DNA from: Terriglobus aquaticus
Lineage (GTDB): Bacteria > Acidobacteriota > Terriglobia > Terriglobales > Acidobacteriaceae
DNA: 64,000 bases
Assembly: GCF_025685415.1 (NCBI RefSeq)
Contig: NZ_JAGSYB010000001.1
Span: 2,666,001-2,730,000 of the forward strand
Direction: 5' to 3'
The notes under the pieces were generated by a model. That model made no database searches. It was given only the letters and a program-made list of their open reading frames with translations, and was not told where the DNA came from. This document shows positions 1-64,000 of this stretch, piece after piece (position 1 is the first letter of the stretch; the number at the start of each line of letters is the position of its first letter). The translations under genes were made by a program, and so were the position numbers.

Positions 1-1096
1 CATACGCGGCGCGCGCGACGGAGGCGGTGTTTGCGAGGGGATCGGGCTCGGGAATGTGCTGGTCGAACGCCAGCGCAACCACTTGCGAACGCGAGTATTG
101 CTCCAAGACGCCGTCTGTCGCCAAGTCCGCGGCAGCGCATGGGTCGCACGCCGAGCCGGTGTAGAGCGCGAGCAGGACGGTGCGGCCGGAAGTGGGTGCG
201 GAGTGCTGTGAGGCCGGCCTGGGCTGATACAGAGCGCGGTAACGACGGTCGATCTCCGCCTCCAGACCGGCGCGATCGCCCCCATGCTGCGCGGCGTAGA
301 GCGACTGCAGAAGGGCTTGCCCCGCGGGTGTCATTCCGCCATAAATAGTCGCCAATTCCAGGTCGTCCACGGCCTTGTCGTCCTGATGCTGCAGGTGCTC
401 GATCTGGCCGCGTGTGAGGAACGTTGCACCCTGGGTCGGATAGAGCGGCTGTGCCTGGTCAAGCGCAGCGATCGCATCGGAGATCTTGCCTTCGTGCAGG
501 TAAACGTCGGCGAGCGTCTGCAGATTGGCGGCCTGAGACTCACCGAAGTACCGCTTAACCTGGGCGTCGCGCTTGGCCTGTTCCGCGGGTGTAAGCGGCT
601 TGGCAGGCGCGCTACCAAACATCATTGCCGCCATGGCAGGCAGGGTGGTCTGCTTCACGGAATCGCGTGCCCAAGCCTCGGCCGACTTGAGATCGACGCC
701 GTTGGGCGGGGCTTCCGCGAGGCTGTAGGCCACGCCGTTTTCCACGTTTGCACGGGAGGTTTTTTCGGCTGCATCGACTCTGGCCTTGGCAACCTGGTGG
801 ATCCGTTTTTCGTCGAGAGGCTGCTGCTCCAGCAGGAGCTTGAGCAGAATGCTGCGAGCGCGGTCGGCGCGCTTGCTCGTCGGGAAGTCGTGGAGAAAGG
901 CCGTGAGCGCGGCGGCACGTTTGTCCGGTTGGAGCTGCGCATTCGCGGCCTGAAATGCAGCCTGATCCGGGGTAACCTGCATGGCCGTAGCGGACCCAGC
1001 GCCGGAGGGCGCCGCTGTCTGCGCAAACACTGGAGGAGCATTGCCGAGCGCAATGGCGACACAAACGGCGGCGAACCAGGACTGCCTGAACAGCAT
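1..1096 (-). CDS. Secreted TPR-like protein with C-terminal thioredoxin-like domain (partial)
   Basis: The frame is open on the minus strand from an ATG at 1096 to the window edge, so about 365 residues are visible and the C-terminus is missing. A GGGAG ribosome site lies 5 bases before the ATG. Residues 1-26 form a signal peptide ending near VFA-Q, so the product is exported. The middle is helical and alanine/glutamine-rich, resembling TPR-type repeats. A segment near the visible end reads VLLALYTGSACDPC, which is a thioredoxin-like strand followed by a CxxC motif (CDPC). This suggests a TlpA/thioredoxin-like redox domain. Substrate and partner are unknown. The next gene is divergent, so this starts its own transcript. 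Fold assignment rests on motif reading only. Confidence 0.7.
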   Translation of the reverse strand, partial: MLFRQSWFAAVCVAIALGNAPPVFAQTAAPSGAGSATAMQVTPDQAAFQAANAQLQPDKRAAALTAFLHDFPTSKRADRARSILLKLLLEQQPLDEKRIHQVAKARVDAAEKTSRANVENGVAYSLAEAPPNGVDLKSAEAWARDSVKQTTLPAMAAMMFGSAPAKPLTPAEQAKRDAQVKRYFGESQAANLQTLADVYLHEGKISDAIAALDQAQPLYPTQGATFLTRGQIEHLQHQDDKAVDDLELATIYGGMTPAGQALLQSLYAAQHGGDRAGLEAEIDRRYRALYQPRPASQHSAPTSGRTVLLALYTGSACDPCAAADLATDGVLEQYSRSQVVALAFDQHIPEPDPLANTASVARAAY

Positions 1097-1230
1097 GAAC
1101 GCTCCCAAATTAGCCTGAATGGACGAAGCATATCAGCACGGTGCCCGATGTGAGCGGGCGGGAGATAAGCGGACCGGGGCACGGCGTTGATCGGCCCATC
1201 CAGGTAAGGCGCGGCTGACCGCGGATTGCC

Positions 1231-1236
1231 TATACT
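1231..1236 (+). promoter_or_regulatory. -10 box of a probably leaderless promoter
   Basis: TATACT lies 6 bases before the ATG at 1243, and no Shine-Dalgarno sequence separates them. A start of transcription about 7 bases downstream of the -10 would coincide with the ATG. No convincing -35 hexamer was found. Confidence 0.4.
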
Positions 1237-1242
1237 CCGCGT

Positions 1243-2133
1243 ATGGGTCTGACCGCAGTCGTTGTGGATGACGAGCCGCTTGCCCGGCGGGAGTTGCACT
1301 ACCTGCTCGGTCGCATTGGCGATGTGGACGTAGTCGCCGAGGCGAGCAACGGTATCGAGGCGGTGGAGACGATTCGTAACGCCGCGCCAGACGTGGTCTT
1401 TCTGGACGTGCAGATGCCCGGACTGGACGGCTTTGCGGTGTTAAAGAAGCTGATCGACGCCAAGGCTCTGACCCCGGAACGCGAGGAGCCGATGCCCGAG
1501 GTGGTCTTTGCGACAGCATTCGACCAGTACGCGGTGCGTGCATTTGAAGTGAATGCAATCGACTACCTGCTGAAGCCATTCGAAGAGCGGCGGGTGCGCC
1601 AGGCGATTGAGAAGGTGCGAGCCCGGCAGCAGGCGAGCGCATCGTCAAACGGTCAAACAACTATCGAAACCGTGCCGCAGGCCAGCAGCGAGGAGCGGCT
1701 GGAGAGCCTGCTGAAGCTGCTGGAGTTGCAAGCGGGAGCCACGCAGGCCGGGGCTGCAACGGCCCAGGCTGGTCCCGCGCGCGGCACCAGGGTACGCAGC
1801 GGTAAGGTCGTGGTGCGCAGCGGACAACGATTGCTGCTGGTGGAGGAGCGCGACGTGTCGTTTGCGTCCATCGAAGAGGGCGCCATCTCCGTGGTGACGC
1901 CGCAGATGGAAGGGCTGGCGAACTGCCGCACCATCGAAGAACTGGCCGAGCAGGTGGACCCGAACAGTTTCTGGCGCGCGCACCGGTCGTACCTGGTGAA
2001 CATTGCGCACATCCGGGAGGTGGTGCCCTGGTTCAAGAGCACGTACCTGCTCCGCATGGATGACCGCAAGCAAACGGAGATCCCGGTGGCACGGGCACAG
2101 ATCAAGCGGCTTCGGGAGTTGTTCAACTTGTAA
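1243..2133 (+). CDS. LytTR-family two-component response regulator
   Basis: This 296-residue regulator has an N-terminal CheY-like receiver (about residues 4-122) with acidic residues D9/D10, phospho-acceptor D55 in FLDVQMPG, and lysine in the LLKPF motif. An alanine/glutamine-rich linker (about 128-188) follows. The C-terminal LytTR DNA-binding domain (about 190-295) contains the FWRAHRSYLVN and PVARAQIKRLRE segments typical of AlgR/LytR proteins. It should bind DNA when phosphorylated. No histidine kinase lies beside it here, so its partner is unknown. The start is supported by a -10 box ending 6 bases upstream and by the receiver beginning at once. Confidence 0.93.
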   Translation: MGLTAVVVDDEPLARRELHYLLGRIGDVDVVAEASNGIEAVETIRNAAPDVVFLDVQMPGLDGFAVLKKLIDAKALTPEREEPMPEVVFATAFDQYAVRAFEVNAIDYLLKPFEERRVRQAIEKVRARQQASASSNGQTTIETVPQASSEERLESLLKLLELQAGATQAGAATAQAGPARGTRVRSGKVVVRSGQRLLLVEERDVSFASIEEGAISVVTPQMEGLANCRTIEELAEQVDPNSFWRAHRSYLVNIAHIREVVPWFKSTYLLRMDDRKQTEIPVARAQIKRLRELFNL

Positions 2134-2162
2134 TCTGCCGTGCCCGCGGCGGTGATTTTGAT

Positions 2163-2179
2163 GGCGAACATCCGGCGAA
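2163..2179 (+). promoter_or_regulatory. Direct repeat GGCGAA-N5-GGCGAA, candidate SOS operator of dinB
   Basis: GGCGAA at 2163-2168 is repeated exactly at 2174-2179, an 11-base period that puts both copies on one face of the helix. It ends 44 bases before the dinB start. The same arrangement occurs directly before imuA at 61861. Read as GAAC-N7-GAAG it resembles the direct-repeat LexA site GTTC-N7-GTTC known from alphaproteobacteria. The regulatory role is inferred. Confidence 0.5.
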
Positions 2180-2223
2180 GATGAGACACTGGTGCGGGCG
2201 CGTAAGAGCCCGGCCAGAGCGCC

Positions 2224-3333
2224 ATGCCTGAAGATTTCGGTCCGCCAGCACCGCCCCTGCGCAAGATCGTGCATGTGGACATGGACGCGTTCTACGCGTC
2301 GGTGGAGCAGCGCGACGATCCTTCCCTGCGCGGACGACCGGTCGTTGTGGCGTGGAAGGGTTTGCGATCCGTGGTGTGCGCGGCTTCGTACGAGGCGCGG
2401 CGCTTCGGCATTCGTTCGGCCATGCCCGCCGTGCGCGCGGAGAGGCTGTGCCCGGAAGCCATGTTCGTTCCGCCGGATTTTGTTCGGTACAAAGCCGTGT
2501 CGCAGGCCGTGCGCGAGATCTTTCAGCGGCATACGGACGCGATCGAGCCGCTGTCGCTGGATGAAGCCTACCTAGATGTGACGGAGAACAAGACTGGCCT
2601 GCCGACGGCCACGCGCGTGGCCAGCACCATCCGGCAGCAGATTCGGGACGAGCTGAAGCTGACTGCCTCGGCCGGTGTGGCGCCCAACAAATTTCTCGCC
2701 AAGGTGGCGTCCGACTGGCGCAAGCCAAATGGCTTGTTCGTCATCCAGCCGCACGAGGTGCTCGAGTTTCTGCGCGACCTACCGGTAGGCCGAATTCCTG
2801 GGGTGGGCAAAGTAAGCGAGCAGCACCTGGCCGCACGCGGCGTGAAAACCGTGGGTGACGTGCAGCGGATGGACCGCGTGGAGTTAGAGGCAAGGTTTGG
2901 CCGGTGGAGCGCACGGCTGCACGCGCTGGCGCATGGCATTGACGACAGTCCCGTGGTGGCAAACCGCGTTCGCAAACAGGTAAGCGCGGAGGATACGTTT
3001 GCCGCCGACGTGCCGCTGTATGAGACCGAACCGGCGATCCGACGACTCGCGGAGAAGGTCTGGAAGGCAAGCCACGGCAACGCCCGTGCCGCGCGCACCG
3101 TCGTCCTCAAGTTGAAGACGAAGGAGTTCACCAGTCTTACGCGAAGCTTGACGCCGGTGGAGATGCCGCGTTCTGCGGAAGAGCTGGGCGATGTGGCCGT
3201 GGGCATGCTGGACCGCGTTGCTCTGCCGCCGGGGCAGATGTTTCGCCTGGCCGGTGTGGGCCTGAGCAACTTCCAGAGCGATGTGGAAACACCGCTGTTT
3301 GCTGAGCCCGGCGACGGCGTAGCGGAGATCTGA
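2224..3333 (+). CDS. dinB: DNA polymerase IV (Y-family translesion polymerase)
   Basis: This 369-residue Y-family polymerase copies damaged DNA with low fidelity. The palm opens with HVDMDAFYASVEQ, giving metal ligand D19 and a steric-gate position at Y24. The second catalytic motif SLDEAYLD is present. A helix-hairpin-helix segment (IPGVGKVSEQHLAARGVKT) and a little-finger domain follow. The C-terminus contains ETPLF, which resembles a beta-clamp binding peptide. All key residues are intact, so it should be active, unlike the ImuB protein at the window end. The ATG is the first in frame; a direct repeat upstream suggests damage-inducible control. The gene stands alone between two regulators. 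Confidence 0.95.
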   Translation: MPEDFGPPAPPLRKIVHVDMDAFYASVEQRDDPSLRGRPVVVAWKGLRSVVCAASYEARRFGIRSAMPAVRAERLCPEAMFVPPDFVRYKAVSQAVREIFQRHTDAIEPLSLDEAYLDVTENKTGLPTATRVASTIRQQIRDELKLTASAGVAPNKFLAKVASDWRKPNGLFVIQPHEVLEFLRDLPVGRIPGVGKVSEQHLAARGVKTVGDVQRMDRVELEARFGRWSARLHALAHGIDDSPVVANRVRKQVSAEDTFAADVPLYETEPAIRRLAEKVWKASHGNARAARTVVLKLKTKEFTSLTRSLTPVEMPRSAEELGDVAVGMLDRVALPPGQMFRLAGVGLSNFQSDVETPLFAEPGDGVAEI

Positions 3334-3434
3334 ATCGGGCTCTCTTCCGCCGCGCCGCTTTGCCTCTGCGAGCGCCCGCCAGTTTGACCGAAGCGCTGGG
3401 CGTCGTCGGCTGCGGCACGCATGTGTCACATCTC

Positions 3435-3476
3435 CTAAGTTCTTAGTTGACAGCGAAGGAGTGTGCGGCCTATGCT
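3435..3476 (+). promoter_or_regulatory. blaI-mecR promoter with adjoining palindrome
   Basis: The -35 hexamer TTGACA (3447-3452) and the -10 TATGCT (3471-3476) are 18 bases apart. The palindrome CTAAG-TT-CTTAG (3435-3446) abuts the -35. BlaI-type repressors bind short dyads and usually repress their own operon, so this is a likely autoregulatory operator. The promoter places transcription start near 3483, which rules out the upstream TTG at 3447 as a start codon. Confidence 0.6.
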
Positions 3477-3497
3477 CCGAAACTGTTAGGAGGTGCG

Positions 3498-3878
3498 ATG
3501 GGCGGGAAGAAGCGGGAAGGTTTGACACCACTGGAGTTGAAGGTGATGCAGTCGTTGTGGTCGGTGGGAAGCGGCACCGTCGCGGACGTGCAGGAGCAGA
3601 TGCAGCCCACGCCGGCCTACACCACCGTGCAAACGGTGCTGAACATCCTGGAGCGCAAGGGCAAGCTGACTCGCACGCTGGAAGGCCGAGCATACCGGTA
3701 CCGGCCTGCCCTGTCCGAGGCGAAGGCACATAGCCACGCGTTGCGCGACCTGGTGGACCGCATGTTTGGCGGATCGAGCGAAGACCTGGTGATGAGTCTG
3801 GTGAAGACACGGCAGTTGGACGCGAAGCGCCTGGCCAGCATAGCGCGCAAGCTGCAACAGCAGGAGGACGGGCAATGA
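3498..3878 (+). CDS. BlaI/MecI/CopY-family transcriptional repressor
   Basis: This is a 126-residue winged-helix repressor beginning MGGKKREGLTPLE. The start at ATG 3498 follows a strong AGGAGG site and lies just downstream of a good promoter. The family motif runs through LTPLELKVMQSLW, the recognition helix region PAYTTVQTVLNILERKG, and the RAYRYRPA wing. A C-terminal dimerisation helix follows. The stop codon overlaps the start of the M56 gene by 4 bases (ATGA), so the two are coupled. In known BlaI/BlaR pairs the membrane protease triggers cleavage of the repressor. What this pair senses is unknown, because the partner lacks a penicillin-binding sensor domain. Confidence 0.93.
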   Translation: MGGKKREGLTPLELKVMQSLWSVGSGTVADVQEQMQPTPAYTTVQTVLNILERKGKLTRTLEGRAYRYRPALSEAKAHSHALRDLVDRMFGGSSEDLVMSLVKTRQLDAKRLASIARKLQQQEDGQ

Positions 3879-5245
3879 GCACAGCAATGCACTCCTTGGC
3901 GAATTATCTGTTGAACGCTTTATGGCAATCGGTGCTGATTTGCGCGGCCGGATGGGGAGTCGCACGGCTGGTGCGGCCGCTGGGGGTTGCGGCGGAGCAT
4001 CGCGTGTGGGTGAGTGTGCTCTGCGCGCAATGCATACTGCCGGCTTGTGCGGCGCCGGGGCTTGCGGCGTCTCTGCAGCGATGGATGGCATCGGGCAACG
4101 AACGCAACGGTGCAGTCACCGTCACCGTGGGGGCGGCGCAAGCAATCGGCCGTGGTGGCGCTGGCGTTATGCTCCTGGACCTCGCTGTCACGATGTGGGC
4201 TTTGGTGACCTTCGCGTTCGCCATGCGATTCGTGGTGCAGATGTGGCAGCTGCGGAACTTGCGGCGGGACGCTTCACCACTCACGCTGAATGACGCGGAC
4301 GCGCTGTGGATGCGCGACTCCTGCGCACAGCTTGGCATCGCACACCCCGAGCTGCTGACTTCCAGCAGTGCGAACACGCCGCTGACCTTTGGGTTTAGCC
4401 GGCCCGTGCTGATCTTGCCAAGCGGCTTTGCACAGCGTGTCAGCACCAGCCGCTTGCGTGCCGCGCTAGCGCACGAACTGGCGCACGCGACACGACACGA
4501 TGCAAGGAAGCAGGTGCTGTTTCGAGTCGCCACGCTGCCGCTGGCGTGGCACCCTGCCGTGCACTTTGCCATGGCCAAGATTGCCGAAACGCGTGAGTGC
4601 GTTTGCGATGGGCTTGCTGCCGGAATGACGGGAAGCGCGCGGGAGTATGCGCGATCGCTGCTGGAACTCGCTTCCCTGCTGACCGCACGCCGGCCAGCCA
4701 ACGCTCACGCCATCGGCCTGTTCGATGCCAACCAGTTGGAGAGGAGAGTTCTTATGTTGAACCGTCGTGTGTTTCCTATGGCTCGGTCCTTGCGCGTAGG
4801 TCTGGTGGCAGGCAGTGGTGTGCTGGCAATGGTGGCGTGTACGTCTGCCCTGGCATTTCGAATGGACGCGCCGGGACAGCCCTCGGCTGTGTCGGCTTCG
4901 GATCAGAAGAAGCAACAGGGTCCGGTTCGCATTGCGCCGGGCGTAGCAGCAGGGCAGGTGGTCCAGAAAGTCACACCGGTGTATCCGCCGGAAGCGAAGA
5001 AGGCGCATATCTTCGGCGCGGTGGTGTTGCACGCGATCATCGGCAAGACGGGATCGATCGAACAGTTGGATGTTGTCTCGGGACCGCCGGAGTTACGCGA
5101 CTCGGCCCTCGACGCCGTACGCCAGTGGGTTTACAAGCCATACCTGCTGAATGGCGAGCCAGTCGCGGTCGATACGACCATCACCGTGAACTATTCGTTC
5201 TCAGAAAACCCGCCGGCGAACGCACCGGCACCCGGCACGAAGTAG
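3875..5245 (+). CDS. M56 (BlaR1/MecR1-type) membrane peptidase with C-terminal TonB domain
   Basis: This 456-residue protein has N-terminal membrane segments (about 10-30, 45-65, 100-125), then a cytoplasmic zinc-peptidase domain. The zinc motif HELAH is at residues 200-204 and a downstream glutamate sits in AETRECVCDG. A further membrane segment lies near 310-330. Instead of a beta-lactam sensor domain, the C-terminus (about 365-445) is a TonB-like domain (TPVYPPEAKKAHIFGAVVL, QWVYKPYLLNGEPV). This M56-TonB arrangement is frequent in Acidobacteriota. It likely cleaves or signals to the BlaI repressor encoded directly upstream; the TonB part may contact an outer-membrane partner or act as the sensor. 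The ligand is unknown. Confidence 0.9.
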   Translation: MSTAMHSLANYLLNALWQSVLICAAGWGVARLVRPLGVAAEHRVWVSVLCAQCILPACAAPGLAASLQRWMASGNERNGAVTVTVGAAQAIGRGGAGVMLLDLAVTMWALVTFAFAMRFVVQMWQLRNLRRDASPLTLNDADALWMRDSCAQLGIAHPELLTSSSANTPLTFGFSRPVLILPSGFAQRVSTSRLRAALAHELAHATRHDARKQVLFRVATLPLAWHPAVHFAMAKIAETRECVCDGLAAGMTGSAREYARSLLELASLLTARRPANAHAIGLFDANQLERRVLMLNRRVFPMARSLRVGLVAGSGVLAMVACTSALAFRMDAPGQPSAVSASDQKKQQGPVRIAPGVAAGQVVQKVTPVYPPEAKKAHIFGAVVLHAIIGKTGSIEQLDVVSGPPELRDSALDAVRQWVYKPYLLNGEPVAVDTTITVNYSFSENPPANAPAPGTK

Positions 5246-5264
5246 CTTTTGCAGTTGCGCGCGG

Positions 5265-5292
5265 AGGGCACGCGGGCCGGCCCGCGTGCCCT
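5265..5292 (+). terminator. Terminator-like perfect palindrome
   Basis: A 28-base perfect palindrome (AGGGCACGCGGGCC followed by its complement) starts 20 bases after the M56 stop. The T-rich tail is weak (TTCCCTATG), so termination may be inefficient. Confidence 0.5.
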
Positions 5293-5369
5293 TCCCTATG
5301 CAACGGAAGACCCGCTGAAGCTTAGGTAATGTCGAGCAAGTGTGCCGGTCCCCAATAGCGTTCCCCATT

Positions 5370-5398
5370 TTGCTCGCGATATATCGTACTGCGATACA
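5370..5398 (+). promoter_or_regulatory. Promoter of the MarR-CLC pair with internal palindrome
   Basis: TTGCTC (5370-5375) and GATACA (5393-5398) are 17 bases apart. The palindrome CGATATATCG (5377-5386) lies in the spacer, and CGATA recurs at 5392. It is a candidate site for the MarR protein encoded just downstream. Confidence 0.45.
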
Positions 5399-5415
5399 CT
5401 TAGAGCAGGACGATT

Positions 5416-5829
5416 ATGGCGGACGAATCACAGCGCTATGACATGGAGCATCTCGCGAAGTTTCGTCGGGAGATCCGGCGTTTTCTCCAGTTCAGTGAAC
5501 AGGCGGCGATCTCCGCAGGCCTGCAGCCGCAGCAGCATCAACTGATGTTGCAGGTAGCCGGAGCGCCGCAGGATGAGTCCGTCACGGTGAGTTATATCGC
5601 CGACCTGATGGGACTTAAACATCACACGGCTGTGGGGCTGAGCAAGCGCTGCGAAGCGGCGGGCCTGCTGCGCAGGGTTCAGGACCCGCAGGATCGCCGT
5701 TGCGTGGTGTTGCAGTTGACCAGCTTGGGCCGGCGGGCCTTGCGACAGCTTTCTGAGGTCCACACCCAGGAACTACGCGACCTGGCACCCAGCCTGATTC
5801 AGGCGTTGTCGCAGATCCAGAAAACATAG
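5416..5829 (+). CDS. MarR-family transcriptional regulator
   Basis: This is a 137-residue winged-helix regulator. The recognition region reads ADLMGLKHHTAVGLSKRCEAAGLL and the wing contains VQDPQDRRCVVLQLTSLGRR, both typical of MarR proteins. The start ATG is preceded by an AGGACG ribosome site. The CLC transporter gene starts 6 bases after the stop, so both genes are probably one transcript and the regulator may control the transporter. A palindrome between its promoter elements fits autoregulation. The inducing ligand cannot be read from the sequence. Confidence 0.88.
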   Translation: MADESQRYDMEHLAKFRREIRRFLQFSEQAAISAGLQPQQHQLMLQVAGAPQDESVTVSYIADLMGLKHHTAVGLSKRCEAAGLLRRVQDPQDRRCVVLQLTSLGRRALRQLSEVHTQELRDLAPSLIQALSQIQKT

Positions 5830-5835
5830 ACAGGC

Positions 5836-7494
5836 ATGCAGCGGTCAGGTAACCGCGCGACCAGAAGAGAGGTACGTTTGCAGTCAGAACCATCAGCCTT
5901 GAGCGACTTTTCAGTCGATCGGCGCGTTTGGGTGCTCTCCGGCGTGGCGGTGCTCATCGGCGTGTGCGCGACATTTCTAGCGGTGCTGCTTCTGCGTCTT
6001 ATCGCGCTCTCGACGAACCTCTTCTATTACCACCGCCTCAGCTTTGCATCGGTCTCGCCCGCGGGCAGCCCGCTTGGGCACTGGATGGTTGTCGTTCCCG
6101 TGGTGGGCGGGCTCATCGTGGGCCTGATGGCGCGGTTCGGTTCCGACAAGATTCGCGGTCACGGCATACCGGAGGCAATCGAGGCCATTCTGCTGCACCG
6201 CGCGCGGGTTGATCCAAAGATCGCGGTCTTGAAGCCGGTGTCGGCGGCGGTCGCTATCGGATCCGGTGGGCCCTTCGGCGCGGAAGGCCCAATAATCATG
6301 ACAGGAGGTGCCGCCGGCTCCCTGATTGGTCAGTGGATGCACGTAACCGACAGCGAGCGGACCACCCTGCTGGTTGCGGGAGCGGCGGCGGGCATGTCCG
6401 CCACCTTTGCGACACCGGTCGCCGCAATCCTGCTCGCAGTGGAGTTGCTGCTGTTTGAATGGCGGCCGCGGAGCCTGGTTCCCGTGGCAGTGGCAAGTGC
6501 AACGGCGGCGCTGCTGCGGGTTTATTGGCTCGGCGCAGGTCCGCTGTTCCAGATGCCCGCGCTGCCGGACCTGACGCGTGTCTCATTCGTCATCGGTGCA
6601 TTGTTCCTCGGAGCTCTGCTGGGGCTCGTGTCCGCTGGCATGAGCCGGCTGATGTATTGGTTCGAGGACCGGTTCGACCACCTGCCCATTCACTGGATGT
6701 GGTGGCCCGCCCTTGGCGGCATCGGTATCGGTGTGGGAGGCTTGTTTTTCCCGCGCGGCCTCGGCGTTGGCTACGAGAACATAGCAGAGCTGCTTCGCGG
6801 AAACGCGCCGCTCGGGCTGATTGTCGGCATCCTGATCGCGAAGTCGTTGATGTGGGCGTTCTCGCTCGGTTCTGGAACGTCTGGCGGCGTGCTGGCACCG
6901 CTGCTCATGATCGGCGGAGCGGTAGGCGCGTTGGCGGGACACCTGGCTCATGCCTCGGCAGACGCTCAGGCCGTGTGGGCACTGATCGGCATGGGATCGA
7001 TGCTCGCCGGCGCGCTAGGAGTGCCTCTGACCGCGATCCTGTTCAGCCTGGAAGTGACGCATTGCCTCCCTGCCCTGCTTCCGCTGGCGGTCGCGTGCGT
7101 TGCGTCGTACATCGTGACGGCAATGATCATGCCGCGATCGATTCTGACCGAAAAGCTGAGCCGGCGTGGCTACCACCTCACTCGGGAATATGGCGTCGAT
7201 CCGCTGGAACTGGTGCTGGTGAAGGAGGTCATGTCGCCTCTTGCCCTGGGAGAAGAAAACCTAACCCTACCGAAGATCTACACGTACGCTGACTCCACGA
7301 CGCGGTCTGCAGCAGAGCTGATGGCGACGGAAGGCGTGGAGCGCATTCCTGTGATCGATCGAGCAAACGGGCAGGCCTGCGGTGAGCTTTCGTTGCACGA
7401 TCTGCTGCGCGGGCGGGGGCGGTCTGTCGTGCGAGAAAGCGAACGGCTCAGACTGTACAGCTATGTTCCGCCAGAGTTGGGCGGCCACAACTGA
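5836..7494 (+). CDS. CLC-family chloride channel/transporter with C-terminal CBS region
   Basis: This 552-residue CLC protein has about ten hydrophobic helices, the anion-selectivity segments GHGIPEAIE (109-117) and GAEGP (148-152, with gating glutamate E150), and GSGTSGGVLAPLL. The residue aligned with the internal proton glutamate E203 of the E. coli exchanger is leucine here (AVELLL), so proton coupling is doubtful. The last ~90 residues (VKEVMSPLA to DLLRGRG) look like a CBS pair, possibly a nucleotide-binding regulatory domain. An alternative TTG start at 5878 has a better ribosome site (AGAGAGG) than the ATG at 5836 and would remove 14 basic residues. It is likely cotranscribed with the upstream MarR gene. 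Confidence 0.9.
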   Translation: MQRSGNRATRREVRLQSEPSALSDFSVDRRVWVLSGVAVLIGVCATFLAVLLLRLIALSTNLFYYHRLSFASVSPAGSPLGHWMVVVPVVGGLIVGLMARFGSDKIRGHGIPEAIEAILLHRARVDPKIAVLKPVSAAVAIGSGGPFGAEGPIIMTGGAAGSLIGQWMHVTDSERTTLLVAGAAAGMSATFATPVAAILLAVELLLFEWRPRSLVPVAVASATAALLRVYWLGAGPLFQMPALPDLTRVSFVIGALFLGALLGLVSAGMSRLMYWFEDRFDHLPIHWMWWPALGGIGIGVGGLFFPRGLGVGYENIAELLRGNAPLGLIVGILIAKSLMWAFSLGSGTSGGVLAPLLMIGGAVGALAGHLAHASADAQAVWALIGMGSMLAGALGVPLTAILFSLEVTHCLPALLPLAVACVASYIVTAMIMPRSILTEKLSRRGYHLTREYGVDPLELVLVKEVMSPLALGEENLTLPKIYTYADSTTRSAAELMATEGVERIPVIDRANGQACGELSLHDLLRGRGRSVVRESERLRLYSYVPPELGGHN

Positions 7495-7550
7495 GCGCTG
7501 TTCTCGTCGTCACGTACTTTGCGCGGTGAAGCGAATGTTCAGTGCGGTTG

Positions 7551-9140
7551 CTAGTGGGCCGCCATCTGCTCGGGATCAACCTTTGCGGTCTTCGGCGGAA
7601 GGCGCATGATCCAGACCAGGGGCGAGAGCGCTGCCACTGTGCAGGCAAGGACGAAGAACGCATTCTTGTAAGCGAGCATGTTGGCCTGACGGCCAAGCTG
7701 ACCGTAGATTTGCGCCAGCGCCAACGGCTGCGCGCCGGCCACGCTGGAACGCGTCATCTGCGCGAAGCGCGACACGAAGTCGCTGACCGCGGCGGAGCCC
7801 GCATAGATGTTCGCGCCCAGCGCAACGGAGTGGACCTGAGCAGTGCGTGCCAGGAAGGTGGTCAGCAGAGCCGTGCCGGCCGATCCACCAATGTTGCGGG
7901 CGAAGTTGGATAGCGAAGAAATCTGATTGGACTTGTCGCGCGGCACGCCGACGTAGTTGAGCGTGCTGATTGGGATGAAGATGAACGGCAGCCCGACGAC
8001 CTGGAGAGCGCGCCAAAGCATGACCGTGTGGTAGCTGCTGTAAAGATCGAGCCGCGTCAGGTTGTACAGGCCGGCAGCGACGGCCAGGTAGCCGACCATG
8101 ACGGTGAAGCGCGGGTCGCCCTTGCCCAGGGTGCGACCGGCGATGGCCATGCCCACCATCATGACGAAACCGGCGGGCGATAGCACTTTGCCAGCGTTCT
8201 CTGCCGTGTAGCCCAGCAGCACCTGCAGATACTGCGGGATGAGTACGGTGGACCCGAAGAGCACCATGCCGAGCACCAACTGCAGAAAGACCGCGGTGCC
8301 GAAGTTGCGGTTCTTGAGCAACTTCAGATCGACGATGGGATCGGGATGAAACCACTCCCACAATACGAAGAACAGAAGGATGACGCCGGCGAGGATCGCG
8401 GTGGTCTGAATCTCACCGGAGCCGAACCAGTCTTTTTCCTGGCCTTTGTCGAGCGTGAACTCGAGCATGCCGACACCGATAGCGACGCTGAGCAGGCCGA
8501 TGTAGTCCACGGGATCGCGGCGCTTGGTGCGCGCGGTCAGCTCGGGTGGGTCCTCGACCATGCGGTGCGACAGCAGCAGCGAGATGATGCCGATAGGCAG
8601 GTTGATGAAAAAGATCCAGTGCCAGGAGTAGTTGTCGGTAATCCAGCCGCCGAGGGTAGGACCGATGGCGGGCGCGACGACCACTGCCATGCCGTAGAGA
8701 GCAAAGGCTTGGCCACGCTTCTCGATCGAGAAGGTGTCAGCCAGAATGGCCTGCTCACTGGGTGCCAAACCGCCGCCGCCTAGCCCCTGCAGAATGCGCG
8801 CGAAGATGAGCATGGGCAAGTTGGGCGCGAAGCCGCACAGCACCGACGACACCGTGAACATAGCCACGCACGTCATGTAGAAGCGCTTGCGGCCGATGCG
8901 GTTGGAGAGCCAGCCGCTGATGGGCAGGATAACGGCAGAGGCGACCAGGTAGCTGGTGAGCACCCACGTGGCTTCCTCCTGCGATGCACCGAGCGAACCG
9001 CCGATGTGCGGCAGCGCCACATTGGCGATAGAGGTATCCAGGACCTCCATGAAGGTGGCCAGGGTGACGGTCAGCGCGATCAGCCAGGGATTATGCTTCG
9101 GCTTCCACGCTGCTTCGATGGGTGCTGCGGCTGGCGGCAT
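7551..9140 (-). CDS. DHA2-family MFS multidrug exporter (EmrB/QacA type)
   Basis: This 529-residue inner-membrane antiporter has about 14 predicted helices. The DHA2 signature LDTSIANVALPHIGG lies in helix 1. Motif A appears as SGWLSNRIGRKRFY, and motif C-like sequence follows around GPTLGGWITDNYSWHWIF. The family extrudes toxic organic compounds, often with an EmrA-type adaptor, but no adaptor gene is next to it. It is divergent from a MarR-family gene with two palindromic operators in the 73-base gap. This is the usual arrangement for a drug-inducible exporter. The start follows no strong ribosome site but is followed by a short cytoplasmic N-terminus. Confidence 0.93.
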   Translation of the reverse strand: MPPAAAPIEAAWKPKHNPWLIALTVTLATFMEVLDTSIANVALPHIGGSLGASQEEATWVLTSYLVASAVILPISGWLSNRIGRKRFYMTCVAMFTVSSVLCGFAPNLPMLIFARILQGLGGGGLAPSEQAILADTFSIEKRGQAFALYGMAVVVAPAIGPTLGGWITDNYSWHWIFFINLPIGIISLLLSHRMVEDPPELTARTKRRDPVDYIGLLSVAIGVGMLEFTLDKGQEKDWFGSGEIQTTAILAGVILLFFVLWEWFHPDPIVDLKLLKNRNFGTAVFLQLVLGMVLFGSTVLIPQYLQVLLGYTAENAGKVLSPAGFVMMVGMAIAGRTLGKGDPRFTVMVGYLAVAAGLYNLTRLDLYSSYHTVMLWRALQVVGLPFIFIPISTLNYVGVPRDKSNQISSLSNFARNIGGSAGTALLTTFLARTAQVHSVALGANIYAGSAAVSDFVSRFAQMTRSSVAGAQPLALAQIYGQLGRQANMLAYKNAFFVLACTVAALSPLVWIMRLPPKTAKVDPEQMAAH

Positions 9141-9158
9141 TTGACGGAGTGGTCCTGC

Positions 9159-9176
9159 GTATCAGGGTACTGATAC
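9159..9176. promoter_or_regulatory. Operator 1 of the MFS-MarR divergent promoter
   Basis: GTATCAG-GGTA-CTGATAC is a perfect 7-base inverted repeat with a 4-base spacer. It lies 18 bases upstream of the exporter start. Confidence 0.75.
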
Positions 9177-9193
9177 AGTCTTGCTAGACCAGA

Positions 9194-9211
9194 GTATCAG
9201 GGTACTGACAT
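9194..9211. promoter_or_regulatory. Operator 2 of the MFS-MarR divergent promoter
   Basis: GTATCAG-GGTA-CTGACAT repeats operator 1 with only the last three bases changed. Its centre is 35 bases from that of operator 1. It ends 2 bases before the MarR start codon, so binding would block that gene's own transcription. Confidence 0.72.
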
Positions 9212-9213
9212 AG

Positions 9214-9780
9214 ATGAGCGGAAGTCGCCGCGAGCTTCAGCAAGAATTCGACGAATGGAAACAGGCTCTTCCCATACCGGAAGGCGGCCCGAGGGTGGCG
9301 GCTGCGCGGCAACTGCGGGACAGCATCCGCGTGTTTACCTTCGGCTTTCGCGACTGGCTGGAGGACGCCATGCGGCCGCAAGGCCTGACGCTGCCGCAGC
9401 TTCGCATGCTCTTCGCGGTCCGCTATGGCAGCGATGCAAGTTCGGCAAAGATCGCGCGACTATGCCAGGTAACACCTCAGACGTTGCAGGCGATGCTGGA
9501 ACGAGCGGTTCGCGAAGGATGGCTGCTGCGTAAACCAGCGAAACACAACGCACGAATCCTTGTCTCGGCACTCACTCCGAAAGGCGAAGCCCTGCTGCAG
9601 GAGGCCGTCGAAGCAACCACCGCGTTCGAGCAGCAGGTGTGGCGTGATGCGAGTCTGGCGGAACTGAAAACGATGAACGCCGCGTTCACCAGGGCGGCAC
9701 GGCGCATTGCGCAGATGGAGGCCACGGGAAACAAGCCGCCCCAGAAGAACAGGAAGCCGAAAGCGCGCACGAAGCTGTAG
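9214..9780 (+). CDS. MarR-family regulator of the divergent drug exporter
   Basis: This 188-residue protein has a MarR-type winged helix in its middle. The helix-turn-helix reads SSAKIARLCQVTPQTLQAMLERAVREGWL and the wing follows in RILVSALTPKGEALL. The N-terminal ~35 residues are a charged extension and the C-terminus is very basic (KPPQKNRKPKARTKL). No Shine-Dalgarno precedes the ATG, which sits 2 bases after an operator, so the message may be leaderless. The gene arrangement and the twin operators imply that it represses both itself and the DHA2 exporter until a drug-like ligand binds. Confidence 0.88.
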   Translation: MSGSRRELQQEFDEWKQALPIPEGGPRVAAARQLRDSIRVFTFGFRDWLEDAMRPQGLTLPQLRMLFAVRYGSDASSAKIARLCQVTPQTLQAMLERAVREGWLLRKPAKHNARILVSALTPKGEALLQEAVEATTAFEQQVWRDASLAELKTMNAAFTRAARRIAQMEATGNKPPQKNRKPKARTKL

Positions 9781-9818
9781 GCTGGGTGGCACCGCATCAT
9801 TGCTGAGAGGCCACCCGC

Positions 9819-12167
9819 TTGCGATTCCCTGCTCTCCTGTTCTCTGCCGTTCTGCTCGCCGCGCCCATGCTTGCGCAACAGTTGACTCTGGAGCGCTCAG
9901 GCGCTACGGTCGTGGTCACGCCCTACGCTCCGAACATCGTGCACGTGACGCTCAGCCTGCGGCGCGAGGACGCGCTGCGCGGGCCGGGCTACGGCATCTC
10001 CGCCAAGCAAGACAGCGCTGGCTGGACTACGGCTCTAGACAACGACACCGACGTGATGCGGTCTAACGCGCTAAGTGTGCGCGTGATCGGGCATAACCCG
10101 CGACCAGTGGACGCGAGCAAGCTGCCGGAGACGGCAAAGTATTTCAGCGGCTCGGCACCGTGGGTCGGGCTGAGCCTGCTGAAGGCCGATGGATCGCCGC
10201 TTCTGCAGTTGCAGGGATGGCAGATGGCACCGCCGAACTACAAGGACGCTACGGCATGGCTGGCGAACGACAGGCGGCCGAGCGATCCGCCGTTCTTTAC
10301 CGTAGGCGCCACGTTTAGCGCTGCACCAGACGAGCACGACTACGGCATGGGGCAGAACCAGGAGGGCTACCTGGATCGCCGGGGCCACACGTTACGCTGC
10401 GCGCACGACTACAACGCTCCGGGTGGCGAGAGCGTGTGCGTCCCGTTCGCTGTCACCAACAAGGGCTACGCTCTGCTGTGGGACAATCCATCGCGCACGA
10501 CAGCGACTTTTGGCTTAAACGGGCAGAACACGTTTACGAGCGAGGTTGGGCAGCGCGTCTCATTTTTCGTGATCGCTGGGGACTACGCGGCTCAATACCG
10601 CGGCTATCGCTTGCTGACGGGCGACGTACCGATGCTGCCGAAATCCGCGTACGGGTACATCCAATGCAAGCAGCGCTACAGCAACCAGGCGGAACTGCTG
10701 GCGGTGGCGCACGGGTATCGCGACCGTCACCTGCCTGCGGACGACCTGGTGATCGACTGGTTCCACTACACGGTGATGGGCCAGATGGACATGGATCCAG
10801 CGAAGTGGCCCAATCCAACGGCAATGAATCGCGAGCTGCACGACCTGCACTTCCACACCATGATCAGCGTGTGGCCGCGCTTCGTCCCAGAGGACCGCTA
10901 CTACAAGACATTGCTGGATCACGGCTGGTTCGAACACCTGGCCGATGGCACGCCGACGAATGGTCTGCCCTTTGACAAGGCAGGATCCGACATTGACACC
11001 ACGAACCCCGACGCCGCGAAGTGGTACTGGCAGACGATCCGCGATAACTACGTGAAGATAGGGTTCGACAGCTTTTGGGCCGATGAGACGGAGCCGGATC
11101 TGCCGCCGAACGGAAGCTACTTCCACGTGGGACCCGGTACAGAATTCTTCAACATCTATCCGCTGTTCCACACGGCCGCGATCTACAACGGCATGCGTGC
11201 CGACATGAAGGAGCGTGCGCTGATCCTGGCGCGCGCCAGCTACCTGGGAGCGCAGCACAACGGAACCATCTTCTGGTCGAGCGACATCTCGCCCACGTGG
11301 GATGTGCTGAAGCGGCAGGTGCCGACCGGCATCAACTTCACCGCGAGCGGTATGCCGTACTGGTCGACCGACATTGGCGGATGGCAGGCGCTGCCCGCGC
11401 ATCACACGCCCGCGCATGCACCACTGCTTGACCCGAGTGACGCGCGTGCCGTGGTGGGCGGGTACGACGATTATCCGGAACTGTACACACGGTGGTTTGA
11501 GTACGGCACGTTTCAGCCGAACATGCGCACGCATGGCACGCGCCCACAAAACGAGGTGTGGAGCTACGGCAAACAGGCGGAGCCGATCCTGGAGAAATAT
11601 CTGCGGCTGCGCTACACGTTGCTGCCGTACCTGTACTCGTTGGGCTGGCACGCGAACCAGACGGGCGAGCCGTTGATGCGCGGGCTGTTCCTGGATTTCG
11701 CCAGCGACCCGAACGTAGCGGACATCGGCGATGAGTACATGTTCGGACCCGCGCTGCTGGTTGCGCCAGTGACAGAGCAGGGTGCAACGACGCGCAGCGT
11801 GTACCTGCCGGCCGGTACGGACTGGTACAACTTCTGGACGAACGAGCGGGTGCATGGCGGTCAGCGCATCACCGTCGCCGCGCCAATCGATACGATCCCG
11901 GTGTTTGTGCGCGCGGGCTCGATTGTACCAATGGGGTCCGCTGTGGAGAGCACCGAAGACAAGCAGACCATCAACGAAGTGCGCGTGTACCCCGGCGCGG
12001 ATGCAAACTTCACGCTCTACAACGACGACGGCAAGACCTACGCGTATGAGCAAGGCAAGTTCGAGACAACGGAACTGCGCTGGAGCGATGCAGCGGGCAA
12101 GCTGACGCACACGGGTGCGAAGGCCTGGAGCGGCAGCGATGGGGGCGTGGTGAAGGTGATCCGCTAG
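9819..12167 (+). CDS. Secreted glycoside hydrolase family 31 protein (alpha-xylosidase/alpha-glucosidase-like)
   Basis: This 782-residue protein starts at a TTG with a GAGAGG ribosome site 8 bases upstream, followed by a signal peptide (residues 1-19, ending PMLAQ). An N-terminal beta-sandwich with DYGMGQNQEGYLDRRG precedes the (beta/alpha)8 barrel. The catalytic nucleophile is probably D422 in FWADETEP, and the acid/base D489 in FWSSDISPTW. Family 31 enzymes release alpha-linked xylose, glucose or galactose from plant polysaccharides such as xyloglucan. Which sugar is used cannot be told from the sequence. C-terminal beta domains end near VIR. It stands alone, with a strong bidirectional terminator after it. 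Confidence 0.9.
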   Translation: MRFPALLFSAVLLAAPMLAQQLTLERSGATVVVTPYAPNIVHVTLSLRREDALRGPGYGISAKQDSAGWTTALDNDTDVMRSNALSVRVIGHNPRPVDASKLPETAKYFSGSAPWVGLSLLKADGSPLLQLQGWQMAPPNYKDATAWLANDRRPSDPPFFTVGATFSAAPDEHDYGMGQNQEGYLDRRGHTLRCAHDYNAPGGESVCVPFAVTNKGYALLWDNPSRTTATFGLNGQNTFTSEVGQRVSFFVIAGDYAAQYRGYRLLTGDVPMLPKSAYGYIQCKQRYSNQAELLAVAHGYRDRHLPADDLVIDWFHYTVMGQMDMDPAKWPNPTAMNRELHDLHFHTMISVWPRFVPEDRYYKTLLDHGWFEHLADGTPTNGLPFDKAGSDIDTTNPDAAKWYWQTIRDNYVKIGFDSFWADETEPDLPPNGSYFHVGPGTEFFNIYPLFHTAAIYNGMRADMKERALILARASYLGAQHNGTIFWSSDISPTWDVLKRQVPTGINFTASGMPYWSTDIGGWQALPAHHTPAHAPLLDPSDARAVVGGYDDYPELYTRWFEYGTFQPNMRTHGTRPQNEVWSYGKQAEPILEKYLRLRYTLLPYLYSLGWHANQTGEPLMRGLFLDFASDPNVADIGDEYMFGPALLVAPVTEQGATTRSVYLPAGTDWYNFWTNERVHGGQRITVAAPIDTIPVFVRAGSIVPMGSAVESTEDKQTINEVRVYPGADANFTLYNDDGKTYAYEQGKFETTELRWSDAAGKLTHTGAKAWSGSDGGVVKVIR

Positions 12168-12190
12168 GGAGAGCGAGGATCAAAACGAAA

Positions 12191-12222
12191 AGGCACAGCT
12201 TGCATGCTGTGCCTCTCTTTTT
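12191..12222. terminator. Bidirectional Rho-independent terminator
   Basis: AGGCACAGC-TTGCAT-GCTGTGCCT (12191-12214) is followed by CTCTTTTT on the plus strand and a T-rich run on the minus strand. It serves the convergent GH31 and serine-hydrolase genes. The same 9-base stem recurs at 27532. Confidence 0.88.
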
Positions 12223-12235
12223 GGAACAGCGATAA

Positions 12236-13765
12236 CTACTGCGCGGGCGCGATCAGAAACTGCTCGATCTTGCCATCTGGTTCGGTGTAGGTGGTGAGGG
12301 CTGCCTTGCCGTTCTGAAAGGTCAGCGTGTACGAGCGGAAGACCATGCCGCCGCGCAGCTCTGCAGTGTCCTGTTTCAGATCCCGCAGATCACCCAGCGG
12401 CGCCAGGCTGGCTTCGTAGTCCTCGGCGGTTTCGGGCGAGAAATAGAAATCGGTGTCGGCGGTGAAGTGCGTGCGGTCGAGCTTGCCGTCTTGCAGGCTG
12501 GTGAGCACAGCTCGAACAGTCGCGAGTGCTGCATTGTCCTGAGCGGCAGTGGTCACAGCACCGGCTGCCGCTGTCGGACGCGCTGCTCGCTGCGCGGGTG
12601 CCACGTTGGGTAGCAACTGCTTGCGGATGGCAGTGGTGATGGACGACGCGGCGGAGCTTGCCTCCTGGTTCGTCAACGCGGCGTAGCTAATGTCATCCGT
12701 GAGGTCGACCACGTTGTTGGAGACGTAGCCGCCTACCTCGCCGGAGTGCGTGATGAACTTCTTGCCGCCGGGATAGGTGCGAACATCGACGCCAAGGCCG
12801 TAGCCCGAATCGGTGCCGTCCTTCAACCTGAAGGAAGTCTCCAACTCCTCGTAGCTCTGCGGTTTGAGCAGGGTGCGATGCACGATGCTTTCATCCCACT
12901 GCAGCAGCGTGGCCACGGGCATGGCGAGCTGTGCATCGCCGTAGTACCAGCCGGGTGCCTCCAGCGTGGCGCGCCGCATCGGTCCCAGCGCGTGCTGTTC
13001 GTAGCCCTGCACGTCCAGCTTGTCGCGATCGGTGTCCAGGTCGAGCACGCCTTCCAGGTGCAGCGGCGTGATCACGTTTGCCCACAGGAAGTCGTGATAC
13101 TTCTGACCGCTTGCCTTCTCAACGATTTGGGCGGCGATCTGGAAATTGGTGTTGCTGTACTGCCACTTGGTGCCCGGTTCGAAATCGAGCGGCTTGGTCG
13201 CCCACTGCGTGACCACTTCCAGCGGCTGCACGGTTTTCGTCCACGCTGGGATCGTGTAGTCCTGCGGAGCATAGTCGGAGTAGCCGCTGGTGTGGGTCAG
13301 CAGGTTGTGGATCGTAACCTCATTAGCGCGGGTGAAGTTCGGAAACCACTTCGCTACCGGGTCATCGAGACGAAGCTTGCCCTGCTCCTGCAGCAGGAGG
13401 ATGCAGGCCGCGGTGAACTGCTTGGAGATAGAGCCGATCGGGTAAGCCATGCCGGGGCGCGCCTTCACCGGCTTGGTGGTCAGCTCGCTGATCTGCATAT
13501 CGGCTCCGGCAGAGCTTGCGGCGCCCACGTTGCGTTGCAGTTGCGCGTTCCCGAAGGCCTCGGTATAAACCACTCTGCCGCCACGCGCAACGCCAACGGA
13601 GGCGCTCGGAACTTTGGTGGCGTCGACCACGCTCTGCACGGCGTCGTGTACGCGGCTGCGCTCGTCGAGCGATAGGCGCTGCGCCTCGGCAACGCACGTC
13701 GTGGCGAGAACGGCAACGCAAACCGTGGCGGAAAGGCGCAGGGGCACGGCAAAACGCATGGGCAT
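12236..13765 (-). CDS. Secreted serine hydrolase, class C beta-lactamase-like
   Basis: This 509-residue exported protein has a signal peptide (1-28, ending AEA). The penicillin-binding fold motifs are SISK (S112, K115), YSN (203-205) and a THSGEVGGY segment in place of the KTG box. These define the beta-lactamase/D-Ala-D-Ala carboxypeptidase (AmpC/EstB) superfamily. Members may be esterases, peptidases or amidases as well as beta-lactamases, so resistance should not be assumed. The C-terminal ~110 residues (about 400-509) form a separate domain of DUF3471-like character. It is transcribed alone and ends at the terminator shared with the GH31 gene. Confidence 0.88.
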   Translation of the reverse strand: MPMRFAVPLRLSATVCVAVLATTCVAEAQRLSLDERSRVHDAVQSVVDATKVPSASVGVARGGRVVYTEAFGNAQLQRNVGAASSAGADMQISELTTKPVKARPGMAYPIGSISKQFTAACILLLQEQGKLRLDDPVAKWFPNFTRANEVTIHNLLTHTSGYSDYAPQDYTIPAWTKTVQPLEVVTQWATKPLDFEPGTKWQYSNTNFQIAAQIVEKASGQKYHDFLWANVITPLHLEGVLDLDTDRDKLDVQGYEQHALGPMRRATLEAPGWYYGDAQLAMPVATLLQWDESIVHRTLLKPQSYEELETSFRLKDGTDSGYGLGVDVRTYPGGKKFITHSGEVGGYVSNNVVDLTDDISYAALTNQEASSAASSITTAIRKQLLPNVAPAQRAARPTAAAGAVTTAAQDNAALATVRAVLTSLQDGKLDRTHFTADTDFYFSPETAEDYEASLAPLGDLRDLKQDTAELRGGMVFRSYTLTFQNGKAALTTYTEPDGKIEQFLIAPAQ

Positions 13766-13861
13766 GGCAGGTCGCTCCGGGGTACGATTTCACGCTATCA
13801 GACGCGCCGCTCCCTGGCCGGGACACAAACTTTTCCGGCTGGCAGTGCCACAATACAGAGG

Positions 13862-15103
13862 ATGAGTTTCGACGTTGTGGTGGTGGGCGCAGGCCCGGCC
13901 GGAGCTACGGCCGCGTACCAGATGGGCCTGGCGGGCGCAAAGGTGTTGCTGCTGGACAAAGCCAAGGCGTTTCCGCGTGAGAAGCCCTGCGGCGGTGGTT
14001 TGAGCGCGCGTTTGCTGCAGCGCTTTCCATACGTGCGCGAGTTTCTGGACGCGGGCGAGGTGCCGGTGAACCCTATCCGCCGCGTTCACCTGGAATCGCC
14101 GGACGGCACACGCGTTACGCACGAGCAGGAGAACGATCCGATTCTGTACCTCATCCGCAGGTGGGAGTTCGACGCCGCGCTGTTTCGCCGCGCGGAGTCG
14201 GTGTGCACCGTGCGGACAGGTGTAACGATTCGCAGGTGCGAGGTGAAGCCGACGCACGTGGAACTGGAGACGACTGAGGGAGAAATCATCACGGCGCCGT
14301 TGGTCATCGGTGCCGACTCGGCGAACTCCGTGATCGCGCGGCACACCGGCCTGCGCACCGAGGCCGCCCACAAAGAGTACGCGGTGGACATGATGGAGGA
14401 GACTACCTACGACCGGCTGCAGGTGGCAGATCGCGAGTCCATCTACCTCTTCCTCACGCTCACGCAGACGTTCGGGTACGGCTACATCTTTCCGAAGACC
14501 GAGCACCTGAACTTGGGCTTCGGTTGCAAGCTGGACTGGTATCTCACCGCGTTGCGCGGCAAGGGCGCGGACCACCACGCCGAGTGGGTAGACACGCTGA
14601 AGCAGAAAGGTGACGTGACCGGCGAAACGGATCGCGGTGGGTACAAGGCGTTCCCGATCCCGGTGAGCGGGCCCCTGGTAAAGACGTACGCCGATCGTGT
14701 TCTGCTGGCCGGCGATGCCGGCGGCTTTGTGAATGCTTTCACCGCGGAAGGCATCTACTACGCGATGACAAGCGGGTCGCTTGCTGCGGACGTGGCACTG
14801 AAGTCGATCCGGTCGCAGCGCTACGACGGGCGGCAACTGTCGGCGTACCAGAAGGCCTGGCAGCGCGAGATTGGCGACGATCTGCGGCACTCCGTAGAGA
14901 TCCAGCACCGGCTGTTCAACGGGTCGGGCCGCATGGATTCGCTGGTGCGCAGTGCAAAGAGCGATCCCGAGCTGCTGCGCCTGATCATCGGCTACAGCAT
15001 GGGTTCCGCGCGTTACGACGAGTTGCGCAGCTACATGATGCGATCCACGGTGCCCACCTGGGTGTGGAGCAAGGTGAGAGCAGCGGTCGGACTGAACGCG
15101 TGA
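13862..15103 (+). CDS. Geranylgeranyl-reductase-family FAD-dependent oxidoreductase
   Basis: This 413-residue flavoprotein begins with a Rossmann dinucleotide motif (VVVGAGPAGATAAYQ, residues 6-20). It continues with the PCGGGLS motif typical of the geranylgeranyl reductase/BchP family and has the second FAD motif VLLAGDAGGFVNAFTAEGI. Family members reduce double bonds of isoprenoid chains, for example in lipids, quinones or pigments. No photosynthesis genes are nearby, so a role in membrane lipid or menaquinone side-chain saturation is more likely. A CACAAT hexamer 7 bases before the ATG suggests a short or absent leader. The gene is convergent with the DtxR-like gene. Confidence 0.87.
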   Translation: MSFDVVVVGAGPAGATAAYQMGLAGAKVLLLDKAKAFPREKPCGGGLSARLLQRFPYVREFLDAGEVPVNPIRRVHLESPDGTRVTHEQENDPILYLIRRWEFDAALFRRAESVCTVRTGVTIRRCEVKPTHVELETTEGEIITAPLVIGADSANSVIARHTGLRTEAAHKEYAVDMMEETTYDRLQVADRESIYLFLTLTQTFGYGYIFPKTEHLNLGFGCKLDWYLTALRGKGADHHAEWVDTLKQKGDVTGETDRGGYKAFPIPVSGPLVKTYADRVLLAGDAGGFVNAFTAEGIYYAMTSGSLAADVALKSIRSQRYDGRQLSAYQKAWQREIGDDLRHSVEIQHRLFNGSGRMDSLVRSAKSDPELLRLIIGYSMGSARYDELRSYMMRSTVPTWVWSKVRAAVGLNA

Positions 15104-15188
15104 GGACCTCTACAGCAGGCTTGCTTCGCGCGCGCATGGATCCAAAGCTGCGAGCCGCAAGAACCTCACGAGGTCTAGCCGCGCCACC

Positions 15189-15668
15189 TCAGCTGCAGTT
15201 GCACCCATTCCCGTGGCGCGCGGGCATGGTGCCATCCTTTGCGGGGATGCAGTGGCCGTGTGGGTCGACAGTTGGATCGCCCAGAACGGCAGCGACGCGT
15301 TCCTCGAATCGCTCAGAGATGAAGTGCTCCAACCGCTCCGCCTCATCGTGCAGCTCTTCCACCGGGTAGTGCAGCACATGAAACAGGAACGTCTCGACAA
15401 GGCGATGGTGGCGCACAATCTCCAGCGCGCGGCGGCGCCCGGCGACGGAGAGCCGAACGCCGCGTCGGCTCTGGTATTCGATCAGCGGTTCGGCTTCAGC
15501 CGCCAGTCGCTGCAGCATATTGGTGATGGAAGCGGGCGCGACGGAGAGCCGCTGCGCCAGCGCGGAGCTGCCAACGCGGCGATCGCTGTCGCCTGCCAAC
15601 GTATAGATCGCCTTCAGGTAATCGTCGACCGATTCGCTGGACTTGCGGCCTTGTGCTTCCTGCCTCAT
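15189..15668 (-). CDS. DtxR/MntR-family metal-dependent regulator, short form
   Basis: From ATG 15668 this encodes 159 residues. The N-terminal winged helix reads VDDYLKAIYTL followed by LAQRLSVAPASITNMLQRL, as in DtxR/MntR repressors. The dimerisation/metal domain follows with HHRLVETFL and EELHDEAERLEHFISE, which supply the usual His/Glu/Asp ligands. The C-terminal SH3-like domain of long DtxR proteins is absent. Instead the tail ends in HGNGCNCS, with cysteines and histidines. It probably controls manganese or iron uptake; no transporter gene is adjacent. An upstream ATG at 15791 is less likely because it overlaps the divergent sigma gene. Confidence 0.85.
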   Translation of the reverse strand: MRQEAQGRKSSESVDDYLKAIYTLAGDSDRRVGSSALAQRLSVAPASITNMLQRLAAEAEPLIEYQSRRGVRLSVAGRRRALEIVRHHRLVETFLFHVLHYPVEELHDEAERLEHFISERFEERVAAVLGDPTVDPHGHCIPAKDGTMPARHGNGCNCS

Positions 15669-15720
15669 AGCCAAGGCGAGGATACCGTGTTCGCAAAGCG
15701 GCGACCAACCGGACACGCTT

Positions 15721-15749
15721 CGCTCGGGCATTTGAAATAAATCCGAGCG
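15721..15749. promoter_or_regulatory. Inverted repeat in the DtxR / ECF sigma divergent gap
   Basis: CGCTCGG (15721-15727) and CCGAGCG (15743-15749) flank an AT-rich 15-base core containing ATTTGAAATAAAT. It sits between two divergent genes and may be an operator for the DtxR-like protein or a leader hairpin. Confidence 0.35.
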
Positions 15750-15789
15750 GGAGTGACGGACCAAACGTCCTTGGAGTAGAGACAAGTGC

Positions 15790-16356
15790 ATGACACGCGC
15801 AGAGGGTTACAGTCTGGTGCTGAGTGTGGGCGAACGGGCAGCGGCGGAGGTGGACATTGCCGCGCTGGTGCAGCGCCACGCTACCCTGCTGTTTCGCGTT
15901 GCGCACTCAGTCCTGCGGAACCCGCACGAAGCTGAAGACGTGGTGCAGGACACGTTTGTGCGAGTGCTGCAGCATCGGCACGATCTGCCGGCCGTGCGGG
16001 AGAAGCGTGTTTGGCTCGTCCGCATCGCGTGGAACCTGGCCGTGGATCGCACCCGGCGGATCCGGCCCGAATCGATGGACGCAGCGTTCGCTGAATCGCT
16101 GTCCGCAACGCTGGTGCCTGCCGATCGTGCCATGGACGAGGCTGAACGGCTGCGGCGCGTGTTGCGCGCGGTTGACGCCCTGCCCAGGACAGAGCGCGCA
16201 GCGCTGCTGCTGAGCGCGGTAGACGAGATGAGTACGGCGGAAGTAGCGGCGGTGCTGCGTAAGAGCGAGTCCGCCGTGCGCGCCATGCTCTTTCGGGCCC
16301 GCGGCCGACTGAAGCAGCGGCTGGCGGAGATGGAAAAGAAAGGAGTGCCGCGATGA
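15790..16356 (+). CDS. ECF-type RNA polymerase sigma factor
   Basis: This 188-residue protein has sigma-70 region 2 (residues ~25-95: VAHSVLRNPHEAEDVVQDTFVRVLQ, then VWLVRIAWNLAVDRTR). Region 4 follows (~125-180: LPRTERAALLLSAVDEMSTAEVAAVL, then SESAVRAMLFRARGRLKQRL). The promoter it recognises is not known. Its stop overlaps the next start by 4 bases (ATGA), coupling it to a one-helix membrane protein that is the probable anti-sigma factor. A third gene with a secretin-like domain follows with the same overlap. The three likely form one signalling unit. Confidence 0.93.
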   Translation: MTRAEGYSLVLSVGERAAAEVDIAALVQRHATLLFRVAHSVLRNPHEAEDVVQDTFVRVLQHRHDLPAVREKRVWLVRIAWNLAVDRTRRIRPESMDAAFAESLSATLVPADRAMDEAERLRRVLRAVDALPRTERAALLLSAVDEMSTAEVAAVLRKSESAVRAMLFRARGRLKQRLAEMEKKGVPR

Positions 16357-17078
16357 ACGAGCCAGAGGAGCGGACGCCCGCGGACGATCGCCTGGACGCT
16401 GTGCTGACGGCGCTGGGAACGGCACGGCCGGAAGACGGGCTGGAACAGCGCCTGGCGCGTCGACTGGCACAGGTGCCCGGACGAGAGACTACGCCAGCAC
16501 GCTGGGTACGCTTTCGCCCTGCCCTGACGCTTGCGAGCGCGGGTGTGCTGGCCGCTGTCGCTCTCGCAGCACTGCTGGTGAATGCGCCGCGTCAGCCCGA
16601 CGAGCGTAGTTCGGCAAAGTCGCCGAGCATGCCTCGCGCTAATTCACTCTGGGTTGCAGTGCCAGAACCTGCTCCTGTGATTTCGCCGAAGGATGCGGAG
16701 CGCAAAGAGAAATGGCCGCACGTCGCGACTATGCACCAGCCGCAAGCTTCGGTGTTGACCGCAAACGCATCGACGAGCGCCAGGGGCTCGGCCGACGAGG
16801 CGAGTTTCCCCGCGCCGAAGATGCTACTGACCGAGCAGGAGCGCCTGCTGTTGCGTGTTGCGCACCGCAACGATCCGGAAGAGATTGCGATGCTCGACCC
16901 GGTGCAGCGCGACCTTACACTGGCGCGAGAGCGTGCGGAGTCAACGAAGTTCTTCGCACCGGAGCCACTGTCACCGGAGATGCAGCAGGAAATCAAGGCA
17001 GCCCTACGTTCGCAATACGTAAACACGCCGCCACCCCCCGAGTTAGCGGACTCAACCAGTGACAGGAGCACACGATGA
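16353..17078 (+). CDS. Single-pass membrane protein, probable anti-sigma factor
   Basis: This is a 241-residue protein with a cytoplasmic N-terminus (1-50), one membrane helix (about 55-76, ASAGVLAAVALAALLV) and a proline/serine-rich periplasmic region. No zinc-binding HxxxCxxC motif was found, so it is not a ZAS-type anti-sigma. The assignment rests on topology and on translational coupling to the upstream ECF sigma and the downstream secretin-like gene. The segment LTEQERLLLRVAHRNDPEEIAMLDPVQRD is predicted helical and periplasmic. Function is inferred from position only. Confidence 0.7.
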   Translation: MNEPEERTPADDRLDAVLTALGTARPEDGLEQRLARRLAQVPGRETTPARWVRFRPALTLASAGVLAAVALAALLVNAPRQPDERSSAKSPSMPRANSLWVAVPEPAPVISPKDAERKEKWPHVATMHQPQASVLTANASTSARGSADEASFPAPKMLLTEQERLLLRVAHRNDPEEIAMLDPVQRDLTLARERAESTKFFAPEPLSPEMQQEIKAALRSQYVNTPPPPELADSTSDRSTR

Positions 17079-17893
17079 TACTTTCCAAGGCAGTGCAGCG
17101 TAACACCATCTTCTTTCTTAGCCTTGCAGTCCTGTTCGGCTCGCCTTTGGCGCCAACGCTGCAGGCTCAGGCCCCTTCTGCGCATGCATCGGGATCAGCA
17201 GCCGAAGCAGGCAGACCAACATCTACCACGCCCACCGAACAGGCGGAGCGTTTTCGCACCAGCAGCGTGGATCGCGAATACAAACTTAGGTATGCGCCGA
17301 ATAACATCGATCAGAACGAAATAGTGACGGCTCTCCGCAACATAGTTGAACCGCAGACCAAGATATTCCTGGTGCCGAGCTCGGGAATGATCGCGGTACA
17401 TGGTCCGGAAGATGTCCAGTCGACAGTCCGCGCGCTGCTCAACGCCCTAGACCGGCCTCATTCGCGCTATCGGATCACCTACACGCTGACTGAATTGGAT
17501 GGCACACGCAAATTGGGCGTGCAGCACTTCAGCGTGGTCGCGAACTCCGGACAGAACACCGTATTGAAACAGGGGAGCCGCATCCCGATCCAAGTCGGCA
17601 ACTCCGGCAGTTCGCTGCCGAACGCCACCCAGATCCAGTACATAGACGTCGGTATGAACTTTGAAATCATGGTCAGTGAAATTGAAGGCGGCGCCGTTCT
17701 GAGGAGCAAGGTGGAACAGACGAGTACCGCTCCTGACACTTCGGGCTCGAACCCCAACCCAATTATCCGGCAGACGGACCTGGAAGGCACAACCACTCTG
17801 TTGACTGGCAAGCCGGTGATGTTTGGGTCCATCGACGTTCCGGGAAGCACGCACCACTTCGATGTTGAAGTGCTGCTCGAACCGGCCAGCTGA
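17075..17893 (+). CDS. Secreted secretin-N-like domain protein
   Basis: This 272-residue protein has a signal peptide (1-32, ending LQAQA). Residues ~65-130 (YKLRYAPNNIDQNEIVTALR, then KIFLVPSSGMIAVHGPEDV) match the alternating alpha/beta pattern of secretin N1/N-type ring domains such as those of GspD or PilQ. Residues ~135-270 are beta-rich, with GSRIPIQVG and VGMNFEIMV resembling the start of a secretin C domain. The protein is far too short to form a full outer-membrane secretin pore. Coupling to an ECF sigma/anti-sigma pair by an ATGA overlap suggests it acts as the periplasmic sensor or target of that system. Confidence 0.65.
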   Translation: MILSKAVQRNTIFFLSLAVLFGSPLAPTLQAQAPSAHASGSAAEAGRPTSTTPTEQAERFRTSSVDREYKLRYAPNNIDQNEIVTALRNIVEPQTKIFLVPSSGMIAVHGPEDVQSTVRALLNALDRPHSRYRITYTLTELDGTRKLGVQHFSVVANSGQNTVLKQGSRIPIQVGNSGSSLPNATQIQYIDVGMNFEIMVSEIEGGAVLRSKVEQTSTAPDTSGSNPNPIIRQTDLEGTTTLLTGKPVMFGSIDVPGSTHHFDVEVLLEPAS

Positions 17894-17968
17894 GTGGGCG
17901 TTTCGAAGCTGTTGGATCGCTCCTGCTTAGAACCTTCATGAGTCCGGCGTGCGCTGGGCCACGGACGC

Positions 17969-20900
17969 CTAGTTCACCTGCAACGTCAGCGTTGCAGAGC
18001 GGCTGAGCGTCGCTCCATTCGCATTGGCCACAGCCTGCACCGTCAGAGTGGTCACACCAGCGGGAGTGCCGGTCGAGGTCGGCGGAGTCGAGCTCAGCGG
18101 CGATGCTCCCGTGCCGGAGATGCCGGTGCCGCAGCTGGCGAGAACCGACGTCGCAACAAAGAACAACAGAACTGCCAGCAGGTTAAGCACTAAGTGTTCC
18201 CGGCGACGCCGCACCAGGGCGAGCATAGGCAAGGTCAGCACTGCGGCCCCAGCAGCCCTGAACTCGGAGGTTGAGTGCGCAGTGGTCGTCACTGTCACTG
18301 TCACGGGGACCGCGGAACTGCCGGGCGTCGCTGCCGCCGGACTGACGGTACAGGTCGCGCCCGCCGGAGCGCCGCTGCACGTCAGCGTTACGGACAACGG
18401 AAGCCCGGCGCTGCCAGGTGTCAGCACCAGCGCGGCCGTGTTGCCGGTGCTGGCGCCCGCGGCAACGGTGATGCCACCTGTGCCCGATGCAACGAGGGTG
18501 AAGTCAAGGATGCTCAACGGGACGATCACCGATGCGGACGCCAAGTTCGCATCGCCGGAGTAGGTCGCCGTGAGGGTGTGCGCGCCACCGGGCAAAGCTG
18601 GAACCGTGACGGTGGCGTTGCCACTGCTGAGCGCCACCGAAGCGAGGGTGTTCCCGCCTTCCTGCAGCAGCACCGTTCCGGTGGGCGTAGCGTTGGCCGC
18701 GCTCACCGAGATGCTTAGCTGTGCAGTTGCACCGGCCAGCAGCGTCGCCGGTCCGGAGACCGCAAGCGTCGCCACCGACCTCGTCGCGCTCACCGTAACC
18801 GCATTCGATACGGTCGGCAGGTACGCGGTGTCGCCACTGTACGCAACCGTGTAGTTATGAGTTCCGGCTGAAACCCCGGCGACGGAAAACGTGGCCGAAC
18901 CACCGGTCAGCGGAAGGGCGGCAAGCGTGGTTGCGCCTTCGCGCAGGGTAACGGTGCCCGTGGCGGTGACTGCCACCTGTCCGTGGCCCACGACTACAGT
19001 CAGGCTCACCGCGCCGCCCGCCGCCACCGCTGTCGCCGAGGTGCTCAGAGTTGCGGTGGTCGCCGCCTGTGCAAGGCTTACCACTGCCGCCGCGGACGTC
19101 GAGCCGGTAAAGTTTGCGTCGCCACCATAAACCGCGGTGATGCTGTGGCTGCCCGCCGCCAGCGTAACCAGGAACGGAGCGGTGCTGCCGGTGCCGTTCA
19201 CCACTGCAGAGCCCAGAGCGGTTCCACGGTCGAAGAAGGTGACCAACCCGGTCGGCGCCGGAGATCCTCCGCTGAACGAAACAGTCGCCGCAAGACTCAA
19301 CGGAGTGCCCGGTAAGGCGGACGCCGGAAGACTTGTAAGCAGGGTCGCAGTCGACCGCGCAGACGACGGCGGCTGGGTGACGATCGGGGTAGATGGCGGA
19401 GCCGACACGGTGCCCACATTCAGCAGCCCAAGCGGCAGCTCCGCGCCGTAGGTGGTGCTGGCAAACAGCGACCGCAGCCCCGCCGTGGGAAACGACAGGT
19501 TGAGCGTGAGCGTGTAGGTGCTGCCGTTGACGTCGAGACCGCTGCCGTTGCCGGACAGCGTGCAGCCGGAGGTGCTCAACGTACCACTACCCGCGGCGAT
19601 CCCGGCCGTGTACGCCTCCGTGGTGGGGTCAAGCAAGAAGAACTGAGGCTGCCCGGAAGAAAGATCAGCGGCAACCGTACATGTCGGCGCCCCCGCTGCG
19701 GTGGCGTCCAGTTCCACCGTGCCGAGGTCGGCAACACCAGACGAATCCTGCAGTGTGAGCGACAGAGCGATGCTGCTGCCGGGTTCGACGGACGGGTTTG
19801 CGGGTGACAACGCCACCACGTTTGCACCGTTGCCAAGCTGCAGCACGCGCGCGCTGCCACGGCCCACGCTGAAGTAAGTAGACCGCTGACCCATGCCGGT
19901 GTTTGGTGCGGCCGTCCAGGTGAACGAGCCGTTGCCGCTGCCGGAGGTGGTTCCACTCAGCGTCATCCAGGCGGCATTACTGCTGGCGCGCCACGTGCAG
20001 GTCGACGGGGCTGTGACCGCGACCGTGCCACTGTCACCGGCGGCCGCGATCGGGCCCGTCGGCGCGCTGAACGTTGCACAGTTGCTGTCGTACTGCACGG
20101 AAACACTCAGCCCGGCAGAGGTGATGCTATTGACGGTGAGAGACAGCGGCGAATACGGGTCGCTCCAGCGGACACCGGGAGTGAGCGCGCCATCGGCGAA
20201 GTTGTTGCCCGGACCCGTCGGAGTCATGTCGATTTGGTAGGTCTTCCCGTGATCGCCATAGCCGTTCTGGTAGTGCACAACGGCACCGCTGGAAGCATTC
20301 TGCCCCGGTACCGCGGCCAGGTTTGCCGCGTCAAACGGGGTACCACCGTCCCGGTACTCCAGCCACATCCACGACGACGAAGCCGGGTCGCGTAGGATGC
20401 GCAGAGCTCGCAGGCTGGTACTGCCGGAGGATGGTGCAGATGCGGGTTCGATCGTGAAACTCCCCGCAGTGGTGACCGTGCCGAGAGCGCTATAGGACCC
20501 ATTAGACGGGATCCAGCCGAGCAAGTCGGCGCGGTGCTCGGCCGAGTACGGCCCAGGACCGGTGGACCATGGATTCCCCATCACGGAAAAGCGATCGCCG
20601 TACTCGGTGTCCACGGCGGTAATGGCACCGGTCGCGGTGGTCGCACTCGAGCCGCCCACCACGCCGGGGTTCGTGGCCTGGAAGTCGATGGGTCCCAGCG
20701 AGATCGCACCGAAGTCCAGCGTGTTCGCGTGGTTCAACCCCAGGTTGTGACCAAGCTCGTGGGCCAGGCTCGCCCACACGCCGGTGCGGCTGGTATAGCT
20801 AGTCACGATCGGCATCCAGACCACCGAGTACGGGTGCGGAACGATCGTGTCTCCGGAGTTGCAGCCGATATCCGCCAAGCCGCCGTACGCACAACTCGAT

Positions 20901-21901
20901 GCAGGAAAGCCGAGAACAATCCGCGTGTAGCGTGAAAGGTCGATCGTGTTGGAAGCCAGCGTGAGCGCGGCCGAGCGCATGGCCAGGTAATCCGCGCAAC
21001 CGTAGGTTTGGGGCAGAGTCAGCGGACCGTAGACATCCACGGTGTCGGAGGTGCCGCCGGAAGTCATCTCGGACCACAGGCTGTTGACCGAGTTGCCGGA
21101 TCCGGCGATCGCCTGTTGCCACCATGCTGCCGTTCCGTAGCTGCCGGGGAACGCTGGCGTGTTGTTCGGGAACTGGAGCAGGAGGACCGCTGTCTTTTGC
21201 GTTCCGGTCGTAGAACAGGTGAGTGTCGTGTTCGATGCCGGAACCGCCTCAGCCTGTAGAGCCGCAGAGCGCCGCAAAGCCGGCTGAAACTCAGCAGGGC
21301 TGACAGGCGTGATGAGCTCGGCGGCCAGATCGGAACCAAGCTGGATGCCCGCAACCGTGACCCTGCGATGCACCAACGCGCCCAGACGCAAAGACGCCGA
21401 GGCATGCACGGCAACCTGCGCGCCGGTCGTTGGGTCGTGCAGGACAACGACGCGTTCGCCTGCGTTGTGTTCGAAGTCGTCCACCTGGACGGCGGCCAGA
21501 TCGCCCGCGACTGCCGCCTCGTGTTCCAGCAGGTCGAGGTTGTGGGGGTCCGTTGCGATGAGCCGGTTGACGACCGCTTCCGGCAGCATGACCGAGCGAA
21601 CCTCTTCCGGGTGCGTTGCCATCAACTGGCGCACGAGCTGCGCACGCTGCTGCAGGGACACAGTTGCGGTGTCGCGGTCAGTCGCCGCGGGCGCGCCTGC
21701 CAACCTGGGAGTGGGCGGGGTGCCCAGAAGACCCTGATTGATCGAGAGAATGGCTTGCGCCGCTTCAGACATTTCCGGCGCCGCAGCCTGGCCGCAGTCA
21801 ATCTCTGCCCGCGCGTGCGCCGGCCAGATGGAAGCAAGCAGCACGGCGAGCACACTGGCTGCGCGGCACGCCGCTGCCCTGCTCTTCATAAACGACGGCA
21901 T
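17969..21901 (-). CDS. Large secreted M11-like metalloprotease with Ig-like repeats
   Basis: This 1310-residue protein has a signal peptide (1-32), a helical propeptide-like region (~40-225) and a metallopeptidase domain (~230-480). The zinc motif HELGHNLGLNH at 381-391 is of gametolysin/metzincin type. A beta region ~610-690 resembles a BACON domain (CTWRASSNAAWMTLSG). Residues ~695-845 are cohesin-like. Three Ig-like repeats (~860-1150) each start with a TATL- or VATL-type strand and end in a YSGD/YGGD motif. A further beta domain leads to an arginine cluster (RRRRE), a membrane helix ~1220-1245, then a cysteine and a Ser/Thr-rich stretch that stays outside. It probably degrades extracellular protein. 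The start could also be M5. Confidence 0.82.
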   Translation of the reverse strand: MPSFMKSRAAACRAASVLAVLLASIWPAHARAEIDCGQAAAPEMSEAAQAILSINQGLLGTPPTPRLAGAPAATDRDTATVSLQQRAQLVRQLMATHPEEVRSVMLPEAVVNRLIATDPHNLDLLEHEAAVAGDLAAVQVDDFEHNAGERVVVLHDPTTGAQVAVHASASLRLGALVHRRVTVAGIQLGSDLAAELITPVSPAEFQPALRRSAALQAEAVPASNTTLTCSTTGTQKTAVLLLQFPNNTPAFPGSYGTAAWWQQAIAGSGNSVNSLWSEMTSGGTSDTVDVYGPLTLPQTYGCADYLAMRSAALTLASNTIDLSRYTRIVLGFPASSCAYGGLADIGCNSGDTIVPHPYSVVWMPIVTSYTSRTGVWASLAHELGHNLGLNHANTLDFGAISLGPIDFQATNPGVVGGSSATTATGAITAVDTEYGDRFSVMGNPWSTGPGPYSAEHRADLLGWIPSNGSYSALGTVTTAGSFTIEPASAPSSGSTSLRALRILRDPASSSWMWLEYRDGGTPFDAANLAAVPGQNASSGAVVHYQNGYGDHGKTYQIDMTPTGPGNNFADGALTPGVRWSDPYSPLSLTVNSITSAGLSVSVQYDSNCATFSAPTGPIAAAGDSGTVAVTAPSTCTWRASSNAAWMTLSGTTSGSGNGSFTWTAAPNTGMGQRSTYFSVGRGSARVLQLGNGANVVALSPANPSVEPGSSIALSLTLQDSSGVADLGTVELDATAAGAPTCTVAADLSSGQPQFFLLDPTTEAYTAGIAAGSGTLSTSGCTLSGNGSGLDVNGSTYTLTLNLSFPTAGLRSLFASTTYGAELPLGLLNVGTVSAPPSTPIVTQPPSSARSTATLLTSLPASALPGTPLSLAATVSFSGGSPAPTGLVTFFDRGTALGSAVVNGTGSTAPFLVTLAAGSHSITAVYGGDANFTGSTSAAAVVSLAQAATTATLSTSATAVAAGGAVSLTVVVGHGQVAVTATGTVTLREGATTLAALPLTGGSATFSVAGVSAGTHNYTVAYSGDTAYLPTVSNAVTVSATRSVATLAVSGPATLLAGATAQLSISVSAANATPTGTVLLQEGGNTLASVALSSGNATVTVPALPGGAHTLTATYSGDANLASASVIVPLSILDFTLVASGTGGITVAAGASTGNTAALVLTPGSAGLPLSVTLTCSGAPAGATCTVSPAAATPGSSAVPVTVTVTTTAHSTSEFRAAGAAVLTLPMLALVRRRREHLVLNLLAVLLFFVATSVLASCGTGISGTGASPLSSTPPTSTGTPAGVTTLTVQAVANANGATLSRSATLTLQVN

Positions 21902-22128
21902 TGTGGGGGCGGACCTCGTCGTATACCGTATCGGCGGCAGCCGACGTTACCAAGCATGGCACGTCTGCCCGCCGGGGAACGGGAATCTTGACGGGGATAC
22001 ATACAACCTTCGTGCCATTCCAGATGAGCAGGCGCTAATCCCGGAGGGGAATCGAAGGTGAACTGGCGTCTGCGGAAGGCGAGACGCACCGATCTCGGAC
22101 AGTTACACCCGCAGTATTTGGTGGGGTA

Positions 22129-23190
22129 CTAAGAGACCGGCGCAGCTTCTAGCGAGGTGCTCGCCGCAACCCTGCGCATGGCCGACTCGATGTGCCGATT
22201 TACGTCTGCCTCGGCGAACTCGCTGGCGACTCGGATCGCGTTCAGGATGGCGCAATCATTCGAGGATCCATGGCCGATGATGCAGGCGCCACGAACACCC
22301 AGCAGAGGAGCGCCGCCGAACTCGGAAGGATCCAGCTTCTTCTTGAAATTACGGAACGCCCTGCGGCTGAGCAGGGCGCCCACCTGGCTCGTGATGGTGG
22401 ACTTGAGCGTGTCTTTCAGAGAATCGCTGACCATACGGCCAAGACCCTCGATCGTCTTCAGCGCCACGTTGCCGACAAACCCGTCGCACACGGCTACATC
22501 GCAGTGGCCGTTGAACAGGTCGCGACCTTCCACATTGCCAAGAAAGTGGTAGAGGTGCTCGCCATGAAGCGCGCGTAGCAAGGGCAGAGTTTCGCGCGAC
22601 AGCGCATTGCCTTTGCTGTCCTCCTCGCCGATGGAAAGCAGGCCCACGCGCGGTTTGGCAACGCCCAGCACATTGCGCGCATAAATCTGCCCCATCAGGG
22701 CGGACTGCACCAGGTTGTGCGGGTCGGAATCGACGTTGGCGCCAACATCCAACAGAACGCATGGGGTTCCGCGGCCGTTCGGCAGCACCGTTGCGAGGGA
22801 GGGGCGGTCGACGCCCTCCAGCGTGCCCAAGACCATCTTGGCCGTGGCCATGGCGGCGCCGGTATTGCCGGCAGTGACGAAACCGCGGGCCTGTCCATCG
22901 CGCACCAGCTTCAGGCCCACGCGCATGGACGAATCTTTTTTGGAGCGAACGGCCTGGGCAGCCTTCTCGTCCATGCCAATCCATTCGGAGGCATGCACAA
23001 CATGGATCGGCAGACGATCGCCGCCCGGCGACTGCGCGAGGTACTGCGACAGCGCCGGCTGCAGCCGCTCTCGCGGACCCACCAGGTGAATGCGAACCGG
23101 AAACTGACGCGCTGCCTGCACGGCGCCGCGGATCTCTGGCTCCGGCGCACGGTCAGACCCCATGCCGTCCAGAACGATGTCGGTCAGCAT
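22129..23190 (-). CDS. plsX: Phosphate acyltransferase PlsX
   Basis: This 353-residue enzyme converts acyl-ACP and phosphate to acyl-phosphate, the donor for glycerol-3-phosphate acylation by PlsY. It starts at ATG 23190 with the family opening IVLDGMGSDRAPEPEI. Further family segments are GFVTAGNTGAAMATAKMVLG, LLDVGANVDSDPHNLVQ and GNVEGRDLFNGHCDV. It closes with LLGVRGACIIGHGSSNDCA. An upstream ATG at 23292 would add 34 residues with no homologous sequence. It follows yceD and rpmF on the same strand, the conserved order in bacteria. The usual fab genes do not follow; a metalloprotease gene does. Confidence 0.96.
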   Translation of the reverse strand: MLTDIVLDGMGSDRAPEPEIRGAVQAARQFPVRIHLVGPRERLQPALSQYLAQSPGGDRLPIHVVHASEWIGMDEKAAQAVRSKKDSSMRVGLKLVRDGQARGFVTAGNTGAAMATAKMVLGTLEGVDRPSLATVLPNGRGTPCVLLDVGANVDSDPHNLVQSALMGQIYARNVLGVAKPRVGLLSIGEEDSKGNALSRETLPLLRALHGEHLYHFLGNVEGRDLFNGHCDVAVCDGFVGNVALKTIEGLGRMVSDSLKDTLKSTITSQVGALLSRRAFRNFKKKLDPSEFGGAPLLGVRGACIIGHGSSNDCAILNAIRVASEFAEADVNRHIESAMRRVAASTSLEAAPVS

Positions 23191-23343
23191 GGGATGCTCC
23201 ACGGGTTCACAGACGGATGATTCCGGCGGAAGGACGCAAGTGCCATGAGATGGATTTCCGCGTGGAAGCGGAAAGCAACTGCTCCGCCCCACAAGGCGGA
23301 GACAGCCTGCATCGGACGACCGCTTGCGCTCACCTCAGCCAGA

Positions 23344-23529
23344 CTAGACTTCAGCCCGAGCAGGCGTAACCGCGCGACCCTTGTACTCGCCGCACTTGGG
23401 GCAGGCGTGATGCGGCAGCTTGCGCTCATTGCAGTTCGGGCAGATGTTGCTGTTCGGCGCGGTCAAGAAGTCGTGCGAGCGGCGCTTGGCGGTGCGCTGC
23501 TTGGAATGGCGGCGCTTCGGATTCGGCAT
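23344..23529 (-). CDS. rpmF: 50S ribosomal protein L32
   Basis: This 61-residue basic protein begins MPNPKRRHSKQRTAKRRSHD, the classic L32 N-terminus. It keeps both zinc-binding CxxC pairs (CPNC and CPKC) separated by ERKLPHHA. It sits between yceD and plsX as in most bacteria and is read from the same strand. A GC-rich hairpin (23282-23301) lies between it and plsX and may be an attenuator or processing site. Confidence 0.97.
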   Translation of the reverse strand: MPNPKRRHSKQRTAKRRSHDFLTAPNSNICPNCNERKLPHHACPKCGEYKGRAVTPARAEV

Positions 23530-23634
23530 GGCGGTTCCCTTTCAACGGCAGCCCGACCCTGCGCACGAACGCGCTCCGGGTCTGCTGGTGCGAGCAAACT
23601 GGTAACGACCTGCCTGCAAACGATGCCGTGCCCG

Positions 23635-24177
23635 CTAATTGGCGGGAAAACCCTGCAGAGCGTGCCAGCGGGAGTCCACTTGCTTGGACTCACAGTCGCA
23701 ATCACGCTCGTTCCGGTTTCCGCCGCAGTGCGGACACAGACCTTTGCAGTCTTCGCGGCAGAGAGCGCGCTCCGGCAGGGTCAACAGCACCTGCTCACGC
23801 ACGACATCCTCCAGCGAAAGGCCGCTCTGTTCATAATACCCGATTTCTGTCTCCGCTTCGGTGATCGCGCGTTCGCCGAGGTTCGCGTCCGTTCCGGACG
23901 GCCGGAAGATCAGGTCGAAGCTCTCTGAGACGTGCTGCGGAATGGGCTTGGCGCATCGGGCACAGATTGCCTGGAACTCGCCCTGCAGATTGCCGCGCAG
24001 GCGGATGTCGAGGACAACGTCTTTCGGTCCCCGGTGCTCCTCAATGCGCTCGGCGCGGCCCTGGATGTGAAGCGGGCCGACCTGTTCCAGATCGAGCGCG
24101 TAGTCGATAGCACCGGGCTCGAGGGTCTGGTCGATGTCGAGCGGGTCGGGGTAGAGATCTTCGGGGGTGATGCGCAT
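23635..24177 (-). CDS. yceD: DUF177/YceD family protein, 23S rRNA accumulation protein
   Basis: The protein is 180 residues from ATG 24177 (MRITPEDLYPDPLD). The central CARCAKPIPQ pair and the C-terminal LCREDCKGLCPHCG motif are diagnostic of DUF177. A further CDC follows, so four or more cysteines may bind zinc. YceD homologues are needed for normal 23S rRNA levels, and the gene almost always precedes rpmF, as here. An ATG at 24216 would add 13 residues. Confidence 0.93.
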   Translation of the reverse strand: MRITPEDLYPDPLDIDQTLEPGAIDYALDLEQVGPLHIQGRAERIEEHRGPKDVVLDIRLRGNLQGEFQAICARCAKPIPQHVSESFDLIFRPSGTDANLGERAITEAETEIGYYEQSGLSLEDVVREQVLLTLPERALCREDCKGLCPHCGGNRNERDCDCESKQVDSRWHALQGFPAN

Positions 24178-24320
24178 TGCTCTTCCAGTATCGGCCTGCC
24201 GGGGCCTCATTGGCAAAGCCGGAATGCGTCGCTTCTACAAAAACTCATAGGACGATCCACCGGATCGCTGCGGATTCTGGAAGGGCGGGGTCTTCGCCAG
24301 AATTCAAGTCACACATTCCT

Positions 24321-24355
24321 AAATGCTTAGCATTTGGCACGCGAGGTGCAATAAC
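24321..24355 (+). promoter_or_regulatory. Promoter with palindromic operator for the candidate RNA
   Basis: TTAGCA (24327-24332) and AATAAC (24350-24355) are 17 bases apart, and a TGC directly before the -10 makes it an extended -10. The -35 lies inside the perfect palindrome AAATGCT-T-AGCATTT (24321-24335). Transcription would begin near 24361-24363. Confidence 0.5.
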
Positions 24356-24360
24356 GGTTT

Positions 24361-24550
24361 GCGGGAAGTGCGTGCGGATAGGTACTGCTGCCAGATGCAG
24401 ACCAATGCACGGTAAGACAGGTCCAGCTACTACGGTCGAGTTCCCGCCCGAAACGAGGCGAGGCCACCGGAGGATGGAAGCAACAATCCTTTTGGGAGGC
24501 CAGTGACTGGCTATTCGAAAAGCGCCACCGGGCCCGGTGGCGCTTTTCTG
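24361..24550 (+). ncRNA. Candidate structured small RNA (~190 nt)
   Basis: No open frame of note is present. GCGGGAA (24361-24367) pairs with TTCCCGC (24441-24447). Inside, GTGC (24368-24371) pairs with GCAC (24407-24410), and GGTaCTGC pairs with GCAG-ACC in a hairpin at 24381-24403. Further hairpins occur at 24499-24511 (GCCAGT-G-ACTGGC). The RNA would end in a 30-base perfect palindrome followed by CTG, with T4 in the stem. The predicted transcription start falls on the first base of the closing stem. Six GGA triplets are present. It matches no RNA family I recognise; 6S, tmRNA, RNase P and SRP RNA consensus elements are absent. Existence and boundaries are predictions. Confidence 0.45.
24518..24547. 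terminator. 30-base perfect palindrome, bidirectional terminator
   Basis: AAAAGCGCCACCGGG is followed directly by its exact complement, giving A-rich and T-rich ends on both strands. It would terminate the candidate RNA on the plus strand. Confidence 0.75.
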
Positions 24551-25037
24551 CTGTGAAGGTACGGTCGTGAGCCGTTCCGGCAGCTCTGCTTTGGCCAGCC
24601 ACTTGCCAAGAACCGCGACTCTGCCGTACTATGTGGGCAACAGAGGAAGAAGCCGCTGCAGCCAGGCCCAAAGGCCGCCGGCGGGACTCCTCCAACAGGC
24701 CACATGTAGGTGGCAACGCACACATCAGAAGGTGTTTAGGTAACGCAAGCGGGCCAGTGTGCCCGCCGGGAGTACACCGGAATCCGGTCGCCGGCAGAAT
24801 CTATCGCTAGGCAGACCACCGACACGCCAACCTTTTCTCGCTCGGCTCAGGGAACCCCAACCAGACCATGGTGCGAGCCGGTCTTTGGCATCGGACGATC
24901 CTTCTCCGGCTGGGAACCCGTATTGCAGTTGAAAGAAAGCAGCTCCTGAAGCAAAGTCCCGGCCGGATTGTCGCGATGTCTCCCCGTTCAGCGGATGAGA
25001 GACGGCAGGTTCGGACCGTTCCGAAGAAAGAAGAAGC
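24551..25037 (+). other. Gene-free stretch, probable long leader of the 25038 gene
   Basis: No supported reading frame lies in these ~490 bases. A hairpin cluster is visible: GCGGGC (24749-24754) with GCCCGC (24761-24766), and GCCGG (24765-24769) with CCGGC (24791-24795) enclosing ACCGGA-A-TCCGGT (24776-24788). The first two pairings overlap and are mutually exclusive alternatives. They may regulate the downstream gene, or belong to a separate RNA. No promoter could be placed with confidence. Confidence 0.35.
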
Positions 25038-26135
25038 ATGAGCGAAGAGCAGAACGTGTCTGAGGCGCCCACGGCTGTGGCGCCTCCGCCCTCGGCAGCA
25101 ACCCAGTTTGAAGAGGGTGACGGCTCCACCAGTGGAAGCAACAGCGGCACGGGCGTAAGCAAGAGCCGCAGACGCCGGCGCAAACGGAAGAACCGCACAG
25201 CGCAAGGTGCTGGTGCTAACGCGGGCCAGCCAGGAGAAGCACAGGCAGGGTCGATCGAAGCCTCGAGCGAAGGCGCCGCAGAAGGCTCCACACCCGTAGC
25301 CGCCGCTCCCCAGCAACAGCGGCAGCAAGGCGGGAATGGATCCGGCAACGGCGGCCAGCAACAGGGGCAGGGCGAAGGCGGGGGCCGTCGCAAGAAGAAA
25401 AAGAAGTTTCGCCGTGCAGGCGAAGGCGGAGGCAACGGCCAGCCCCGGCCGGAGCCAGGCAACAGCCTGCAGGGCAGCCACTCCGGTCAGAACGGCATGC
25501 GCCGCAACCGCAAGCAGCAGCAGGGACGTGGACCGCGCAGCTTTGTGGGCCCCATGGACCACAGCTACCGCGAGGTCAACGGCAACTACGCCGACGCTCC
25601 GGCCAGCACCATCAACGTGAATGGCAACAATGGCGGTCATCGCCGGCAGGGTCACGGGCGCGCCTTCAACGAAGACCGCTTGCCGCCCGAGCTGATGCAC
25701 CACTACAAGCCGATCGCGATCCCGGAAGATGCGCCGACCCACATCTACTTCTTCATCGAAGACCTCTTCTTCACGGCCAAGATCCAGGAAGTCGCCAAGC
25801 AGCAGGGCGTAAAGGTCGCGTTCATGAAGCCTGACAAGGACGTGGTCGCACACCTGGCCGAGCTGCACGACCATGAGCACCCGTCATTGATCGTGTTTGA
25901 CCTGAACAACGCCGCGGCCAAGCCGCTGACGCTGATCCCGAAGCTGAAGGCAAAGCTGAAGAAGGGCACGTCAATCCTCGGCTTCCTGTCGCACCTGCAG
26001 GGTGACCTGAAGCAGAAGGCGGTCGAAGCTGGTTGCCACACCGTGATGCCGCGTTCGGCGTTCAGCCAGAATCTGCCGAACCTGCTGCGCCGCTATGGCG
26101 TGGACGATGCGGACGAGCCGAACTTCAACATGTAG
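25038..26135 (+). CDS. Disordered basic protein with C-terminal receiver-like domain
   Basis: The protein is 365 residues with two parts. Residues 1-230 are low-complexity: Gly/Gln/Asn/Ser-rich with basic clusters such as SRRRRRKRKNR and GGGRRKKKKKFRR, typical of nucleic-acid-binding disordered regions. Residues ~240-355 alternate alpha/beta like a CheY receiver: THIYFFIEDLFFTAKI, then SLIVFDLNN with an aspartate at the phospho-acceptor place, then SILGFLSHL and HTVMPRSAF. Arginine replaces the conserved lysine, and the acidic pair near strand 1 is reduced to E-D. It may thus be a pseudo-receiver. The gene stands alone behind a long, hairpin-rich leader and ends at a strong terminator. Function is unknown; RNA or DNA binding is a guess from composition. 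Confidence 0.75.
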   Translation: MSEEQNVSEAPTAVAPPPSAATQFEEGDGSTSGSNSGTGVSKSRRRRRKRKNRTAQGAGANAGQPGEAQAGSIEASSEGAAEGSTPVAAAPQQQRQQGGNGSGNGGQQQGQGEGGGRRKKKKKFRRAGEGGGNGQPRPEPGNSLQGSHSGQNGMRRNRKQQQGRGPRSFVGPMDHSYREVNGNYADAPASTINVNGNNGGHRRQGHGRAFNEDRLPPELMHHYKPIAIPEDAPTHIYFFIEDLFFTAKIQEVAKQQGVKVAFMKPDKDVVAHLAELHDHEHPSLIVFDLNNAAAKPLTLIPKLKAKLKKGTSILGFLSHLQGDLKQKAVEAGCHTVMPRSAFSQNLPNLLRRYGVDDADEPNFNM

Positions 26136-26151
26136 CCGAAGCGAAGTGCAG

Positions 26152-26190
26152 AAAGAAGGGCAGACCATGCGGTCTGCCCTTCTTTGCTTT
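26152..26190. terminator. Rho-independent terminator between convergent genes
   Basis: A 15-base stem (AAAGAAGGGCAGACC, loop ATGC, exact complement) at 26152-26185 is followed by GCTTT. It separates the receiver-like gene from the YdeI gene and works on both strands. Confidence 0.88.
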
Positions 26191-26202
26191 GACAGCTTGC
26201 GG

Positions 26203-26865
26203 CTACGACTTCGCTTCGTATTTCCAGTTGAAACGCTTGCCCTCCTGCAGTTGCGCCACGGCTTGCTGGACCCGGCGCACGCGGGTCTCTTCGCGCTTGG
26301 CTTGAGTAATCCACAGGACGTACTCGCGGCGGCAACTGGGCGGAAACGCCTCGAAATTCTGCTTGGCTGTTGGATTGTCCTGAAGCGCCTGCGCGAACAC
26401 TGGAGGGATGGGCACGGTGGTCTTGCTGCTGACCGCCCCGTCCGGTCCACGCCGCGATCGGCGGACACCCATGGGGCTCTCCGCGATGCCTTTGCGGATG
26501 TGGTCCGCCGCCGTCTTCAAATAGCCGAGCATCTTTTTGCGGGCGGGCAGATCCTTGATTCTGGTGATTCTGCCGAACGAACCCGCACCTTCCATTGGCT
26601 CAACGCCTTCGGCACGCAAGTGCTCGGTCATCGTGCGAGACCAGAAGCCGAATGAGCAGTGATTCTTGAAGATACCCATCATTGCGAAGATGACGCCGTC
26701 CAGTTCAAAGAAGGGATGGCTCCACTTGATGGTCTCGGTCGCCTCCGGCACGGCTTCGTGAACCAGGTCGCGCAGGTATTCCAGAACGGGCTGGATGTCC
26801 GAGGAGGCAGCTGCGATCTTCGCGTCGATGCGGGCGTCGGTGTTCGTGGCGCGTGCGGTTGCCAT
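26203..26865 (-). CDS. YdeI/OmpD-associated family protein
   Basis: The protein is 220 residues from ATG 26865. The N-terminal half has the DUF1801 signature (YLRDLVHEAVPEATETIKWSHPFF, then GVIFAMMGIFKNHCSFGFW). The C-terminal half has the YdeI pattern PIPPVFAQALQDNPTAKQNFEAFPPSCRREYVLWITQAKREETR. Frataxin-like fold members are widespread, but their function is poorly known. The first in-frame ATG is 10 codons further upstream. It is probably monocistronic and ends at the shared terminator. Confidence 0.88.
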   Translation of the reverse strand: MATARATNTDARIDAKIAAASSDIQPVLEYLRDLVHEAVPEATETIKWSHPFFELDGVIFAMMGIFKNHCSFGFWSRTMTEHLRAEGVEPMEGAGSFGRITRIKDLPARKKMLGYLKTAADHIRKGIAESPMGVRRSRRGPDGAVSSKTTVPIPPVFAQALQDNPTAKQNFEAFPPSCRREYVLWITQAKREETRVRRVQQAVAQLQEGKRFNWKYEAKS

Positions 26866-26927
26866 GATGCCCGCGAGTATATCCGCGACGACCACCGCTT
26901 CGAAACTTGTTTCTGCAGCCCGCGGGT

Positions 26928-27467
26928 TCAGCGGCTGTGCGGCTGGGCAACCATGTCCGGGGTTGAGTCAGACGGCCTCCGGTGCGGCAGCATGGCAGCG
27001 ACGCAGAGCAGACCGAAGGCTCCAATGGAGCAAAACTGACGCAGGTGCAGTGCGTGAAAGAGCTGGCGCTCCATGCCGTAGACGCTGGCGGACGAGTGCG
27101 CGCCGACATCGGCCAGGCGAATGGATCGGTTCACCGGACGCTGAAGCGTGCGATTGATCTGGAGATCGGCAATGGAGAATACGCAAGCAAGCGCGATGAA
27201 CGCGAAGGTCTTGGTACGGACCGCGGTGGCAAAGCACAACAGCGTAAGCAGATACAGCACACCGATGCCGATCAGCAAAAAGCGGATGCGTAGGTGGAGG
27301 TAATAGTCGTGCAGTTGCCAGAGTTTCAGGAAGTTCTCGGCCGACAGCGCGTCGAGCACCGGAGCAAGGCCGATGGAATACATCATCAGAACGCCGGCGT
27401 ACAGGCCTGCTGTGCCGAGCAGAAGGCCAAGGAGAATGCGCTGTGCGCGATACAGGGTAGTGTGCAT
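26928..27467 (-). CDS. Hypothetical four-helix membrane protein
   Basis: The protein is 179 residues from ATG 27467 (MHTTLYRAQ). Four hydrophobic helices are visible: about 11-32, 60-82, 90-108 and 150-165. The first loop contains LAPVLDALSAENFLKLWQLHDYY. This layout is reminiscent of small DUF1772/anthrone-oxygenase-like proteins, but no defining motif is seen, so no function is assigned. A longer frame from 27539 adds an arginine-rich stretch that looks non-coding. It lies between YdeI and the SDR gene, preceded by a terminator hairpin. Confidence 0.6.
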   Translation of the reverse strand: MHTTLYRAQRILLGLLLGTAGLYAGVLMMYSIGLAPVLDALSAENFLKLWQLHDYYLHLRIRFLLIGIGVLYLLTLLCFATAVRTKTFAFIALACVFSIADLQINRTLQRPVNRSIRLADVGAHSSASVYGMERQLFHALHLRQFCSIGAFGLLCVAAMLPHRRPSDSTPDMVAQPHSR

Positions 27468-27531
27468 TCGAAGTCTGAGGCGCAGAGTTGGCCTCTGAAC
27501 GCGCCTATCACTCTGATGAGATCGCAATGGA

Positions 27532-27562
27532 AAAGGCACAGCAAGAAGCTGTGCCTTTCTCC
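27532..27562 (-). terminator. Rho-independent terminator of the SDR gene
   Basis: AAAGGCACAGC-AAGAA-GCTGTGCCTTT (11-base arms, 27532-27558), with a T-rich tail on the minus strand. The stem core is identical to that at 12191. Confidence 0.8.
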
Positions 27563-27581
27563 CGGTTCGTAGCTTTGCGCG

Positions 27582-28373
27582 TTACTTGTTTGCGGGCTCC
27601 ATGAACTTTTCCTGCATTTTTGCCTGGATGCTGTCTGGCGTGATGTTGACGACCGCGCCCTGCAGCTTGGTCATAAAGTCCGACGCGTACACATGCTCTT
27701 CGCCGTTGAAGAGAGCGTCGAGGCCTGTCTTTGCGACCTCGTCGGGCTCGTTGTTCTTCTTGCCCTCGGTGCCAATCTTGGTATTTTCCATGTGCGCAAC
27801 TTCGAAGAAGTTGGTGTCGACGGGCCCCGGCTGCAATGCCGTCACGTTGACGCCGAAATCCTTTAGTTCAAACCGCAGGCTCTTGCTGAGCGACAGCACG
27901 AACGCCTTCGAGGCGGAGTAGACCGCCATCTTCGGCGACGTGGTTTCGCTGGCGATGGAAGCGGTGAAAAGGATGTTGCCCTGGCCGCGTCCGGCCATCT
28001 GGCGCGATATGTATTTGGCGAACTGCACCGTCGAAGCGCAGTTCAGATCGACGATCGCCAGTTCCTGCTCCAGCGATGTTTCCGTGGCGAACAGGCCGGC
28101 CTCGCCGATGCCGGCGTTGATGCAGGCGACGCTCACTGGTTTGCCAAGAGCTTCGATTCCCTGCCAGACCTTCTCCACTTCGTCGCGCTTGGTTGCATCC
28201 GCCTGAAACAGGTGCACCGTTGCACCGGCGGCCTCGAAGTCCTTTGCTGCGAGCGGCAGGCGATCGCCGTGCGCTGTCACCGCCAGATCATATCCGCGCT
28301 GGGCTAACTGCAGCGCAAGTTGGTAGCCAATGCCGGACGATGCTCCGCTGACAAATGCCAGTTCCTTTGCCAT
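27582..28373 (-). CDS. Short-chain dehydrogenase/reductase
   Basis: From ATG 28373, preceded by GGAGAGAA, this encodes 263 residues. The cofactor motif GASSGIG (10-16) and the catalytic YSASK tetrad element define a classical SDR. NAG appears as NAGIG. The region after residue 200 (HMENTKIGTEGKKNNEPDEVAKTGLDALFNG) is variable in the family and gives no substrate clue. It may use NADP, since a basic position in the cofactor loop (HGDRLPL) favours it. It is transcribed alone. Confidence 0.92.
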   Translation of the reverse strand: MAKELAFVSGASSGIGYQLALQLAQRGYDLAVTAHGDRLPLAAKDFEAAGATVHLFQADATKRDEVEKVWQGIEALGKPVSVACINAGIGEAGLFATETSLEQELAIVDLNCASTVQFAKYISRQMAGRGQGNILFTASIASETTSPKMAVYSASKAFVLSLSKSLRFELKDFGVNVTALQPGPVDTNFFEVAHMENTKIGTEGKKNNEPDEVAKTGLDALFNGEEHVYASDFMTKLQGAVVNITPDSIQAKMQEKFMEPANK

Positions 28374-28591
28374 GATTCTCTCCTTCTGCAACAGTGAGTC
28401 GGATGCCCGGCCAGAGTGCGAAGGGCAACGGCGGCATGGATTGGCACGGCCCTAACAGCTGAATCTGCCTTCCTCGGGATGTGCGACGGGCTGAAAAGGG
28501 ATGAGGACTCCCATACTGTCCTGCGGCCGGCGGCAGCGCACTTGTGTTCACGGAAGAGCGTCGCAGACCCAGCAGTGAGAAGATAAAGAGG

Positions 28592-28957
28592 ATGCTTTCA
28601 GGCGTTTGCCGATGGGGATGTTGTGCCGCATTGCTCGTGGCCGGGATGATGATGCAGGGCTGTCGCAGTGTGGCTCCGGCCAAACCGCTGGACCAGTTGA
28701 CGCCCGTGGAACAGAGCGGCCACGCGGTGTTTGTGCAGCATTGCTCCACATGCCACCACGACCGCACGACGGACCCGTTGAATGGCCCTGGTCTGGCAGG
28801 CCTGTACAAGAAGCCGTACCTGCCCAGCGGCGCGCCGGCGAACGACGAGCGCGTGCGCAACACGATCGTGCACGGCCGCAACAACATGCCCGCGCAGGGC
28901 TACGCCATGACCGACACGGAACTGAACGACTTGCTGCAGTACCTGCACACGCTCTAA
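28592..28957 (+). CDS. Monohaem cytochrome c lipoprotein
   Basis: This 121-residue lipoprotein has a signal sequence ending in a lipobox (MMQGC, residues 20-24) and one haem motif CSTCH. A methionine in NNMPAQGYAM is a likely sixth haem ligand. It should be a small periplasmic or membrane-anchored electron carrier. A GTG at 28544 is an alternative start, adding 16 charged residues. The gene is followed by a small membrane protein on the same strand with a 41-base gap. Which complex it serves is unknown, but the act/caa3 operon is in the same window. Confidence 0.82.
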   Translation: MLSGVCRWGCCAALLVAGMMMQGCRSVAPAKPLDQLTPVEQSGHAVFVQHCSTCHHDRTTDPLNGPGLAGLYKKPYLPSGAPANDERVRNTIVHGRNNMPAQGYAMTDTELNDLLQYLHTL

Positions 28958-28998
28958 ACCGCGGGTCCGCTGTATGCGCGGCCCTCCGAGGAAACTTC

Positions 28999-29547
28999 AT
29001 GCCAGACGAATCCAACTCCAACCACAGAAAGCCGGGCAAGCAAGACGTTGCGGCCGCCGATCGCGAGTTCGCGGCCCGCGTGCAGGCAGCCGAGGATGCC
29101 CGCCGCGAGGCACGGCTGAAGCTATCGCCAGAAGCGGCGGAACGCGTTCGCCAGCAGCGCGCCGCGGGGATTGGACCGGCCACACCTGGCACCGGTCCTC
29201 GCATGCTGCCGGGCATGGCCATGATTGCGCTGTTTGTGCTGGTGTACGCCCTGATGAACGTGGTGGCCGCGTGGCGCGGCATGTTTGGAGACGGCGTGAC
29301 GCGATACGGCACCCTGGCGATTTGCACCATGCTGGTGGTCGGCGTCTTCGGCTTTTTGCGGCTGCGTCGCTGGGGTTGGGCGCTGGTGCTGGGCGGAACG
29401 CTGTTCACCGCGCTCAGCTATGTGCTGCGGTTCATCACAGCCCACGTGCCGCTGAGCCAAGGTTTAGGCATGTTGGTGTGGGCGGCTTTCTTTACCGTGT
29501 TTTTCCTGTACCTGGTGCGCGACGAGGTGCGGAGCAGCGTTCGCTAG
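28999..29547 (+). CDS. Hypothetical membrane protein
   Basis: The protein is 182 residues starting MPDESNSNHRKPG. The first ~65 residues are charged and predicted helical (AADREFAARVQAAEDARREARLKL), then four hydrophobic helices follow (about 72-90, 105-120, 128-145 and 152-172). No family is recognised. It lies 41 bases after the cytochrome c lipoprotein, so the two may be one operon. Its stop codon overlaps that of folP on the other strand (the shared GCTAGC). Upstream frame extensions overlap the cytochrome gene in another phase and are rejected. Confidence 0.65.
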   Translation: MPDESNSNHRKPGKQDVAAADREFAARVQAAEDARREARLKLSPEAAERVRQQRAAGIGPATPGTGPRMLPGMAMIALFVLVYALMNVVAAWRGMFGDGVTRYGTLAICTMLVVGVFGFLRLRRWGWALVLGGTLFTALSYVLRFITAHVPLSQGLGMLVWAAFFTVFFLYLVRDEVRSSVR

Positions 29548-30416
29548 CGGGCACCGGCGCCCAGCGTCGCATCGGCGACGTCCGCCGCGATGCGTGCGCC
29601 AGCTACATCGTGCACGCGAACGAGTTGCGCCCCGTTCAGAATCGCAATCGTGTTTGCCGCATGCGTGTGCGCGTCACGTTTCGACGCATGAACCGACGGC
29701 GCCAGGAAACCTTTGCGCGACAAGCCGGTCATGAAAGGGCAGCCAAGGTGGGTGAGCCGGTCCAACCGCGCCAGCAGCGCCCAGTTCTCCGCGCCGCGTT
29801 TGCCAAAGCCGAAGCCAGGATCGAGGACAATGCGACTGCGCTCGATGCCTGCTGCGAGCGCCTCTTTCAGGCTCTTCTCCAGACCGGAGCGCACCTGCGG
29901 CTCCACCTCTTCAGCCGGCCATGCGTTTTGATGCTGCCACTCACTCGGCAGGCCGCGCGTGTGCATCAGAATCGCGCCGCATTGCAGCTCTGCAATGGTC
30001 CGCGCCATGTCGGGATCCCACAACAGACCGGATACATCGTTGACGATTTCAGCACCCGATTCCACCGCGAGCCGCGCCGTGGCAGAGCGATAGGTGTCCA
30101 CGGACACAATCGCGTCCGGGCGAGCTCTCAGCACACCTGCGATCACGGGCAGCACACGCCGTTGCTCTTCCGCGCTCGCGATCGCCGCGGGCGTGCCTGC
30201 GGCCGATCCGGGACGGGTGGATTCACCGCCGATGTCCAGCAGATCTGCGCCATCGTCCAGCAGCCGCAGTGCATGGTCGATGGCGTCTCGTTCTGAAGCG
30301 TGCGCTCCGCCGTCCGAAAAGGAATCCGGCGTGACATTCACGATGCCCATAACCAGCGTGCGCGTGCCGAGCGAAAGCGCCTGCGAGCGAAGCCGCCAGG
30401 TGAACGCGGGTCTCAT
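29544..30416 (-). CDS. folP: Dihydropteroate synthase
   Basis: The protein is 290 residues from ATG 30416. It condenses p-aminobenzoate with dihydropterin pyrophosphate in folate synthesis and is the sulfonamide target. Motifs MGIVNVTPDSFSDGG, GADLLDIGGESTRPG, IVNDVSGL and DPGFGFGK are all present. ATG 30416 has a CATACT -10 hexamer ending 6 bases upstream, which argues for a leaderless message; a TTG at 30422 is an alternative start. It is divergent from a thioredoxin-like gene and convergent with the membrane protein before it. Confidence 0.96.
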   Translation of the reverse strand: MRPAFTWRLRSQALSLGTRTLVMGIVNVTPDSFSDGGAHASERDAIDHALRLLDDGADLLDIGGESTRPGSAAGTPAAIASAEEQRRVLPVIAGVLRARPDAIVSVDTYRSATARLAVESGAEIVNDVSGLLWDPDMARTIAELQCGAILMHTRGLPSEWQHQNAWPAEEVEPQVRSGLEKSLKEALAAGIERSRIVLDPGFGFGKRGAENWALLARLDRLTHLGCPFMTGLSRKGFLAPSVHASKRDAHTHAANTIAILNGAQLVRVHDVAGARIAADVADATLGAGAR

Positions 30417-30422
30417 GTTCAA

Positions 30423-30428
30423 AGTATG
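30423..30428 (-). promoter_or_regulatory. -10 box of folP
   Basis: On the minus strand CATACT precedes the ATG at 30416 by exactly 6 bases, with no ribosome site between. It is placed as in the LytTR regulator gene at 1243. Confidence 0.35.
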
Positions 30429-30491
30429 AGGGCTCGATTGTTCCTGGATAAAGCTGCGCTAAGGAAACACTCGGGCGTTCGCCACCATCGC

Positions 30492-31019
30492 ATGAACGTG
30501 GATGCGGAACTGCGGTACCGGTGGTCGCGAAAACTGCCGGGCCTTCTGCTGCTCGCAGCCGCTTCGTACCTGTTGTTTCGAAGCCATGTGTACCGAGCGC
30601 CCAGGCTTGTCGATCTTTCGCAACTGAATCTGCGCAGCCTGGAAGAAGCTTCGCTCGCCGACAAGGTAATAAAGAACAAGGTGATTGTCCTGAACATCTG
30701 GGCACCGTGGTGCGGCCCGTGCCGGCAAGAGATGCCCTGGCTCGATCACCTGCAGCAGAGCCATCCCGAGGCGCTGATCGTCGGATTGGAAGACGATCCT
30801 GACGTGATTCCAGCAGCGCGGGAGCTGGCGCGGTCCTTGGGCATCACCTATCCGCTGGTGCAGGCCAACGACCAAACGCACCGAGCCCTGGGGCGTGTGG
30901 CAGCGTATCCCACGACGTTGTACATCAGCGCTTCCGGCCGGGTGGTCCACACGGTGACCGGTGTAGTGCCGGAACGCGTGATGCAGTACTACTTGAAAGA
31001 CACAGAAGCCCACCCGTGA
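30492..31019 (+). CDS. Membrane-anchored thioredoxin-like (TlpA/ResA type) protein
   Basis: From ATG 30492 this encodes 175 residues. An N-terminal helix (~14-32, PGLLLLAAASYLLF) anchors the protein, leaving a periplasmic domain. The active site is WCGPC in LNIWAPWCGPCRQEMPWLDHL, with the cis-proline in AAYPTTLYI. It likely reduces periplasmic disulfides, for example in cytochrome c maturation, which fits the many c-type cytochromes in this genome. An earlier ATG (30426) overlaps the folP promoter and is rejected. No partner such as CcdA is adjacent. Confidence 0.85.
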   Translation: MNVDAELRYRWSRKLPGLLLLAAASYLLFRSHVYRAPRLVDLSQLNLRSLEEASLADKVIKNKVIVLNIWAPWCGPCRQEMPWLDHLQQSHPEALIVGLEDDPDVIPAARELARSLGITYPLVQANDQTHRALGRVAAYPTTLYISASGRVVHTVTGVVPERVMQYYLKDTEAHP

Positions 31020-31149
31020 GCTGAGCCGTTTCGATCGGCCATTTCCTGCTGCTCTGCCGCCCTGGCAGACGGCTGCAACTTGGGCCGGGCCAGCTGCGTC
31101 TCCCCTGTTACTCTCGCTTTTACAGCAGTGACTTCTGGAGGCTTTCTCG

Positions 31150-32997
31150 ATGCCGTTTCATTGGAGCGCCGTGCGCCGTGGTGTGTGTGCCGCGACGTTG
31201 CTCTCGACCGTCTGCACCACCGTTCTGCCTGCCGTTGCGGCGGACAAGGAAAAGCCAAAGACACGGCATGAGGCAGCGACCTCGGCAGAGGCCATGCGCG
31301 GGTATTACGGGCCGCAGCCCGGCACCGAAGACATCAACCTGAACATGTACGCGCGCATCCGCACCGAGGGCTACGCGCACTCGCATGCGATGGATTACAT
31401 GACCGGCCTGTCGGACGGCATTGGGCCTCGCCTGACCGGATCGCCCAACATGAAGAAGGCCAACGAGTGGACGCGCGACCGGCTGACGGATGCCGGCTTG
31501 GTCAATGCACACCTGGAGGACTGGGGCGAGTTCGGCATGGGCTGGGCCCAGGTGAATAGCTGGGCCCGCATCATCACGCCCGATACCGAGCCGCTGTGGA
31601 TTCAGGCCGCGCCCTGGTCGCCGGCCACCAAGGGTGCCGTGACCGGCGATGCCGTTCTGGTAGAACTGACGACCTCCGCCGACCTGGACAAGTACAAGGG
31701 CAAGCTGGCCGGCAAGATCGTTCTGCTGGGAGCCCCGCACGCGATCGTCGATCTGACGGAGCCACTCTTCCACCGCTACACCGAAGCGGAACTGAAAGAG
31801 ATGGAGAACTACGAGGGTCAGCAGCGCCGCGCTGCCGCAGGCCCGCCCATGACCATGCAGCAGATGCTGGCAGAGCGCCAGCGGTTGACCCAACTGCGCA
31901 CCGCCGCGCTGAAAATGATGCAGGCCGAGAATGTGGTCGCCATCATCACGCCCAGCCGCGACGGCGGCAAGGGCGGCGGCACCGGCATCATCTTCGACGA
32001 CAACGGAGCCAACCTTAGCCGCAACGCGCAGAAGCGCGAGTCCGCCGTGACGATCCCCAACGCAGTCGCTACGGTCGAGGGTTACGGCCGTATTTACCGT
32101 TTGCTGAAGCAGAACGTCCCCGTGCAGCTTGAGGTGAACATTGAAACGAAGTTCACCGGCGACAACGAGCACGGCTTCAACACCGTCGCGGAGATCCCGG
32201 GAACAGACCCCAAGCTGAAGGATCAGGTGGTCATGGTTGGCGGCCACCTGGATAGCTGGATCAGCGGCACCGGGGCGACCGACAACGGAGCCGGATCGGT
32301 CGTCGCGATGGAAGCCGTACGCATCCTGAAGGCGATCGGGTACAAGCCGCGCCGCACCATCCGCATCGCTCTGTGGAGCGGCGAAGAACAAGGCCTGTTT
32401 GGCAGCCGTGGCTACGTGAAGCAGCACTTCGGTGAGTTCCAGGAGCCGCCAGCGGCGCCGGGTGCTGACCCGATCATGTCGTTCCTGCGTGGACCGCAGG
32501 GACCGCTGAAGACCACCAAGGAATGGGAGACGCTGGACGCGTACTATAACCTGGACAACGGCACGGGACGCATCCGCGGCGTGTACACCCAGGAGAATTA
32601 CGCCATCGCGCCGATCTTTGAGCAGTGGCTGAAGCCTCTGCACGACCTTGGAGCGACGACCGTCAGCTACCGCAACACCGGCGGCACCGATCACCTGAGC
32701 TTTGACGCGGTCGGCCTGCCGGGTTTCCAGTTCATCCAGGATCCGATGGACTACGAAACGCGCACCCACCACAGCAACATGGACACCGTGGAACGCATTC
32801 ACGAGGATGACCTGAAGCAGGCCGCGACCATCGAGGCGATTTTCCTATACAACACGGCCGAGCGCGACGCCATGATGCCGCGCAAGCCCTTCCCACACCC
32901 GGAAGAAAACCGCGAGCGCGACCAGCAGTTGAAAAACCTGTTCCCCACCGCAGTTCCCGCACCGGATGCCGGCAAGCCCGGCGCTCCGCAGCAGTAG
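31150..32997 (+). CDS. Secreted M28-family zinc aminopeptidase
   Basis: The protein is 615 residues with a signal peptide (1-31). Dizinc ligands are visible: H366 and D368 in GGHLDSW, D378 in TDNGAG, and catalytic E412/E413 in SGEEQG. A further histidine lies in GGTDHLSFD. A protease-associated insert (~165-320) precedes the catalytic core. M28 enzymes cleave N-terminal amino acids from peptides; this one is exported and probably takes part in peptide scavenging. A strong ribosome site (GGAGG) lies 9 bases before the ATG. It stands alone and ends at a Rho-independent terminator. Confidence 0.94.
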   Translation: MPFHWSAVRRGVCAATLLSTVCTTVLPAVAADKEKPKTRHEAATSAEAMRGYYGPQPGTEDINLNMYARIRTEGYAHSHAMDYMTGLSDGIGPRLTGSPNMKKANEWTRDRLTDAGLVNAHLEDWGEFGMGWAQVNSWARIITPDTEPLWIQAAPWSPATKGAVTGDAVLVELTTSADLDKYKGKLAGKIVLLGAPHAIVDLTEPLFHRYTEAELKEMENYEGQQRRAAAGPPMTMQQMLAERQRLTQLRTAALKMMQAENVVAIITPSRDGGKGGGTGIIFDDNGANLSRNAQKRESAVTIPNAVATVEGYGRIYRLLKQNVPVQLEVNIETKFTGDNEHGFNTVAEIPGTDPKLKDQVVMVGGHLDSWISGTGATDNGAGSVVAMEAVRILKAIGYKPRRTIRIALWSGEEQGLFGSRGYVKQHFGEFQEPPAAPGADPIMSFLRGPQGPLKTTKEWETLDAYYNLDNGTGRIRGVYTQENYAIAPIFEQWLKPLHDLGATTVSYRNTGGTDHLSFDAVGLPGFQFIQDPMDYETRTHHSNMDTVERIHEDDLKQAATIEAIFLYNTAERDAMMPRKPFPHPEENRERDQQLKNLFPTAVPAPDAGKPGAPQQ

Positions 32998-33017
32998 CTG
33001 ATCCGGCCGAAGCAAGA

Positions 33018-33050
33018 GGGCTGCGCATCCCGCGCAGCCCTTTGCTTTTG
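33018..33050 (+). terminator. Rho-independent terminator of the M28 peptidase gene
   Basis: GGGCTGCGC-ATCCC-GCGCAGCCC (33018-33040) is followed by TTTGCTTTTG. Confidence 0.88.
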
Positions 33051-33099
33051 CTCCAGAGTTCTTGCATTCCAGCCATAGCCGGAGCCGCGCTGGCAAACC

Positions 33100-33540
33100 T
33101 TATCGCTCTACAGAGAGGCGCGAGCGCCGGCTGCGCAGTGCGGAGTCCAGAAAGAATGCGCAGAGGATAGCGATCGTGTACGCCAGGATGTCGGTGTAGG
33201 AGAACTCGCGGCCGAGCAGTAAAATGCCGGGCAGCGTGGCACGAAACCTCTCCAGCCCCGGCGTGTGAACGAGCTTGAAGAACTCTACGGCGACGGCGCC
33301 GCTTTCTGTGATGAGCGCAACTGCAGGCAGGCGCATACGCCCCAGCAGCGTGGAAGCGACCCAGTACAGCATGGCGGCCCAAAGGACCGAACCACCGTAC
33401 TTGCGAATGGCCCACGGCAGCCCTAAGGGCCCGAAGCGGATAGCCAGCCCAAGCACAAGCGTAAGGGCGATCAGCGCGGTAGACGCTGCGAAGGATCGAG
33501 GGGAAGTACCAGCATTCTGCAACACGATCTCACCATACAA
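33100..33540 (-). CDS. DUF2809 membrane protein
   Basis: This 146-residue protein has four hydrophobic helices. The segments RKYGGSVLWAAMLYWV, AVEFFKLVHTPGLERFRATLPG and GREFSYTDILAYTIAI match the DUF2809 pattern. The family has no known function. It is divergent from the PadR gene with 77 bases between them, which hold the PadR promoter. The ATG at 33540 lies within a GC-poor upstream stretch. No ribosome site is clear. Confidence 0.8.
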   Translation of the reverse strand: MYGEIVLQNAGTSPRSFAASTALIALTLVLGLAIRFGPLGLPWAIRKYGGSVLWAAMLYWVASTLLGRMRLPAVALITESGAVAVEFFKLVHTPGLERFRATLPGILLLGREFSYTDILAYTIAILCAFFLDSALRSRRSRLSVER

Positions 33541-33558
33541 GCGAACGCAACTCTTTCC

Positions 33559-33606
33559 TTGACAGACTAGGAGAGCGGGCCTACGCTGCTCCCTAGATCG
33601 TCTAGG
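33559..33606 (+). promoter_or_regulatory. PadR-ADOP promoter with palindromic operator
   Basis: TTGACA (33559-33564) and TACGCT (33582-33587) are 17 bases apart. The perfect inverted repeat CCTAGA-TCG-TCTAGG (33592-33606) covers the expected transcription start. A further CTAGGAG at 33567 echoes the right arm. It is a likely autoregulatory PadR site. Confidence 0.68.
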
Positions 33607-33617
33607 AGTACATTCGC

Positions 33618-33974
33618 ATGGCGGAACCGGTCGACCTGTTGCAGGGAACGTTGGAATTGCTCATCCTGAAAGCAGTATCGCTGGGGCCACTGCACGGCTA
33701 TGGCGTGCTGCAGCGGATTGAGCAGATGAGCGGACAGCAACTACTGATTCAGCAGGGCTCTTTGTACCCGGCGCTGTACCGCCTGGAGGCGAGCGGCGCC
33801 CTGCTGACGGAGTGGTCCACCAGCGAAAACAATCGGCGCGCGAAGTACTACCGGCTGAGCAAGGCGGGCCAGCAGCAGCTTGCCGCGGAACTGGACCGCT
33901 GGGGCCGAGTCTCAAAGATTATGGCCGCCATCCTGCGCGTGACTTCCGCACCCCCGGAAGGAGGCCGCGCGTGA
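33618..33974 (+). CDS. PadR-family transcriptional regulator
   Basis: This 118-residue winged-helix protein has the PadR signature LLQGTLELLILKAVSLGPLHGYGV. The recognition helix QQGSLYPALYRLEASG and the wing with NNRRAKYYRLSKAG follow. It is short, lacking a long C-terminal dimer helix, as is normal for the PadR proteins paired with ADOP permeases. The stop codon overlaps the GTG start of the permease by 4 bases (GTGA). It is preceded by a strong promoter with a palindrome on the start site. Confidence 0.94.
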   Translation: MAEPVDLLQGTLELLILKAVSLGPLHGYGVLQRIEQMSGQQLLIQQGSLYPALYRLEASGALLTEWSTSENNRRAKYYRLSKAGQQQLAAELDRWGRVSKIMAAILRVTSAPPEGGRA

Positions 33975-36757
33975 ACAGGCCGACCCTTCTGCACCGGATA
34001 GGCGCGTGGCTAAGCGCTCTCATTTCACGCCCTCGCTTTGAGCGAGAGATGGAAGAAGAGATCCGCTTCCACATGGAACAGCATGCAGCTACGCTGATTG
34101 CACAAGGCATCGCACCGGCCGAGGCGCACCGGCAGGCCCGCATCGCCTTCGGCGGTGCTGAGACTTCACGGGACAACATCCGCTCGGCGATCGGTCTTCG
34201 TCCTTTGGACGAACTTCTCGGGGATCTCCGATACGCTGTCCGGGTTCTGCGCAACAGCCCCGGATTCACCCTGATCGCGGCTGCGTCGCTCGCACTCGCC
34301 ATCGGCGCGAACACAACGATCTTCTCCGTTGCGCACTTTATGCTGCTGGAGCGCCTGGCCGTACCGCACCCTACCGAACTTCGCATGCTGTATCGCGAGG
34401 AGGGGGAACGATCCGTCTATCACGGGACTTGGGGTTCGGATTACAGAGCGGATAACGGCCAGTTTCGTTCCGATTCATTCCCCTATCCCGTCTATCAGCA
34501 GGTGCAGCGTGCGGCGGGAAAAGACGGCGTATCCGTCTTCGCATTCAAAGACATCGGGACGGTAAACGTCGCTTCAAACGGCACTGCACAAGCCGTCGAA
34601 GCGCAGTTGGTCTCCGGAAACTTCTACGAATCCATGAAGACGATTCCTGAGCTGGGCCGCGGCATCTTGCCTGCTGACGACGGCGCTCCCGGCACGGGAG
34701 CTGTCGCGGTGATCAGCTATGACTTCTGGCAGAGAGCCTTTGGAGGCTCCCGCGACGTGCTGGGGAAAGTCGTCCGTGTAGACACCTTTCCGGTCGCCAT
34801 CGTGGGCGTGAATGCCAAGGGCTTCACCGGTGCAGATGGCGTGCAGAGGGCGCCGGAGTTGGTAATGCCCATGTCCATGATCGCGACGCTGCATGGCACG
34901 CTGGGCGAAGACAAGGTTCTGGAGAGCAGCAGGCTGTGCTGGATTCAGATGATGGTTCGCAAGCCCGCGACCATGACTGACGCTGTGCTGCAAAACCGCC
35001 TGGATCATCATTTCCATACAGCGGTCCTGGCCACAGTAACGCCCGCGGCGGGTGAGACTGTAGATCGGCTCGTCACGGATGATGGCAGCCGGGGCGAAGC
35101 GATTGAATCCATGTTCATGCGCCGCCCCATGTACATTCTGCTGGGGTTGGTGGGTTGCGTTCTGTTACTGGCCTGCGCCAACGTGGCGAACCTGATGCTT
35201 GCCCGCGCCAACAATCGTCAACGGGAGATAAGCGTCCGGTTGGCTCTGGGTGCGGGGCGCGGACGAGTGTTCCGCCAGTTGCTGGTTGAATCGCTACTGC
35301 TTGCCGCTATTGGTGGTGCCGCCGGCGCCATGCTGGGCTACCTGGGACGAACTGCTGCGCCTGCTCTGTTGCAAAACGCCTGGCAGACCAACGCCATGCC
35401 GATCCCATTCAACTGGCCGATTTTTGCCTTCACCACCGCGATCACTTTGCTCACCGGCATCCTGTTTGGACTGGCGCCCGCGTGGCAGTCCACGCGCACC
35501 GACGTAAACACCGCGCTGAAACAGGGTGCAGCCACAGCTTCCCGGCAGCGCAAGGCATGGACCGGCAAGGGCCTGGTCGCGTTCCAGATTGCCATGGCAA
35601 CGTTACTGGTGGCCGGATCGGCTCTCTTCCTTCGAACCATGCTGAACTTGTCCCGGGTGAAGCCGGGGTTTGAGCCTGGAGGGCTGCTGCTGTTCGATGT
35701 GCAGCCGCCTGAGAAGCAGTATCCCGGTGTGAAGAGCGTGGCACTGCACCGCGAGTTGACGAGCCGCTTTGCCGCGGTGCCTGGAGTGGACGGAGCAAGC
35801 GCCGCCTCAGTGGCACTGATCTCGGGATCATCGTGGAATAGCGGCGTGCGGATCGAGGGGGAGTCAGCGAATCTTGGCGACGGACGGCATGTCCACACGG
35901 ATGACGTAAGTCCCGAATTCTTCCAGGTGTTACGCATCCGAATGCTGATTGGCCGCGGCTTTACCAGCACGGACACTCAAACCTCGCCTAAAGTCACTGT
36001 GGTGAACCAGGCGTTCGTTCGCAAATACCTGAATGGTAAAAATCCGATCGGCCTGCGCATCTCTGGTGGAGAGATCAAAGTCGACGGCAAATCCCAGCCG
36101 GATTGGCACACAATCATCGGCGTCTGCGCCGACACACAATACAACGATCTCCGCACTGCTCCCGAGCCCATTTACTTCACGGATAAGTTCCAGTGGTCGG
36201 GACAGAGCGACGCCGCACAGGGCTCGGTCTACCTGGTACGCACGCAGCTCGCGCCCGCTGAGATCGTTCCGGCACTGCGCGAGGCAGCGACCCGGCTTGA
36301 TCCGGACTTGCCTCTGCTGAACATCCGTACCCAGTCTCAGCAGATCGCCGATGTCTCTCGCCAGGAGCGCATGTTCGCGACGCTGACGGCGGGCTTCGGC
36401 GTGCTGGCGCTGGCGTTGGCGTGTGTGGGAATCTATGGCGTGATGGCGTACACCGTTTCGCAGCGCACGCACGAGATCGGCATTCGGCTAGCTCTTGGAG
36501 CGGAACGAGGCCGCGTGCGCCGCATGGTGTTGCGGGAAGCTGGTTGGCTTGCAGGCGCTGGTGTTCTGGTTGGCCTTGGAGCAGCGCTCGGACTCGCTCA
36601 GTTGGTTAGCAGCCTGCTGTACGACACGGAGGCACGGGATCCGCTCAGCCTGACGGTGACTGTCACCCTGTTGCTTGCCGTGTCGGTAACTGCAAGCTGG
36701 GTGCCGGCCGAGCGCGCGGCTCGACTTGAACCGGTGATCGCTTTGCGACAAGATTGA
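33971..36757 (+). CDS. ADOP-family duplicated orphan ABC permease
   Basis: From GTG 33971 this encodes 928 residues. A permease prefix domain (~1-65, RPRFEREMEEEIRFHMEQH) is followed by two MacB-type periplasmic domains, each beside an FtsX-like helix set. The final helix bundle contains RTHEIGIRLALGAERGRVRRMV. The internal repeat NRQREISVRLALGAGRGRVFRQL shows the duplication. No ATPase subunit is encoded nearby, which is why such proteins are called orphan. They are expanded in Acidobacteriota and probably move or export hydrophobic or peptide substrates. The GTG start is chosen because it overlaps the PadR stop; an ATG at 33812 lies within padR in another frame. Confidence 0.92.
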   Translation: MNRPTLLHRIGAWLSALISRPRFEREMEEEIRFHMEQHAATLIAQGIAPAEAHRQARIAFGGAETSRDNIRSAIGLRPLDELLGDLRYAVRVLRNSPGFTLIAAASLALAIGANTTIFSVAHFMLLERLAVPHPTELRMLYREEGERSVYHGTWGSDYRADNGQFRSDSFPYPVYQQVQRAAGKDGVSVFAFKDIGTVNVASNGTAQAVEAQLVSGNFYESMKTIPELGRGILPADDGAPGTGAVAVISYDFWQRAFGGSRDVLGKVVRVDTFPVAIVGVNAKGFTGADGVQRAPELVMPMSMIATLHGTLGEDKVLESSRLCWIQMMVRKPATMTDAVLQNRLDHHFHTAVLATVTPAAGETVDRLVTDDGSRGEAIESMFMRRPMYILLGLVGCVLLLACANVANLMLARANNRQREISVRLALGAGRGRVFRQLLVESLLLAAIGGAAGAMLGYLGRTAAPALLQNAWQTNAMPIPFNWPIFAFTTAITLLTGILFGLAPAWQSTRTDVNTALKQGAATASRQRKAWTGKGLVAFQIAMATLLVAGSALFLRTMLNLSRVKPGFEPGGLLLFDVQPPEKQYPGVKSVALHRELTSRFAAVPGVDGASAASVALISGSSWNSGVRIEGESANLGDGRHVHTDDVSPEFFQVLRIRMLIGRGFTSTDTQTSPKVTVVNQAFVRKYLNGKNPIGLRISGGEIKVDGKSQPDWHTIIGVCADTQYNDLRTAPEPIYFTDKFQWSGQSDAAQGSVYLVRTQLAPAEIVPALREAATRLDPDLPLLNIRTQSQQIADVSRQERMFATLTAGFGVLALALACVGIYGVMAYTVSQRTHEIGIRLALGAERGRVRRMVLREAGWLAGAGVLVGLGAALGLAQLVSSLLYDTEARDPLSLTVTVTLLLAVSVTASWVPAERAARLEPVIALRQD

Positions 36758-37020
36758 GACCCTTGCGCTGTGATAGCAGCTAGCCTCGGCAATCTCGCAT
36801 GTGAAACGGAACGAGGAGCAGGAGGAGAGTCCACCGCGGGATCTCTGGGTCCATGTGCTGGAAGCATGAGCGCTTAGGGGATCCCCGACCGCTTCAGGAC
36901 CTTTGGAGCTCGCCATGCGAGAACAACCGGGTGCCCAGGCAATGGGCATATGGACGCGAAGCGAACCGTCGGCGACTCACTGAGGGGCCCGGCGTTCCCC
37001 AACTTCGAGCGCAATAAGAA
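36758..37020. other. Intergenic stretch between ADOP and the cox operon
   Basis: About 260 bases with no supported gene on either strand, no clear promoter and no repeat. The terminator of the oxidase operon follows at 37021. Confidence 0.6.
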
Positions 37021-37042
37021 GAGGGACGCATCTGCGTCCCTC
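37021..37042 (-). terminator. Terminator of the act-cox operon
   Basis: GAGGGACGC-ATCT-GCGTCCCTC. Read on the minus strand it is followed by TTCTTATT. It lies 26 bases after the last oxidase gene. Confidence 0.8.
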
Positions 37043-37068
37043 CGATGACTACCGCTTAGAAGCGAGTT

Positions 37069-37482
37069 TTACCACTGACCCCAAGCGCGCGAGATGTAGT
37101 CGCTCATGCTCATGATCACCAGCACCAGGAAGGTGAAGAAGCCACTGACCACGGTGAGCTTCACCAGGCGAGAGCTGTACTTGACGTGCATGAAGAAGAG
37201 CACGACGAACACGGCCTTGGTGCAGGCGATCGCGATGGCCACGGCCGCGTTGAAAGGACCGAGCGGCAGATACGCGAAGCCAACAGTGGCCAGGGTGCCG
37301 ATCATCAGCACACCGAAGATCGCCAGGTACATCACTGGCGAAACGATGTGGTGCGCAATGTGTTCGGGGTTCACCACATTTCCAGCGTCGTGGTAGTCCA
37401 GGTTGGCACCATGCCGGTCGACGGGCTTGTTCGACAGAGCGATCGCCTGTTCCCCGTTATCTGTCTTCTGCAACTCACTCAT
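37069..37482 (-). CDS. Cytochrome c oxidase subunit IV-type protein
   Basis: This 137-residue protein has three hydrophobic helices: YLAIFGVLMIGTLATVGFAY, VAIAIACTKAVFVVLFFMH and the C-terminal VVSGFFTFLVLVIMSM. The motif CTKAVFVVLFFMHVKYSSRL is the hallmark of the prokaryotic subunit IV/CoxD family. A charged ~45-residue N-terminal extension precedes them. It is the last gene of the respiratory operon and lies 109 bases after coxC. It probably stabilises the oxidase core. Confidence 0.88.
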   Translation of the reverse strand: MSELQKTDNGEQAIALSNKPVDRHGANLDYHDAGNVVNPEHIAHHIVSPVMYLAIFGVLMIGTLATVGFAYLPLGPFNAAVAIAIACTKAVFVVLFFMHVKYSSRLVKLTVVSGFFTFLVLVIMSMSDYISRAWGQW

Positions 37483-37591
37483 ACCTGTCTCCTGCCTGGA
37501 GGGTCGGGCTCTATTTTCTCTTTAGGCCCAGCGTTTTCAATGCGATATCAGATCTACGCGACTCCCTACACCGGTCGCACCCTGACACAGG

Positions 37592-38350
37592 TCAGTGTCG
37601 ATTGATCAAGTAAAGGAACGGGAACAGAAAAATCCATACGATGTCGACGAAGTGCCAGTACAGCCCGAAGTTCTCGATGGGTTGGACATACCCGGACGTG
37701 TAGACACCGCTGTTGGATTTCCACAGCAGCACGATCAGGATCGCGATGCCGATGATCATGTGCAGCGCGTGGACGCCGGTCATGGCGAAGTACAGGGAGA
37801 AGTAGACTTCCGTCTTTTTCGCCATGTCCATCGGCAGCGGCTTTTCCTTGCTTCCAGCCGGAGGATTCACGAAGTCCGCGATGCTGAACGAAGCGCCAGG
37901 AACGTGATGCTCTGCGAACTTGTCGTAGTACTCGCCGGTCTTGATGCCAAGAAAGGCGAAGCCGAGAACTACAGTCGCGAGCAGGAAAATCTGGAGCAGC
38001 TTTTTATTCTTGACCTCGGCCGCCCACACGCCCATCGCCATCGTCAATGACGACGTGATCAGGACGATGGTGTTGGTCAATCCCATTGGCACGGAGATGG
38101 AGTTCGACGCCGCAACGAAGGCGTCGTAGTACCAGTTCCGGTACAGCAGGTAGGCCATGAACAGGCCGCCGAAGAACATGATTTCTGTGAGCAGAAAGAG
38201 CCACATGCCGAAGCCGGCAGCTTCGCGCTGCTGCTCAGCCGTCTCAAAGTGGTGCCGCTGATAGAACGGGTGATCGTGCACGTCGTGAGACGCGTGGATC
38301 TCCGGTGCGGGCGGATGGGTGATCTCTGAAAACGTCGAGCTGACCGACAT
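37592..38350 (-). CDS. coxC: Cytochrome c oxidase subunit III
   Basis: This 252-residue protein has about seven hydrophobic helices. GMWLFLLTEIMFFGGLFMAYL and VHALHMIIGIAILIVLLW are typical of subunit III, as is GLYWHFVDIVWIFLFPFLYL near the end. It supports the proton channel of subunit I and long-term stability of turnover. It is encoded 142 bases after coxA on the same strand with a GAGGAAGAGAG ribosome site. The N-terminal ~30 residues are charged. Confidence 0.94.
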   Translation of the reverse strand: MSVSSTFSEITHPPAPEIHASHDVHDHPFYQRHHFETAEQQREAAGFGMWLFLLTEIMFFGGLFMAYLLYRNWYYDAFVAASNSISVPMGLTNTIVLITSSLTMAMGVWAAEVKNKKLLQIFLLATVVLGFAFLGIKTGEYYDKFAEHHVPGASFSIADFVNPPAGSKEKPLPMDMAKKTEVYFSLYFAMTGVHALHMIIGIAILIVLLWKSNSGVYTSGYVQPIENFGLYWHFVDIVWIFLFPFLYLINRH

Positions 38351-38492
38351 CGTTCTCTCTTCCTCTCAGTGCCAGACATCAGGGCGCTTCCTGTTGCCTG
38401 CTATGCCGGGCTTGCGGGCCTCAGCGAAGTAACTCTGCCCGGGGTATAAAACCGGGGTGCGTGGGCGGCGGGAGTTCCGCCGCCGGGAGAAG

Positions 38493-40151
38493 CTACACGT
38501 GGGAGAGTTCAGCCTGCTGCTTCTTGGCCAGCCACTCGTAATCGTAGGCTTCCCATTCCACAACGGGCGTTTCCAGGAAGTTCTCAGTGAGCGGAGGTGA
38601 CTGGATCTGCCACTCCAAGCCAGTTGCCTGCCACGGGTTGTTACCCGCGATCGCACCGTACTTCAAAGACCAGCCCAGGTACAAAAGCGGCAGAAGATAG
38701 CCCACTCCAAGCACCGTCGCACCTGCAGTCGAAAGTACGTTGAGCACTTGGAACTCCGCCGGGTACGCGTGGTAGCGACGCGGCATGCCAAGGTAACCCA
38801 CCACGAACTGCGGGAAGAAGGTGAGGATGAACCCGATAAACGTGGTCACAGCGGCCAGCTTCGAGATCGACTCGGGGTACATGCGGCCCGTCATCTTGGG
38901 CCACCAGAAGTGGACGCCCGAAAGGAAGGCCATGAGCATGCCACCCACCATGACGAAGTGGAAGTGGGCGACGATGAAGTAGGTCTCGGTAAGGTGGATG
39001 TCCATGCCGAGCGAACCCAGGAAGACCCCGGTGAGTCCACCAATCGTGAACAGGCCGATGAAGCCGAACGCGTAGAGCATCGGCGTCTCGAAGGTGATCG
39101 AGCCCTTCTGAAGCGTGAACGACCAGTTGAAAATCTTGATGGCCGAGGGTACCGCTACCAGCATGGTCAACAGCGAGAACACCAGGGCCGAGTAGTTGGA
39201 CACGCCCATGATGAACATGTGGTGCGCCCATACGAAGAAGCCGAACAGGGCGATCGCCACCGAAGAGAAGGCAACTGCGGTATACCCGAAGACCCGCTTG
39301 CGGCTGAAGGTGGAGATCACCTCAGAGATGACACCGAAGCCGGGCAGAATCATGATGTACACGGCAGGGTGCGAATAGAACCAGAACAGGTGCTGGAACA
39401 GCAGCGGATCGCCGCCCTTGGCGGGATCGAAGACGCCGATGCCGATAGTCCGTTCCAGGGCCACCAGAGTGATCGCAATGGCGAGGACCGGAGTGCCCAG
39501 CACCATCATGATGCTGGCGGCATAGTTCGACCAGACGAACAGCGGCAGGCGGAACCAGGTCATGCCTGGTGCGCGCATACGGTGAATCGTCACGATGAAG
39601 TTCAGGCCCGTGAAGATGGACGAGAATCCTGCGATGAAGATCGCGGTCGCCGTGGTGATCACGTGCGTGTTCAGGTAGTGGGTGGAGAGAGGCGTGGTGA
39701 ACGTCCAGCCGGTATCCACACCGCCCAGCACCAACGACGCCAGCACAAACGTGCCGCCGATCATGTACAGGTACCAGCTGAGCAGGTTGATCTTGGGGAA
39801 CGCGAGATCCTTGGCCCCGATCATGATTGGGATTAGGAAGTTGCCCAGCGTGGCCGGAACGGACGGCACCAGGAACAGGAAGACCATGACGATGCCGTGC
39901 ATGGTGAACATCTTGTTGTAGGTGTCTGCCGCCATCAGGTCTCCCACCGGGGTCAGCAGCTCCAGCCGGATCATGCCGGCAAAGAAGCCTCCCAGGAAGA
40001 AGAAGAATGTGATGGAAACCAGGTAGAGCATGGCGATGCGCTTGTGGTCGCCAGTCAGCAGCCAGCTCAACAGGCCGTGTTCTGCGTTCAGGTAGCTACG
40101 CTTTGGCAGCGTCGCGGTGCTCTGGTCGGGCAGAGAGACGATAGTGCTCAT
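38493..40151 (-). CDS. coxA: Cytochrome c oxidase subunit I, A2-type
   Basis: This 552-residue catalytic subunit reduces oxygen and pumps protons. Haem ligand H85 lies in [10 protein letters not shown]. CuB ligand H261 and the cross-linked Y265 lie in [15 protein letters not shown]. The conserved glutamate of A1 enzymes (HPEVY) is replaced by alanine, and a YS pair stands before the histidine: this is the A2 subtype, as in caa3 oxidases of Thermus-like bacteria. The VWAHHMF pair supplies the other CuB ligands. It overlaps the stop of coxB by 4 bases (ATGA). Confidence 0.96.
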
Positions 40152-41194
40152 GGCTTCACCATATCGGGCGTGGTCGGCGCCGCGTTGTTGGACTGCGTGG
40201 TAACCAGGGTCTGCTGATTACGATAATTGCTCTTGAGGTTCTTGATGTACTCGACCAGATCGATCAGGCCTTCTTCAGAAACCTGGCCCTGGTAGGTCGG
40301 CATGATCGGCTTGTACCCAGCCGGCACATGCTGCGAGGGGTTCAGAATGGTGTCGCGGAGCCAGCCATCGGTCGCAATCTGGGTCGTGCCGTCGTCCATC
40401 TGGATCTTGGAACCGTAAACTCCCGCCAGGACCGGTCCGCGAGCCGCAGCTGTACCGTTATGGCAGCTATTGCATCCCAGCGAATTGAAAAGGCGCTCGC
40501 CGTTCTGCGCCAGGCTCATGCCGCTGGTGGACTGCTCCGTCCACCGCTGGTAATCGTCCGGGCTCAACACCGTTACTTCGCCGATCATGCCGCTGTGCAG
40601 CGTGCCGCAGTACTGGGTGCAGAACAGGTGATAGGTGCCCGGAGTCGTTGCGTTGAACCACACGGTGGTGAACCGCCCGGGGATGACCTCGCGCTTCACG
40701 CGAAACGCCGGGATGGAGTATGAGTGGAAGACGTCCTGCGAGATCATCGTCAACTGGACAGGGCGACCCGTCGGGACATGGAGCGCGTTGATTTCATGCT
40801 GACCGCCGGGATGTTCGGCTTTCCACATCCACTGCTTGCCAACGATGTAGATCTGCATCGCGTTGGCTGGCGGATTGTAGATCCGGAAGTACAGCCAGGC
40901 GCCCCAAACAAACACAAACAGGAAGATGCCGAGCGGGATGATCGTCCAGGTGGCCTCCAGCAGCGTGGAGCCCTCGATCTGGACGGCTTCGGGGTGCTTC
41001 TGCGCGCGGTAGCGAACCGAGAAGACAAAGACAAGCGCGCCGACAAGGATCATGCCGACGACGGTCATGCCCCAGAGAAACAGGTACAGTGCGTCGGCCA
41101 TGGGCGCGACGGTCGACGCCTCCTGCGGCCAGATGGCGAAATACGTCAACCATTTGGTGAGGAACTGCCAGAGCACTGGACTGATATACGACAT
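40148..41194 (-). CDS. coxB: Cytochrome c oxidase subunit II with fused cytochrome c domain (caa3 type)
   Basis: This 348-residue protein has two membrane helices (~33-58, 84-105) and a CuA domain with ligands H157, C192, C196, H200 and M203 ([12 protein letters not shown]). A fused C-terminal cytochrome c domain carries CNSCH at 241-245. The fusion defines a caa3 oxidase, in which electrons enter through the attached haem. It should accept electrons from Alternative Complex III cytochromes. Its stop overlaps the coxA start by 4 bases. It is the first of the cox genes, 88 bases after the SCO gene. Confidence 0.96.
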
Positions 41195-41282
41195 CGTTGG
41201 CCTTATCTCTTCCTGTAAATCTTGTCCTGCGGTGATGCGTGCTGCCGTTTACGAACGATCTGTCTGCCTCGAAATGGGCGGT

Positions 41283-42221
41283 TTAGGATACGTCGCGATC
41301 CGGATCGCTCCGCCGCGTCAGGTGGTTCTGCTCTTTTGCAATCTGGTGGTCGCGCCGGAACATGAGAAACATGAAGCCCCCAAGGCCCGCAAGGGTCACC
41401 ATGCCGCTAAGCTGCACTACACGCGCAACGATGATGCTGTGCCGGTTGCGGTGCGGGTCATAGTGGTAGCAATAGGTGAGAATGTTGGCAACCGGGGAAC
41501 CGATCTTGTTACCAGAAGCCTCGACCAGCCCAAGCAGGACGTCCTTTGGCGAGTACTCAACTCCTAGATAGTACTGGGCCACCTTGCCTTCGGGCGTGAG
41601 GATCTGTATCGCCGAGGCGTGAGCGAACTGCGTGAGCTTGCCGTCTGGTCCGGGGACGCGGACGTAGCCGAAGCCCACCGCGGACGAAAGTGCGTCAATC
41701 GACGGCTGAGGCCCAACCAGGAAGTGCCATCCGGCCTCGGTGCCCGGACGCGCATACCGCTTGGTGTAGAGCGCCTTCTTCTGTTCCGCCATTGCGGGAG
41801 TGTCGCTGGGATCGATTGAGGCTATGACAACTTGAAAGTCCTTGCCAGGGTTCAGGTGAACCATGGCAAGCGCCTGCGTCAAGCCGTCCAGTTCCTCCGA
41901 ACACAGCATGGGGCACTGGTAGTACACCAAAGCCAAAATCGCCGGCTTGCCATTCTGGAAGTAGTCCCCGAGGTGGACTGACTTGCCGGTCTCATCCGTC
42001 CAGGTGGAGTTTAGAGGAATCTGGCCATTCAGGCGCTGGTTGATTGCAGCACTCTTCAATACCGTCGGCAGTTCGTTGCCGTACTGATCGCCCGTCTGCT
42101 TTTCACCGTAGGAAGCGACCTGCGCGGGAGTCGCGAGGGGGAGCAAGGCACACCCCAGCAACACCGCCGCTGCCGCATACGCGGTGCGCCGTGTTTTCCG
42201 GAATATGTCCATCATGCTCAT
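41283..42221 (-). CDS. SCO1/SenC-family copper chaperone
   Basis: This 312-residue protein has a signal peptide or anchor (~12-36) and a thioredoxin-like domain with copper ligands C103 and C107 (YYQCPMLCSEE) and H201 (FAHASAIQ). SCO proteins deliver copper to, or reduce, the CuA centre of subunit II. The gene lies directly upstream of coxB, fitting that job. A second hydrophobic helix near 270-290 gives it an unusual C-terminal membrane anchor and a short charged tail. The family more often has only the N-terminal anchor. Confidence 0.92.
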   Translation of the reverse strand: MSMMDIFRKTRRTAYAAAAVLLGCALLPLATPAQVASYGEKQTGDQYGNELPTVLKSAAINQRLNGQIPLNSTWTDETGKSVHLGDYFQNGKPAILALVYYQCPMLCSEELDGLTQALAMVHLNPGKDFQVVIASIDPSDTPAMAEQKKALYTKRYARPGTEAGWHFLVGPQPSIDALSSAVGFGYVRVPGPDGKLTQFAHASAIQILTPEGKVAQYYLGVEYSPKDVLLGLVEASGNKIGSPVANILTYCYHYDPHRNRHSIIVARVVQLSGMVTLAGLGGFMFLMFRRDHQIAKEQNHLTRRSDPDRDVS

Positions 42222-42248
42222 GCCGCTCCGATTCCCTTTCGCTTCCGT

Positions 42249-43052
42249 TTACTTCTCGAGCTTGGCGTGCTCGCCATTGTTGCGGGCATTCTGCTCATTT
42301 TTCATTTCCAGCGCCTGACCACGCTGCTCGATCTGGTCCAGTTCATAGCTGGTACGGGCAAAACCATTGGTGAGCGGAGGATGGACGAGGTGATCAACGT
42401 CGCCCGTCATTTCCGCGCTGCCGTTTGCACCCGTCGTACCAGCATTGGGTGCCGCCCCCGATGCGATCTGGGTGGTGGCTCCTCCATTATTGGACGACGG
42501 CAGGCCTCTCTTTACAAGGAGCTGCATGGCAACGTCAATCGGTATCCGAACGGTGCCGGGACGGCCGCCTGCTGCGCCCTGGTTCGACTCAACCTCGGTG
42601 TAGTAGTTCAGCAGCAGATCCTCCCGGGCGTGCAGGTCGGCGGTGGACTGGTTCGAGTCGTCCGCATCCAGCCGGGGCGTGGGAAAGCTCTGGGCTACCA
42701 GAGCGGACTCACGCTGCTCCATCTCCGGGTTGTTGGTCATGCTGTCGCCGCGATGCAGGCCGATGGGCGACCCACTGGCTGAGGCTGCCTGTGGATTGCG
42801 TGAGTCCTGATCGCTGTCCTGCTTCAACAGACCAAAGTTCAGGGCCTTGCCAGCGGCATAGCAAAAGATGAAGAAGACGAAAATGAAGGCGAGCATTCCG
42901 CCCATGAAGACCACAACGCCCTTGGTGTTGACGTCGGTGATCTCATAGCCCGGGTGCTCCGCATCCGTCTTTGGCATGGGATGCGGATTCGGCTTTTCAA
43001 TGCCGTGCTCGTCGTGATGCTCGGTGTTCTGCTGGCCTGAATTAATGGGCAT
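42249..43052 (-). CDS. Membrane-tethered accessory protein of the act-cox operon
   Basis: The protein is 267 residues from ATG 43052, which overlaps the end of actF by 11 bases. A His/Asp-rich N-terminus (HHDEHGIEKPNPHP) precedes one membrane helix (~44-66). The rest is periplasmic and mostly low-complexity. It contains one ordered patch: LHAREDLLLNYYTEVES followed by GTVRIPIDVAMQLLVKRGLP. I recall a similar 'VRIPIxxAMxLLxxRGLP' patch in small proteins of other oxidase clusters, but cannot confirm this here. Tight coupling between actF and the SCO gene suggests an assembly factor or small subunit of the act-caa3 complex. Confidence 0.72.
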   Translation of the reverse strand: MPINSGQQNTEHHDEHGIEKPNPHPMPKTDAEHPGYEITDVNTKGVVVFMGGMLAFIFVFFIFCYAAGKALNFGLLKQDSDQDSRNPQAASASGSPIGLHRGDSMTNNPEMEQRESALVAQSFPTPRLDADDSNQSTADLHAREDLLLNYYTEVESNQGAAGGRPGTVRIPIDVAMQLLVKRGLPSSNNGGATTQIASGAAPNAGTTGANGSAEMTGDVDHLVHPPLTNGFARTSYELDQIEQRGQALEMKNEQNARNNGEHAKLEK

Positions 43053-44403
43053 GTTCCGGCTCCAGGATTTCCGCCGTGTGCGGATCGTTGAGGACAATCA
43101 GCGGACGCTGTTGCAGGTTGTGCAGGTAATAGAAGCTCCAGAAGCCGAGGATTCCGAGGGGCAGCGTGATGTAGGCGAGCATGCTGATGCCGCCACCGGC
43201 GAAGTTCGCCATGGACTTCGGGAAGTTCGGCTCGATCAGCCAGAACAGATCGAAGGCGCGCGCGAAGACCATGAACGCGGTGAGCGCCAGCATCTTGCTG
43301 CGGCTCCGCTTGAAGCCACGGCTCAGCAGGAGCGTAAACGGGATCACCCAGTGGAAGATGAAGTCGAGCGAGCAGATCACCCACCACCCGCCGCGAATGC
43401 GGTTCAGGTAGAAGTGGATTTCCTCCGGCTGATTGGCCGACCAGATGATCAGGAACTGCGCAAACGTCAGGTAGATGTTGAGCATGACGAAGGCGAACAG
43501 GAACTTGCCGAGGTCATGTTGCTCGGTCACCCGGAGCGCAGTAGCCATGGGCTGGGTGCGGGAGAGCCGGATGATGGTGTGAATGGAGACGGCCAGCACG
43601 AGGTAGCCCTGCCCGACCAGGAACTGCAGGCCCCACATCGTCGAGTACCAGGTGATGTCCATGGACATCACCAAATCAATCGCAACGATCGTAAGCACCA
43701 CAGAGTAGAGCAGGATGCCGATGCCCGACAGGTTCTCGCATTTGATGCGCCAGTATTCGAAGGAAGCCATGGAACCGGCGCGCGGATCGGCATCCCGGTC
43801 GATGGACCACTTGTTGAGAAGGCCACCCCAGGCGCCGAGGAATGCGAACACGACGATAAATTGCAGGGTCACGCTCATGGGCGAAAGCATCAGGTGCTTC
43901 CAGTTCAGTGCGTGCGCCTCCGACTCCGAGATCAGGTGGTTCGACAGTGCATTCTCTACCGCCGCACGGGTCGGGTAATCCATCCAGAGATACAGCTTGC
44001 GGCCGAACAGCATGATCGGCACAAACAGCGCCACCACGAACCAGAAGGTGCCGACCATGGCTTCCAGCGGACGCCGGATGACCAGGCCCCACTTGCCGCC
44101 GGAGACGTACTGCAGCATCAGAACGCACAGGCCGCCGGCGCACAGCGAGAACGCCATGAACCAGCCGAGTAGCAGAGCGCGCGCGAAGTGGTCGCGGCCG
44201 TCCGGAGTGATCAGGAACAGCAGCGAAAGTACCACGCCGACAGCGCCCACCAGAAGGGAACGGGTGCGCCAGGCCGCAACCACCGGCGGTGCGCTCAGGT
44301 TGGCCGGCAGCACACGAGGGCCGTGATCGATGTGCAGGGCCGCCCCGTGCACATTGGTGTGGCCGTGTGTGGCGTGTGTGTCGAGTCCGTGTTCGTGTGC
44401 CAT
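43042..44403 (-). CDS. actF: Alternative Complex III subunit ActF (NrfD-like quinol-binding protein)
   Basis: This 453-residue membrane protein has about ten helices, of the NrfD/PsrC type. It parallels ActC and probably makes up the second half of the membrane core. Segments GWFMAFSLCAGGLCVLMLQYV and GTFWFVVALFVPIMLFGRKLYL are characteristic. The N-terminal ~35 residues are His-rich (HEHGLDTHATHGHTNVHG). It sits between actE and the accessory gene. The gap to actE is 55 bases and the ribosome site is GAGAGACGGA. Confidence 0.93.
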   Translation of the reverse strand: MAHEHGLDTHATHGHTNVHGAALHIDHGPRVLPANLSAPPVVAAWRTRSLLVGAVGVVLSLLFLITPDGRDHFARALLLGWFMAFSLCAGGLCVLMLQYVSGGKWGLVIRRPLEAMVGTFWFVVALFVPIMLFGRKLYLWMDYPTRAAVENALSNHLISESEAHALNWKHLMLSPMSVTLQFIVVFAFLGAWGGLLNKWSIDRDADPRAGSMASFEYWRIKCENLSGIGILLYSVVLTIVAIDLVMSMDITWYSTMWGLQFLVGQGYLVLAVSIHTIIRLSRTQPMATALRVTEQHDLGKFLFAFVMLNIYLTFAQFLIIWSANQPEEIHFYLNRIRGGWWVICSLDFIFHWVIPFTLLLSRGFKRSRSKMLALTAFMVFARAFDLFWLIEPNFPKSMANFAGGGISMLAYITLPLGILGFWSFYYLHNLQQRPLIVLNDPHTAEILEPEHAH

Positions 44404-44458
44404 TCCGTCTCTCGTCCTAGCGTGTGGTGCCGTTCAGGTGGTGCGTGGGGGCGAAGGT

Positions 44459-45340
44459 TTAGCGGGGCCCGTTGAGCGTAGCCGGAGACATCGAAGATCC
44501 GGCATTGGGAGTGATGGGCGAACTCACGTTTCCTGCAGATCCCGGCGCTCCATGGCCCGTGTTTTGTGTCTGGACTCCGGTCTTGCCGGACACGTTCGCT
44601 CCATTGGTCGCGGCGTCTTGGCCCGGGATCCCGTGATCCTGGTTGTCTGGTGTGCCGTACACAGCCGTCGCCGGCAACGCCCACTCTGCAGCAAAGTTGC
44701 GCGGTAGACCGTTCGCCTCTGCAACGTCGCCCAGCTTGCGGATGGGTACTCCGCCCGCATCGGCAGCGGTAGCGTTCTGGCTCAACTGGAGAGCCCGGAT
44801 GTAGGCCACGATCGCCCAACGATCTTCCACCGGGAGCATGGTGCCGTATTCCGGCATCGCGCCGTAGCCATTTGCAATCACGTTGTAGAAGTGACCGAGC
44901 GGCGCCGAGCGCAGCCGATCGGTGTGGAAATTCCCTGCCGGGCGGTAGCCGCGCTGTACGACGATGCCGCCGCCATTACCCACGCGGGAGTGACACGCCG
45001 TGCAATAGATGTTGTACCGTTCCTGGCCGCGGGACAGCAGGTCCATGGTCACGGGCAACGGCATGCCGTCGCCTTCCTTGCCGCCCTGCATGCCGGTCAT
45101 GAAGTAGCTGTTAACATCGGCTTGGCCGCGCGCGACGGTGTTTTCTACCTGGGGACGCGCGGAGCGTCCGTCTGCGAAAAACTCGGTCCCGCGCTGGGGA
45201 TAGAACTTAGGCTGGTTGTGCATGTCCTGGCGGCAGCCGGCAAGGCCGAGCACCGAAAGGGCAGACAAGGAAACCGCCAGCAGCCGCTGTTTCATGGCGG
45301 TGGCCCGTTCCGTCGTTGCTGTTGTCTGGACGGCCTGCAT
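44459..45340 (-). CDS. actE: Alternative Complex III subunit ActE (monohaem cytochrome c lipoprotein)
   Basis: This 293-residue lipoprotein has a lipobox LAGC with the acylated cysteine at 36, and a haem motif CTACH at 113-117. The segment GYGAMPEYGTMLPVEDRWAIVAYIRALQ is typical of the ActE family. The C-terminal ~90 residues are low-complexity. The ATG at 45340 overlaps the actD stop in TAATG and has a strong GGAGGTGG ribosome site, so it is preferred over the ATG at 45295. It passes electrons from the complex towards the oxidase. Confidence 0.93.
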   Translation of the reverse strand: MQAVQTTATTERATAMKQRLLAVSLSALSVLGLAGCRQDMHNQPKFYPQRGTEFFADGRSARPQVENTVARGQADVNSYFMTGMQGGKEGDGMPLPVTMDLLSRGQERYNIYCTACHSRVGNGGGIVVQRGYRPAGNFHTDRLRSAPLGHFYNVIANGYGAMPEYGTMLPVEDRWAIVAYIRALQLSQNATAADAGGVPIRKLGDVAEANGLPRNFAAEWALPATAVYGTPDNQDHGIPGQDAATNGANVSGKTGVQTQNTGHGAPGSAGNVSSPITPNAGSSMSPATLNGPR

Positions 45341-45882
45341 TACAGGTCCACCTCCACCACACTCACGGCGTGGAACTGTTCGAGAAACGCGCGGGTGTCC
45401 GCCAGCTCAAACCGGGGATCCGCCGCTTCCAGGCACAGGAAGAACTTGTTGTCCGTCGCTCCAGTACGGAAATTGGGAGCGTTGAACAACGGGTGGTACG
45501 GCTGGGGCAGACCGTTCAGGGCCAACATGCCGAACGCGGCCGACAGGCCCGCGAACAGGATGGTCCACTCATATGCCGGGATCATGAAGGCAGGCCAGCT
45601 GAAGAGTGGCCGTCCCGCGACGTTGATCGGATAGGAGATGGCGGACATCCAGGTCTGCATCAGGAATGCCGTGGTCAGGCCCATCAAGCCGCCCATCAGC
45701 GTCAAAAGCGGAACGCGGGTGTGGTGCACATCCAGAGCGGTCGCGGCTTCCTCGACCGGGTAGGGCGTGTAGCACTCCATCCGGCGGTATCCGGCGGCAC
45801 GAGCCTGTTCGGTCGCGTGCACCATGGCACCGGGGGTATTGAATTCGGCCAGGAGGCCGTAGACTCCCTCTTCGACTGGCAT
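45340..45882 (-). CDS. actD: Alternative Complex III subunit ActD
   Basis: This 180-residue subunit starts at ATG 45882, overlapping the actC stop by one base. It opens with VYGLLAEFNTPGAMVHATEQARAAGYRRMECYTPYPVEE, the DUF3341 pattern. Two membrane helices follow (~60-80 and ~95-118). The C-terminal periplasmic part contains DNKFFLCLEAADPRF. Longer frames starting further upstream lie inside actC and are rejected. It is a structural subunit without cofactor. Confidence 0.93.
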   Translation of the reverse strand: MPVEEGVYGLLAEFNTPGAMVHATEQARAAGYRRMECYTPYPVEEAATALDVHHTRVPLLTLMGGLMGLTTAFLMQTWMSAISYPINVAGRPLFSWPAFMIPAYEWTILFAGLSAAFGMLALNGLPQPYHPLFNAPNFRTGATDNKFFLCLEAADPRFELADTRAFLEQFHAVSVVEVDL

Positions 45883-47330
45883 CAGGCCGTCTCCTCTACC
45901 GTTTCCTCGGCATCCAGGCCGCCCGCCAGCTTGGCCTGGGGCAGCATCATCTTGATTTCGTTCATCGGGATCATGGGGGCGAAGCGCGTAAACAACAGGA
46001 ACAGGAACGTGAAGAAGCCCATGGTGCCGACGTACAGCATGTAATCCCACTTGGTGGCGCGGTACGTGCCCCACGAGGAGGGCAGGTAATCGCGGTACAG
46101 CGAGGTCACCACGATCACAAATCGCTCAAACCACATACCGGTATTGATGATCAGCGACAGGATGAACAGGTACGTGACGTTGACCCGAAGCTTGCGCCAC
46201 CAGAGCGTGAACAGTGGTATCGCGATGTTGGTGAGGATGAGCATCCAGTATCCCCAACCCATGGGACCGAACATGCGGTTCCACATCATGAACCACTCCC
46301 AGTGGGAAGCGGAGTACCAGGCGAAGAAGACCTCTGTGCCGTAGCCGTACGCCACGATCAGGCCCGTACCCAGCATGACCTTGGCCATGTTGTCCAGGTG
46401 ACGGAGCGTAACCAGGTCTTCCATGTGGTAGAACTTCCGGATCGGAATCGCAAGCGTCAGCACCATCGCGAAGCCGGAGTAGATAGCACCCGCGACGAAG
46501 TACGGCGGGAAGATGGTCGTGTGCCAACCGGGCAGAGCCGCGACGGCGAAGTCGAAGCTGATGACGGTGTGGACCGAGAGCACCAGTGGGGTCGACAGAC
46601 CAGCCAGCAGGAGCGACGCTGTCTCATACCGCATCCAGTGACGGGTGGAACCGCGCCAGCCAAGCGACAGCAGGCCGTAGAACCACTTGGGGAACGGATG
46701 CGTAGCCTTGTCGCGGAGGGTGCCGAAGTCAGGCACCATACCGATGTACCAGAACACTACCGAGATGGTCGCGTACGTGGACACCGCGAACACGTCCCAG
46801 CAGAGCGGGGAACGGAACTGCGGCCAGATGTTCATGGTGTTTGGGTACGGGAAGAGCCAGTATCCCAGCCACGGACGCCCGATGTGCAGCACCGGGAAGA
46901 GGCCTGCGCAGCAGACGGCGAAGATCGTCATAGCTTCGGCGAAGCGGTTGATCGAGTTACGCCAGCTCTGCTTGAAGAGCAGAAGGATGGCGGAGATCAG
47001 CGTTCCGGCGTGACCGATACCGATCCACCACACGAAGTTGACAATGGCGAAGCCCCAGGCGCCGGGGATGGTGACACCCCAGATGCCTACACCGCGCAGC
47101 ACCAGCCACGTGATGGCAACGATCATCATGGTGAGCACGCCAGCCGCCGCGATCAAGCCAAAGAACCAGCCCAGCGGGGTGTGGGACGTGAGCACCACAT
47201 TTGAGATTTTCTGCGTTACCGACGCGAAGTTGTGGCCCGGCGCAATGACGGCGAACTCGCCGGTGCGCGGGTCGATCATCGGGTCGTTTACCGGATGGCG
47301 GAGTGGTTCACTGATTGGTTTGGTCGCCAT
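45882..47330 (-). CDS. actC: Alternative Complex III subunit ActC (NrfD-like quinol-oxidising core)
   Basis: This 482-residue protein has about ten membrane helices. PGAWGFAIVNFVWWIGIGHAGTLISAILLL and FPVLHIGRPWLGYWLFPYPN are typical of ActC/PsrC/NrfD and contain residues thought to bind quinol. The start overlaps the actB stop in TAATG. It probably carries the quinol site and moves electrons into ActB. All expected length is present. Confidence 0.95.
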   Translation of the reverse strand: MATKPISEPLRHPVNDPMIDPRTGEFAVIAPGHNFASVTQKISNVVLTSHTPLGWFFGLIAAAGVLTMMIVAITWLVLRGVGIWGVTIPGAWGFAIVNFVWWIGIGHAGTLISAILLLFKQSWRNSINRFAEAMTIFAVCCAGLFPVLHIGRPWLGYWLFPYPNTMNIWPQFRSPLCWDVFAVSTYATISVVFWYIGMVPDFGTLRDKATHPFPKWFYGLLSLGWRGSTRHWMRYETASLLLAGLSTPLVLSVHTVISFDFAVAALPGWHTTIFPPYFVAGAIYSGFAMVLTLAIPIRKFYHMEDLVTLRHLDNMAKVMLGTGLIVAYGYGTEVFFAWYSASHWEWFMMWNRMFGPMGWGYWMLILTNIAIPLFTLWWRKLRVNVTYLFILSLIINTGMWFERFVIVVTSLYRDYLPSSWGTYRATKWDYMLYVGTMGFFTFLFLLFTRFAPMIPMNEIKMMLPQAKLAGGLDAEETVEETA

Positions 47331-50300
47331 TACGCCGTCTCCAGCTCTGGGTTCGGGTTGGTCACGCCGGCGATGTAGCTCGTCCGCGGACGGTAGTTAA
47401 TGTCGGCGAGTACCTGATAGCTGCGCTCTTCCGCTTTCAGTTTGGCCACCCGGCTGTTCTTGTCATTGATGTTGCCGAAGACGATGGCCTCGGTCGGGCA
47501 GGCTTCCTGGCAGGCGGTGATGATCTCACCGTCGCGGATGGGCCGGCCTTCCTTGTCAGCCTCGATCTTGACGGCCTCAATCCGCTGAACGCAGTAGGTG
47601 CACTTTTCCATCACACCGCGTGAGCGTACTGACACTTCCGGGTTGCGCATGAACTTGAGCGACTCGGTGTCGTAGTCCGCGTACAGCAGGAAGTTGAAGC
47701 GGCGTACCTTGTATGGGCAGTTGTTGGAGCAGTAGCGCGTACCCACGCAGCGGTTGTACACCATGGTGTTCAGGCCTTCGGGTGTGTGCACCGTGGCACC
47801 GACCGGGCAAACCTGTTCGCAGCCTGCGTTCTCGCAATGCTGGCAGGCCATGGGCTGGAAGTGCGCCTTGGGAGCGTGCAGATCGCCCTCGAAGTAGGTG
47901 TCGATGCGCAGCCACTGCATGTTGCGGCCGACCTTGACCTGTTCGCGGCCAACCACCGGGATGTTGTTCTCGGCATAGCAGCTGACGACGCAGGCGTTGC
48001 AGCCGATGCAGCTGTTCAGGTCGATCGTCATGCCCCAGGCATTCTGGATGGTTCCGGTCGACTTGTCCTGGTTGGTGTAGCTCCAAGCGTTGGGGAAGAA
48101 GCTCTCCTCGTGTTCGGGAGTCTCCTTCAGCGGGCTGCCCTCATGAGCAAATCCCGGCGTCTTCTGCGCCTCGGCAACGGTTGCGCTGCGGATAATCGCC
48201 CGCTCCATGGCTTCGTGCCCCGGAAGCGACTCGTTGCCGGAGGTGTCCGGGTGCTGCAAGTCGCTCTGCGCGGTCTTGCCACGCTGGTCCATCGAGTGGA
48301 CCTGCGTAACGCACAAGTTGTGCTTTTCGCCGGTCGCATTCACCTTCAGGCCGCTCGAAAGATAGGGTGAATCCACCGACTGCAGCTTGTATGCGTCCGA
48401 ACCGACGAACTGCGCGTTGCGTCCAAACCAGCGGCCTTGTCCCACATGGACCGTCACAACGCCGTCGGCGTGCCCGGGAACCATCAGTGGAGCAAACTTG
48501 ACCTTCTGACCGTTGACTTCCAGTTCGAGGAGCTCTTCCTCGTTCGCCTTCAGCTCGGTCATGGTGTTCATGCTCATCAGCGCGGCATTGTCCCAGCTGA
48601 TACGCGTGATCTGCTTCGGCAACTCCTGCAGCCAGCCGTTGTTGGCGTAGCGGCCGTCGTACAGCGACGGATCGTGCCGGAAGACGAGCTCCAGGCCGCC
48701 ATTGCTTTGCACCGGGGCAGGTGCCGGAGCGGCTGCGCCCGAGATGCCGCCGGAGCGGGGCGTGAACGCCGTTCCCTCAACCCAGCCGTCATGCAGAGCC
48801 TTGCGCCACGCTGCTTCCGAATCACCCTTCATGTAGGTCTTGGCCGTGGCCTGGACCACCTCGTACGAGGTCATGCTGGGGTTATCCAGTAGCGTCTGCA
48901 GAATGTCGTGCGAGGTCAGGCCACCGTACAGCGGATCGATCATCGGCTGAACGATCGAGATTGTGCCATCGTACGCGCGAGCGTCTGACCAGCTTTCCAG
49001 GAAGTGGGCCTGGTTGATGTGCCAGCTGGTCAGGACGTTCGTTTCGTCCTGATACATGCCGAGCGACGCAGTCCACGGCACCTTGCTCATGGCCGGGCCG
49101 AAGCCAAGGGTGGCAGGCGTCGAGTAGATGGGATTTCCGCCCAGCAGAACCAGAGCCTTCACCTGGCCGGCGTTCATGGCGTTCACCAGGTTCCGCAGGT
49201 CGGCGTACTGCTCGGTCGGGATCTCTGCCACAGGCTGGGTGTAGACCACGGTGGATCCGACGGCGCCGAGCTGCTGGTTCAGCGCGAGCGCGGCGTGATT
49301 TACCGCAACCGAAGCCTGCGGACCCGCGATGACGACGGCGCGAGCGCCGGAGCGCTTCAGGTCCGCCTGCAACGCTGCGAAGAACTTCTGCGCCTGCTCG
49401 TTGCCGCCCGTGTAGCTGCCGCCCTGTAGAGCAGCGGCGAATGCGTCGATGTCGCTCGGCTTCAGGGCCAGGCGATGATCCGCCTTGGCACCCGTGACCG
49501 TGTGGTTGGTCTCAACCACGTACAGGCGGTTCATCGTCTTGCCGGGCTCGTACTTGCGGCGCTCGGCAAAGCCTGCGCTGAGCGGCAGGAAGCCCGGGAA
49601 CGCGTTGGACGACAGGAAATCGGCATCCAGCGCAAGGATGACGTCCGCGTTTTCCAGCTTGTACTGTGCGTCAGCATACTGGCCAAAGGCTGCCTTGGTG
49701 GCGGCGCGGGCGTTGTCCTGGTTGATCGGTTCCCACTGGACCAGCTTCGCGCCGGGGTACTTGGCCTGGACGGCCTTCCACTGCGCGGCAAGAGTCGGCG
49801 AGGTGATGGTCTCCGACAGGAAGACCAAGCCGTTGCCCTGGGGCAGCTTCTCAACAACTTCCGCAAACGCCGTCTGGAAGCCGCCAAAATCGGCATTAAT
49901 GCTCTGGCCCGCGGTCCGCTGGATCACGTGCTTGGAGCGGTCCGGATCGTACAAATCCAGCAGGGTCGCTTGGGTGAAGACGTCCGTCTTCCCCTTGGAC
50001 ATCGGGTGTTCCGGATTGCCGTCGATCTTGACCGGACGGTATTCGCGGCTCTTCACCAGCACCGGCACAGCGCCCGTCGGAAACGGGTGAGCGGTGGCGA
50101 AGTAGTTGAATTTGCTGATGATCAGGTCCTGCGGCTGCTTGACGTAAGGATAGATCGGCTCGTCCGGCTGCTTGGTGCAACCGGTGACGCCGGCCAGGGC
50201 CAGCGAGGCACCCATGACCTTCATGAAGCCGCGACGCGAGAAGCCCTCGGTCAGCTCCGAAGCCTGACGGGGAAACTCTTCCTTGACCATCTCCATGAAG

Positions 50301-50521
50301 CCCGGCGCGTCGACCAGATCGTCAATGGACTGCCAGAAGCGCTTGCCGCCCTTGGTTCCGCCCTGCGCATCCAGGCGCGAGCGAACTTCCTCCAGGCTCA
50401 GCTTTGCGGGCTGAATGGAGGTGACTACCTGTGCGCCGCCGGAGGCAGCGGTCGTGCTTTCAAGCATTGCCTTGGGTTCCATTCCGTCGTTCACGGGGCT
50501 CGTTAGGGTTCCAGAGTTCAT
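47330..50521 (-). CDS. actB: Alternative Complex III subunit ActB (molybdopterin-type protein fused to iron-sulfur domain)
   Basis: The protein is 1063 residues from ATG 50521, which overlaps the actA stop by 4 bases (ATGA). A twin-arginine motif SRRGFMKVMG with a following hydrophobic stretch and GVTGC lies at ~60-85. The large middle is a molybdopterin-oxidoreductase fold that in ActB lacks the cofactor. The C-terminal ~250 residues hold four cubane clusters: CIGCNACVVSC, CQHCENAGCEQVCP, CVGTRYCSNNCP, and CTYC with CQEACP. It channels electrons from the quinol site to the ActA haems. Confidence 0.96.
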   Translation of the reverse strand: MNSGTLTSPVNDGMEPKAMLESTTAASGGAQVVTSIQPAKLSLEEVRSRLDAQGGTKGGKRFWQSIDDLVDAPGFMEMVKEEFPRQASELTEGFSRRGFMKVMGASLALAGVTGCTKQPDEPIYPYVKQPQDLIISKFNYFATAHPFPTGAVPVLVKSREYRPVKIDGNPEHPMSKGKTDVFTQATLLDLYDPDRSKHVIQRTAGQSINADFGGFQTAFAEVVEKLPQGNGLVFLSETITSPTLAAQWKAVQAKYPGAKLVQWEPINQDNARAATKAAFGQYADAQYKLENADVILALDADFLSSNAFPGFLPLSAGFAERRKYEPGKTMNRLYVVETNHTVTGAKADHRLALKPSDIDAFAAALQGGSYTGGNEQAQKFFAALQADLKRSGARAVVIAGPQASVAVNHAALALNQQLGAVGSTVVYTQPVAEIPTEQYADLRNLVNAMNAGQVKALVLLGGNPIYSTPATLGFGPAMSKVPWTASLGMYQDETNVLTSWHINQAHFLESWSDARAYDGTISIVQPMIDPLYGGLTSHDILQTLLDNPSMTSYEVVQATAKTYMKGDSEAAWRKALHDGWVEGTAFTPRSGGISGAAAPAPAPVQSNGGLELVFRHDPSLYDGRYANNGWLQELPKQITRISWDNAALMSMNTMTELKANEEELLELEVNGQKVKFAPLMVPGHADGVVTVHVGQGRWFGRNAQFVGSDAYKLQSVDSPYLSSGLKVNATGEKHNLCVTQVHSMDQRGKTAQSDLQHPDTSGNESLPGHEAMERAIIRSATVAEAQKTPGFAHEGSPLKETPEHEESFFPNAWSYTNQDKSTGTIQNAWGMTIDLNSCIGCNACVVSCYAENNIPVVGREQVKVGRNMQWLRIDTYFEGDLHAPKAHFQPMACQHCENAGCEQVCPVGATVHTPEGLNTMVYNRCVGTRYCSNNCPYKVRRFNFLLYADYDTESLKFMRNPEVSVRSRGVMEKCTYCVQRIEAVKIEADKEGRPIRDGEIITACQEACPTEAIVFGNINDKNSRVAKLKAEERSYQVLADINYRPRTSYIAGVTNPNPELETA

Positions 50522-51474
50522 CGGTGGCATACCTCGCAGCTCTGGAGCTCATTGGGCCGGCGAATGCGGTAGTGATCCGACAGGAAGGTGCCGAGAGCTT
50601 CCTGTGAGGTGAACTTGGTGTAGCTGGCCGGCAGGATTGCGCCCGTCTGCGTATCGGAGTAGGTCTTGCCTGCACCGTTCTTCGCGTTCGGCTCCAGGTC
50701 GGTGCCGGTCGAAGAGGACGACTTGCCGTTGGACGCGCCGGCCAGACCGTTGCCCGGATCGTAGTTCGGACCGTTGGTGCTGGTGTCCTGCTGCAGGAAC
50801 GCAAGCTGCGGATTGCCCTGCTGCGGGTCCTTGGTCACGCAGTTGATCTGCTGGGCCGTGGGTCCGCCCTTGCCGGTTTCCGCGCACCACACTGGCTTGT
50901 CGCGGGTGGGTCCGCTCCATGCCATGTTGTAGATTTCGCTGGTCGGGCGGAGGTTCTTCGCCGGGTTGCGGTGGCAGTTCAAACACCACTCCATCTGCAG
51001 CGAATTTTCCATGTACATGATGGGCATCTCGTCGACGCGGCCGTGACAGCTGGCGCAGCCGATGCCCTTGTTCACGTGAATTTCGTGATTGAAGTAGACG
51101 TAGTCTGGCAGATCGTGCACGCGGATCCACTTGATCGACTGACCGGTCGCCCAGCTCTGGCGTACCGGCTCGAGCATCTGAGCGTTGGTCCAGATCTGCG
51201 AGTGGCAGTTCATGCAGGTCTTGGTCGGCGGAATGCCGGCGTAGCCAGCCTTTTCCACGCTCGTGTGGCAGTACTGGCACTGAATGCCCAGACCCTCCAC
51301 GTGGTGGCGGTGCGAAAAGGGCACCGGCTGATCGGCGCGCTGGCCCTGCCTGGTGACCCAGGGGGAGCGCTGCAGCGAATTCAACGCCACACCCAGCGCG
51401 ACGACGATCAGTCCGGTAAGAACCAGACCTGCCCGCGCCAGGGCGTTCGAACTGCGGTCAAATACTTGCGCCAT
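50518..51474 (-). CDS. actA: Alternative Complex III subunit ActA (pentahaem cytochrome c)
   Basis: The protein is 318 residues with one N-terminal membrane helix (~12-32) and five haem motifs: CQYCH (66-70), CMNCH (87-91), CASCH (140-144), CLNCH (164-168) and CEVCH (313-317). The last haem motif lies at the extreme C-terminus, one residue from the end. It is the first gene of the respiratory operon. Its stop overlaps actB by 4 bases. ActA receives electrons from ActB and passes them to ActE or the oxidase. Confidence 0.95.
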   Translation of the reverse strand: MAQVFDRSSNALARAGLVLTGLIVVALGVALNSLQRSPWVTRQGQRADQPVPFSHRHHVEGLGIQCQYCHTSVEKAGYAGIPPTKTCMNCHSQIWTNAQMLEPVRQSWATGQSIKWIRVHDLPDYVYFNHEIHVNKGIGCASCHGRVDEMPIMYMENSLQMEWCLNCHRNPAKNLRPTSEIYNMAWSGPTRDKPVWCAETGKGGPTAQQINCVTKDPQQGNPQLAFLQQDTSTNGPNYDPGNGLAGASNGKSSSSTGTDLEPNAKNGAGKTYSDTQTGAILPASYTKFTSQEALGTFLSDHYRIRRPNELQSCEVCHR

Positions 51475-51931
51475 CGATGCGTCCTGCTTCTCCCGGACCG
51501 GAGCGCTACGGAATCGCTCGGCCCGTCCAAAGAGCGGTGGCTGCTAAGTGCCACCTATGAAACTGTCCCCCGCCTGCTTCACCGGTGGGCCGTGTTCGGG
51601 CTGTGCTGCACCCGCGGTCGTTGCGTTTGGCGAGGTCCGAATCAGAGGGAGGCAGGATTTCTGCCGATCTGAGCGAAACTTCGCGGCGTCGGAGGTGTCG
51701 GGAACTTCACCAGAACTATAGCAGCGCCGTCCGGCCACAAGCACCGCCGGAGGCCAGAGGTTCCCTACTGGTTTCGTGCATCCTGCGATAATCGTCCGTC
51801 GCCAAATCGGGCTCGGCAAAGGTGCCGGCCGCTCGGGCTGAAAGATGGGATCTCGCTCTTTCCAATCTGCCGTCAGAGATACCTGTTGTAAATTGCGTCC
51901 GAATCGGTCCGAGTTCATTTCGGGCGATAGT
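51475..51931 (-). other. Intergenic stretch with probable act-operon promoter
   Basis: No gene is supported in these ~460 bases. On the minus strand a TATAGT hexamer (51715-51720) could be the -10 of the respiratory operon, but no good -35 lies 17 bases upstream. That start would leave a ~230-base leader before actA. No repeat or hairpin stands out. Confidence 0.4.
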
Positions 51932-51946
51932 CGTTCCGCCGGAACG
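51932..51946. promoter_or_regulatory. Perfect 15-base palindrome before the DNA glycosylase gene
   Basis: CGTTCCG-C-CGGAACG ends 14 bases before the ATG at 51961. It occupies the place of the core promoter or operator. The binding protein is unknown. Confidence 0.45.
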
Positions 51947-51960
51947 TGAAAAACTGACGT

Positions 51961-52677
51961 ATGCCTCGACCCTCGGCCAATCGCAAGCCGCCCTACGACG
52001 CTGCGGAAGCGGTCGCCTCGCTGTCCGCGGCAGACCCAAAGCTGGCGCGGCTGATCGGGCGCGCAGGGCCGTTCACGCTTCGCATTTCCGGATCGCAGTC
52101 GCCGTTCGAGGCGCTGGCTGAATCCATTGTGTTTCAGCAGCTTCACGGCAAGGCGGCCCGCGCCATCCACACTCGGCTTTTGGAAAGCTTCCATGAAGTC
52201 TGCGGTGTCGGCGTTCACCCTTCCGCGCAGGACCTGCTGGACTGCCCGACGCCGCAATTGCGAGGGGCCGGGCTCAGCGCGAACAAGACGCTGGCGCTCC
52301 GTGACCTGGCCGCCAAGACGCTGGATGGCACGGTTCCGACTCTGGCCCGCATTCGGCGCATGGACGACGAAAGCATCATCGAGCACCTGACCCAGGTACG
52401 CGGCATTGGCCGCTGGACCGTGGAGATGTTCCTGATGTTTCGCCTGGGACGGCCAGACGTACTGCCGGTGAGCGACTACGGCGTGCGGAAGGGGTTCGCT
52501 CTCACCTTTGGCAAGCTGAAGCCCGAGGACAAGGTGACCCCAGCCGATCTGCCCAAGCCAGACGAAATGCTGAAGCGGGCCAGGAAGTGGCACCCATGGT
52601 GCTCGGTGGCCAGTTGGTATCTGTGGCGCGCGTGCGATCTGGCGAAGCCGGACGCGGCAAGCAAGCAGCCGGCCTGA
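51961..52677 (+). CDS. DNA-3-methyladenine glycosylase II-like (HhH-GPD superfamily)
   Basis: This 238-residue protein lacks the N-terminal AdaA-like part of long AlkA forms. The helix-hairpin-helix reads LTQVRGIGRWTVEMFLMF and the catalytic aspartate lies in LPVSDYGVRKG. It removes alkylated purines from DNA, starting base-excision repair. QSPFEALAESIVFQQLHGKAA is also family-typical. A perfect palindrome precedes the start and there is no clear ribosome site. The Hsp70 gene follows 42 bases later on the same strand. Confidence 0.92.
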   Translation: MPRPSANRKPPYDAAEAVASLSAADPKLARLIGRAGPFTLRISGSQSPFEALAESIVFQQLHGKAARAIHTRLLESFHEVCGVGVHPSAQDLLDCPTPQLRGAGLSANKTLALRDLAAKTLDGTVPTLARIRRMDDESIIEHLTQVRGIGRWTVEMFLMFRLGRPDVLPVSDYGVRKGFALTFGKLKPEDKVTPADLPKPDEMLKRARKWHPWCSVASWYLWRACDLAKPDAASKQPA

Positions 52678-52707
52678 CCCGGCGCAAAGGTGCTGCGCCC
52701 GCAATGG

Positions 52708-52713
52708 GACAAT
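52708..52713 (+). promoter_or_regulatory. -10-like hexamer before the Hsp70 gene
   Basis: GACAAT lies 6 bases upstream of the ATG at 52720, followed by AGAGCC. There is no good -35. It is one of several genes in the window with such spacing. Confidence 0.3.
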
Positions 52714-52719
52714 AGAGCC

Positions 52720-54690
<1,971 letters not shown>

Positions 54691-54802
54691 CTGTTGCACC
54701 GCGTGTCTCATGTTGACGCGACGGCATAACCGTTCCGTCACACAGGACACCATCTCACTGCTTGTATGCCGCACTGCATGGCAGCGCGGCAAGGAGAGTG
54801 TG

Positions 54803-55321
54803 ATGGCAAAGATCCAAAGCGTGCAGCAGTTGACCACGGTCGCAATGAGCTATGTGCTCGACATGGAAGAGAAGATTGCGGAGGCCGCGCCCAAGTGGGC
54901 CGAAGCCGCGTCCGATCCTGACCTGAAGCAACTGTTCGGCAAGACCGCAACCAAGAGCAAGGAATACGCGCAGCGCGTGGAGCAGGCATTTGGCAAGCTG
55001 GGCAGCCAGGTGGAGCGCAATGACAACCACGTGACGGCCGCAATGCTGCACGAGGTGGACGGCATGATCCAGAACACCGATGCCGGTCCCATTCGCGACT
55101 CGGCACTGATCGTTGCGGCGAACCAGCAGCAGCTCTTCCGCGTGGCGTCGTACGGTTCCATCGAGAGCTATGCCAAGGTGATCGGAAAGCAGGACGCGGT
55201 CAGCGAGATCAAGGCATCGCTGGAAGACAGCAAGGGTGGCGACCAGAAGTTCACGGAACTTGCGGAAAGCAAAATCAACCAACAGGCGGCCGAAGCGGGA
55301 CAGCAGATGGCGAACGCGTAA
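54803..55321 (+). CDS. DUF892/YciE-YciF-like ferritin-fold protein
   Basis: The protein is 172 residues from ATG 54803, preceded by AAGGAGAG. It is almost entirely helical, with four long helices as in the DUF892 ferritin-like family. Segments SYVLDMEEKIAEAAPKWAEAA and DQKFTELAESKINQQAAEAG are visible. Metal-binding Glu/His positions are partly present (MLHEVDGMI). YciE/YciF homologues are induced by stress. A Rho-independent terminator follows 20 bases later. A longer frame starting at 54626 lies inside the Hsp70 gene. Confidence 0.8.
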   Translation: MAKIQSVQQLTTVAMSYVLDMEEKIAEAAPKWAEAASDPDLKQLFGKTATKSKEYAQRVEQAFGKLGSQVERNDNHVTAAMLHEVDGMIQNTDAGPIRDSALIVAANQQQLFRVASYGSIESYAKVIGKQDAVSEIKASLEDSKGGDQKFTELAESKINQQAAEAGQQMANA

Positions 55322-55340
55322 TATCCCCGCGCAAAGCACG

Positions 55341-55369
55341 AAGGCGAGCCGCATTGGCTCGCCTTTTCC
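55341..55369. terminator. Rho-independent terminator
   Basis: AAGGCGAGCC-GCATT-GGCTCGCCTT (55341-55365) followed by TTCC. It serves the DUF892 gene and the convergent msrA gene. Confidence 0.88.
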
Positions 55370-55387
55370 TGTTCACATAGCGTTTCG

Positions 55388-56086
55388 TTACTCGCCCTTG
55401 TAATCCACAAACAGATCCGGGTAGGTCGCTTTCAGCGACTTGATCTTGGGCACATCGCATACCTGGATGTACGGGTTGTCGGGATTGCGCAGCGCGTAGT
55501 CCTGGTGGTAGTCCTCCGCACGGTAAAAGCCGTTCAGCGGGGTCACTTGCGTGACGATCGGCGCGTTGAACAAGTGCGCGGCATTCAGTTGCGCGATGTA
55601 GGCCTTCGCGATCCCCTGCTGCTGAGGATTGGAAAAGAAGATGGCCGAGCGGTAGCTTGTACCCTCATCCGGCCCCTGCCGGTTCAACTGCGTGGGATCG
55701 TGTGCGACCGAGAAGAAGATGCGCAGCAGACCGCCGTACGTGATGACGGACGGATCGTACGTCACCTTCACCGATTCGGCATGGCCCGTCGTCTCTGTGG
55801 TCACCTGGTCGTAGGTCGCGGTCTCTTTTGACCCGCCGGAGTAACCCACCTCGGTTGCCGTCACGCCCTTTACCCGTTCAAACACGGACTGCGTGCCCCA
55901 GAAGCATCCGCCGGCGAAGACCGCGGTCTGCAGCGGCTCTTTCGCCAAGGGCGTGTCGTGCTGCGGCAGCGGGAACTTGCGGACGGCAGAGCTGGCTGCT
56001 GATGCGCCTGCAACGGGCGCGGCATGGCAGCCGGTTAGCGGCAGAAGCACAGCACAGGCGAGCAGGGCGGAGCGAACGGCGTTCAT
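55388..56086 (-). CDS. msrA: Peptide methionine sulfoxide reductase A (lipoprotein)
   Basis: The protein is 232 residues from ATG 56086. A lipobox LTGC near residue 20 anchors it outside the cytoplasm. The catalytic motif GGCFWGTQSVFERV holds the nucleophilic cysteine. GYSGG and YHQDY segments are family-typical. It repairs oxidised methionine in periplasmic proteins. MsrB is not encoded nearby. A start two codons upstream (56092) is equally possible. It is monocistronic and shares a terminator with the DUF892 gene. Confidence 0.94.
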   Translation of the reverse strand: MNAVRSALLACAVLLPLTGCHAAPVAGASAASSAVRKFPLPQHDTPLAKEPLQTAVFAGGCFWGTQSVFERVKGVTATEVGYSGGSKETATYDQVTTETTGHAESVKVTYDPSVITYGGLLRIFFSVAHDPTQLNRQGPDEGTSYRSAIFFSNPQQQGIAKAYIAQLNAAHLFNAPIVTQVTPLNGFYRAEDYHQDYALRNPDNPYIQVCDVPKIKSLKATYPDLFVDYKGE

Positions 56087-56208
56087 ACCCATTGGACTCG
56101 GTCGCAACCCGCGCGGGTGCACGCAAGACTCGCGTTCGCAAGCAGGACTCGATGCGATGTTTACGGTATGCAAAGAGGCGGACCGTTAGACCATCGCCGC
56201 AGAACCGC

Positions 56209-56736
56209 TCAGTCGCGCTCGCGCCGGTAGTCCCCGCTCTTGCCGCCGCTCTTACTCAGCAAAACGATCTCCCGGATACGAATGCCCTTATCCAGCGCCT
56301 TGGTCATGTCGTACACGGTCAACGCAGCGACGCTCGCCGCGGTCATGGCCTCCATCTCTACGCCGGTGCCGGCCACGGTCGCGGCGGTGGCGCGAATGCG
56401 GACGCCGCCTCCGGTGCGCAGCAGCTCGGCAGGGTGGACAACAGTCGCTTCCACGTCGATGAAGCTAAGCGGCAGCGGGTGGCACATGGGGATGAGGTCG
56501 GCAGTTTTCTTGGCAGCCATGATGCCCGCGAAGCGCGCGACCTCCAGCGGATTGCCCTTGGGGTTCTGCGGCAACGCAGCGAGTACCTCGGCGTTGAGTT
56601 CAACGAAGGCCTCGGCCACGGCCTCGCGCCGTGTGGCGGACTTCGCGCTCACGTCGACCATGTAGGCCTCGCCCGCGGCGTTGTAGTGGCTCAGGCTTGT
56701 GGGTGCTCCAGCCGGTGCTGCGGATTTCTTGCTCAC
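56209..56736 (-). CDS. moaC: Cyclic pyranopterin monophosphate synthase MoaC
   Basis: The protein is 175 residues from GTG 56736, preceded by GGGAGGACCT. It makes cyclic pyranopterin monophosphate in molybdenum cofactor synthesis. The motif [16 protein letters not shown] and the C-terminal [28 protein letters not shown] are diagnostic. A ~16-residue Ala/Pro-rich N-terminal extension precedes the usual start. It overlaps the membrane-protein gene upstream by 4 bases. No other moa genes lie in the window. Confidence 0.95.
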
Positions 56737-56996
56737 AGGTCCTCCCCGCGCATCATGCGCATGCCGATCAGCAGCAGAGCCACATCGGCCACGATCCAAG
56801 GCCAGCGCGGGCTCGCGATGCGGTGGTTGTAGATGCTGCCGCGCGACAGCAGAAAGCCGCCCAGGATCACCAGGACGGGCGCGAAGACAGCCAACGCCAC
56901 AAGAGCACGGCCAAAGGACGCACGACGTATGCCGGCACGCACCGCGCCCGCACGGGTCTGCTCGTCTCTTGCGGCATTGTCCTTTTCGGGTCTCAC
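56733..56996 (-). CDS. Small two-helix membrane protein upstream of moaC
   Basis: The protein is 87 residues from GTG 56996 (the next residues are [14 protein letters not shown]). Two hydrophobic helices are visible (~32-50 and ~66-79) around the short loop [16 protein letters not shown]. The stop overlaps the moaC start by 4 bases, so they are probably cotranslated. No family is recognised; molybdenum cofactor synthesis needs no known protein of this type, so the pairing may only be operon neighbourhood. The start is uncertain. Confidence 0.55.
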
Positions 56997-57057
56997 ACTG
57001 CCAGCGTATCGCAGCCACGGCAGTAACTTTCTCGGGCAAACCTGCGTCTCCACACGT

Positions 57058-58239
57058 GTGCGCCCGCTCGTTGCTTCCGTGCTTGCTTCCGCGCTGCTGC
57101 CCGTACGCGTCGCCGCGACACAGCAGATCCGGACGGCAGCGCAGACGGGAATCCCTTCGCGCATCCAGATCCTTGCTCCTGCAGCGACGCCTGCGGCAAC
57201 TGCAGCACTCTCCCACCGCAACACTCACAGCAAGCTCACCATCGATGCTGCCGCAGCGGACTGGACCGACACCGGCGTTCCGGTACTGGCCGGCGACGCG
57301 CTCACCTTCGAGGCCAGCGGCAGCATTCAACTCGGCGACCACACGCTCTCTCCGGACGGTGCTACGCGCGGCTGGCGCGACATGCTGCGGCGTTTTCCGG
57401 TGGACACTGCCAATGCCGGCGCCCTGGTTGGCCGCATCGGCAGCCGCGCCGCGGCGGTGCCGTTCACCGTGGGCGCGCAGTCCACGCTGACGGCAACAGA
57501 GAGCGGCAATCTCTTCCTCCGCGTGAACGCCAGCAACGAGCTCCCGGCGGTGGGCCAGCTCCGCGTGCAAGTGCGCGTCACAGCCGCTGGTGCGACGCCG
57601 GCAGAAACGCCCAACACGCTGCGGACGCCGGCAAACCTCCTGAGCACGCTCTCTCCGGCGACGATGGATGCCCTGCCGCGCCGCGTTGCCGACCGCGACG
57701 GCGAGCCGGGCGACGCCACAAACTTCGCGCTGCTTGGCACCGAGCAGCAGGTGCGAACGGCTCTGGCGAATGCTGGCTGGCTTGAGGTGGATGCGAACGC
57801 GCCGGCAGCGCTGGTGCATGGCCTCTTGAATACGTTGCAGCACAAGCCCTACGTTGAGGTGCCGATGAGCACGCTGTACCTCTTTGGCCGGCCTCAGGAT
57901 CTTGGGTTTGCCCGCGCTTCGGCCATTACGGTTGCGACGGAGCGACACCACCTGCGCTGCTGGAACAGCGGCGTGACTGTTGGCGGAGTGCCGCTTTGGA
58001 TCGGCGCTGCCACGCACGATGTCGGCCTGGAGCGTGATCAGCGTAACGGCCAGGTGACGCACCGCATTGCGCCAGAGATCGACCAGGAGCGCGACTTCCT
58101 GCGCGACTCATTGCAGGGCAGCGGCGGAGTAGCTGCAGCGGCCTACTTTACGCCGCTGAACCCGGTGCACCAGGCGCGCACCGCCACCGGTGGCAGCTTC
58201 ACCACGGACGGTCGCATGTTGGTGGTCCAGCTCCGCTGA
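57058..58239 (+). CDS. Secreted LssY_C-domain protein
   Basis: Taken from GTG 57058, this encodes 393 residues with a signal peptide (1-19, ending VAATQ). Residues ~60-190 form a beta domain. The C-terminal ~190 residues match the LssY C-terminal domain: [39 protein letters not shown], and [15 protein letters not shown]. The HHLRCWN segment is also present. LssY-type domains occur with PAP2 phosphatases and in secretion clusters; the function is unknown. No ribosome site is clear. Longer frames run over the small membrane protein on the other strand. Confidence 0.7.
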
Positions 58240-58308
58240 ACCCGTGTCAGCAGCGACACGGATGCGCTACGCTGTTCGCGCGTGCCAGAAGCACGCCGAG
58301 GTGGATCG

Positions 58309-58749
58309 ATGCAGGAACGAACCACAGTCATCCCTTCTATGCGTTATCACGATGCCGACGCAGCCATCCAGTGGCTGGAACGTGCTCTCGGCTTTACGCA
58401 GCACGCCGTGTACCGTCATCCGGATAAGGGTCACGTGGTCCATGCGGAGCTGGTGCATCGCCGCAGTCGCGGTGGTGTTGGCATGGTCATGCTGGGCAGC
58501 ACACACAACGAATCCGAAATGGCGACGCATTATCGCCGGCCAGCCGAGGTCGGCGGAGTCACCTCAAGCGCGTACCTGATCGTGGACGACTGCGACCCGG
58601 TCTACGCAGCAGCGCAAAGCACCAGTGCGGAGATCCTAATGACACTGCGGACCATGGACTACGGCGGCAAAGCGTTCGCCGTCCGCGACCCGGAAGGACA
58701 TATCTGGTCCGTGGGTGAGTACGATCCGTTTGCTCTGCTAACTGCCTAG
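58309..58749 (+). CDS. VOC-superfamily (glyoxalase/PhnB-like) protein
   Basis: The protein is 146 residues from ATG 58309 with an AGGTGG ribosome site. The fold opens SMRYHDADAAIQWLERALGF and closes with FAVRDPEGHIWSVGEYDPF. The metal ligand positions are partly present (HAELV and the final E). PhnB-like members bind small ligands and often do not catalyse glyoxalase reactions. Its stop overlaps that of the CHAD gene on the other strand by 4 bases. Confidence 0.87.
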   Translation: MQERTTVIPSMRYHDADAAIQWLERALGFTQHAVYRHPDKGHVVHAELVHRRSRGGVGMVMLGSTHNESEMATHYRRPAEVGGVTSSAYLIVDDCDPVYAAAQSTSAEILMTLRTMDYGGKAFAVRDPEGHIWSVGEYDPFALLTA

Positions 58750-59681
58750 CCGCGGTATGGGTGCTTGGCTGTGCGCAGGCCGTGCTTACCGGTGGTGAAC
58801 TCCAGTGCCAGTTGCAGGTGGAACTCCGCCAAGGCGGCATTGCGGTGGCGCCGGTACCGCTCGGCCAGTGCTGACTTCTTGCCCAGCGTGCGCGCGGCAG
58901 CACACTCCAGCGTGAGCCAGTCGTGCCACGCTCCGCCCGCTTCCTGCAGGTATTCGAAGCGCTGCGCCAAGCGCTTTGCTTCGGACGAACCTTCCGGCAG
59001 GCTCTCGGCCATGTAGCGGCACTGCTTGGCGACCTTGCGCAGGTCGTGCAGCGTGTCTTCGTCCAGACGCTGCAATCGCTGTAGCGCATGGGCGCGGTCC
59101 GGGTGACGGTCGGCCTGCAGCACGACGCGAGCCCTCGCTGCAAACCAGTTCTGAATCTGCTCGCTCAGTTCGGGCGCGGTAAACGTGCGCGGACGGCTGC
59201 CGGAGGTCGAGCCGATCACACTGCGAAGAGCGTGCATGGCCCGGGACAGATCCTCGCTCTCGGCCTTCAGGGTGCCCGTGAGCTCTCCCGTTTCACGATC
59301 GCGTTTCTTGTGCAGCTTCTTCAGCAGCTTCTGCGCTTCGCGGCGTACCTGATCGCCGTGCGATCCGTTGTGTACCGCCGCGCTGTCGGGCATGTCCGCT
59401 TCGATCATGTCGATCTGCACGTCCATGTCGCGCACCGTGGCAGCCGCACGTCGCACGCGCCGCAGCAGCCGCTGCACCTCGTCCGCCTGCTCGTTGTGCT
59501 CGGGAATGCCGGGCAGGAGGCTGACCAGCACTAGCTGCGCCTCCATGCGGCGGGTACTGGTGCGCAGGCGATGTACGGGACTCTTGTCCGCACTGGTTTG
59601 CGCAACGAGCATGGCGCTCTCCAGGGCCTGGATCTGGCTGTCGAGCAAACTGCTCGCCACAATGTGCCGGGCTGAACTCAC
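58746..59681 (-). CDS. CHAD-domain protein
   Basis: The protein is 311 residues from GTG 59681. Conserved basic/histidine helices are PVHRLRTSTRRMEAQLVLV and DTLHDLRKVAKQCRYMAESL. Such CHAD domains bind polyphosphate through surface Lys/Arg. Helices are long and amphipathic throughout. CHAD genes often sit next to CYTH phosphatases or polyphosphate kinase, none of which is seen here. It is divergent from the ABC transporter genes with 212 bases between. Frames starting further upstream are non-coding. Confidence 0.85.
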   Translation of the reverse strand: MSSARHIVASSLLDSQIQALESAMLVAQTSADKSPVHRLRTSTRRMEAQLVLVSLLPGIPEHNEQADEVQRLLRRVRRAAATVRDMDVQIDMIEADMPDSAAVHNGSHGDQVRREAQKLLKKLHKKRDRETGELTGTLKAESEDLSRAMHALRSVIGSTSGSRPRTFTAPELSEQIQNWFAARARVVLQADRHPDRAHALQRLQRLDEDTLHDLRKVAKQCRYMAESLPEGSSEAKRLAQRFEYLQEAGGAWHDWLTLECAAARTLGKKSALAERYRRHRNAALAEFHLQLALEFTTGKHGLRTAKHPYRG

Positions 59682-59774
59682 ACAGGTATAGATGCAAAGG
59701 CGCCACGGTGGTCTCTTTGCCGTCGCAGCATCTGTCTTCGCACCGTCACGGCGAAGCTGCGCTGCGATCGCAAG

Positions 59775-59788
59775 ATGACACCTGTCAT
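59775..59788. promoter_or_regulatory. Palindrome ATGACA-CC-TGTCAT upstream of the ABC transporter
   Basis: Perfect 6-base arms, 106 bases before the ATP-binding gene and 94 bases before the CHAD start. It is a possible operator for either. Confidence 0.4.
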
Positions 59789-59893
59789 GCCTCAGCAATG
59801 AAACATGCGCTGGGGCTGCGCACGCCCGGCGCTTACTCTGACTGTGTTGGATCCAGCCGCCCCGTAGCAAGGCAGCCGAAGAAAGAGAGCTCC

Positions 59894-60850
59894 ATGTCGA
59901 CCAGCACGCTTTCCATGCCCGCAGCCAATACCGCCAATCCGGCCCTGGCCAGCCAGGTGGCACCCCCGGCGCAGTTGACCGGCGTAACCCATCGCTACGG
60001 CTCAGGAGCGGCCGCGCACGTTGCGCTCGATCGTTTTTCGTTGACGGTGCGTCCCGGCGAGGTCCTTGCATTGCTGGGTCCGAACGGCGCAGGCAAGACG
60101 ACCGCGATCAAGCTGCTGCTGGGTCTGCTGCGGCCCACAGAGGGCACCGCCACCGTCTTCGGCGGCAGCCCGCTGGAAACGCGTACCCGCGAGCGTCTGG
60201 GCGCCATGCTGCAGGTGGCCCGTGTGCCCGAGACGCTGACCGCAAGCGAGTACCTGGACCTGTTCCGCAGCTACTACCCGCGGCCGCTGCCGCAGGATGA
60301 GGTCATTCGCATTGCCGGCTTGCAGGAGATCGCCAAGAAGCAGTTCAAGGACCTGAGCGGCGGTCAAAAACAACGGCTGCTGTTTGCTCTTGCAATCTGC
60401 GGCGACCCCGATCTGGTCTTCCTAGACGAGCCCACGCTGGGCATGGACATTGAGACTCGCCATGCGCTGTGGGCGCAGGTTCGCGCGCTGAGTGAGCGCG
60501 GCAAGTCCGTTCTGCTGACCACGCACTACCTGGAAGAGGCCGACACCCTGGCGCACCGCATCGCCGTGATCGCACGCGGCCGCGTAATCGCCGAGGGCAC
60601 GCCCGTCGACATCAAGGCGCAGGTCAGCGGCCGCAAGGTGCGCTGCGTCACCGAAGTTCCCGAAGCGCAACTGCGCGCCCTGCCCGGCGTCATCGACGTG
60701 GAGTACATCGGTTCTGCTGTGACGCTGACCGTGAAGCAGGCCGAGCCCGTGCTGCGCGCCCTGCTGCCGCTGGACTCCTCGCTGCACTCGCTGGAAGTGA
60801 CCAGCCCCAACCTGGAAGACGCCTTTCTCGCCCTTACGCAAGACAAGTAA
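59894..60850 (+). CDS. ABC transporter ATP-binding protein (ABC-2 exporter type)
   Basis: The protein is 318 residues from ATG 59894. Walker A is GPNGAGKTT, the signature is LSGGQKQR, and Walker B is LVFLDEPT. The D-loop and switch histidine (LLTTHYLEEAD) are intact. The sequence resembles the daunorubicin-resistance/NatA-like group that pairs with ABC-2 permeases. The first ~35 residues are low-complexity. The permease gene follows after 36 bases, completing the exporter. A two-component or GntR regulator, often found with such pairs, is missing. Confidence 0.95.
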   Translation: MSTSTLSMPAANTANPALASQVAPPAQLTGVTHRYGSGAAAHVALDRFSLTVRPGEVLALLGPNGAGKTTAIKLLLGLLRPTEGTATVFGGSPLETRTRERLGAMLQVARVPETLTASEYLDLFRSYYPRPLPQDEVIRIAGLQEIAKKQFKDLSGGQKQRLLFALAICGDPDLVFLDEPTLGMDIETRHALWAQVRALSERGKSVLLTTHYLEEADTLAHRIAVIARGRVIAEGTPVDIKAQVSGRKVRCVTEVPEAQLRALPGVIDVEYIGSAVTLTVKQAEPVLRALLPLDSSLHSLEVTSPNLEDAFLALTQDK

Positions 60851-60886
60851 AGCCACTCGCAACCGAGACCGCTTCAGGAGCACGCC

Positions 60887-61672
60887 ATGAGCACCGCCGC
60901 CACGCTTCCCGCCCGCGCACCGCAGTTTCCGCTGTACGTGAAAGAAACCAAGTACGAGTTCCTGCGCCTCTTGCGCGCCCGCGCCTTTTCCGTCGCCACC
61001 ATCGGCTTTCCGGTCATGTTTTACCTCTTGTTTGGCGTGGTGGTGGGCAACAGTTCGCCCGATGGCCAGTGGCGCGCCAAATACCTTTTGGGCACCTACT
61101 GCATCTTTGGCCTGGTGGGCTGCTGCCTGTTCAGCATCTGCGTCACGCTGGCCAACGAGCGTGCGCTGGGCTGGCTGGAATTGAAGCAGGCCAGCCCCAT
61201 GCCTGCGCCCGCGTACCTGCTCGCCAAGCTGCTGACCGCCGCCGCCTTTGGTGCCATCATTCTCGCCATCCTGACCACGTGCGGCATCCAGTTCGGCCAC
61301 GCTGTGGTTCCCGCGAACCAGCTTCGCCACTTGGTGGAAGTGGTGCTGGCCGGCACGCTGCCCTTTGCTGCCATGGGTTTGCTATTGAGCATGGTGGTTC
61401 CTCCTAACGCGGCTGCCGGCGTGGTGAACCTGATTTACCTGCCCATGAGCTTCCTCTCTGGCCTGTGGATTCCGCTGGGCGGCCTGCCCAAGTGGATCAG
61501 CAGCGTGGCCCCGGCGCTGCCCACCTGGCACATGGGCCAACTGGCGCTTTGGGCGCTGGGCTACGGCTCAAAATGGCAGCCTTGGCAGCACGTGGTGTGG
61601 CTCGCGGCCTTTACCGTGGTGGCGCTCCTGCTCACCGTATTTCTGTTCCGCCGCAACGCCGCCAAGGCGTAA
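60887..61672 (+). CDS. ABC-2 type permease
   Basis: The protein is 261 residues with six hydrophobic helices. The ABC-2 fold segments are FSVATIGFPVMFYLLFG, YCIFGLVGCCLFSICVT, and PMSFLSGLWIPLGGLPKWI. It forms the membrane channel with the ATPase encoded just upstream. The substrate is unknown. It is followed by a clear Rho-independent terminator. Confidence 0.93.
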   Translation: MSTAATLPARAPQFPLYVKETKYEFLRLLRARAFSVATIGFPVMFYLLFGVVVGNSSPDGQWRAKYLLGTYCIFGLVGCCLFSICVTLANERALGWLELKQASPMPAPAYLLAKLLTAAAFGAIILAILTTCGIQFGHAVVPANQLRHLVEVVLAGTLPFAAMGLLLSMVVPPNAAAGVVNLIYLPMSFLSGLWIPLGGLPKWISSVAPALPTWHMGQLALWALGYGSKWQPWQHVVWLAAFTVVALLLTVFLFRRNAAKA

Positions 61673-61698
61673 GCCTCACGTACCAAAGCAGGTACTGC

Positions 61699-61745
61699 CT
61701 ACTCCCGGGTCCACAGTGGCCCGGGAGTAGTTCTTGCTGCGTTTT
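61699..61745 (+). terminator. Rho-independent terminator of the ABC operon
   Basis: CTACTCCCGGG and its complement CCCGGGAGTAG (61699-61709, 61720-61730) flank a 10-base loop. TTCTTGCTGCGTTTTT follows. Confidence 0.82.
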
Positions 61746-61860
61746 TGAAGCTCGTACACGATTGCCCAAGAAGCTGTGCAACAACACAAATCTCACGGCT
61801 GCACTGCTCCTGGTGCAAGGTGACAGCGCGTAGGAGGTGCGCTAGCCTGTAACTCCGAAA

Positions 61861-61877
61861 GGCGAATAAAAGGCGAA
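61861..61877 (+). promoter_or_regulatory. Direct repeat GGCGAA-N5-GGCGAA, candidate SOS operator of imuA
   Basis: GGCGAA at 61861-61866 and again at 61872-61877, ending 5 bases before the imuA ATG. The longer units AAAGGCGAA repeat at 61858 and 61869. Spacing and sequence match the dinB site at 2163. Read as GAAT-N7-GAAC it resembles a direct-repeat LexA box. Confidence 0.55.
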
Positions 61878-61882
61878 CAACC

Positions 61883-63412
61883 ATGCCAGCCCTCACCGCA
61901 GCCCTCCTCAAGTCCCAGATCGAAGCTCAGCTCGCCCACCGCATCCCCGCAGCGCTGTCGCCCATGGCGCGCGAGGAGGCCGAGCGGCAGCCGCTGCACG
62001 ATCCGCGGCTTACGGAGTTGCTGGGTGGCGGCGTTCCCGTGGGCGGCATCACGGAAATTCATGGGCAGGCCTGCTCTGGCCGCACTTCCGTAGCGTTATC
62101 CCTGGCTGCTGCGGTCACTGCTGCGGAGCGGGTGGTCGCCTGGATTGACGTGAGCGACGAGCTGGACCCCGAGACCGCCGCGCTGTTTGGCGTAGACCTG
62201 GAACGGCTGCTATGGGTGCGCTGCGGCGCGCCTGCGCAGGAGAAGTCGCCAAGGTCAGCAGCCCTGCCCTCGCAGAAAGCGGATCCGGACACCAGGGAGC
62301 CTGCCGCGATTGCCTCCATGGAGAGCGCCCCCGCGGAGCCGAACCTGGTCGCCACGAATCACACGCCGCGTCCGGTGGGAAATGGTGGCTGCGGTAGCCC
62401 GCACCCGCGCGGCGAAGGCCGCGGCATGGCCGAAGCGATCGACGCGCTCCTGCAGCAGCAGCCACGCTCGGCCGCGATTCCGGATCGCCGCGCACGAAAG
62501 AAAATCGGCACGCCCGGCATGCCCAACCGCGACATTGCGCAAGCGATGAAGCCGCAGAGCGTGAGCCATCATGTGGCCATGGTGCTGGGCAAGGCCGCCA
62601 GGTTCCCTACCGGCAAGCCAGTCACTTCCGCAAAGAGCAATCTAGTTCCGCCAGAAGAGATCGTGCCCACCAACGGCAGCCTGTTCGGCCGGCAGGTGGA
62701 GCGCAAGGTGAGCTGTGGCTCGAACCGTCTGCCTTCTGCGGCAGACGCGCCAATCGGCTCTACCCGGTTGCCACCGGCGCAGCGGCCGCCCATGCCGTTT
62801 CCACATGCGTCGCCTTATCGCGAGGAGCAGATTCCGACCGACCGGCAGCCCTCGCGCCGCGCACAGCCGATTGCACCGCAGAAACCCAAACCACGCCAGG
62901 ACGTGCAAGGCCTGAATGCACTCGCTGCACGCCGCAAGGATGGCGCCGAGGATGTGTGGGCACCGCTTGACCAGGCGCTGCGCAGCGTCGATCTGCTGCT
63001 GCAGGCCGGTGGCTTCAGCCTGCTTGTGCTCGACCTGAGTTCCCTGCCTGCAGACAAAGTGTGGCGTATTCCACTGGCCACCTGGTTCCGGTTCCGCGCC
63101 GGCTGCGAACGCTCGCGTGGCAGCCTTGTCGTTCTGTCGCAACATCCGTGCGCTCGCGCCAGCGCCGACCTTACCGTCTCGCTGCGCCGCAAGGAGCTGC
63201 ACACCGAAGGCAACCGCATCCTGACCGGCAGCAGCATCAGCGTGGAATTGGAGCAGCAGCGCCGTGGGACCGGGACGACCGTTGCACCTCTGGATCGCTT
63301 TGCATCGCAAAGCAAAGTCGTTCCGTTCCGCAAGCCGGTGCAATCGGACCATCGCGCACACACACCGGAACCGCTGTGGAAGGCTGACACGCACTGGAGC
63401 GTGCGCGCGTGA
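61883..63412 (+). CDS. imuA: ImuA-like protein of the ImuA-ImuB-DnaE2 mutasome
   Basis: This 509-residue RecA-like protein works with ImuB and DnaE2 in damage-induced mutagenesis. The nucleotide loop is EIHGQACSGRTS; arginine replaces the usual lysine. A second strand, FSLLVLDLSSLPADKVW, and the SLVVLSQHPCARASADL segment follow. Between residues ~118 and ~350 lies a ~230-residue Pro/Ala/Arg-rich insert, so the protein is about twice the usual ImuA length. The stop overlaps the imuB start by 4 bases (GTGA). The direct repeat just upstream suggests SOS control. Confidence 0.82.
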   Translation: MPALTAALLKSQIEAQLAHRIPAALSPMAREEAERQPLHDPRLTELLGGGVPVGGITEIHGQACSGRTSVALSLAAAVTAAERVVAWIDVSDELDPETAALFGVDLERLLWVRCGAPAQEKSPRSAALPSQKADPDTREPAAIASMESAPAEPNLVATNHTPRPVGNGGCGSPHPRGEGRGMAEAIDALLQQQPRSAAIPDRRARKKIGTPGMPNRDIAQAMKPQSVSHHVAMVLGKAARFPTGKPVTSAKSNLVPPEEIVPTNGSLFGRQVERKVSCGSNRLPSAADAPIGSTRLPPAQRPPMPFPHASPYREEQIPTDRQPSRRAQPIAPQKPKPRQDVQGLNALAARRKDGAEDVWAPLDQALRSVDLLLQAGGFSLLVLDLSSLPADKVWRIPLATWFRFRAGCERSRGSLVVLSQHPCARASADLTVSLRRKELHTEGNRILTGSSISVELEQQRRGTGTTVAPLDRFASQSKVVPFRKPVQSDHRAHTPEPLWKADTHWSVRA

Positions 63413-64000
63413 GCCCGATCCACCAGCCGCGCTTCCTTTGCGTGCACGTACCGGAGTTCCCGGCGCAGGCGCGGCTGCGGCACCGTCCGGCTTTGCGCGG
63501 CAAAGCGATCGCAATCCTCGACGGAACACCACCGCTCGAAACTGTATGCAGCACCACCCGGCTGGCACGTCAGAAAGGCGTTCGCCAGGGCACCACGCGC
63601 GCCGAGTTGGACAGCTTCCCCGGCGTCGAAGCGCTGCGCCGCTCCCGCAGTGAAGAAGACAGCGCCGCCGCCGCTCTGCTGGCAGCAGTGTGGCAGGTCT
63701 CACCGCGCGTGCAGGTGCTTGCGCCTCGCAACGCAGCGCATCGCGTGGTGGTCGACATCGCCGGAACCGAACGCATCTTTGGTCCGCCCGCGCAGGTTGC
63801 GCGCAACGTGTTGCAGCAGGTGCGCGCCCTGGGCCTGCTGGCGCATCTGTGTGTCAGCGACAACTTCCACACCGCTGTATGCGCCGCACCCTACGCAGGC
63901 GGCAAGCCCGCCGTAGTTGCTCACGGAGCAGAGCGCGCCACGCTGGCACCGCTGCCACTCTCAGCGCTGGACGGCGTAGAAGAAGAGCAGCGCGACACCT
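63409..64000 (+). CDS. imuB: ImuB-like Y-family pseudo-polymerase (partial)
   Basis: The frame is open from GTG 63409 to the window end; 197 residues are visible. The palm starts FLCVHVPEFPAQARLRH: the metal-binding DxD of active polymerases is missing. The later SLDE motif is replaced by VDIAGTERIFG. This fits ImuB, which is inactive and serves as a clamp-binding scaffold. The rest of the gene, including any clamp-binding peptide, and dnaE2 would lie outside. Confidence 0.88.
   Translation, partial: MSPIHQPRFLCVHVPEFPAQARLRHRPALRGKAIAILDGTPPLETVCSTTRLARQKGVRQGTTRAELDSFPGVEALRRSRSEEDSAAAALLAAVWQVSPRVQVLAPRNAAHRVVVDIAGTERIFGPPAQVARNVLQQVRALGLLAHLCVSDNFHTAVCAAPYAGGKPAVVAHGAERATLAPLPLSALDGVEEEQRDT

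Follow-up and report, generated by a model that had tools for sequence, protein, structure and literature searches.

A tandem TTCGC repeat as a very probable LexA operator of translesion synthesis genes in Terriglobus aquaticus

LexA boxes differ between phyla (PMC8565304, PMC3323433, PMC3091678, PMC12700426). The alphaproteobacterial box is described as the direct repeat GTTC-N7-GTTC (PMC3323433, PMC8565304; for Caulobacter, PMC12700426), and the Gram-positive box as CGAAC-N4-GTTCG (PMC3323433, PMC3091678). For Balneolaeota, the direct repeat TTACACATATTTTWTACATA is given (PMC7739468). A LexA box has also been published for Acidobacterium capsulatum (Mazon et al. 2006, Microbiology 152:1109), and PMC7739468 places that work among the direct-repeat LexA motifs. 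It was the only paper on an acidobacterial LexA box among those listed by our literature searches, which covered Acidobacteria with LexA and LexA motifs generally.

The stretch of Terriglobus aquaticus DNA analysed here, called the window, is 64 kb long. The first-pass annotation had reported the same 17-base repeat before dinB and imuA, with the half-site form GAAC/T-N7-GAAG/C, and had proposed it as an SOS operator of the alphaproteobacterial direct-repeat type. Scanning the window reproduced both positions and the half-site form exactly: GGCGAA-N5-GGCGAA occurs at 2163-2179 (GGCGAACATCCGGCGAA) and at 61861-61877 (GGCGAATAAAAGGCGAA), with GAAC-N7-GAAG at one copy and GAAT-N7-GAAC at the other. 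These are the only two exact matches, and shuffled windows gave a mean of 0.05 and never two matches (0/100 shuffles). When spacers of 0-30 bp were allowed, pairs of GGCGAA were found in the window only at spacers of 5 (twice) and 15 (once). The predicted LexA-type operators are annotated at 2163..2180 (+) for dinB and at 61861..61878 (+) for imuA-imuB-dnaE2. Read on the − strand, the former is CTTCGCC-GGAT-GTTCGCC, with half-sites 11 bp apart, and the latter GTTCGCC-TTTT-ATTCGCC. Neither fits a strict GTTC-N7-GTTC, and the three strict matches in the window sit elsewhere.

The gene behind the first copy is dinB, encoding DNA polymerase IV of the Y family (2224..3333, +; PF00817 (IMS), 1.7e-52; NF002677, 439 bits, cut-off 256). 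Its ATG at 2224 is 44 bp from the repeat. The ATG at 61883 of the second gene lies only 5 bp from its copy. This first gene of the operon (61883..63412, +; PF00154, 3.6e-11) encodes a RecA-fold protein that is probably a mutasome accessory protein. It matches the NCBIfam ImuA model NF033429 weakly (25 bits, cut-off 150), and the label imuA-like follows from the RecA-fold match and the gene order imuA-imuB-dnaE2. The Y-family homologue imuB (63409..64000, +; PF00817, 7.1e-11) runs past the window end, and dnaE2, the error-prone DnaE, lies outside the window (L023, about 5028-8264; NF004225, 1172 bits, cut-off 939, and also Pfam). Upstream of dinB is a LytTR response regulator (window 1243-2133), and past it is a pair judged by eye to be a BlaI-type repressor and a BlaR1-type membrane peptidase (3447-5245).

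In the whole T. aquaticus genome (4,163,374 bases, two contigs) there are 13 exact repeats and none of a reversed-pattern control. The window shuffle rate predicts about 3.25 copies per genome (Poisson P 3.6e-5 for 13), and all 13 fall outside the called genes (P 1e-6). The non-random distribution anticipated by the first-pass annotation was thus found. Genes were called with a simple codon-usage caller, and small genes missed by its first pass were then sought by eye. Allowing one mismatch gave 83 matches, the 13 exact ones included, versus 39 for the control, which is too noisy for a gene list. A refined pattern, TTCGCY-N4-RTTCGCY, has 11 matches versus none for the control, and six of these coincide with exact sites. 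The remainder lie at lexA, at a second gene of a cysteine-pair family (L357) and at three places without a clear target (L034, L356, L358); at least two of the 11 (L034, L358) appear by eye to be intragenic. The strict GTTC-N7-GTTC pattern occurs 173 times in the genome versus 73 for its reversed form; we take this excess as uninformative, since codon usage may favour the two words unequally.

T. aquaticus has a single LexA match (TIGR00498, 199.7 bits, cut-off 110.95), with LexA_DNA_bind and Peptidase_S24 domains. The promoter of its gene is GGTTCGCCTTTTATTCGCTACAAT, in which a one-mismatch copy of the repeat, AGCGAATAAAAGGCGAA, ends 11 bp before the ATG. The presence of the repeat before lexA, a check proposed with the original observation, extends well beyond this genome: 93 of 96 lexA promoters from other genomes carry both TTCGC halves without a mismatch. 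These comprise 80 named loci and 16 further ones, each represented by its last 70 bp; one of the 80 is labelled Verrucomicrobia, yet its LexA is 82% identical. Within 200 bp upstream, the best match to the TTCGCC repeat has at most two mismatches in all 80 named loci and ends 10-24 bp before the start in 76 of them, and the few that end elsewhere may be chance matches. In at least 81 of 94 promoters, a −10 hexamer (TACAAT, TATAAT, TAGAAT, TACACT or TAAAAT) comes directly after the second half, and in at least 47 of 94, TTGCRR or a near form stands immediately upstream of the first. In promoters with both elements, the operator is the 16-bp spacer. A few promoters (L262, L286, G214/L355) carry a third half-site 11 bp further upstream. 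In plasmid records, the nearest LexA proteins are about 39-42% identical and come from several phyla, among the 25 of 688 records listed.

The recA and dinB regions served as independent checks. For these, a matrix was trained on 22 distinct lexA sites only, all from genomes other than T. aquaticus, and each region was compared with 200 shuffles, so the lowest attainable p is 0.005. Of 130 control stretches, 4 passed. The counts that follow come from related genomes, which are non-independent samples. Within the window, the matrix ranks the imuA site first (25.8 bits) and the dinB site second (13.6 bits), followed by another position at 13.3 bits. Of the two window sites, that of dinB is the weaker, with a score just above the window noise. 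The distant lexA genes of the phylum (13 genes, 49-59% identity) gave p<=0.01 in eight cases and p<=0.05 in all 13.

Upstream of recA (50 regions, T. aquaticus included), p<=0.01 was obtained in 42 and p<=0.05 in 44, and all 42 sites have the same orientation. With the half-site columns alone, 36 of the 50 regions still give p<=0.01. An exact or one-mismatch repeat was considered for recA and discarded: both searches missed the gene, and the best copy there has three mismatches. The T. aquaticus site found by the matrix is CTTCGCTTTTTCTTTGCT, 72 bp before the ATG, with three mismatches to the exact repeat. The recA copies of the genus are degenerate, with a second half TTTGC; the form is TTCGCYNTTTNTTTGCY in 19 genus members, and TTCGCYTTTTATTCGCT or a sequence near it in several other genera. 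The expected repeat before recA was absent from the exact and one-mismatch searches and present as a degenerate copy recovered by the lexA-trained matrix. For dinB, p=0.005 was reached in 10 of the 11 genus members with a dinB match (T. aquaticus included), and the distances of these sites differ. Among the 14 dinB regions from outside the genus, 2 pass, and in the next family of the order, 1 of 8; at the limit used, a dinB match was absent in 16 of 41 genomes.

The 2006 study of A. capsulatum reportedly defined a GTTC-N7-GTTC box by gel shift and is said to have suggested lateral transfer between Acidobacteria and Alphaproteobacteria. It also reportedly described recA as inducible without a LexA sequence. 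In the relative G214, which we take to be A. capsulatum, GTTCGGTTTTTGTTCGCTATACT lies upstream of lexA. It is a GTTC-N7-GTTC, with place and spacing as in T. aquaticus; at this homologous place, it makes it very probable that the T. aquaticus repeat is the same operator. The recA candidate of G214, CTTCGCTTAACTTTCACC, located at −82, has p=0.075, and thus the recA box is not significant for that species.

Two of the 13 exact sites of T. aquaticus belong to dinB and imuA-imuB-dnaE2. One site is flanked by a 90-residue protein plus SRAP and, on its opposite side, by a one-helix small protein, a paralogue of which adjoins a further site. Other exact sites adjoin genes for ribonucleotide reductase NrdA, for a response regulator at a distance of 240 bp, and for two small cysteine-pair proteins. 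UvrD/PcrA is a further neighbour, scoring above the Pfam cut-off and below that of NCBIfam pcrA. The rest are purA, which diverges from the gene of a 114-residue protein; the gene of the helicase Lhr; a MoeA/Glp-like gene (L024:5112-6383, +; 93 bp from the site); and the gene of a radical-SAM protein that comes near the Rv2578c and PA0069 families and reaches neither cut-off. One-mismatch copies were found upstream of lexA and of another radical-SAM protein (TIGR03916, putative DNA modification/repair, 558 bits, above cut-off). The uvr genes and dnaE2, also named beforehand as expected targets, are represented by the imuA-imuB-dnaE2 operon and UvrD/PcrA in T. aquaticus and by UvrB in one relative. 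Some of the sites beside purA, MoeA-like, response regulator, mltG-like, MiaB and NUDIX genes may be chance.

Several neighbours have features of their own. A radical-SAM gene on the small contig (L025:3866-5032, −; C2, 36,958 bases) has its ATG within the operator, 8 bp before the site end, and this layout recurs in several relatives. A glp gene also precedes lexA in a Sphingomonas plasmid, and an old linkage with the MoeA/Glp-like gene (L024; L384) is possible. The one-helix small protein has 95 residues and, by eye, one hydrophobic helix. Its copies (L014:5083-5367, +; L015 near 4872-5107, −; L166 near 1256-1522, −) show 38% identity between them and come from two genomes, and every copy is 12 bp from an exact site; that in L015 is split across two frames. 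The protein falls in no Pfam family and has only a marginal NCBIfam match. By analogy only, it is a candidate damage-induced division inhibitor. The small family with two cysteine pairs (L018:4648-5055, −; L357:930-1487, −; L185:1530-1919, +; L187 near 1373-1525, −) is likewise seen in two genomes, and its members begin 12-13 bp from the site. The two members scanned, L018 and L357, gave no Pfam match. L019:4618-5040 is perhaps a looser analogue.

In 60 relatives, exact matches versus the reversed control number 73/16 in the genus, 60/29 in the rest of the family, 44/26 in the other family of the order and 24/16 in the class. The excess above control thus fades with phylogenetic distance. We examined 115 of the 133 exact sites in the 36 same-family relatives; those at the order and class levels were counted. 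Only 16 of the 115 lie inside called genes, as against 10690 of 16492 control positions (65%) in the relatives' fragments (P 2e-29). Together with the 13 of T. aquaticus this gives 128 sites, 77 of which adjoin the families listed here. Fifty-one are unassigned, 15 of them intragenic, so some exact copies are chance. The families are ImuA (14 sites in 10 genomes), Rv2578c-like radical SAM (10 in 10), Y-family polymerases including dinB (10 in 8), LexA (6), SRAP (5), Lhr (4) and Ku (3), with single adjacencies for UvrB, RecN, YoaA/DinG, Ogt, DnaG and others. The family list was made after the sites had been inspected, so these adjacencies are descriptive and no test. Two relatives have three imuA-like genes per genome, each with an exact site (L192, L197 and L200 in G013; L179, L180 and L183 in G002). 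Sites also lie upstream of two TcmP (three-Cys-motif partner) genes and a DUF5131 gene (L111, L113, L159). An identical site, GGCGAATATAAGGCGAA, is found in three genus members (L184, L194, L217) about 205 bp before a gene that is mltG-like by eye, with no obvious closer target.

On the genomic evidence, the GGCGAA-N5-GGCGAA repeat is very probably a LexA operator. The genomes themselves show where the sites lie, namely upstream of lexA, recA and repair genes, that they are enriched and conserved, and that the encoded LexA has both canonical domains; LexA binding, repression and induction by DNA damage are inferred from this. A LexA dimer would bind across two tandem TTCGCY half-sites, preceded preferably by a purine and separated by 11 bp, one turn of the helix. 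Bound over or beside a promoter, it would exclude RNA polymerase, most directly at lexA, where the site abuts the −10 element. After DNA damage, RecA filaments would promote LexA self-cleavage and the operators would be vacated. Transcription of dinB and imuA-imuB-dnaE2 would then follow, together with that of lexA, recA and other repair genes.

Another damage-responsive regulator sharing the LexA targets, for example a PafBC-like or phage-type repressor, could in principle use the same sites. Some sites do precede genes without a known repair role, as such a regulator would allow. The most conserved copies, however, sit in the lexA promoter directly before the −10 element, as LexA autoregulation predicts, and their position and spacing match the GTTC-N7-GTTC in the lexA promoter of G214, the form reportedly published for A. 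capsulatum LexA. We therefore regard a different regulator as very improbable. The lexA promoters also bear on whether the repeat might be a promoter element recognized by a sigma factor, since there the site is flanked by a TTGC-type −35 (in at least 47 of 94) and the −10. Those hexamers are ordinary and separate from the site, though, and elsewhere the repeat occurs in both orientations relative to genes and, at imuA, directly upstream of the ATG. A sigma-factor element is accordingly most unlikely.

That same closeness of the imuA copy to its ATG, only 5 bp, would suit a byproduct of ribosome-binding sites or GC-rich sequence, and the dinB copy scores near noise in the lexA-trained matrix, as a chance match might. 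Both the shuffles and the reversed-pattern controls speak against this, as do the repeat in 10 of 11 dinB promoters of the genus at differing distances and its opposite-strand reading at lexA and recA. We consider it extremely improbable that the window copies are accidental or such a byproduct. Of the reading proposed by the first-pass annotation, the LexA operator is thus the part that the sequences support, while most sites depart from the strict GTTC-N7-GTTC of the alphaproteobacterial type.

Beyond the LexA operator itself, a broader proposal seems to us about as likely to hold as to fail. The LexA of the Acidobacteriaceae may recognize RTTCGCY heptamers in tandem, and this third dialect would stand between the GTTC-N7-GTTC of Alphaproteobacteria and the GAAC half-site of Gram-positive bacteria. 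recA may be directly repressed by LexA through a degenerate operator invisible to the published box. The regulon may include undescribed small effectors, among them the one-helix membrane protein, as a candidate damage-induced division inhibitor, and the small zinc-ribbon-like family. In practical terms, the repeat offers a usable definition of an SOS box for a large, little-studied soil phylum, with a list of genes for testing. It suggests a simple answer to the puzzle of A. capsulatum recA, reportedly damage-inducible with no LexA box: most relatives examined have a recA box that a search for GTTC-N7-GTTC would miss, though the G214 candidate itself is not significant. It is also a well-conserved case for the question, shared with Alphaproteobacteria, of how a LexA dimer with two-fold symmetry recognizes a direct repeat.

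The operator type is already known; its form and several of its targets are new, as far as our limited literature search shows. What is new in detail is the exact form of the site, along with its occurrence upstream of recA and of several uncharacterized small genes. If G214 is A. capsulatum, the two species share the family, a LexA of 75% identity, a direct repeat of 11-bp period and its place in the lexA promoter. Unlike the GTTC-N7-GTTC reported for A. capsulatum, the sites described here keep TTCGC twice invariant and do not keep the leading G: a strict GTTC-N7-GTTC is found in 1 of the 13 exact sites of T. aquaticus, 3 of the 99 intergenic exact sites of relatives and 1 of the 96 lexA promoters. 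Whereas recA of A. capsulatum reportedly lacks a LexA sequence, most of the relatives examined have a degenerate recA site; with TTCGC as the invariant half-site, the recA operator was perhaps hidden from a search for GTTC-N7-GTTC. The direct repeat, its 11-bp period, present in the window sites, the genome copies and the lexA promoters alike, and the TTC core are shared with the alphaproteobacterial box. In the one example compared, Sphingomonas lexA (GTTCCATATAAGTTCCGCGTC), the halves are instead GTTCC and GTTCC, without the GC extension. The Balneolaeota box is also a direct-repeat LexA box, but its half-site is different. The GAA half-site core is common to T. aquaticus and the Gram-positive box, and the recognition-helix stretch LATVHKHVTNLHNKG of T. 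aquaticus LexA resembles, by eye, that of Listeria (SSTVHGHLARLEGKG); the Gram-positive box is an inverted repeat, whereas that of T. aquaticus is a direct one.
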